Positions 1-32,641 of a stretch of DNA of 32,641 nucleotides are shown one piece after another. Each line of letters starts with the position of its first letter. Position 1 is the first letter of the stretch. Location: contig JACPQF010000064.1 in NCBI GenBank assembly GCA_016190625.1, positions 1 through 32,641 on the forward strand. Direction: 5' to 3'. The notes under the pieces are model-generated. The model made no database searches. It was not told the DNA's origin and was given only the letters and a program-made list of their open reading frames with translations. Origin of the DNA: Chloroflexota bacterium (GTDB lineage Bacteria; Chloroflexota; Dehalococcoidia; JACPQF01). Both the position numbers and the translations under genes were made by a program.

Positions 1-76
1 AGCGACGGGACAAGGCTTCGAGCCGGCTCCGCTCCTCCGCAGACAGGACGATTTGATACGGGCTGCGTCGAGGCAT
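1..76 (-). CDS. IS630-type transposase, N-terminal fragment (continues past the left window edge)
   Basis: Reverse complement from the ATG at 74-76 reads MPRRSPYQIVLSAEERSRLEALSRR, typical of IS630-family transposase N-termini. AAAGGAG lies just upstream of the start. Confidence 0.6.
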   Translation of the reverse strand, partial: MPRRSPYQIVLSAEERSRLEALSRR

Positions 77-136
77 GGCAGTCTCCTTTCTGGGAGACCA
101 TTATACCTCAAGACAGAACAATACGATACCTTACTT

Positions 137-1168
137 ATGAACTGGAGTACTAAGATCGTCTTCCTCCTTACTCTACTTGTCCTCCTGCTCCTCTTTCTGC
201 CAAAAAATGGAGCCGGATCGGGCCCCGCACCCGTATCGGCCATATCGCTGGTCACCACCATCGCCGTCGGTGGCCAGCCGGCCGATATAGCGCTGAATGA
301 CGCCACCAATCGGATCTACACAGCCAACGGGGACGGCACCGTCTCGGCCATCGACGGCAACACGAACACGGTGGTGGCCACCATATCAGTGGGCGCCAAT
401 CCAGCCGGCATCGCCGCCAACGCTAGCGCCAACCTCGTCTACGTCGCCAACAGGACCGACATGACCGTCTCGGTGATCGACGGCGGAACAAACATGGTCA
501 CTGCCACCGTGATCCTCAGCTTCGCGCCCTACGGCGTGGCGGTAGACTCGAGCCGCAATCGCGTCTACGTCGCCGGCAGGGAGAGCAACCTCGTGGCGGT
601 AATCGACGGCAGCACCAACACGGTGGTTGCGAGCGTCGCCGTAGAAAACGGCCCCCTCGGCCTGGCGGCAGACGAAACTAGGAATCGCATCTACGTCACC
701 AACTTCTACGGCAATACCGTCACGGTGCTGGACGGTGGGACCAACACGGTCGGCGCTGCCATTACCGTCGGCCGGAATCCCTGGGCCGTGGCGGTGAACG
801 GGCGTACGAGCCGCGTCTACGTGGCCAATAGCGCCGACCACACGCTCTCCGTGATCGATGGAGATACGAACGCTCCGGCCGCCACGGTGTCGGTTGGTCT
901 GGGGCCCTTTGGCGTGGCGGTAAATGAGAGAACCAACCTCGTTTTTGTGGCCAACTGGAGCAGCAACGCGGTCTCCGTCGTCGATGGGCAGACCAACGAG
1001 GTTGTCGCCACCCAGACGGCGGGTGCCAAGCCGAGAGGCGTGGCGGCGAACGACAGTACCAATCGCATATACGTCACCAACCAGGTCGACGACACCGTCT
1101 CGGTGGTCGACGGCACGCCACCCCCCAAGAAGCTGTACCTACCACTAGTGATTCGCCAAGCAAATTAG
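137..1168 (+). CDS. Secreted YVTN/NHL-type beta-propeller protein with C-terminal YLPLVIR motif
   Basis: Repeated ~42-aa blades (V.VIDG.TN.VVATI.VG..P.GVAV....NR.YVAN). Hydrophobic N-terminal segment MNWSTKIVFLLTLLVLLLLFLP. ATG at 137 is preferred over the ORF-track start at 53. Confidence 0.85.
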   Translation: MNWSTKIVFLLTLLVLLLLFLPKNGAGSGPAPVSAISLVTTIAVGGQPADIALNDATNRIYTANGDGTVSAIDGNTNTVVATISVGANPAGIAANASANLVYVANRTDMTVSVIDGGTNMVTATVILSFAPYGVAVDSSRNRVYVAGRESNLVAVIDGSTNTVVASVAVENGPLGLAADETRNRIYVTNFYGNTVTVLDGGTNTVGAAITVGRNPWAVAVNGRTSRVYVANSADHTLSVIDGDTNAPAATVSVGLGPFGVAVNERTNLVFVANWSSNAVSVVDGQTNEVVATQTAGAKPRGVAANDSTNRIYVTNQVDDTVSVVDGTPPPKKLYLPLVIRQAN

Positions 1169-1223
1169 CCTGCGGAGCTATGGTATTCAACAAAACAGGG
1201 GAGCATGGTGTCAGTGGATGTAC

Positions 1224-1268
1224 AGCGAATAAGCGAATAGCCAACTCTTGCCCATTCGCTTATTCGCT
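1224..1268. repeat. 15-bp perfect inverted repeat AGCGAATAAGCGAAT / ATTCGCTTATTCGCT
   Basis: Arms 1224-1238 and 1254-1268, 15-nt spacer. Related sequence recurs at 29511-29539. Confidence 0.8.
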
Positions 1269-1364
1269 TGTCCCATTCGCTGGCGCCGTGGCCGCCAACC
1301 GTGACGCCGAACCTCACCATCAGGCAGTATCTGCCAACCATTCTCGAAAACTTCGACTAGGAAA

Positions 1365-1444
1365 TGAGGGTAGAGGGTTTAGGGTGGGGGACGCTCCCCT
1401 CTGCCCTCTACCCTTTACCCTTTACCCTCAACCCTCTACCCTCA
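1365..1444. repeat. G-tract-rich 21-bp inverted repeat (one mismatch) between convergent genes
   Basis: TGAGGGTAGAGGGTTTAGGGT (1365-1385) versus the reverse complement of ACCCTCAACCCTCTACCCTCA (1424-1444). Many GGG/CCC tracts. Confidence 0.75.
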
Positions 1445-1448
1445 CTAC

Positions 1449-3740
1449 TCATCTCGTAGCCGCGGGACCCGTCTCCACCTGAGTGAACAGGGTGCTGCAT
1501 TCCTCGTCGACGCAGGCTGGACGTGGGCGGAGGACCGCCTGAAGCGCCAGGTAGAGCAGGGGCAGCACGCCGACGACGATGAACAGCACGTCCCCCGGCA
1601 GCCGCGCCCATTCAAGGAAGTGAATCACCGGCTGGAGAATGAAGGCCAGCTCCCGGGCGTGCCAGTAGCCTACGCTATAGGCGTCGTAGAGCTGCAGCAG
1701 CCCGATGGGAAACAGGTTGGCAAAGGACATCCAGGCGAGACCCAGGTTCAATGAAATCACCGATATGCCGGCTAGACGGTCGCTCCAGCGTTCGGGGCGA
1801 ACGAGATAGCGCAGGCAGAACAGCGTCAGCCCGATCGCCAGCATGCCGTAGACGCCAAACATGGCTGTGTGCCCGTGGTTGGCCGTTAGGGTGGTGCCGA
1901 TCTCGTAGTAGCTCACGATGGGCAGATTGATCAGGAAGCCGAACATGCCGGCGCCGAGGAAGTTCCAGAACCCCACGGAGGCCAGAGCCCACACCGCCCA
2001 GCGATGGGGGAATCGCTGCCCCGCCACCTCGATCGCCCCCAGGCGAAGGAAGCTATAGGCCTCGAAGGTCAGCAGGGTCAGGGGCACGACCTCCATGGCG
2101 GAGAAGAAGGCGCCCGAAGCCATCACCGGCGCCGGCGCGCCGTTGAAATAGAGGTGATGCAGAGTGCCGATGACCCCGCCGATGGAATAGAGCAATATAC
2201 TGAGGTAGATCACTCTCGTGCCGGTGCGCTCGCTCACCACGCCCAGCAGAACGAAAATGTAGGCGACGGCCGCGGTGGTGAACAGCTCGAGGAAATCCTC
2301 CACCCAAAGGTGCACCACCCAGAAGCGCCAGAAATCGGTTACGGCGAAGGTCGAATCCCGCGTGGCCAGGAGGCCGGCGGCATAGAACACGGGGAGGGCG
2401 AAGGCGGCGTAGAGAAAGAGGTAGGGCATGTTGCCGATGCTCTCGTTTCTCAGCCGTCCGCGCAGGCCCCGGAACAGGATCAGCCCCCAGATGAGCAGGC
2501 CGGCGACCAGCAGGATCTGCCAGAAGCGTCCGAGGTCGAGATACTCCCAGCCCTGAGCGCCAAACCAATACCACAGCGTATTGCCGAGCAGGTTGCGCAT
2601 GCCCGCCGCCTCCCCCAGCAGGCTGCCGAACACTACAACTGCCACGGCGCCGAGCAGAATGTAAGCGAGGGCGGCCTGGCCGCGGGGCTCACGCCGGGCA
2701 ATCAGCGGGGTGATGAAGATACCGGTGGCGAGATAGGCGGCCGCCACGAAGAAGATAGCAAGCTGCACGTGCCAGGTGCGACTGAGCATGTAAGGAATAT
2801 ACGGCGTCAGATCGATGCCAAAGAAATTGGACGGCTCGGCCCGGTAGTGGGCATTCAGACTGCCTACCAGCGTCTGGAGCAGAAAGAGCAGGGCCACGAC
2901 GAGGAAGTATAGCCTGGTCGCCCGCTGTCCGCCCGTCAGCGACACATCAGCCGGCGGGCGAAAATGAACCTGGCGCCAGGGCTCACCGCGCCAGCCGAGC
3001 CAGTCGTAGCGGCCAAACAGGAAAAGAACCAGGCCAAGGCCCCCAAGGAGGGCGAGAATGCTGAGGATGCTCCAAAGCAGGGCATCTGCCGTAGGTGAAT
3101 TGCCGGCAAGCGGCTCGGGCGGCCAGTTGTTCGTATAGGAGTAGGCGGCGCCTGGCCGCTGGGCCGTCGTGGTCCAGGCCGCCCAGGCGATGAAGGCCGT
3201 CAACTGCCGCAGCTCTTCGTCGCTCTGGATGTAGACGGCCGGCACCGGTCCGGCCGCTCGCGGGTTTCTCAGCGCCTCGGCAAAGACCGGCTGCAGCTCC
3301 TGGTAGGCCCGGGCCTGGCCGGCGCTGAGCTTGAGGGTGCCCGTGCCCTCGTCGTAGTTGTTCTCTCGCAGTTCCCGGCGAACGCGCTCGGCCGGGGATT
3401 CACCGCTCGACCCGCTCTTGTAGAAGTCCAGCATGTTGAGAGACTGGCGATGCAAGTAATCGGCCGTGAAATCGGGCCCCAGGTAGGCGCCATGGCCGTA
3501 AATGGTCCCATATTCCATCAGACCGTACTTCTGGAACACCCCCTGGCCGCTCCTGACGTCGGCGCCGGTGAAGACCGTCGCGCCCACGGAATCGACCACC
3601 TTGGCCGGGATCGGCGGCTGGTCCCGATAGATAAGAAAGGCGAGTATTCCCAGGCCGGTGAATCCTATCAGAAAAGTAAGGACCGAGGCTTGGAGCCAAA
3701 GACGAGAGATAACCATGCCGCGTCGGGGCTCGCCAACCAT
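1449..3740 (-). CDS. norZ: Quinol-dependent nitric oxide reductase (single-subunit qNOR/NorZ type)
   Basis: 763 aa with multiple TM helices. N-terminal periplasmic region GADVRSGQGVFQKYGLMEYGTIYGHGAYLGPDFTADYLHRQ. Heme-copper oxidase superfamily motifs RTWHVQLAIFF, VVHLWVEDFLE, GTLHHLYF and AMEVVPL. RBS GGGAGGT upstream. Confidence 0.9.
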   Translation of the reverse strand: MVGEPRRGMVISRLWLQASVLTFLIGFTGLGILAFLIYRDQPPIPAKVVDSVGATVFTGADVRSGQGVFQKYGLMEYGTIYGHGAYLGPDFTADYLHRQSLNMLDFYKSGSSGESPAERVRRELRENNYDEGTGTLKLSAGQARAYQELQPVFAEALRNPRAAGPVPAVYIQSDEELRQLTAFIAWAAWTTTAQRPGAAYSYTNNWPPEPLAGNSPTADALLWSILSILALLGGLGLVLFLFGRYDWLGWRGEPWRQVHFRPPADVSLTGGQRATRLYFLVVALLFLLQTLVGSLNAHYRAEPSNFFGIDLTPYIPYMLSRTWHVQLAIFFVAAAYLATGIFITPLIARREPRGQAALAYILLGAVAVVVFGSLLGEAAGMRNLLGNTLWYWFGAQGWEYLDLGRFWQILLVAGLLIWGLILFRGLRGRLRNESIGNMPYLFLYAAFALPVFYAAGLLATRDSTFAVTDFWRFWVVHLWVEDFLELFTTAAVAYIFVLLGVVSERTGTRVIYLSILLYSIGGVIGTLHHLYFNGAPAPVMASGAFFSAMEVVPLTLLTFEAYSFLRLGAIEVAGQRFPHRWAVWALASVGFWNFLGAGMFGFLINLPIVSYYEIGTTLTANHGHTAMFGVYGMLAIGLTLFCLRYLVRPERWSDRLAGISVISLNLGLAWMSFANLFPIGLLQLYDAYSVGYWHARELAFILQPVIHFLEWARLPGDVLFIVVGVLPLLYLALQAVLRPRPACVDEECSTLFTQVETGPAATR

Positions 3741-3892
3741 GGGGGCACCTCCCAGAGCGAAAGTGAGCTACCAGCAAACGCAGCAAGACGCGTGCCAAGG
3801 GGCTGACCGGGGCCTATGAGCCTTGCTAGCTCTGGAAGATTCATCGGTGTCTATCTGTGTCAATCTGCGAACCACTCCGACCCCATTCCAAG

Positions 3893-3905
3893 TATAATAT
3901 AGATG
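3893..3905 (+). promoter_or_regulatory. -10 box TATAAT placed for a leaderless transcript
   Basis: TATAAT at 3893-3898; the GTG start codon at 3905 falls 7 nt after the box. Confidence 0.5.
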
Positions 3906-5068
3906 TGAGCGAAGAGCAGACAAACACGCCAAGGCGACAGGGCTTCTCTCGGTTCTTTTCCCGAGGCAACCCCGTCCTTCTCGATGTCATCCGGGCGCAG
4001 ATTCGCCGAGCGGGGAAGATAACGTTTGCCGATTTCATGGCCCTGGTCCTATACCATCCCGAGCTTGGCTACTACAATTCAGCGCGTGAGCGGTTCGGCA
4101 GCGAGGGCGATTTCTTCACCGCGCCCGAGACTCACCCCGTTTTCGGCGCCCTGTTAGCCCGCCAGATCGAGCAGATGTGGCGATCCCTCAGCCGCCCCTC
4201 CGTGTTTGAGGTAGTCGAGATGGGGGCCGGTTCGGGCATCCTCTGCCGCGATCTTCTGATCTATGTCCGTTCTGCCTACCCCGAGCTCTTCTCCGCCTTG
4301 CGCTACCGGCTGGTAGAGAGCAGCCTCTCATCGGTGGAAAGGCAGAGAGCCAACCTAAAGTCAAGCCGATTACCGCTCCGCCGAATGAGGTGGCACCCGT
4401 TTCTCTCATCGCTGCCCCAGCGTCCGGTCGTCGGCTGCTTTCTGTCAAACGAGCTCGTCGACGCCTTTCCCTTCCATCGAGTAGTGAACGTGGGCGGTGA
4501 AACCAAGGAGATCTACGTCGGCCTCGAAGGCGACGGCGAGTTCGTGGACGTCGTCGACCGACCCTCGACGCCGGCCATCGCCGACTACTTCAAGTGGGTG
4601 GACGTCGAGCTTCCGGTGGACTGCCGGGCCGAGGTCAACCTGCAGGCCGTGGCCTGGATAAGAGAGGTCGCCCGGCATTTGCGGCGGGGCTTCGTTATCA
4701 CCATCGACTACGGCTATCCTGCCGCCGAGCTTTACTCCGCCTCCCGTCCCCGGGGCACCCTCCTCTGCTACTACCGGCATTCCTATCTGGAGGACCCCTA
4801 CGTCCGCGTGGGCCAGCAGGACATCACCGCCCACGTCGACTTCACCGCCCTCGCCAAGGCTGGCGAAGAAGAGGGCCTCCTTCCGCTGAGGCTATGCCCT
4901 CAGCGCGATTTCCTTCTTTCGCTTGGCCTATCGGACTTCGTTAATGAACTCGAGAAGAAAGGCCTCAGCGCCGAATATCGAGCCAATCGACTGGCAATGG
5001 AGGAACTCGTCAAGCCTGACGGTCTGGGGCGGCTGAAGGTGCTCGTTCAGGGCAAGGGGACGGGCTAA
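3905..5068 (+). CDS. SAM-dependent methyltransferase, MidA/NDUFAF7 family (COG1565)
   Basis: Motifs ITFADFMALVLYHPELGYYNS, GDFFTAPETHPVFGALLARQIEQMW, EMGAGSGILCRDLL, GCFLSNELVDAFPFHRV and TIDYGYP. GTG start at 3905 is preferred. Confidence 0.85.
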   Translation: MSEEQTNTPRRQGFSRFFSRGNPVLLDVIRAQIRRAGKITFADFMALVLYHPELGYYNSARERFGSEGDFFTAPETHPVFGALLARQIEQMWRSLSRPSVFEVVEMGAGSGILCRDLLIYVRSAYPELFSALRYRLVESSLSSVERQRANLKSSRLPLRRMRWHPFLSSLPQRPVVGCFLSNELVDAFPFHRVVNVGGETKEIYVGLEGDGEFVDVVDRPSTPAIADYFKWVDVELPVDCRAEVNLQAVAWIREVARHLRRGFVITIDYGYPAAELYSASRPRGTLLCYYRHSYLEDPYVRVGQQDITAHVDFTALAKAGEEEGLLPLRLCPQRDFLLSLGLSDFVNELEKKGLSAEYRANRLAMEELVKPDGLGRLKVLVQGKGTG

Positions 5069-5098
5069 ACACGAAGGCGCAAAATGGAAAGCTGATAG

Positions 5099-7132
5099 CT
5101 ACTTATTGCCGGCGGTCGCCGGTATCTTGGCGAACGGCGCCGGCTGCCACGCTCCTTCGCCCTTCTCTCGTTGGAACTCGCTGCGGCTCAGAACTAAGGT
5201 CGCGATCGCGACCAGGCCGAGACCGCCGGCGAGGACAGCCGCCGAAGCGTTGGCGCCGGACATCACTAACAGGCCGATGCTGGCGGCGGTCGCCGCGACA
5301 GCCCAGAAACGCGACCATCCTTCTCGCCGGGCAAGACCGAGGGCGACGAATAGATAGAGGAAGCCGATGACGTACGGCACGGCCGCGAGAAGGTTATAGC
5401 CCGGGGCCACCTCGAGCTTATCGTTCCACGGCAGAGAGGCCCATGAAAGCTCCGGAAGCCACTGGCTGGCGCTGTGATAGAGAAGGCTAGCCTCCGATAG
5501 ATCCACCTCGGCGACTCCCTGAAAATCGACGAAAGCCTGTTTCATGACTGGCAATGACGCCAGCGGCAAGAGGGCAACCAATAGCCAATAGGCCGCGAGG
5601 GCAAGACAGGCCAGCGACGCCAGCCAGCGGAAGCCACGAGACACGGGGCTGCGCCTTCGGGATTTGGCCACTTCCTTCTTGGCCTTTACTTCCTCCTTGA
5701 CGGCTTGGCGCTCTACCGCGGCCATCTCCTCCTCCTTCTGCTGGCGCTGGATGGCCCAGAGCAAGTTGGCCCTCACCTTCTCGTTTTCCGGGTTGATCGC
5801 TAGAGCCTGTTGGAGGGAATAGATGACGTCGCCGAGCGTGGCCGCGGTCTTGGCCCGCCAGAACCAGGCCTTCTCGCTCGTCGGGTTCACCTCCGTGGCC
5901 CTAACGAAAAGGCGATTGGCCCCCTCTTCGTCGCCCCGCTCGAGGGACATGAGGGCCGCCGAGATAAGCGCCTCTTCGCCCGCCGCGGCGCCCACCGCCA
6001 AGCCGGGAGCCCCCCGCTGTGCAGAGAGACCCAGGGTTGACTGCCTGCTGGCTGGCACCGCGCCCTGAGAATCCGGACGCGCAGCCCATGGCCCCTGGGC
6101 CATCTGGCGGTAAGCCTGCTGGGCTTTTTGATTGTTCGGGTCTATGGCGAGGGCCTGCTGGATGCAGACGAACTTCTCCTCGCCGTTATCCGTCATCGCC
6201 CCTTTCCACAGCCAGGCTTCGTCGTTCTTGGGATCGAGGTCGACGGCCAGGGAGAAAAGGCTATAGGCCAGCCGGCGGTTTCCGCTCATGCCCGCCGTCT
6301 TGCCCTGCTCGATGAGATTATGAAGGTGGCTGGCGGCCCCTGTGGCGGGCGCCGGCTCGAAGCTCGGGGCGGCGAGCTTGGGCGCTGGCGCTGGCGTCTC
6401 GACATCAGGCTCCGCCGATGCGCTTACCTCGACCGGCGGCGCGGCGCTGGCGGCGGGTGTAGTCCGGGACTTCCACGCCTCCCTCGCCGAGTCTCTAGCC
6501 AGGCTGCCAAAGTGGGCCGCGTTGGTCTTGAGCCACACGAGGAAGGCGTGTCCGGCAACGCCGGAAGCCTTGGCGATGGCCCGGCCGGCGGCCGAGGCGC
6601 GGGTTGCCGCCTCGTGGCTGGCGATCACGGCCAGAGTGACGACAACCGGCACCGCTTTATCGGCCCAATGTCGGGCCAATAGACTTAACCGGTTTAGCTT
6701 CAAAATCAGCCAGACCAGGAAGCCTACCGACTCGTCCGAGAAACGACCCCAGAATGAGCCGAGCGCTGCCGGCGCCGCCGTCCCCAGCTTCCTCGCCATC
6801 GGCGCCTGGCCGATGGGAGGGGCAATGCTCATCCAGGGGCATTGGGTGTGGGCCGAGCTAAGGCAGAACCCTTTCTGGTGGGTCAGGTCGACGCGGTCAC
6901 GCTGCATCCAAAGGTAGCAGCGGTGCTCCTCGGTGGGGTCATCTCTATGGATGAAGGGCTCGTCGAGCAAGCCGAGATGAGGACAGGGCTGTTGGGCCCA
7001 GGGCGACACGATGACCGCTCCCCTGAACCGGAAGGTGAGACGGATGCGACCGAACACCCTGAAGGCGACCAGCACCAGAACCAGAGCCACCCCGGCTATG
7101 ATAAGATTGGTCCAGGACAAGAGAGCTCCCAT
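5099..7132 (-). CDS. TPR-repeat membrane protein with N-terminal Cys4 motif, last gene of the Tad locus
   Basis: N-terminal TM, then CPHLGLLDEPFIHRDDPTEEHRCY...HQKGFCLSSAHTQCPW, TPR-like helical repeats, and C-terminal TM helices. Same strand and close to tadC. Confidence 0.75.
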   Translation of the reverse strand: MGALLSWTNLIIAGVALVLVLVAFRVFGRIRLTFRFRGAVIVSPWAQQPCPHLGLLDEPFIHRDDPTEEHRCYLWMQRDRVDLTHQKGFCLSSAHTQCPWMSIAPPIGQAPMARKLGTAAPAALGSFWGRFSDESVGFLVWLILKLNRLSLLARHWADKAVPVVVTLAVIASHEAATRASAAGRAIAKASGVAGHAFLVWLKTNAAHFGSLARDSAREAWKSRTTPAASAAPPVEVSASAEPDVETPAPAPKLAAPSFEPAPATGAASHLHNLIEQGKTAGMSGNRRLAYSLFSLAVDLDPKNDEAWLWKGAMTDNGEEKFVCIQQALAIDPNNQKAQQAYRQMAQGPWAARPDSQGAVPASRQSTLGLSAQRGAPGLAVGAAAGEEALISAALMSLERGDEEGANRLFVRATEVNPTSEKAWFWRAKTAATLGDVIYSLQQALAINPENEKVRANLLWAIQRQQKEEEMAAVERQAVKEEVKAKKEVAKSRRRSPVSRGFRWLASLACLALAAYWLLVALLPLASLPVMKQAFVDFQGVAEVDLSEASLLYHSASQWLPELSWASLPWNDKLEVAPGYNLLAAVPYVIGFLYLFVALGLARREGWSRFWAVAATAASIGLLVMSGANASAAVLAGGLGLVAIATLVLSRSEFQREKGEGAWQPAPFAKIPATAGNK

Positions 7133-7146
7133 GCTAACTCACCTCC

Positions 7147-8067
7147 TCACACGCCGTGCATGCGAGAAATAACGTTTGTGTATATGGCCCACACGGCCGG
7201 GCCGAGCATTACCACCATCATCGCCGGAAAGATGCAGACGATCAGGGGGAATAGCATCTTGACCGGCGCCTTCATCGCCTTTTCCTCGGCTCTCTGCCGC
7301 CGCCGCACCCTGAGCTCGTCGGCCTGCGTGCGAAGGATATCGGCGATGGACAGGCCCATCTGGTCGGCTTGAACGATAGCGGCGACAAAGGACTTGAGAT
7401 CGGGCACGCCGCTGCGCTGGCCGAGGTCGCGCAGGGCTTCCCGGCGCAACTTGCCAAGGCCGATCTCTTGAAGCACCCGGCCGAACTCGTCGCTGAGCGG
7501 CCCTTTGGTCTTCTGCACGACCTTGGATAGCGAGGCGTCAAAGGCAAGGCCGGCCTCCATGCAAACCGTAATCAGGTCCAGGGCGTCGGGAAGCGCCTTC
7601 TCGATGGCCGTCTTCTTAGCGTCGATCTTCAGACGCAGCCAGGTCAGGGGCAAGCGATAGCCGAAGAAGAACAGCAAGAACACGATGGCCACTTGAAGAA
7701 GGCTTGGGGGCCGGTGGCTGAGATAGAGTGGCAGACCGTAGATGGCAGGCAGACCGATCAGGAGAGCAAACCTCAGAAACAGGAAGGTAGCCGGTCTAAC
7801 GGGATTGCCCGCTTTTTCCAGTTCCGCTGTGACTTGGTCGTGGACCTGCTGCGGGGAGGCCCGCATCACGGACTTGGCGATCGTGGCGACGATGGGCCAA
7901 AGAACCCGTTCGGAAAACGGTTTTTCTAGCTCGCTTCGCTCCCCCCGGTCGAGGTACTCGTAGGGCCGCAGCCTCTGGGCCAATACGTCCGGGCCAGCCG
8001 GCATCAGCGCGTAGGCCACGAGGGCGAAGGTTATGAACACGAATACGGGAATCAGTGCGAGCATCAT
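7147..8067 (-). CDS. tadC: Tad pilus inner-membrane platform protein TadC (T2SS F domain)
   Basis: 306 aa, TM-rich. T2SSF motifs DALDLITVCMEAGLAFDASLSKV and VAAIVQADQMGLSIADILRTQADELRVRRRQRAEE. Confidence 0.9.
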   Translation of the reverse strand: MMLALIPVFVFITFALVAYALMPAGPDVLAQRLRPYEYLDRGERSELEKPFSERVLWPIVATIAKSVMRASPQQVHDQVTAELEKAGNPVRPATFLFLRFALLIGLPAIYGLPLYLSHRPPSLLQVAIVFLLFFFGYRLPLTWLRLKIDAKKTAIEKALPDALDLITVCMEAGLAFDASLSKVVQKTKGPLSDEFGRVLQEIGLGKLRREALRDLGQRSGVPDLKSFVAAIVQADQMGLSIADILRTQADELRVRRRQRAEEKAMKAPVKMLFPLIVCIFPAMMVVMLGPAVWAIYTNVISRMHGV

Positions 8068-8068
8068 T

Positions 8069-9043
8069 TCACACCTCTATGGCGACGATCTTCTTGGTAA
8101 TCAGGAAGCCGATGATCTCGAGCACGGCGGCTATGCCCAACATCAGGCGGCCCACCGTCGTAAAGAAAAGCATCTCGATGTAACTCCGGTTCACCATCGA
8201 GATGACGATAACCATGAAGATGGGGAGAGCACCAATGACGTAGCCGGACAGCCTCTCCTGAGCGGTGAGGGTCCGGATCTCCCGGAGAATGCGTATTCTC
8301 TCTCTGATGGTGTGGCCGATGGTGTCCAGCACCTCAGACAGGTTCCCGCCCACCGAGCGCTGCACTAGCATAGCGGTAACTACCAGATCGAGGTCCGCGC
8401 TGCGCACCCTTTCCGGCAACTTAGCCAGGGCCTCCTCGGTGGTCGCGCCCATGCGGATCTCGTGGAGGACGCGGTCGAACTCCTCCGAAATGGGCGACGG
8501 CATCTCCCGTGAGACAGCCTCCAGGCCCTGCATGAGGCCGAAGCCGGACCGCAGGGAGTTGGCCATAAGAGACAAGGAATCCACTAGTTGATCGTTGAAC
8601 TTCTTGACCCGCTTCTGCTCGCTGTGCCTGACGTACAGCTTCGGGAGGTAGAAACCGCAGGCGCCCAGAAGCAGACCGGCGATAACCGTCCTGGCCCCAA
8701 TAGTGCCGACGACGAACAGCGTCAAGGCGATAAGCCAGCGGATCAGCACGTACTCGCCGACCCGCAGGGGCACGGCGGCGCGGGCGAGGTCCAAGGCTAT
8801 TTTATCCCCCAGCCCACCACGGGCGAGAAGCCTGTTCATCCCCTCGATCCCGCTTAGGCGACGCTGGCGAAGGACGCCGGAGGCTAGCCCCGACAGTCCG
8901 ACAGAACCCATCTCGACGCCATAGTGACCAAGCCTCGCCTTTACCAGTTGCCGCTCAGGCCGGAGCAGCCGGTAGAGAGCGTAAAAGAAGGCCGTGCCTG
9001 CCACGAAGACGGCGAAGGGGATAACCATGATAAGGCCATTCAT
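8069..9043 (-). CDS. tadB: Tad pilus inner-membrane platform protein TadB (T2SS F domain)
   Basis: 324 aa. Motifs [29 protein letters not shown] and [26 protein letters not shown]. Start overlaps the tadA stop. Confidence 0.9.
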
Positions 9044-10401
9044 ACTCTCGGTCCCCTTTCCAGAGCGAAGATGTCAGGAGACAGAAAGATGCCAGCCTGC
9101 TCGAGTTTCTCCGTGAACTTCGGCCGGATGCCCGTGGGTCTCATGCGGCCAAGCACCTTCCCGTCCTTGTCCACGCCCAGTTGTTGGAAGACGAAGACGT
9201 CCTGGAGGGTGATGATCTGGCCCTCCATTCCCACCACTTCGGTTACGTGGGTAATCCGGCGGCTGCCATCACGCATACGGCTTATCTGGACGATCAGGTT
9301 GATGGCCGAAGCCACCTGCTCACGGATGGCCCGGACCGGCAGGTCGAAGCCAGCCATTAGGACCATGTTCTCTATGCGAGCAAGAGCATCGCGGGGAGAG
9401 TTGGCGTGGACGGTGGTGAGCGAGCCGTCGTGGCCGGTGTTCATAGCTTGCAGCATATCGAAGGCCTCGCCACTTCGTACCTCACCGACGATTATCCGGT
9501 CGGGCCGCATGCGGAGGGCGTTGCGCACGAGGTCGCGCTGAACTATCTGTCCCTTACCTTCGATGTTGGACGGCCTCGTCTCCAGCCGCACGACGTGTCT
9601 CTGCCTGAGCTGGAGCTCCGCCGGGTCCTCCACGGTCACGATGCGTTCGGCGACGGGGATGAAGGAGGACAGGACGTTCAGCAGCGTGGTCTTGCCGGTG
9701 CCGGTGCCGCCGGAAATCACCACGTTCAGTCTCGCCTCGACGCAGGCCGCCAGGAACCTCGCCATATCGTGGGTGAACGTGCCGAAGTTCACCAGGTCGT
9801 CCACGGTAAAGGGATCCTTGGCGAACTTGCGGATGGTGATCGTAGGGCTGTCGAGAGCCAGAGGAGGGATTATGGCGTTCACGCGCGAGCCGTCCTGAAG
9901 ACGGGCGTCCACCATCGGGCAGTTGTCGTCTATGCGCCTTCCCAACGGCGAAACGATCTTCTCGATTACCCGCATTATGTGAGACTCATCCCGAAATACG
10001 CGGTCGCTTTGGTGGATGACGCCAGCTCGCTCGAAGAAGACCTGCTGGGGACCGTTGACCATGATCTCGCTGATGCTGGCGTCCTCGAGGAGGGGCTCTA
10101 GCGGGCCAAGACCGAGCACTTCGTCGGCGATCTCCGTTACCAGCCGGACCCGTTCGTGTCTGGCCAGCGGCACCTCTTCGGCAACCAGCAGGGAGCGCGC
10201 CGCTTCTTCGACCTCACCTCTCAGCGCCTTAGGGTTCTTGCCGTTGAGACGGGCCGGATCGATCTCCTTTATTAGGCGCTCGTGTATCCGAAACTTGAGG
10301 TCGAGAAACTGGTCGGCCGGGCCATTCGAATCTGACTGTTGAGCCTCTGTCTTGGGAACCGTCCGGTTGGTTTGGGAACGCTCCAATAGCAGGGACATCA
10401 T
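9040..10401 (-). CDS. tadA: Tad/CpaF secretion ATPase
   Basis: Walker [13 protein letters not shown], Asp box and Walker B region [40 protein letters not shown]. Confidence 0.95.
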
Positions 10402-10409
10402 TCACCTCC

Positions 10410-11597
10410 CTATGATTTCTCTCTCAAACGGCCCATGAAGCCTTTTGCCGGGGGCTTCACGCCGCTGAGGACGCAGCACAGATTCACGACGTTTTGCGAG
10501 ACCTTGGCGGCAGGCTGGCTTTGTACAAAGGGCTTGCCGTGCTTGATCGCCGCGGCTACCGCCGAGTCGTTGGGGATCTTCCAGAAGATCGGATAGTCGA
10601 TGGCCGCTTCAACATCGCGGGCTGACAGGCCGTTGGCGGCACTCGTATGGTTTACGATCAGTTTTACCTTGCCCTCGGGGTAGTGCCAGGCTTTCATCAT
10701 GCCGAGGCAGAGCTTGGTGCTCTTAATGCAGGGAATGTCGAGCGTGGTTATCATCAGCACCAGGCTGGACAGGTCGAGGGCGGTGAGGACGGCGTCCTGA
10801 AACGAGCGGGGCGTGTCGATGACGATGTAGTCGTGACTCTTGGCGAGGACCTCGACGATCTTGCGGATATGGGCGGCGCCGATTCCTTCCCCCTCCTCCG
10901 GACGGAGGGGCGCGGCGAGAACGCTCACGCCCGAGGCGTGAGGGGTGAGAAGACTTCTCAGCATCTCCCCATCCAGCTTATCCATCGCCGGCACCACCTC
11001 GGCGATCGTCCTCTCAGGTATGAGGTTGAGCATGACGGCCACATCGCCCAATTGGACGTCGACGTCGATGAGAGCAACCCGCTGCTTGGTTTGGAGGGCA
11101 AGGGCCGTGGCTAGATTGGTAGCGAGGGTGGTCTTTCCTACGCCCCCCTTGGCGCCGAAGACGGTGATTATCTCGCCCTGGTGATGGTTCGACGAGCCTT
11201 CCTCAGTTTGGAATCGCCGCTTGCGCTTGGCCTCCATGACACTGACGATGGCGTTATGGAGGTCATCCACGGAAACCGGCTTGACGAGATAATCACGCGC
11301 TCCAGCCAGCATGGCCCGTCGCAAATGCTCGCGATCCCCTAACGACGACACCGCCACTACCGGGCAGTCCGGAGCGGCGAGGTTCATCCCCTCGAGCGTG
11401 CGCAAGGGACGGGCGAGAGGCTCCTCCATGGTGAGAAGGACTACGTCAGGCTTGAACTCCTTGACATAGGCGACGGCCTCCGGGCCAAGAGATGCCTCGC
11501 TTAGCACGACAAAATCCCCGAGAAGCAGTTGCTTATTCAGGGAAATGCGATCCTCCGCCGTGTCTGCTGCCAGAAGAACTTTGATAGATTCGGCCAT
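10410..11597 (-). CDS. cpaE: CpaE/TadZ-like protein: degenerate receiver domain plus MinD/ParA ATPase
   Basis: N-terminal receiver-like domain; FGAKGGVGKTTLATNLATALA deviant Walker A; RBS AGGGGG upstream. Confidence 0.9.
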   Translation of the reverse strand: MAESIKVLLAADTAEDRISLNKQLLLGDFVVLSEASLGPEAVAYVKEFKPDVVLLTMEEPLARPLRTLEGMNLAAPDCPVVAVSSLGDREHLRRAMLAGARDYLVKPVSVDDLHNAIVSVMEAKRKRRFQTEEGSSNHHQGEIITVFGAKGGVGKTTLATNLATALALQTKQRVALIDVDVQLGDVAVMLNLIPERTIAEVVPAMDKLDGEMLRSLLTPHASGVSVLAAPLRPEEGEGIGAAHIRKIVEVLAKSHDYIVIDTPRSFQDAVLTALDLSSLVLMITTLDIPCIKSTKLCLGMMKAWHYPEGKVKLIVNHTSAANGLSARDVEAAIDYPIFWKIPNDSAVAAAIKHGKPFVQSQPAAKVSQNVVNLCCVLSGVKPPAKGFMGRLREKS

Positions 11598-11622
11598 TGG
11601 CCACCACCCCCTTCACATTGCC

Positions 11623-11655
11623 AGACCGACTCGGTCTCCAAGACCGAGTCGGTCT
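11623..11655. promoter_or_regulatory. 15-bp perfect inverted repeat in which each arm is itself palindromic (operator or RNA hairpin)
   Basis: AGACCGACTCGGTCT-CCA-AGACCGAGTCGGTCT in the cpaB-cpaE intergenic gap. Confidence 0.75.
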
Positions 11656-11681
11656 CATGGCATACACTACCCAATCGGTCC

Positions 11682-12470
11682 TCATCCCGACAGGCCGCGG
11701 ATCGAGGTCAGGGCGGCCTCGGGCGCATCCATCCTGCTTCGGTCGCCGTAGGCACGCAGGGCCAGCCGGATCTTGCCCTTTTCCTCGGCCAGAATGAGCC
11801 GCTGTGCCTCGTCGGGAGCTACCGCCAGGGTTACCGATTTGGCAGCCGGCTGCGCCTTAGGATCCGCTCTTGGCTGCTCATTCGACTGGCCGAGAAAGCC
11901 GTTCTGCTGGTTCAGCTTGGTTACCAGGCTCACCGGTTCTTCGCCGAGGATCATTTGGGCCACGGCCAGCACCTCGACATCCTGAAGAACTACGGTGGCC
12001 ATATCCTTGCCCGCTTTTTGGCTGTCGAAAACGGCGACAACGTCAACCCTGTCGCCCGGAACGATGAGGCCGCCCGAGCCGATAACCTCACTTATCCCCA
12101 CCGAAACGGCCCGCTTATTGGGGGGAATGACGAAGGCGAGACCGGACTCCTCCCTCTCGGCGAAGACCTTAGAATCTAGCACCTGCTCCCCGCCAGTAAT
12201 GGCGAGCCGGGTCACCTTGCCCTCGACCTTGTCGATGGCCGTGAACGCCCGCGGATGCCGGGCGTCCACCGGCATCATCTGAAGCCTCAGCATTTCCTTC
12301 GTCAAAAGGGTCCGCGGCGGCAGGTCGGCGGCGGCGACAACTACCGATGCCATCTCCACCGGCAGCGTCGCCTTGGTCGCGTTTTTGAGATACACCCAGA
12401 CCATTAAAGAGGCCGTTAGTCCAAAGCCGAGGGCCAGAACCAAAGCGAACTTACCGCTCATCTGTCGCAT
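11682..12470 (-). CDS. cpaB: Flp pilus assembly protein CpaB/RcpC (SAF domain)
   Basis: N-terminal TM, then VVVAAADLPPRTLLTKEMLRLQMMP and ISEVIGSGGLIVPGDRVDVVAVF. Confidence 0.9.
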   Translation of the reverse strand: MRQMSGKFALVLALGFGLTASLMVWVYLKNATKATLPVEMASVVVAAADLPPRTLLTKEMLRLQMMPVDARHPRAFTAIDKVEGKVTRLAITGGEQVLDSKVFAEREESGLAFVIPPNKRAVSVGISEVIGSGGLIVPGDRVDVVAVFDSQKAGKDMATVVLQDVEVLAVAQMILGEEPVSLVTKLNQQNGFLGQSNEQPRADPKAQPAAKSVTLAVAPDEAQRLILAEEKGKIRLALRAYGDRSRMDAPEAALTSIRGLSG

Positions 12471-12486
12471 GCCTTACATCCTCCTT

Positions 12487-13455
12487 CTATTCCCACAGCC
12501 TGGCGCCAATTAGGCCATCCAGGGGCTGGCCGATGTTGGCGCTCCGGCCCACCCCGTAGGCCCACCGTTGAAAGTGACCCTGTACCTCCACCAAACCCAC
12601 CGGACCGTCCGTCGCACCCTCGAGGTAGAAGACGGCGAAATCCACTATCTCCACGGTCGACTTTCCCACCACCTCCGACCAGGTCTGCGCTTTGAGGATA
12701 GGCACAATGCCTATCCGGGGATTGCGAAGATCGGTGACCGGGACCGTGGCGGGAAGCCCAAGCAAGTAATTGATGCCTTGCATGGTGGGGCCAGCTACGT
12801 TGCCGGTCTCCGTCTCCACCACCCAGGTATTGGGGGGAATGGGACCTGTGGGCGGCTGGTTGTATCCGTACTTGATGTAATCACGGTAGGCGTCACCGCC
12901 AGAGCTGGAGGGAAAGTCGAGGGCCATGAAGTTGCCGATCTGGCTATTACGCGAGCCAAGCTTGAGTGTCAGCGAGCCTGGCTGAATGCTCTCTTGGGTC
13001 ACACCCCAAGGCCAGATGTCTGTGGGCAAGATCTTGGTGAGCAGCGCGGTGGCCTGAGCGTCGACGTACTGGGCGTTGATGCCGAGTACGGGTGCGAAAA
13101 AGAGGTTGACGCTCCTCCGTGCTTTGACCCGCACCGCATCATTGGTGTTGTAGACGGACAATATGCTGTTCTGAGTTACCTCAGCGCGTGAGACGCCGTT
13201 TTTCTCAGCGTAGACGTATGCCATCTCCTGGGTTTGGGATACGTCGAAGGGAATCTGCTGGGCCGCGGCCAGAGCGGCGCCGTCCATGGCGTTTTGCAGC
13301 TCTCGCCGCGTCTCGAACAGGACGCCGGCGTCGACTACCAGGGCGGCGAAGCCGAGAAGCACGACCAGAATAAACGCCACAATGACGGCCACTACGCCCT
13401 TTTCTTCTCCAGCTATCTTCCTGAACATCGTCCTTGCCTTTCGGTCATTCGTCAT
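12487..13455 (-). CDS. TadG-like pilus assembly protein (possible start at ATG 13428)
   Basis: EEKGVVAVIVAFILVVLLGFAALVVDAGVLFETRRELQNAMDGAALAAAQQIP, the typical TadG N-terminus. Confidence 0.8.
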   Translation of the reverse strand: MTNDRKARTMFRKIAGEEKGVVAVIVAFILVVLLGFAALVVDAGVLFETRRELQNAMDGAALAAAQQIPFDVSQTQEMAYVYAEKNGVSRAEVTQNSILSVYNTNDAVRVKARRSVNLFFAPVLGINAQYVDAQATALLTKILPTDIWPWGVTQESIQPGSLTLKLGSRNSQIGNFMALDFPSSSGGDAYRDYIKYGYNQPPTGPIPPNTWVVETETGNVAGPTMQGINYLLGLPATVPVTDLRNPRIGIVPILKAQTWSEVVGKSTVEIVDFAVFYLEGATDGPVGLVEVQGHFQRWAYGVGRSANIGQPLDGLIGARLWE

Positions 13456-13931
13456 TCCAAACGCATCGCCGAGACCGCCTTAAGAGGAAACGGGTTTGGC
13501 AGCAAACCCTGTACGAGCGGCGTCACGATGTCGACGTTGTAATTGACCGTCACCGCAAGCAGTTGACCGCCCGAGTTCAATTGCACGTTCACGGCGAAGC
13601 GGGTCGGGTCGGTGCTCATCGTCGTTCCAATCCGGTTAGCCACGTAGTTTTGGACATCCTGAACCAGGGTCGGCTGGCGGGCCGGATCGCCATACCCCAC
13701 CACACCGTAGCGAGCTCCCTCCCGTGCCTCGTCGGTAATCACCAGCCAGGTCGAGAATATCCTTCCTCCCTCCACCAGTATCATGATCAAGAGGAAGAAC
13801 ATGGGGGCGAGAATGGCAAACTCGGTCACCGTTACCCCCTTCTGCTGACGCAAGCAGGGAAAGCGGTTGCGAGAGAACAGCCTCGATGTTAACCTCTTCC
13901 GATCTGCAACTTGCCTCACGTCATCCCTCAC
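13452..13931 (-). CDS. TadE-like pseudopilin
   Basis: QQKGVTVTEFAILAPMFFLLIMILVEGGRIFSTWLVITDEAREGARYGVVG. GTG start overlaps the stop of the preceding tadE. Confidence 0.85.
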   Translation of the reverse strand: MRDDVRQVADRKRLTSRLFSRNRFPCLRQQKGVTVTEFAILAPMFFLLIMILVEGGRIFSTWLVITDEAREGARYGVVGYGDPARQPTLVQDVQNYVANRIGTTMSTDPTRFAVNVQLNSGGQLLAVTVNYNVDIVTPLVQGLLPNPFPLKAVSAMRLE

Positions 13932-14350
13932 TGTAGGCGCATGGTTACTACGCCCTGAATCAGCACCGGGTCGACCAATCCAAGGTTACCCACCCAGGTG
14001 GAATAGGTGTGGACCCACAGAGGCACGATCACTTGGACGGGTCCGCCGGGTGTGCCTTGGGCGCCAACCACGGTAATGTCGGTCGACTTTGGCAAGATGA
14101 CGTCTCCCCTTCCAACCGTGCCGCTCGAAAGATAGGCGCTAACCTTATTCTGCACCGTGCTAGCCGACTCGCCGTAGGCCGCATAGCGTGCCCCCTCCCG
14201 GGCGGCGTTGGTGGCGATGACCCAAGCATCCAACAACCGTCCAACCTCGACCACGGCGAGGAAGATCAGTACCAGCACCGGCAGGAGTAGCGCTGCCTCG
14301 ACTGCGGCAAATCCGCGTTGCTTGTCATGGGAGAGGGACTTCGTTTTCAT
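13928..14350 (-). CDS. TadE-like pseudopilin
   Basis: KQRGFAAVEAALLLPVLVLIFLAVVEVGRLLDAWVIATNAAREGARYAAYGE. ATG at 14348-14350 (MKTKSLSHDK) is preferred over the ORF-track start. Confidence 0.85.
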   Translation of the reverse strand: MKTKSLSHDKQRGFAAVEAALLLPVLVLIFLAVVEVGRLLDAWVIATNAAREGARYAAYGESASTVQNKVSAYLSSGTVGRGDVILPKSTDITVVGAQGTPGGPVQVIVPLWVHTYSTWVGNLGLVDPVLIQGVVTMRLQ

Positions 14351-14381
14351 GACTCTGTTCCTGTGAGCTAACAGCCTACCA

Positions 14382-14894
14382 CTACTGGCTGATAGCTGAT
14401 ACCTGATAGCTGATAGCAACTAAGCACCCAAATGCCAACGCCGGTGCGAACGGCAGCTTGCCCTTGAGCGCCGTTCCCGGTCGAACCGGCAGGTGGAGCG
14501 TGAAGAACAAGTAACGCGCGGTGGAAGCCGCCTGTCGCCTATAGACAAGGTCGGCGACGGCGATTACCCCGGCAGCAAGGGAAGCGAACAGGAGAGCAGC
14601 AAAGACGAAGTCAGGACCCATAAGGGCGCCTATAGCCAGCGACATTTTGACGTCCCCGGCGCCAATCCAGTTCAACACAAATGGACCAAGCATGATCGCC
14701 AGCGCCAGTCCTGCCCCAACCAGGCCGACCACAATGCTTGACTGACCTCCTGCCACAATGCGAAGGGCGAGGCCACCAACGAGCATCGGCAGAGTAACCC
14801 TATTGGGAATGCGCCTCTGCCGAAGGTCTGTCACAGTTGCGTATGCCAGTAGAATCACCAGCAAAACAATGGTGGCCGCCGCCATGTTGTCCAT
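14382..14894 (-). CDS. A24 prepilin peptidase (TadV/CpaA)
   Basis: ATVTDLRQRRIPN and GAGDVKM carry the two aspartates of A24 peptidases; ~170 aa with multiple TM. Confidence 0.9.
   Translation of the reverse strand: MDNMAAATIVLLVILLAYATVTDLRQRRIPNRVTLPMLVGGLALRIVAGGQSSIVVGLVGAGLALAIMLGPFVLNWIGAGDVKMSLAIGALMGPDFVFAALLFASLAAGVIAVADLVYRRQAASTARYLFFTLHLPVRPGTALKGKLPFAPALAFGCLVAISYQVSAISQ
14388..14417. repeat. GCTGATAGCTGATACCTGATAGCTGATAGC short tandem repeat
   Basis: Four near-copies of (A/G)CTGATA at the 3' end of the prepilin peptidase gene. AGCTGATAGCT also occurs just before 5100. Confidence 0.75.
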
Positions 14895-14940
14895 CCTTTC
14901 AGATAGGTGAAGGCTGACTGGACTTCCTCACGCCAGAAAA

Positions 14941-15017
14941 CCCCCTCGGCAGGCCGGCATTGGTAGGGGGCGAATCCTTCCGCCGAAGGATTCATTCCTG
15001 CCACCGTTGTCGAGGGG
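14941..15017. repeat. Structured element A downstream of pilin 1
   Basis: Outer arms CCCCCTCGGCA / TGTCGAGGGG; inner hairpin GAATCCTTC-CGCC-GAAGGATTC (14972-14993). Confidence 0.75.
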
Positions 15018-15037
15018 ATTAAGAAAGAGCAGAGGAC

Positions 15038-15217
15038 TTAGACGGTCCCCGTGCTAGTCCCGATAAGGCCGCCAATAGCGGTGAACATGGCGCCGATGTT
15101 TGTGCCGAGAAGGGTTGCTCCACCAATAATAGCGATGGCAATAAGTGCTGCGAGCAGGGCATACTCCGTGGCGTCCGCTCCCTCTTCCTCGAGGACCAAT
15201 CGTCTTATCATTTCCAT
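15038..15217 (-). CDS. Flp-type major pilin 1
   Basis: MEMIRRLVLEEEGADATEYALLAALIAIAIIGGATLLGTNIGAMFTAIGG: Flp prepilin with G|A processing site and Glu-Tyr. Internal ATG at 15215-15217 is preferred. Confidence 0.9.
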   Translation of the reverse strand: MEMIRRLVLEEEGADATEYALLAALIAIAIIGGATLLGTNIGAMFTAIGGLIGTSTGTV

Positions 15218-15296
15218 TTGTAGCGACTCCTCCAACCTTTTTTGTTTGGGTTTACCGTCGGGCTTTGGTCTTAGCACCTGATCGATGGCTGGACGG

Positions 15297-15373
15297 CCCC
15301 CTCGACAGACCAAGGCAAAAAGACGCATCCTTCCCTCGAAGGATGCGCTCCTGCCCGCCCGTTGCCGAGGGGG
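15297..15373. repeat. Structured element B downstream of pilin 2, homologous to element A
   Basis: Outer arms CCCCCTCGACA / TGCCGAGGGGG; inner hairpin CGCATCCTTC-CCTC-GAAGGATGCG (15324-15347). Confidence 0.75.
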
Positions 15374-15413
15374 CTTGGAAGGGGCGAATCAAGCCAGAGG
15401 GCAGATGCACCGC

Positions 15414-15596
15414 CTAGACGGTCGCCGACTTGGTGCCGATGAGACCACCGATTGCGGTGAACATGGAGCCGATGTTTGTGCCCAGAAGGGTTGCACCACC
15501 GATGATAGCAATAGCGATAAGTGCCGCGAGAAGGGCGTACTCAGTGGCGTCCGCTCCCTCTTCCTCGATGACCAGCCTTTTTACCAGTTCCAACAT
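15414..15596 (-). CDS. Flp-type major pilin 2
   Basis: MLELVKRLVIEEEGADATEYALLAALIAIAIIGGATLLGTNIGSMFTAIGG. Confidence 0.92.
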   Translation of the reverse strand: MLELVKRLVIEEEGADATEYALLAALIAIAIIGGATLLGTNIGSMFTAIGGLIGTKSATV

Positions 15597-15704
15597 TGTC
15601 TTCTCCTTCCACCTGTTTTTTTGGTTTTGCCCTTGTGTTCCTGGACTTCTCTTGCCGGCGTCCCCTGGGAGAAAGCCGGGGGTCCACGCCTGTGGGCGAT
15701 TCAG

Positions 15705-15720
15705 CGTTCACCCGTGAACG
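15705..15720. terminator. Hairpin immediately downstream of pilin 3
   Basis: CGTTCAC-CC-GTGAACG, 4 bp past the pilin 3 stop codon. No clear U-tract, so terminator function is tentative. Confidence 0.4.
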
Positions 15721-15723
15721 GGA

Positions 15724-15903
15724 TCACACCGCGCTGGCTTGGGTGCCGAGGTAACCGCCCAGGGCCGTGAAAAAGCCCCCGATATTCTGCCCTACCAGAG
15801 CGGCACCCCCAATAATCGCTATGGCGATCAGCGCCGCTAACAGCGCGTATTCCGTAGCGTCAGCCCCCTCTTCCTCTCTGAGCAGCTTACCGATCAGCAC
15901 CAT
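15724..15903 (-). CDS. Flp-type major pilin 3
   Basis: MVLIGKLLREEEGADATEYALLAALIAIAIIGGAALVGQNIGGFFTALGG. AGGGGG RBS precedes the ATG at 15901-15903. Confidence 0.9.
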   Translation of the reverse strand: MVLIGKLLREEEGADATEYALLAALIAIAIIGGAALVGQNIGGFFTALGGYLGTQASAV

Positions 15904-15984
15904 TTTCGTCACCCCCTTTCCGCTGTGGTCACCTATCCCTGCGTTTCACCCTATTAGAGGCCGATACTGGGAGGAAAATACGCT

Positions 15985-18459
15985 TTAGGTGCGTTGGGGG
16001 GAGGAGGTGTGACGGTGATCACTGCGAGAGGCAAAACCTACAAGGAGGACCAACGTTACAGCAAGGAAGAAGACCGAGATGGCCACGCCGAGCTTGAAGC
16101 TGAGGGGGTCGTAGCGGAACTCTACCAGGCTTTCGCCGGCCGGGAGCCCCACGGCGCGGAAGGCGGCGTTCGCTTGAAAGATGTCACTGGGGCTGCCGTT
16201 TACCCACGCTTTCCAACCGGGGTAATAGGAATCGCTCAGGATCAGGTAGCCCGCCGCCCCGGTCCTGGCAGTAACGATCACTTGACGTGGCCCATACTCC
16301 GCCACGGTTGCCCCTGACTTACCTGCCGCTTGAACGCCGGTGGATGGCCCGGCCGCGAGAAGACCGTCCAGCCGTTTCCCTAGCGACGCCAGAAATCCGG
16401 ATCGTAGGGGCTCCATAAGGACGACCGCGCTACGAGGGTCGAACTCGGGCTTCGCGATCGCCGCTAGCGCCTCCGGAAGAGTTGGGACTGTGATAGCCTT
16501 GCCGCTGACCACGTACGCCCGTTCGAGGTAGTCAGGGTTTTCGTAAGCCGGGCTTTGCCCAAGCAGGGCCAACCTCAGATCGCTGTTCGCCGGCAGCGTG
16601 TCGCTCAGAACGTAGCGCACGTTCATCAACCCTAGAAGTCGCCCGTCAAACCCCGACGCGTCAACGGCCTTCAGGAACTCGGTTGTCGAGCCTACCTTCA
16701 GGGGATCGTAATTGTACGACTCGTAGAGGCCGGCCGCCATGGCCGTATCCGGAGTGGCCATGTCCCGAATGGCCTTGACTTCGGTCGGATCGTTCGAGCC
16801 AAACGTGCGAAAGCTGTGCGTGTCGTAGAACTTCGCGAGGAAAGCGCTATCCGGGGTATAGATACGGGACAACCTGTCGGTTTCGCCAAGCTGATCGAGG
16901 AGCGGCATGCCGCCACTGTCGTAGACCTGCGGCTGAGTGGTGGGATTCAGAGGAAAGCCGAAGACGATGAGATCGGCCGCAACGAACATCCCAACGGCCA
17001 GTTGCCACCATCTTCTCGGCAAAGATCGCAAGAACAGAACGGCCAGGCCCGACAGAGCTAGCATACCACCAAGCTTGCCGATTGAACCTATGAGGGTTGC
17101 GGCGATCTCCTCGTTCCGGTTCACGACGAGGCCGAGGGCAACCATAGCAACGCCGATGCCGATGCCAACTGTAAACACGATCTTCCCCCGCTCATGGACT
17201 TTCGCCGAGCCTGCCCGGGTGAGCAGGGAGTCCGTTCCTATTCCCGCCAGGGTCCCGGCCGCCAAAGTGTAGAGGAACAGGAACCTGGCGGGAGCCTGGA
17301 AGAAGCTGAATCCCGGAACGTGGCCAAAGATGAACGGGTAAACAGGAAGAAAACGTCCCAGGGCAAACAGAAGGGATACGGCGATTGTGCCCAGGAGAAA
17401 TATCCTCGGCGCCCGCGACAGCTTCACCGGCGCTAGCAGGCCAACGGACGCGGCCAGCAGGGGAAAGACGCCCACGTAGCCCGCTGCCTCCCAATAGTTG
17501 CCCGGCCCCCAATAATTGCCCGCGCCCGGGTTGCCGAAGAAGTCCGGCGCCAGTAGGCCAGCCAGTTGCCAGGGAACCAGGGAATAGTTCATGGCAAACT
17601 CGTACTCGGCTCCGCCCGACCGTACCGAGTTTACAGCTAGCTCGGCCGTGGGCAGTAACTGAATGGCGGCCAATCCGATGCCGAGGCAAAGCATGGTCAA
17701 AACGGGGAGGCAGGCGCGCACTGGAGGCAGGGGCTTCAGCCAGATTCGGGTCGGGCCCGCCGAACTCGATATCTCTTTGCTCAGTGGTGGAAGCCTGCTA
17801 AATTGCCAGGCGCGGCATAGGGTATAGAGGACCACGAGGATGAGCGAGTAGAAGCTCAATTGGGCATGGCCCGCCAGTAATTGGAGGGACACCGCCAGCG
17901 CTCCCAGAAGGATGAGGGTCGTGGTCCGCCTTCGATCACGCTCCCTCGGGCGCAGGGCTGCTTCCGCCAAGGCCAGCTCGAGGGGCAGCCAGGCCGACGC
18001 GCTCGTCATGCTCAGGAACTCGGCCCGCGAGATGAGGAAGCCGCCAAAAGCGTAGCTCAGCCCCGACACAAAGCTGGCAAACCGGGACAGGCCCAGGACC
18101 CGGCCAAAAACGTACATGAAGATGCCCGCCAGCCCTACGTGCAGCACCACGCTATAGCCCATCGCCTTCTCGATGGAAAAGAAGAGAAAAATGACGTTGA
18201 GAGGATAGAACACCGCACTCTGCAAGTTAGCGGCCAGGGGCGTGCCATTCCCCAAATAGGGGTTCCACAGCGGCACCTGACCGGCCAGATAGGATTCGAC
18301 GGCAAACTTGCGCCAGGGGAAGAATTGGAGGAGAGGCGTGCCCCAATGGAGCACATCACCGGTGAACACGAGCTTCCAGAAAAGCAGCAACGACAGGCCA
18401 AAGAGAAGAGCCGCCAGACCCAAGTCCGGTTTGAGCTTGCCTCTTGCTAGTTCACCCAT
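15985..18459 (-). CDS. YfhO-family polytopic membrane protein
   Basis: 824 aa. WKLVFTGDVLHWGTPLLQFFPWRKFAVESYLAGQVPLWNPYLGNGTPLAANLQSAVFYPLN and C-terminal LILSDSYYPGWKAWVNG are typical of YfhO. Confidence 0.85.
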   Translation of the reverse strand: MGELARGKLKPDLGLAALLFGLSLLLFWKLVFTGDVLHWGTPLLQFFPWRKFAVESYLAGQVPLWNPYLGNGTPLAANLQSAVFYPLNVIFLFFSIEKAMGYSVVLHVGLAGIFMYVFGRVLGLSRFASFVSGLSYAFGGFLISRAEFLSMTSASAWLPLELALAEAALRPRERDRRRTTTLILLGALAVSLQLLAGHAQLSFYSLILVVLYTLCRAWQFSRLPPLSKEISSSAGPTRIWLKPLPPVRACLPVLTMLCLGIGLAAIQLLPTAELAVNSVRSGGAEYEFAMNYSLVPWQLAGLLAPDFFGNPGAGNYWGPGNYWEAAGYVGVFPLLAASVGLLAPVKLSRAPRIFLLGTIAVSLLFALGRFLPVYPFIFGHVPGFSFFQAPARFLFLYTLAAGTLAGIGTDSLLTRAGSAKVHERGKIVFTVGIGIGVAMVALGLVVNRNEEIAATLIGSIGKLGGMLALSGLAVLFLRSLPRRWWQLAVGMFVAADLIVFGFPLNPTTQPQVYDSGGMPLLDQLGETDRLSRIYTPDSAFLAKFYDTHSFRTFGSNDPTEVKAIRDMATPDTAMAAGLYESYNYDPLKVGSTTEFLKAVDASGFDGRLLGLMNVRYVLSDTLPANSDLRLALLGQSPAYENPDYLERAYVVSGKAITVPTLPEALAAIAKPEFDPRSAVVLMEPLRSGFLASLGKRLDGLLAAGPSTGVQAAGKSGATVAEYGPRQVIVTARTGAAGYLILSDSYYPGWKAWVNGSPSDIFQANAAFRAVGLPAGESLVEFRYDPLSFKLGVAISVFFLAVTLVLLVGFASRSDHRHTSSPQRT

Positions 18460-18464
18460 GCCAA

Positions 18465-20330
18465 TCAGCCCAGCCTCTCTTTTTGCGCTAGCTCACGAAG
18501 ACGCCTGTTCAGAACCATCAGCATGGCCCCCGTTGCCCCCAGCAACGCCAACGCCGCCAAGAGCGCCAGCTCACGGGAACCCTGGAAAAGGTACAGGTAG
18601 ACGAACCAGAAATCGGGGAAGTTCAAGCCCGCCAGTTGCGTCTCCTCAAGCACCTCCACGCTTCTTTCCGCCTCGGATCGTCCCTCGGTGTCCAGCCTCG
18701 CTCGCTCCGCGGCGAAATCACCGCCCACCTTGGCCAGTTCCCCCGGTCCGGCGGCGTTGGCCAGAACGGCGGCCAGTGACGTCCATTGTCCCACTAACGG
18801 CGAACCCGCCGGCTGAAAAATCACACGCTCGTACATGCCATCAGGATCGTTCGTAAAGGCCACCAGTAGATAGCGAGTGTAATCTACTCCGACCGCCGAG
18901 ACCTGCACAATCAGCCCTAGCGCTACCGCTACGGGCAGGAGGCGCCGGCCAACCCTCTGGGGAAGTCCCTGTGTCCTGTACAAGGCGCCGATGACTAGCA
19001 CAAGAAAGGGCAAGACGGGCAGCATCAAGCGCGGCCCCCAGCTCCATCCCCCCTCCCAGAACCTATAGGGTGCGTGGAACAACAACCATACGAGGCCCAA
19101 ACCGGCGAAGAACAGAGCCTCCCTCTTCCGCCAGCGAAAGAAGGCGACCGAGACAATAAGGGATATGATGAGGACCGGGCTGTACCAAATCAGGCCCTTG
19201 CCTGGACTCAATAGCAGGCCATATAAGCCTTCGACGAACAACCGGTTCCATGCAATGGATTCATAGCCCGTGACGAAAGGAGAGCCAAAGCGGGCGAAGT
19301 TGTACCAGCCAATCAGAGCGAGAATGGCGGCGAGGGGAAGAAAGAAGGCGCCCGCCTCCAAAGCCAATCTGAGAATTTCGACACGCTGAGGCGCCCTCAC
19401 CCTAACCCTCTCCCACTGCGGCGGGAGAGGGAACAGTCCCCTCTCCCGTCCTTCCGCAGGATGGGAGAGGGTTAGGGTGAGGGCACTCTGCAGCAAGGCT
19501 GATTTCAGAGCAGACGGAAGAGAGGACAAGATGCCTCGCCCCTCGTTACCCGTGGTGGTGTCGCATCCAACATGGCGGGATCCAATGATACCTCTCTCAC
19601 GGACGATCGCCAGCCAGTACAAGACGAACACGGGAAGTAGTACCCCTGTCGACACCCTGGCCATGACCGCAAACCCAAGGGCAACGCCTGCCAGCGCGGA
19701 CCACATCAGGGGTTTGGGGGAAGGTGATGAGCGAACCAGGCAAAGGGCCGATGCGACGAGCAGCAGGCCTGCAAGGGGCTCGCCGAAGTACGATTTGGCA
19801 TACGGCCAGGCCATCGTTGCCAGGCCGTAGATCAGGGCGGCCACGAGAGAGGCGCGCAAACCGAATCCCAGTGAAGAAGCGTAGGCAAATAGGACAGCGC
19901 AAGCTAGAGCGGATATCACGGGATTCAACATTGTTGTGGCAAATCTCGTGGTGAAGTAAGGATCCACTGAGGGAGCCGCAAAGGCCATTAGCTTGCCTGC
20001 ATAGTAGAAGGGGATCGTCACCAGCGACTGGCCAAGGCCGTACATCGAGTACACCCGGCCATCCGTGCCCCGTTTTGCCGTCTCCGTCGCGAAGGACAGA
20101 CTATGCCCTTCCGTTCCCCGCGGTCCGACGCTCGTCTCGAACACCGACTCGCCGGGCACGTCGAAGCTCCCACGCTCCGCAATGCTTCTTGCCACCTGAA
20201 ACACCGCTTCGCCATCCCGGTTGACGATGCGCCCGTTGGCCGTCAGCAAGTACAGGAACAGAAAGAACCAGAAAATCTGTAATCCCAGCTTGCGAGGCGA
20301 TGGGCTAGCCGCAATAAAGTTACGAGCCAA
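18465..20330 (-). CDS. Polytopic membrane protein, GT-C/PMT-like glycosyltransferase fold; carries an in-frame palindromic insertion
   Basis: 621 aa, many TM helices. N-terminal loop VNRDGEAVFQVARSIAERGSFDVPG. A hydrophilic insert interrupts the chain at 19393-19484. Confidence 0.65.
   Translation of the reverse strand: MARNFIAASPSPRKLGLQIFWFFLFLYLLTANGRIVNRDGEAVFQVARSIAERGSFDVPGESVFETSVGPRGTEGHSLSFATETAKRGTDGRVYSMYGLGQSLVTIPFYYAGKLMAFAAPSVDPYFTTRFATTMLNPVISALACAVLFAYASSLGFGLRASLVAALIYGLATMAWPYAKSYFGEPLAGLLLVASALCLVRSSPSPKPLMWSALAGVALGFAVMARVSTGVLLPVFVLYWLAIVRERGIIGSRHVGCDTTTGNEGRGILSSLPSALKSALLQSALTLTLSHPAEGRERGLFPLPPQWERVRVRAPQRVEILRLALEAGAFFLPLAAILALIGWYNFARFGSPFVTGYESIAWNRLFVEGLYGLLLSPGKGLIWYSPVLIISLIVSVAFFRWRKREALFFAGLGLVWLLFHAPYRFWEGGWSWGPRLMLPVLPFLVLVIGALYRTQGLPQRVGRRLLPVAVALGLIVQVSAVGVDYTRYLLVAFTNDPDGMYERVIFQPAGSPLVGQWTSLAAVLANAAGPGELAKVGGDFAAERARLDTEGRSEAERSVEVLEETQLAGLNFPDFWFVYLYLFQGSRELALLAALALLGATGAMLMVLNRRLRELAQKERLG
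19393..19484. repeat. 22-bp perfect inverted repeat GCCCTCACCCTAACCCTCTCCC ... GGGAGAGGGTTAGGGTGAGGGC inside a CDS
   Basis: Arms 19393-19414 and 19463-19484. Nested inner hairpin GGGAGAGGG/CCCTCTCCC. Confidence 0.9.
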
Positions 20331-20395
20331 AAACGACTCCTATCACTAAGCAGTTACGCAGTGCTGACTCGAATAGCCCGGGCCTACGCCCGTCC

Positions 20396-20590
20396 GTAGG
20401 GGCGAAGCATTGGCGCTGGGTTTCCGACTGGGAATCGCGCTTGTTCGCCAATGCTTCGCCCGCCCCGAGTCTGCACCACGCCCGAGCCTGTTCCCTGCGG
20501 CTCTTGCGGCAACAACCCGGGCGGGCAAAGCATTCGCAATCACGGTTGAGAGCCCAGATTGAACTGATTCTGCGAATGCTTAGCCCCTAC
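20396..20590. repeat. Composite MITE-like element with terminal inverted repeats GTAGGGGC(G/T)AAGCATT
   Basis: Left end GTAGGGGCGAAGCATT; right end AATGCTTAGCCCCTAC (one mismatch). Internal arms GGGCGAAGCATTGGCG/CGCCAATGCTTCGCCC and GGGCAAAGCATTCGCA/TGCGAATGCTTAGCCC. Confidence 0.75.
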
Positions 20591-20639
20591 GAGCACAGCA
20601 CGTCGACCTCCACAGAAGGCGACCGCGTAACTCCTGCCA

Positions 20640-22253
20640 CTAATTTGTGACGCGAAAAATCGCGACGTCGCCGTTCTCAAAGACGGACCGGAGATACTGT
20701 CTGGCAGCCGGATCGTACGGCCTCAGCTCCCGCTCACTCCTGCCATAGTAGACCAGCGCGATGCCGTACTTTAACAAGAATTGCCTTTCCTCCTCCGGGT
20801 CCATCCCGCCAGCAAAGAACTCGCCGAGAAGATCCATCTTCTCCTCCGCCCTGACGGTCTCGAAGGGATGGCCGTAGAACACCCGATTGCCGGCAAGGGC
20901 CGGGATGATGTTTCCGGTAGTATCCAACGCCAACACCGTGTCCCTGTGCGAGGAGTTCTCGCTTAACCAGCGAATAGCGCTGGCTTCACCCTCCGTGAGA
21001 TACAAGGGATATGGATGGCTCCCGTCGCGCACGGCCAGGAAAGTGGCCAGGAATAGGTTGGAAGGGACCATCGCCACCACGAGAACGGCCAGAAGCCCTT
21101 TCCTTGTATTACGCGTGGCGACGAAGCCATAGAAGCCGATCACGGCAAGCAGGGCCAGATCGACGTGAAAGCCGGTAATCAGCCGTCGTTGGAGGCCGAA
21201 GGGAACGTACAGGAGAAAGGGCGTGACGAACACCCATACAAGCAGAAGTTGGCGGGCCGCAGGGGAGACGAAGAGTGGCTTTCTCGATCGCCACAACTGC
21301 GCCACGCCCAAGGCGGCAAGAGCCGCGAGAAGACCGTAGCCAAGCAAGTAGTCGTAGGGCGGCGGCGAAGGCGTGAGGTTTTGTGACGACCACTCCCGAA
21401 GAATCGGGTTCATATACAGCGCTACGTAGTCGTTGGCCAGACCCGGGAGAGTAAGGCCGACGAGCAGCCCCAGGTAGCCTACCTCCCGCCAGTCGATGCA
21501 CCTCTGTGCCAGCCAGCGCCCTAGCAGCCAGACCACGGTTACGGCGAAGATGGTGACGATCAAGAAAGGCTGGATGAACGTCTGAACGAGACCCAGGAGG
21601 CCGGCGATGATAGCAAATCTGACCTTCTGTTGCTCGATTGCTTTCAGCATCGCGAACAAGGCGATTACGAGCAGCCCGATGCCCAGCGGGAAGTGCGGGT
21701 TGGCGAAGATGGCCGCGTAGGTGACGGATTCGGGAACCATCATATCTGAGGGCAGGTGGCCAAACAGAGACGTCAGCCAGCCAAAGCCGGAGCTAAGGGC
21801 CGCGATGGCAAAGCAAGCCCAGGCCCGGCCGGCGTGCCTGAAAAGGGAGAGAGCCACGTAGAAGATGGTCACCAGCAGGAAGGCGCCGAAGAGAACGCGG
21901 GCCAGATGGTAGGTCACGACAAGTGGCAGCCCGAGAGTGGAACTGAGCCTACCGAGGGCCAAGTAGAAGGTGAAGACAAAAACCCCCTCGTGATCCTCCG
22001 AGGTATAGGGAAGGCGAAAGTCCCATTGCTCCCTTGCTCCCTCCTGCATCTTGGCGAGGTACGAGTAGCCGTCCTGCGGGTTTACCAGAATCCCGCCGAA
22101 CTGCGTTCCGGCAGGCGCCACGACGTAAGCGTACAGGTAGGGCAGCAGCGTCGATCCGGCCACAAGCAAGGCGCAGACCGCTACCACGACCAGGCGACGC
22201 CATCTCTGCGTCCCCTCGCGCCCCTTGCCGTTTTCGACAGACAACGCTTCCAC
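20640..22253 (-). CDS. Polytopic membrane protein of unknown function (GT-C-like topology)
   Basis: 537 aa, ~12 hydrophobic segments. N-terminal loop GGILVNPQDGYSYLAKMQEGAREQWDFRLPYTSEDHEGVFVFTFYLALG. Confidence 0.7.
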   Translation of the reverse strand: MEALSVENGKGREGTQRWRRLVVVAVCALLVAGSTLLPYLYAYVVAPAGTQFGGILVNPQDGYSYLAKMQEGAREQWDFRLPYTSEDHEGVFVFTFYLALGRLSSTLGLPLVVTYHLARVLFGAFLLVTIFYVALSLFRHAGRAWACFAIAALSSGFGWLTSLFGHLPSDMMVPESVTYAAIFANPHFPLGIGLLVIALFAMLKAIEQQKVRFAIIAGLLGLVQTFIQPFLIVTIFAVTVVWLLGRWLAQRCIDWREVGYLGLLVGLTLPGLANDYVALYMNPILREWSSQNLTPSPPPYDYLLGYGLLAALAALGVAQLWRSRKPLFVSPAARQLLLVWVFVTPFLLYVPFGLQRRLITGFHVDLALLAVIGFYGFVATRNTRKGLLAVLVVAMVPSNLFLATFLAVRDGSHPYPLYLTEGEASAIRWLSENSSHRDTVLALDTTGNIIPALAGNRVFYGHPFETVRAEEKMDLLGEFFAGGMDPEEERQFLLKYGIALVYYGRSERELRPYDPAARQYLRSVFENGDVAIFRVTN

Positions 22254-22352
22254 GTGCGAATTCTACCACCGGCGCGAGGGCAGGGAAATAGGATGGAAGT
22301 ACTAGGCTGTTTGGGCCGGGTGGTCTTCTAGCAGATGAACTCCTACCTCGTG

Positions 22353-22727
22353 CTACCTCGTCGGACTTGCCGCCGTTGGGAGCGTTGGCAGCATCTGTGC
22401 GTCGAAGACCACTCTCTTGCTTTCGTGGTCACGGATGAATGCTTTTACTACGAAGGTGCCTGGACCCGGGAGCTGGAGCTGGAGCTGAAACGCAAGCACG
22501 ATTCTTTGGGATTCGGCCTGCCCTATGGTTGGGGGGCGGCCTGCGTTGAAGTTCAAGCCTAGTTTGGCTAGTTCGACGTTGTCCTGATTCTCAACACTGA
22601 GCGCAAGTGGGTGATTCATGTTGGTCGCATTCCATGGGACCAAAATCCCCGCCGCAAGAGACATGGACTGCTGTTGGGCAAAGTCGGCCACATAAATACG
22701 ATCCCAACCGCCGCCCATCATGTACAC
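22353..22727 (-). CDS. DUF6941-like protein, apparently lacking its first ~15 residues
   Basis: YMMGGGWDRIYVADFAQQQSMSLAAGILVPWNATNMNHPLALSVENQD...FNAGRPPTIGQAESQRIVLAFQLQLQLPGPGTFVVKAFI. GTG start; an in-frame TAG lies shortly upstream. Confidence 0.55.
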   Translation of the reverse strand: MYMMGGGWDRIYVADFAQQQSMSLAAGILVPWNATNMNHPLALSVENQDNVELAKLGLNFNAGRPPTIGQAESQRIVLAFQLQLQLPGPGTFVVKAFIRDHESKRVVFDAQMLPTLPTAASPTR

Positions 22728-22740
22728 CCGGCTCTCACTC

Positions 22741-22769
22741 TTGACATGGCGCTATGGCGCCAATATAAT
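22741..22769 (+). promoter_or_regulatory. Exact-consensus sigma70-type promoter for the RHS protein
   Basis: TTGACA (22741-22746), 17-nt spacer, TATAAT (22764-22769). Spacer contains the direct repeat TATGGCGC-like ATGGCGC/TATGGCGC. Confidence 0.75.
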
Positions 22770-22895
22770 GGGCGGCGTCACACCCCTTTGCCGGTTTCCT
22801 TGATAACATATATCATTTTCTGGCAGAGCGACGAAGTGATCGATCCCGCCCAGCGGGACCGCCCTCGACCTCTGCCAGGGGACAGAAGGAAAACT

Positions 22896-25800
22896 ATGAA
22901 CGCCAATGCTGGCCGAACGGCGGTTCTCTCCTTCCTTGCCCTCGGCGCGCTTGCCCTTCTCCTCGCCTTCGCCTCCGGACCGGCTGGCGACCTTCTTGCC
23001 CGCAATGCCACGGGGCCGGTCCTCGCGACGGTCGACGTGAACATCGCCGACAGCGGCCTCGACCCCGCCGTCATCACGGTGACGGTGGGAAGTCAGGTCG
23101 TCTGGCACAACTCCACCGCCGTTTCCCACACGCTCGCCGCTGGCCAGCCCTACCGGGTCTACCTGCCAGTGGCTGTCAGGGCCTATACCGGGAGCGCCAA
23201 CCAAGCTCAGACCGTGGGCCGGGAATCGCCCGTCGCGCCCAGCACCGCCAGCCTCGGCGGCACGCTGGCACCCGGCGGCGTCTACACCTACACATTCGCC
23301 AGCGCCGGCTCCTTTCCCTACTACCTGTCCACCCTGCCCCGCGCCGACGGCCGGGTCGTCGTGCAGGAATCGCCGGCCACGGCAACCGCCACTGCCACGG
23401 CAACGACAACCGCCACGGCGACATCTACGCCAACCGCTACTCCCGGCGGACTGCCGGCCGACCCGGAGACCCAGGCTTCCGCCGTGGACCAGAGCCAGAG
23501 CACCGTGGTGGGCGAGGTCACCTCCTTCCTCTACACCGGCAGCAATCCCATTCAAACCGGGGTCGTCTCCGGCACCATCGTCATCACCCGGGCCGCCGTG
23601 CTCCGAGGGCAGGTCCTGACGGCCGATAGCCAGCCGTTGACCGGGACGGTGATGACCGTAGTCGACCATCCGGAGTTCGGGCAGACCCTGAGCCGGGCCG
23701 ACGGCATGTTCGACCTCGCCGTGAATGGCGGCGGCAGCCTCACCGTCAGCTACGCTAAGAATGGCTACCTGCCCGCAAGGCGTCAGGTCACCGTTCCCTG
23801 GCAGGATTACACCTGGCTGCCGGACGTCGTGCTGACGTCCCGGGACGTCAACGTCACGACCGTCGACCTCACGTCCAGCTCGCCGGTTCAGGTGGCGAGA
23901 GGCTCCGTCATCTCCGACGCCGACGGCCTGCGGCAGGCCACGGTCCTCTTCCCGCAGGGCACCGGCGCCGTGATCACCCTTACCAGCGGCGCCACCCAAA
24001 CCCTAACCAGCCTCAATGTGCGGGCTACCGAATATACGGTGGGCGACAACGGGCCCAAAGCCATGCCCGCCCAGTTGCCGCCCAACAGCGCCTACACCTA
24101 CGCCGTCGAGCTCGGCGTGGATGAGGCCGAGGCCGCTGGCGCCATCGGTCTCCGCTTCAGCCAGCCCCTGCCGGTCTACGTCGAGAACTTCCTCAGCTTT
24201 CCCGTGGGCATCACCGTGCCGGTTGGCTATTTCGACCGGTCGCGGAACGCCTGGGTGCCCAGTGACAACGGTCGGGTGATCGGCATCCTCACTCCTACTC
24301 TCGGCCTGGCCGAGATCGACGTGGACGGGAGCGGCACGGCGGCCATCAGCGCCACCCTGGCGGCGCTGGGAATCACCGACGCCGAGCGCCAGCGGCTGGC
24401 CGCCCTCTACGGCCCCGGCCAGAGCCTCTGGCGTTGGGCGGTCCGCCACTTCTCGGCCTGGGATGCCAACTGGGGCTGGGGGCCGCCGGCGGACGCCCAG
24501 CCGCCGACTAACGACCCACCCCGACCCGTCGACAAGGGCCACCAGTGCGATTGCGAGAGGGGTTCGCTCGTCGAGGTCCAGAACCAGATCCTCGGGGAGA
24601 CGCTGGAGCTGGTGGGGACGCCGTTCGACCTCAACTATCGCAGCGACCGGGTGGAGGGGTACGACGCCGCTTACTGGCTGGATATTCCCCTGAGCGGCGG
24701 CAGCGTCCCGGCGAGCCTCGTCCGGATCGACCTCGAGGTGGCGATCGCCGGGCGGCTGTTCAGGCAGAACTACGCCAGCGCGCCCAACCAGACCGCCACC
24801 TTCGTGTGGGACGGCCTCGACGCTTACGGGCGAGCGGTGCAAGCAAGGCAGACAGCCACCGTGCGCGTCGGCTACGTCTACCGGGGCGTGTACCAGCGGG
24901 TGGAGCGCTTCGGCTACAACGGCAACGGCACCCCCATCAGCGGCAGTCGGACACGGCGGGAAGTCACCCTGTGGCAGGGCTTCTACGTGAACGTGGGCAC
25001 AGTGCAGTCGCTGGGACAGGGTCTCGGCGGCTGGACTCCCGATATCCAGCACGCCTACGACCCCCTCGACCACGTCCTCTATCTGGGCGATGGCTCACGC
25101 CGCGGCGTGGGAGTTACGGCCTTCGTGGTAAGCAGGTTCAGTTTGGGGGGCTTCACTCTCGGAAGGGCAGTGGGTATAGCCCCGGGGGCCGATGGCAGCC
25201 TGTACGCCGCCGATGACCAGTACCACCGCGTCGTTAGGATTAGCGCTAGCGGTATTGTCACCGGCTTTGCTTCCGGCTACAACCCCTACGGTTGTGGCCA
25301 GAATGTCGGCGATGGGGGACCGGCTCACAACGCTTGCCTCTATTATCCTTATGACGTTGCCTCGGGCCCCGACGGCAGTCTTTACATTGCCGACTCTGGC
25401 AACGTTCGCATTCGCCGGGTCGATGCGAGCGGGATCATCACCACCGTGGCACGCGTTTCCACCTCGCGCCTCGCCGTCGCTCAGGACGGCTCTTTGTACT
25501 TCGACGTCTGGGGGAGCAGCTACTATTCTAAACTTGTTCGACGCCTGGGTCCGGATGGAATCATTAGAACTGTGGCCGGCACCGGAGCTTACGGCGGACC
25601 GCTGGGCGACGGGGGGCCGGCCACTGAGGCGTACCTCAGCGCGGGTATCGGCGGCCTTGCCATCGGGCCTGATGGTAGCCTCTACATCTCCGACAGGGAT
25701 CAGCATCGTGTTCGCCGTGTAACCCCGGACGGCATCATCAACACGGTCGCCGGGACCGGCAGCTACGGGTTCAGCGGCGACGGCGGGCCCGCCACGGAAG

Positions 25801-28800
25801 CCCGCCTTAGTTCACCTCAATCCATTGCCGTCGCGCCTGATGGCCGACTCTTCATCCGCGACGGCGGGAACAAACGCATTCGCGTGGTTGCCACCAATGG
25901 AATCATAACCACTCTGGCCGGCAATGGGTCTGCTTCGTACAGCGAAGGCGTCCCCCCGGCGACAACTGGCGTCGGGGATTACGGCGGTCTCGCCATGGGG
26001 CCTGACGGCAGCCTGTACTTTGCCCAGGGGGACCGGATTCGCCGCATATTCCCGCCCCTGCCGGGCTTCTCGGCTGGCGATCTGCTGGTTCCCTCGGAGG
26101 ATGGCACGCTCGTCTACCGGTTCAACCCCGCCGGCCGCCACTTGCAAACCCTGAGCGCCCTCACCAGGGCCGTCGTGCACGAGTTCGGCTACGACAGCGC
26201 CGGCCGCCTCGTCCAGATTCAGGACGGCGACGGCAATACCACCACCGTCGAGCACGATGGGAGCGGCAATCCGACCGCCATTGTCGGCCCCTATGGCCAC
26301 CGCACCACCCTGACCGTCGACGCCAACGGCTACCTCGCCAGCGTGGCCAATCCGGCGGGCGAGACCACCCGCCTCGCTTATGCCGAGGGCGGGCTGCTCA
26401 CCAGCCTTACCGATCCCAAAGGCAACACTCATTCCTACAGCTACGACAGCCGCGGCCGGCTCGCTCGCGACGCTTCGCCGGCCGCCTCGGGCAGCCTCCA
26501 GACCCTAAGCCGCACGGAGATAACGGCCGGCTACGAAGTAACCCGCACCACCGCCCTGAGCCGCACCACCGCCTACCGGGTGACCACCTCCTCGTCAGGA
26601 GTACAGACCGGGCGCAATACCCTTCCCGACGGCGCTCAGAGCCAGAAGCAGACCGTCCCGAACGGCACCACCGTCGCCCTCAGCCCGGAAGGAGTGAGAA
26701 GCAGCCGGGTTGAAGGACCGGACCCCCGCTTCGGCATGATGGCGCCCCTCGACAGCTCCCGGCTCATCACCACGCCCCTCGGCCTGGCGATGTCGGCCAG
26801 CGTGGCCCGCACCGCCACCCTGACCAACGCCGCCAACCTCTTGAGCTTGAGCCGTCTCAGCGAGACGGTCACCATCAACGGCCGGGCGTTCCACAGCGCC
26901 TTCCTCGCCCCCAGCCTGACCTTCACCGCCACGTCGCCGCTGGGGCGGCAGGTCACGACGACGGTCGACAGCCAGGTCCGGCCCACCGGCTACGCCGTCC
27001 CCGGCCTCGACCCCCTGAGCTTCGCCTACGACGCCCGCGGCCGCCTCATCAGTGCGTCGGCCGGCAGCGGCGCCGAGGCCCGCGCCGTCACCTACACCTA
27101 CGGCGTCAGCGGCTACCTCGCCAGCGTCGCCGACCCCCTGGGACGCACCGAAAGCTACGGTCGCGACCTAGCCGGGCGGGTCGTCACCCAAACCCTGTCC
27201 GATGGCCGGGCCACCGGCTACGCCTACGACGCCAACGGAAACGTGGTCGCCGTCACGCCCCCGGGCCGGCCGGCTCACACCTTTGGCTACGACTCTCTCG
27301 ACCAGACCGCGGTCTATACGGCGCCCACCGTTGGCGGTCTCACCACCACCCGCTACACCTACGACGCCGACCGGATGCTCACCCGCATAGACCGCCCCGA
27401 CGGCTCCACAGTCGACCTCGCCTACGACGCCGCCGGGCGTCTCGTAACTGTAACCCATCCTTTGGGCGCCATCGGCGTGGGCTACGGCATCACCGGCAGC
27501 CTGCCCCTCACCATCGCCGCGCCGGGCGGCATCACCCTGGCCAACAGCTTCGATGGCGCGCTGCTGACCCGCCAGGCCCTGACCGGACCGGTCTCCGGCA
27601 CGGTAAACTTTGGCTACGACAGCTTCTTCCGGGTGGCCAGCCTCGGCGTGGGCGCCAGCGGTCTGGTCAGCTTGACCTACGACGCCGACGGCCTCCTCGT
27701 CCGCTCGGGAGACCTGTCCCTCGGCCGCGACGCCCGCAACGGTCTGGTGGTGAGCACCACGCTCGCCGCCGTCACCGACACCTACGGCTACAGCGGCTTC
27801 GGCGAGCTGACCAGCCATCGCGCCATCACCACGACTGGTGGTGCCGCCCTCTACGACGCCCGGTACGCCCGCGACCGCCTCGGCCGGGTCAGCCGGCTGA
27901 CGGAGACCGTCGGCCTGACGACCGCGGTTTACACCTACGCCTACGACCTCGCCGGCCGGCTCATCACGGCCACCATGGACGGCGCCGTGGTGGGCGCCTA
28001 CACCTACGACGCCAACGGCAACCGCCTGACCTACGCCGGCCAGTTCCCCGCCGTCGCTGCGGCGACCTACGACGACCAGGATCGCCTGCTCGCCTACGGC
28101 GCCGCCGTCTACACCTACACCGCCAGCGGCGAGCTCCGGCGCAAGGTCGCCGGCTCGCAGACCACCGCCTACGAGTACGACGCCCTCGGCAACACCGTGG
28201 CCGTCACCCTTCCCAACGGCACGACCATCGGCTATCTGGCGGACGGCCAGAACCGGCGGATCGGCAAGCGGGTGAACGGGACTTTGACCGAGGGCTTTCT
28301 CTACCAATCCGGCCTCCAGCCCATCGCCGAGCTGGACGCAACCGGCCAGATCGTCAGCCTCTTCGTCTACGGCAGCCGGGCCAACGTGCCCGATTACCTG
28401 GTGAAGGAGGAAACCACCTACCGGATCGTGGCCGACCACCTCGGCAGCCCCCGGCTGGTGGTGAACGCCCAAACCGGGGCGGTGGCCCAGCGGCTGGACT
28501 ACGACGAGTTCGGCCGGGTCCTGAGCGACACCAATCCCGGCTTCCAGCCCTTCGGCTACGCCGGCGGCCTCTACGACCCCGACACCGGCCTGGTGCGCTT
28601 CGGGGCGAGGGACTACGACGCCGAGACCGGCCGCTGGACGGCCAAGGACCCCATCGGCTTCGCTGGCGGCGACACCAACCTCTACGCCTACGTGAGGAAC
28701 GACCCCATCAACCGCGTCGATCCCTCGGGCCTCGACCTCAGGCTGGTCAGAATGAGTCCGCTCGCGCAGATGACTCAGCTAGCCCAAAGTCCGCTTATGC

Positions 28801-29120
28801 AGATGAACATGCTCGCCCAAAGTCCGTCCGCGAAGCTCACCGATGCCCAGGCGATGGGCCTCCAGTTATTTAACAACGAGGGCGTGCTTACTAATGTGCC
28901 GTGCAAGGCGGATGGAAAGGACCCAAAAAAGAGGGGATTCATCCGGTCGGTAGGTGAGGCTCCGGATTTCAGTCAAATGATGGAGGGCCAGAACTCACTG
29001 GAAGTAGGGTCCTTGCCTTTCCAAATCGGTGAGATGCATGAGGCCATCGGACAAGTGACGCGTATACAGGCAGCGATGGAGAGTCGGCAGATGGCCATCC
29101 CTCTCACCATTAAAGATTAA
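22896..29120 (+). CDS. Giant secreted RHS/YD-repeat protein: degenerate cupredoxin, Thr/Pro linker, NHL repeats, YD shell, short variable C-terminus
   Basis: AAGGA RBS at 22886-22890 before the ATG at 22896 (MNANAGRTAVLSFLALGALALLLAFASG signal peptide). Five or more DGSLY..D...VRR units; many Y(D/T)..G.L YD repeats; core end DPIGFAGGDTNLYAYVRNDPINRVDPSGL. The first 95 residues of the ORF-track entry are upstream read-through. Confidence 0.92.
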   Translation: MNANAGRTAVLSFLALGALALLLAFASGPAGDLLARNATGPVLATVDVNIADSGLDPAVITVTVGSQVVWHNSTAVSHTLAAGQPYRVYLPVAVRAYTGSANQAQTVGRESPVAPSTASLGGTLAPGGVYTYTFASAGSFPYYLSTLPRADGRVVVQESPATATATATATTTATATSTPTATPGGLPADPETQASAVDQSQSTVVGEVTSFLYTGSNPIQTGVVSGTIVITRAAVLRGQVLTADSQPLTGTVMTVVDHPEFGQTLSRADGMFDLAVNGGGSLTVSYAKNGYLPARRQVTVPWQDYTWLPDVVLTSRDVNVTTVDLTSSSPVQVARGSVISDADGLRQATVLFPQGTGAVITLTSGATQTLTSLNVRATEYTVGDNGPKAMPAQLPPNSAYTYAVELGVDEAEAAGAIGLRFSQPLPVYVENFLSFPVGITVPVGYFDRSRNAWVPSDNGRVIGILTPTLGLAEIDVDGSGTAAISATLAALGITDAERQRLAALYGPGQSLWRWAVRHFSAWDANWGWGPPADAQPPTNDPPRPVDKGHQCDCERGSLVEVQNQILGETLELVGTPFDLNYRSDRVEGYDAAYWLDIPLSGGSVPASLVRIDLEVAIAGRLFRQNYASAPNQTATFVWDGLDAYGRAVQARQTATVRVGYVYRGVYQRVERFGYNGNGTPISGSRTRREVTLWQGFYVNVGTVQSLGQGLGGWTPDIQHAYDPLDHVLYLGDGSRRGVGVTAFVVSRFSLGGFTLGRAVGIAPGADGSLYAADDQYHRVVRISASGIVTGFASGYNPYGCGQNVGDGGPAHNACLYYPYDVASGPDGSLYIADSGNVRIRRVDASGIITTVARVSTSRLAVAQDGSLYFDVWGSSYYSKLVRRLGPDGIIRTVAGTGAYGGPLGDGGPATEAYLSAGIGGLAIGPDGSLYISDRDQHRVRRVTPDGIINTVAGTGSYGFSGDGGPATEARLSSPQSIAVAPDGRLFIRDGGNKRIRVVATNGIITTLAGNGSASYSEGVPPATTGVGDYGGLAMGPDGSLYFAQGDRIRRIFPPLPGFSAGDLLVPSEDGTLVYRFNPAGRHLQTLSALTRAVVHEFGYDSAGRLVQIQDGDGNTTTVEHDGSGNPTAIVGPYGHRTTLTVDANGYLASVANPAGETTRLAYAEGGLLTSLTDPKGNTHSYSYDSRGRLARDASPAASGSLQTLSRTEITAGYEVTRTTALSRTTAYRVTTSSSGVQTGRNTLPDGAQSQKQTVPNGTTVALSPEGVRSSRVEGPDPRFGMMAPLDSSRLITTPLGLAMSASVARTATLTNAANLLSLSRLSETVTINGRAFHSAFLAPSLTFTATSPLGRQVTTTVDSQVRPTGYAVPGLDPLSFAYDARGRLISASAGSGAEARAVTYTYGVSGYLASVADPLGRTESYGRDLAGRVVTQTLSDGRATGYAYDANGNVVAVTPPGRPAHTFGYDSLDQTAVYTAPTVGGLTTTRYTYDADRMLTRIDRPDGSTVDLAYDAAGRLVTVTHPLGAIGVGYGITGSLPLTIAAPGGITLANSFDGALLTRQALTGPVSGTVNFGYDSFFRVASLGVGASGLVSLTYDADGLLVRSGDLSLGRDARNGLVVSTTLAAVTDTYGYSGFGELTSHRAITTTGGAALYDARYARDRLGRVSRLTETVGLTTAVYTYAYDLAGRLITATMDGAVVGAYTYDANGNRLTYAGQFPAVAAATYDDQDRLLAYGAAVYTYTASGELRRKVAGSQTTAYEYDALGNTVAVTLPNGTTIGYLADGQNRRIGKRVNGTLTEGFLYQSGLQPIAELDATGQIVSLFVYGSRANVPDYLVKEETTYRIVADHLGSPRLVVNAQTGAVAQRLDYDEFGRVLSDTNPGFQPFGYAGGLYDPDTGLVRFGARDYDAETGRWTAKDPIGFAGGDTNLYAYVRNDPINRVDPSGLDLRLVRMSPLAQMTQLAQSPLMQMNMLAQSPSAKLTDAQAMGLQLFNNEGVLTNVPCKADGKDPKKRGFIRSVGEAPDFSQMMEGQNSLEVGSLPFQIGEMHEAIGQVTRIQAAMESRQMAIPLTIKD
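28755..28820 (+). repeat. Two 33-bp tandem units encoding SPLAQMTQLAQ / SPLMQMNMLAQ
   Basis: AGTCCGCTCGCGCAGATGACTCAGCTAGCCCAA followed by AGTCCGCTTATGCAGATGAACATGCTCGCCCAA. Confidence 0.8.
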
Positions 29121-29302
29121 TCTCTTGTGTCCGGACGCAGCACAGACCTGACACTGACCTAATTCTGGCATTTCTCATCTCTTCACGCTTCTTGCCCGGC
29201 CGAGGAATACGACGGACGACCACAGCACTTCGATCGGACCAAGGAGTTCGGGCGGTTTTTGGACGGTGAAGTTGCTGGTGCATCCGCCCAGTCTATGCAA
29301 TT

Positions 29303-29389
29303 GTAGGGGCGGCTCGTCCTTCCTAAGAAGGACCCAAGGCGATCTGCCGCCGATGGGCGTTTGGAGGGCGCTTCTCGAAGCGCCCCTAC
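29303..29389. repeat. MITE/REP-like element with ends GTAGGGGCG / CGCCCCTAC
   Basis: Ends at 29303-29311 and 29381-29389; internal hairpins GTCCTTC/GAAGGAC and GGCGCTTC/GAAGCGCC. Shares the GTAGGGGC end with 20396-20590. Confidence 0.7.
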
Positions 29390-29510
29390 GGGAGTACCAG
29401 GAGCTTGCCGGGTGCATCGTCACGCTGCCACGAGTCTTTTCTCGCGGGTGCGCGTCATCTATCGCGACGAATGAGCAAGGCGGCGCTGGGCGGCCCAGGG
29501 ACGGGCCTCA

Positions 29511-29539
29511 GCGAATGGGCACCGAATAAGCGAATAGCC
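29511..29539. repeat. Second copy of the GAATAAGCGAATAGCC repeat
   Basis: CGAATAAGCGAATAGCC (29523-29539) is identical to 1226-1242. AGCGAATGGG precedes it; its complement CCCATTCGCT lies at the first locus. Confidence 0.75.
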
Positions 29540-29588
29540 GCTGTCGAAAGAGTTCAGATTCGAGGAGACGACCTAGCTTCCTCCACAT

Positions 29589-29660
29589 CGTCACGCCCGC
29601 GAAAGCGGGCATCTAAACAGAACTCGGGGGCCTGGATTCCCGCTTGCGGCGGGAATGACG
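29589..29660. repeat. Palindromic CGTCA-CCCGCgaaaGCGGG ... CCCGC-GCGGGAATGACG repeat
   Basis: GCCCGC-GAAA-GCGGGC hairpin plus CGTCA/TGACG ends. Resembles the widely dispersed GTCATTCCCGCgaaaGCGGGAATCCAG type. Confidence 0.7.
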
Positions 29661-29715
29661 GGATCTTCTGAAGTGGGTCCCCCCGACTCTGAACAGTCAC
29701 CATCGCGATAACTCG

Positions 29716-29744
29716 TTGACTGTAGGTCTCACTCATGCTAGACT
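29716..29744 (+). promoter_or_regulatory. Sigma70-type promoter upstream of the vWA protein
   Basis: TTGACT - 17 nt - TAGACT. Confidence 0.55.
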
Positions 29745-29840
29745 GTGCGATGAGAATACGGAACCCTGTTGGGTCGCTTTTGTTCGGGCTCGAGAAGGAG
29801 TGTCGGGCGCGGCTTGCGGGCGAGCTTAGTGGAGTAGCGG

Positions 29841-31520
29841 ATGACCAAAGCAGGCGGTCACAGATGGCTGGATAGCTTACATATCTCCGCAGTTCGACCG
29901 GTTTCCATGCTACGCATACGAGGCCATCGCCTCCCGTGGCCGAGAACCCCGGGGCTCAGGATCCTCTGTTTGCTAAGCACTATTCTCCTCATGGCTGGCT
30001 TCTTCTGGTTGTCTCAGCCGCCTTCCAGCACGCTGACCGCCAGCCCTGTCGTTCAAGTCTGCATCGCTCTGGACGGCTCAGGCAGTATCGCGAATGCAGA
30101 CTTCAACACTATGAAGGAAGCACTGGCGACGGCTATCGAGGATAGCAACGTTGTGCCTCCGGTTGGCATCGTGGAACTTACGGTGCTCCAGTTTGGTGGA
30201 GTGATCTATGAAACGCCGATCATCGTCGAGCCGGTCGTAATAAGCAGCACGGCGACGGCGAGCGCAGTGGCCAATGCTATTCGGGCCACGGCAAAACTGG
30301 GAGGGTTCACTCCAACGCATGCTGCCATCGATTCTTGCACACAGAAGATCACCGGCTCACCCAACTTCGCGGTCGCCGTGAAGCAGGAGATCAACATCTC
30401 CACCGACGGCGATCCCGACAATCAGTCCTGGGTCATCACATCCCGGGACAGTGCGGTGGCAGCGGGCATCGACGAGGTGGATTTGGAAGCCATCGGCAGC
30501 TCTCCCTCGATTGACAAGATGCTGCAGATTGCCTGGCCTCGACCGGGGTATGTTGCTCCCCCCTTCGACGGCGGTGGGTTTGTCATTCAGGTTAGCACCT
30601 TTGCCGATTACGCCAGCGCTATCCGCCAGAAGCTGACGGAGATTATTCCCAGGCCAACTAGCACTAGCACCTCGACGCCGACTCAGACGGGCACCCCCAC
30701 GGAGACGGGTACTGCCACCTCCACTCCGACGGTGACCAAAACGCCGACGGTGACCAGCACTCCCACAACAACGTCCACGCCAACGGCAACCAGTACGCCG
30801 ACGGCAACCGGGACCAACACCGCCACGCCAACGGCAACGCCCACATATCGTAGCCTTTACTTGCCCCTGGTCATGAAGCCGGTGCCAACCCCCACTGCCG
30901 CGTGGGTCACCATCATTCAAGAGGATTTTGAGGGTGCGTTTCCGGGGGCCTGGCGAGTTTTCGATAATCGCTATGGGTACGGGGAGTATTACTGGTCCAA
31001 GAGCGATTGCCGGCCCTATGCCGGTTCCTATAGCGGCTGGGCTTTCGGTGGCGGTGCCGATGGGAGCAACCTACCATGTGGGAGTTGGTACCCCACTTAC
31101 GCCGATAGCTGGATGGTGTACGGTCCCTTTAACCTTGCCAATGCCCAACGTGCTGAACTGACCTTCCAGGAGTGGAACCATCTGCTTGTCAATCCGGTTA
31201 GCATCGACCTAAGAGTCGCCGCCTTCTCGATTGATGGCACCCGTTTCTATGGTTGGAGCGGCGAAGGGCAGGTATCGCCCACCTGGAACACTTTCAACTT
31301 TGACCTTAGCAACGTGCCGACCCTGGGCAGTATCTTGGGCCAGCCGAACGTTTGGTTCGCCCTCGTGTTCCGAAGCGCCGAGTGGTACAATACTTACGAA
31401 GGACTCTACGTCGATAATATCCTCTTGAGAAAGCTTGTATCAGGGACCGCCGCCGCATCTCCGCCAGCCGGCCAAAGCCCCGGTAACCCGGTCTATCTGG
31501 TACGTCCGCATTCGCCTTAG
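29841..31520 (+). CDS. Secreted von Willebrand factor A (DUF1194-like) protein with Thr/Pro linker, YLPLVMK motif and C-terminal jelly-roll-like domain
   Basis: MIDAS-like VCIALDGSGSIANADF; TPTxT linker; SLYLPLVMK; EDFEGAFPGAWRVFDN...YEGLYVDNILLRK. Confidence 0.8.
   Translation: MTKAGGHRWLDSLHISAVRPVSMLRIRGHRLPWPRTPGLRILCLLSTILLMAGFFWLSQPPSSTLTASPVVQVCIALDGSGSIANADFNTMKEALATAIEDSNVVPPVGIVELTVLQFGGVIYETPIIVEPVVISSTATASAVANAIRATAKLGGFTPTHAAIDSCTQKITGSPNFAVAVKQEINISTDGDPDNQSWVITSRDSAVAAGIDEVDLEAIGSSPSIDKMLQIAWPRPGYVAPPFDGGGFVIQVSTFADYASAIRQKLTEIIPRPTSTSTSTPTQTGTPTETGTATSTPTVTKTPTVTSTPTTTSTPTATSTPTATGTNTATPTATPTYRSLYLPLVMKPVPTPTAAWVTIIQEDFEGAFPGAWRVFDNRYGYGEYYWSKSDCRPYAGSYSGWAFGGGADGSNLPCGSWYPTYADSWMVYGPFNLANAQRAELTFQEWNHLLVNPVSIDLRVAAFSIDGTRFYGWSGEGQVSPTWNTFNFDLSNVPTLGSILGQPNVWFALVFRSAEWYNTYEGLYVDNILLRKLVSGTAAASPPAGQSPGNPVYLVRPHSP
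30655..30845 (+). repeat. Degenerate ACG/ACC-rich minisatellite encoding the Thr/Pro/Ser linker
   Basis: Repeated (A)CGCCGACGG(C/T)(A/G)ACC-like units. Confidence 0.7.
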
Positions 31521-31553
31521 AAATTGGAGAAATCTGAACATCTGAAGACGATA

Positions 31554-31582
31554 TTGACATGGTGGCGAGCAAGTGCTAGTAT
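31554..31582 (+). promoter_or_regulatory. Sigma70-type promoter upstream of the Cys-rich peptide
   Basis: TTGACA - 17 nt - TAGTAT. A second candidate, extended -10 TGCTATACT, lies at 31732-31740. Confidence 0.55.
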
Positions 31583-31806
31583 GATGCGGGATCGACGCAG
31601 ACGGTTGCTCCCGACACTTCTTGCTGGGAGACTAGACGGTCAGTATTAGTACGCTCAACTGAACTTCGCACCTGACGTACTAACAAGGGTCTTTTCATCG
31701 CCATAATGACACGCTCGCTGACACGCGAATCTGCTATACTGACCTCACTCAGGCCGAGGCATGCTGCCCTGACCGATGGGCCCGTCGGGCAGAGGTGGGA
31801 AGCCTA

Positions 31807-32028
31807 ATGGCGAACTTCCAAGTAACAAAGGAGAAAGCCGTGAAAGTCAAGACCAACCTAAAGGCAGGCTTCAAGCTGCCACCATTCTGTGTCCCCTACT
31901 CTCATGACGAGGCCAAGAACCCGCTCGGTTCCAACAGGTGTAGTTCGGACACGGATTGCGACGGCTGCAGGGTGTGCAATAGCAACGGCTGGTGTCATGG
32001 TCGGGGCGATAAGGAAAGCATGATATAG
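31807..32028 (+). CDS. Small Cys-rich peptide, knottin-like or RiPP-precursor-like
   Basis: MANFQVTKEKAVKVKTNLKAGFKLPPFCVPYSHDEAKNPLGSNRCSSDTDCDGCRVCNSNGWCHGRGDKESMI. AGGTGGGA precedes the ATG. Six Cys with C-x16-C-x5-C-x2-C-x2-C-x5-C spacing. Confidence 0.65.
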   Translation: MANFQVTKEKAVKVKTNLKAGFKLPPFCVPYSHDEAKNPLGSNRCSSDTDCDGCRVCNSNGWCHGRGDKESMI

Positions 32029-32154
32029 ATGCCGGCTCTTTCAGAGTCCGTCAAGGCCACGATAGCCGGGCATTTGTCAGGACGACGTGGAAGCTCTTGT
32101 TCGGGGTAAATCTGCCCAGCCAAATGGGCCGTTGGCTGGGCGACCCCATCCCAT

Positions 32155-32382
32155 TTAGGGTGCGATTCTCGCCAGGAAACTGAGGATCGCTTCCACATAC
32201 TGGGGATAGAGGTCGAGGGCCTCGCCAAGGCTGGCGTGGATGATGGCGTCGCCAAGCACGTCGTACTCATGGACCAGCCGGTTGCGAAGTCCGGCCGAAG
32301 GGGCAAGTCTAAGGGCGAGATCCATGTCGAGGGCAACTTGCCAATGAAGCAGATCGATCTGCTCTATGTTGATGTGTCGGCC
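32155..32382 (-). pseudogene. HepT-like (DUF86/HEPN) remnant, C-terminal part only
   Basis: Minus-strand open frame GRHINIEQIDLLHWQVALDMDLALRLAPSAGLRNRLVHEYDVLGDAIIHASLGEALDLYPQYVEAILSFLARIAP*. HEPN motif RNRLVH is present; an in-frame TGA lies upstream and the N-terminal half is missing. Confidence 0.65.
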
Positions 32383-32573
32383 TCACTCCCGCTCCGGAGT
32401 TTCCAGACAATCTGCGCTTTCCCGCTTGGATGCTACCTGACCCAAACCAATGCATACTGGCACAATATCATATAGCTATAAACAGCCAGTTCTTCCGATA
32501 GTGTTACCGGCGGAATTGTGTGCCGTCGAGTCGGCAGGGATAGTGCGCGGCCGGGTCTGGGTGATTATGGTTT

Positions 32574-32595
32574 CGCCCGTACTTTTGTACGGGCG
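32574..32595. terminator. 9-bp perfect hairpin CGCCCGTAC-TTTT-GTACGGGCG
   Basis: Perfect inverted repeat with a TTTT loop and no following U-tract. May be a repeat element rather than a terminator. Confidence 0.5.
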
Positions 32596-32641
32596 CTAGT
32601 GGGAATGCCGATGGGCTGTCAGGGTCTTGGAGAAGAGCCTC

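Follow-up and report, generated by a model that had tools for sequence, protein, structure and literature searches.

The stretch of DNA analysed here (the window) is 32,641 nucleotides long and makes up one whole contig of a Chloroflexota genome of 3.18 Mb, which is 65% complete and divided among 160 contigs. Close to its right end, on the forward strand, an open reading frame runs from an ATG at 31807 to a TAG at 32028 and encodes a peptide of 73 residues, MANFQVTKEKAVKVKTNLKAGFKLPPFCVPYSHDEAKNPLGSNRCSSDTDCDGCRVCNSNGWCHGRGDKESMI, with six Cys residues at positions 28, 45, 51, 54, 57, and 63. An earlier sequence-only reading of this DNA had described the frame and its six Cys residues in the same way, and the sequence it quoted is present in 31807-32028. 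The gene is flanked on one side by that of a von Willebrand-type A protein (29841-31520) and on the other, on the opposite strand, by a truncated HepT remnant; the contig ends 613 bases past the reading frame, and the stretch around the peptide gene is lower in G+C than the preceding genes. The neighbor on the left, on the forward strand, is of the VWA/DUF1194 type; it contains a linker rich in Thr and Pro as well as a YLPLVMK segment, which is common in Chloroflexota surface proteins and hints at the organism. The neighbor on the right (32155-32400, reverse strand) matches the HepT-like ribonucleases (PF01934, E=6e-7) at profile positions 62-120, which make up their C-terminal half; it has the RNRLVHEY motif, and no N-terminal half is found in frame.

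Several other genes were noted elsewhere on the contig. The forward-strand gene at 22611-29120 encodes a protein of 2169 residues with the domain order of the bacterial teneurin-like proteins (TTR, FN-plug, NHL, and YD-shell/RHS repeats), and the tail that extends beyond its RHS core at the C-terminus has no family assigned. On the reverse strand, three closely similar short pilin-like reading frames (EEGADATEYALLAALIAIAIIGG) stand in a row at 15038-15912 and adjoin a Tad-type secretion gene set, with its T2SSE ATPase at 9040-10401. Further to the left, at 1449-3740 on the same strand, there is a quinol-type nitric oxide reductase NorB with an N-terminal cytochrome c-like domain.

The reading frame of the peptide gene is intact, and its G+C content is 0.69-0.70 at the third codon position, compared with about 0.46 at the other two. 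Where translation begins can be read in two ways. The ATG at 31807 is preceded, at a spacing of 9 nt, by GAGGTG (31792-31797), a possible ribosome site, and an in-frame GTG is located upstream of this ATG at 31795. A GTG at 31840 would give a shorter product of 62 residues (31840-32028, MKVKTNLKAGFKLPPFCVPY...) beginning with MKVKTNLKAG, and the AAGGAG found 6 nt before it (31828-31833) is, by its sequence, a perfect and better-spaced ribosome site than the GAGGTG of the ATG. The GTG may thus be the true start, which would shorten the N-terminus, with the ATG also having its candidate ribosome site. Some 225-260 bases upstream of the gene there is a promoter-like site on the forward strand, TTGACA-17-TAGTAT with an extended TG (31554-31582), as a consensus match only.

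The only Pfam family returned for the peptide is SVN (scytovirin, PF20888), with E=1e-10 and a score of 42.4 bits, 15 bits above the curated cut-off of 27 bits; NCBIfam and PHROGs returned no match. Residues 29-66 (31891-32004) align with profile positions 52-89, which constitute the second of the two scytovirin domains. The search of all solved structures led to the same protein: the best match was scytovirin (2jmv, 2qsk, and 2qt4; E=4.4e-17), and both of its domains aligned to the peptide separately and without gaps. The peptide is 51-55% identical to the two domains, and 19 columns of the alignment are the same in all three sequences. In small proteins so rich in Cys, a match of this kind could reflect the Cys pattern itself, and the real score was therefore compared with those of shuffled sequences, 3000 of each kind, on a profile built from both domains of scytovirin. 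No shuffle of any kind equals the 42.8 bits of the real peptide: full shuffles reached at most 15.2 bits, those with the Cys positions kept constant no more than 14.7 bits, and those with C, G, D, N, and P kept constant no more than 38.5 bits. Since the Cys-fixed shuffles fall far below the real score, the match is one of homology and not a coincidence of the Cys pattern. Judged by its sequence, the peptide is a homologue of scytovirin, with one domain where scytovirin has two. It had been called an orphan; in the sense of family, that description no longer holds.

The four intra-domain Cys residues (45, 51, 57, and 63) align gap-free with those of scytovirin and keep the C-x5-C-x5-C-x5-C spacing. 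The tandem layout with its inter-domain disulfide is absent, as the peptide has one domain and a Ser (Ser32) at the position of the inter-domain Cys; it should be said that the two-domain layout defines scytovirin the protein, not a single SVN domain. The remaining two Cys residues are relocated or additional ones. Cys28 (31888-31890) lies four residues upstream of the inter-domain position, and Cys54 (31966-31968) replaces an Ala of scytovirin, CDGARTC having become CDGCRVC. The intra-domain pairing in the crystal structure of scytovirin corresponds to 45-57 and 51-63 in the peptide, and by alignment these four Cys residues would make the two bonds of the scytovirin core. Cys28 and Cys54 would then probably pair inside the same domain, in place of the inter-domain bond of scytovirin. 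The predicted 28-54 bond is of the I-IV type, and together with 45-57 and 51-63 it would complete the I-IV, II-V, III-VI connectivity of a cystine knot.

The knottin-like Cys spacing described in the sequence-only reading, with six Cys residues and a C-x5-C ... C-x5-C core, is borne out. The likeness to squash trypsin inhibitors drawn from it stands as far as the spacing goes but not as homology: in the solved-structure search, these inhibitors appear at E values from 0.0088 to about 1, 14 orders of magnitude behind scytovirin, and Pfam gives no knottin family for the peptide, only SVN. Single-sequence structure predictions were of low confidence, with a mean pLDDT of 58 for the full peptide and 64 for residues 24-68; in the latter model the core (residues 44-63) reached about 80, and the region of Cys28 was below or near 50 in both. 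In Foldseek searches with these two low-confidence models, the nearest structures were squash inhibitors, led by the two-disulfide form of MCoTI-II (2po8), and scytovirin (2qsk) was among the top matches of both, all at E values of 0.045 or worse. The fold matches may weakly suggest a common two-disulfide core and have no bearing on the third bond. One could nevertheless imagine a knottin-type protease inhibitor, or another cystine-knot effector, which has kept the scytovirin scaffold and lost the binding of sugar. The weak sequence matches to the inhibitors, their place at the head of the fold matches, and the fact that the six Cys residues could be paired as in a knot all speak in its favor. 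However, the far better match to scytovirin depends on residues other than Cys, the squash core reaches no more than 8.1 bits when scored with the scytovirin-domain profile, and the inhibitory loop of the squash peptides lies N-terminal to the matched part, with no counterpart shown in the peptide. We consider such an inhibitor unlikely.

Residues 1-26 (31807-31884) lie outside the scytovirin match and form a Lys-rich extension. It has no hydrophobic signal core, in agreement with the earlier remark that a Sec signal is lacking. The same extension had also been likened to the leader of a RiPP precursor, in which case a modifying enzyme or a peptidase-ABC exporter would act on the Lys-rich part, and the scytovirin-like part would be the core peptide. 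The general form does fit, a short non-Sec extension that stops ahead of the first Cys, with a Cys-rich domain following at the C-terminus, and the genome encodes four SPASM proteins. These are all on other contigs, however, and no Peptidase_C39 match was found in the 65%-complete genome. Among the reading frames read and the families scanned on the contig (the larger genes in part), no RiPP-modifying gene, leader peptidase, or exporter linked to the peptide was recognised up to its end at 32641, just as no modification enzyme or transporter had been noticed before. None of the other genomes searched, in sets of 198 and 301, contains the leader motif KxKTxxKAG. The RiPP reading has nothing in its favor except this shape, and we regard a RiPP precursor as improbable.

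Among several hundred genomes of its phylum, the peptide turned up in this one only. We found no second copy in the source genome and no relative in a protein search of 198 genomes, and in the sense of copies the word orphan remains apt. Three overlapping sets, made up of 295 relatives, 399 genomes from the phylum, and 393 from the class, contained no SVN match above the cut-off; the nearest genomes compared share only the class with the source genome. Two weak SVN matches within the phylum were rejected, as one runs through stop codons and the other is antisense to a long frame for a membrane protein. When genomes of all phyla were scanned, once with the full peptide and once with an alignment of three scytovirin sequences, pattern matches came up but no confirmed relative; the patterns were narrow, and the result is therefore weak evidence of absence. 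Searches of plasmid and phage collections with the peptide and one scytovirin domain found nothing. These searches support calling the peptide rare in its phylum; to call it found nowhere else would go beyond the evidence. For one of the neighboring genes on the contig, relatives exist in genomes belonging to this class, which mildly favors the place of the contig in the bin.

This isolation, taken with the position next to the truncated remnant of HepT at the end of the contig and the lower G+C than in the preceding genes, could be expected of a gene acquired by horizontal transfer that is now decaying or unexpressed. Against this are the intact frame with its high third-position G+C, the good ribosome site, and the retention of the conserved residues of the family, and we think decay quite improbable.

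Scytovirin consists of two domains, each with two intra-domain disulfides, joined by a fifth bond between Cys7 and Cys55 (PMC8004682). Its sugar site includes three aromatic residues per domain (PMC8004682). It binds tetramannose (PMC5422485; PMC8004682) but not chitin (PMC5422485), and its SD1 domain by itself both binds and shows activity (PMC9034974). Each scytovirin domain holds exactly three aromatic residues, Y, W, and F, from which we infer the triad; by alignment, the Tyr is kept in the peptide (Tyr31), the Phe has become a Trp (Trp62), and the Trp has become a His (His33). By analogy with scytovirin, the folded domain would most likely bind an oligosaccharide through its aromatic residues. 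Our preferred reading is that the gene probably encodes a small, single-domain, carbohydrate-binding lectin of the scytovirin family. The replacement of the scytovirin Trp by His33 and the low confidence of the structure models speak against it. The Trp-to-His change also makes a shift of specificity away from tetramannose plausible, and the sugar bound may be a different one.

A bolder form of the lectin reading would make the peptide a natural bacterial cystine-knot lectin: a self-contained, fully knotted SVN domain that arose when the inter-domain Cys was relocated and a partner for it appeared, that bridges the scytovirin and knottin folds, and that carries a non-Sec N-terminal extension, maybe for some export route. 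This is a tentative idea, and the odds are against it as a whole. Scytovirin has attracted study as a mannose-binding lectin with antiviral activity, which only SD1 of its two domains retains. A natural form with one domain and a possible third disulfide that completes a knot would, if true, give glycan binding a scaffold of smaller size and perhaps greater sturdiness. The SVN family would then also extend beyond the cyanobacteria, with its fold linked to the knottins.

Of the known systems, scytovirin itself (SVN, PF20888; PDB 2jmv, 2qsk, and 2qt4), a cyanobacterial mannose-binding lectin from a different organism, Scytonema varium, is the closest. The two have in common the four intra-domain Cys residues, the motifs EA(K/N)NPxGxNRCS, CDGxR, and SxG(F/W)C, and aromatic residues at two of the three aromatic positions of scytovirin. 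They differ in the single domain of the peptide, the Ser in place of the inter-domain Cys, the new Cys28 and Cys54, the Trp-to-His change in the triad, and the Lys-rich N-terminal extension. The squash trypsin inhibitors (MCoTI-II and EETI-II) are alike in having six Cys residues and a C-x5-C ... C-x5-C core, but the spacing of Cys III-IV-V is x2, x2 in the peptide and x3, x1 in the inhibitors, and the first loop has 16 residues against 6. Scytovirin has also been likened to the hevein-type chitin-binding peptides (PMC8004682), which are likewise small, Cys-rich, sugar-binding domains. For the peptide, the searches of Pfam and the solved structures brought up neither a family nor a structure of the hevein type, and the CC pair of hevein is absent from it.
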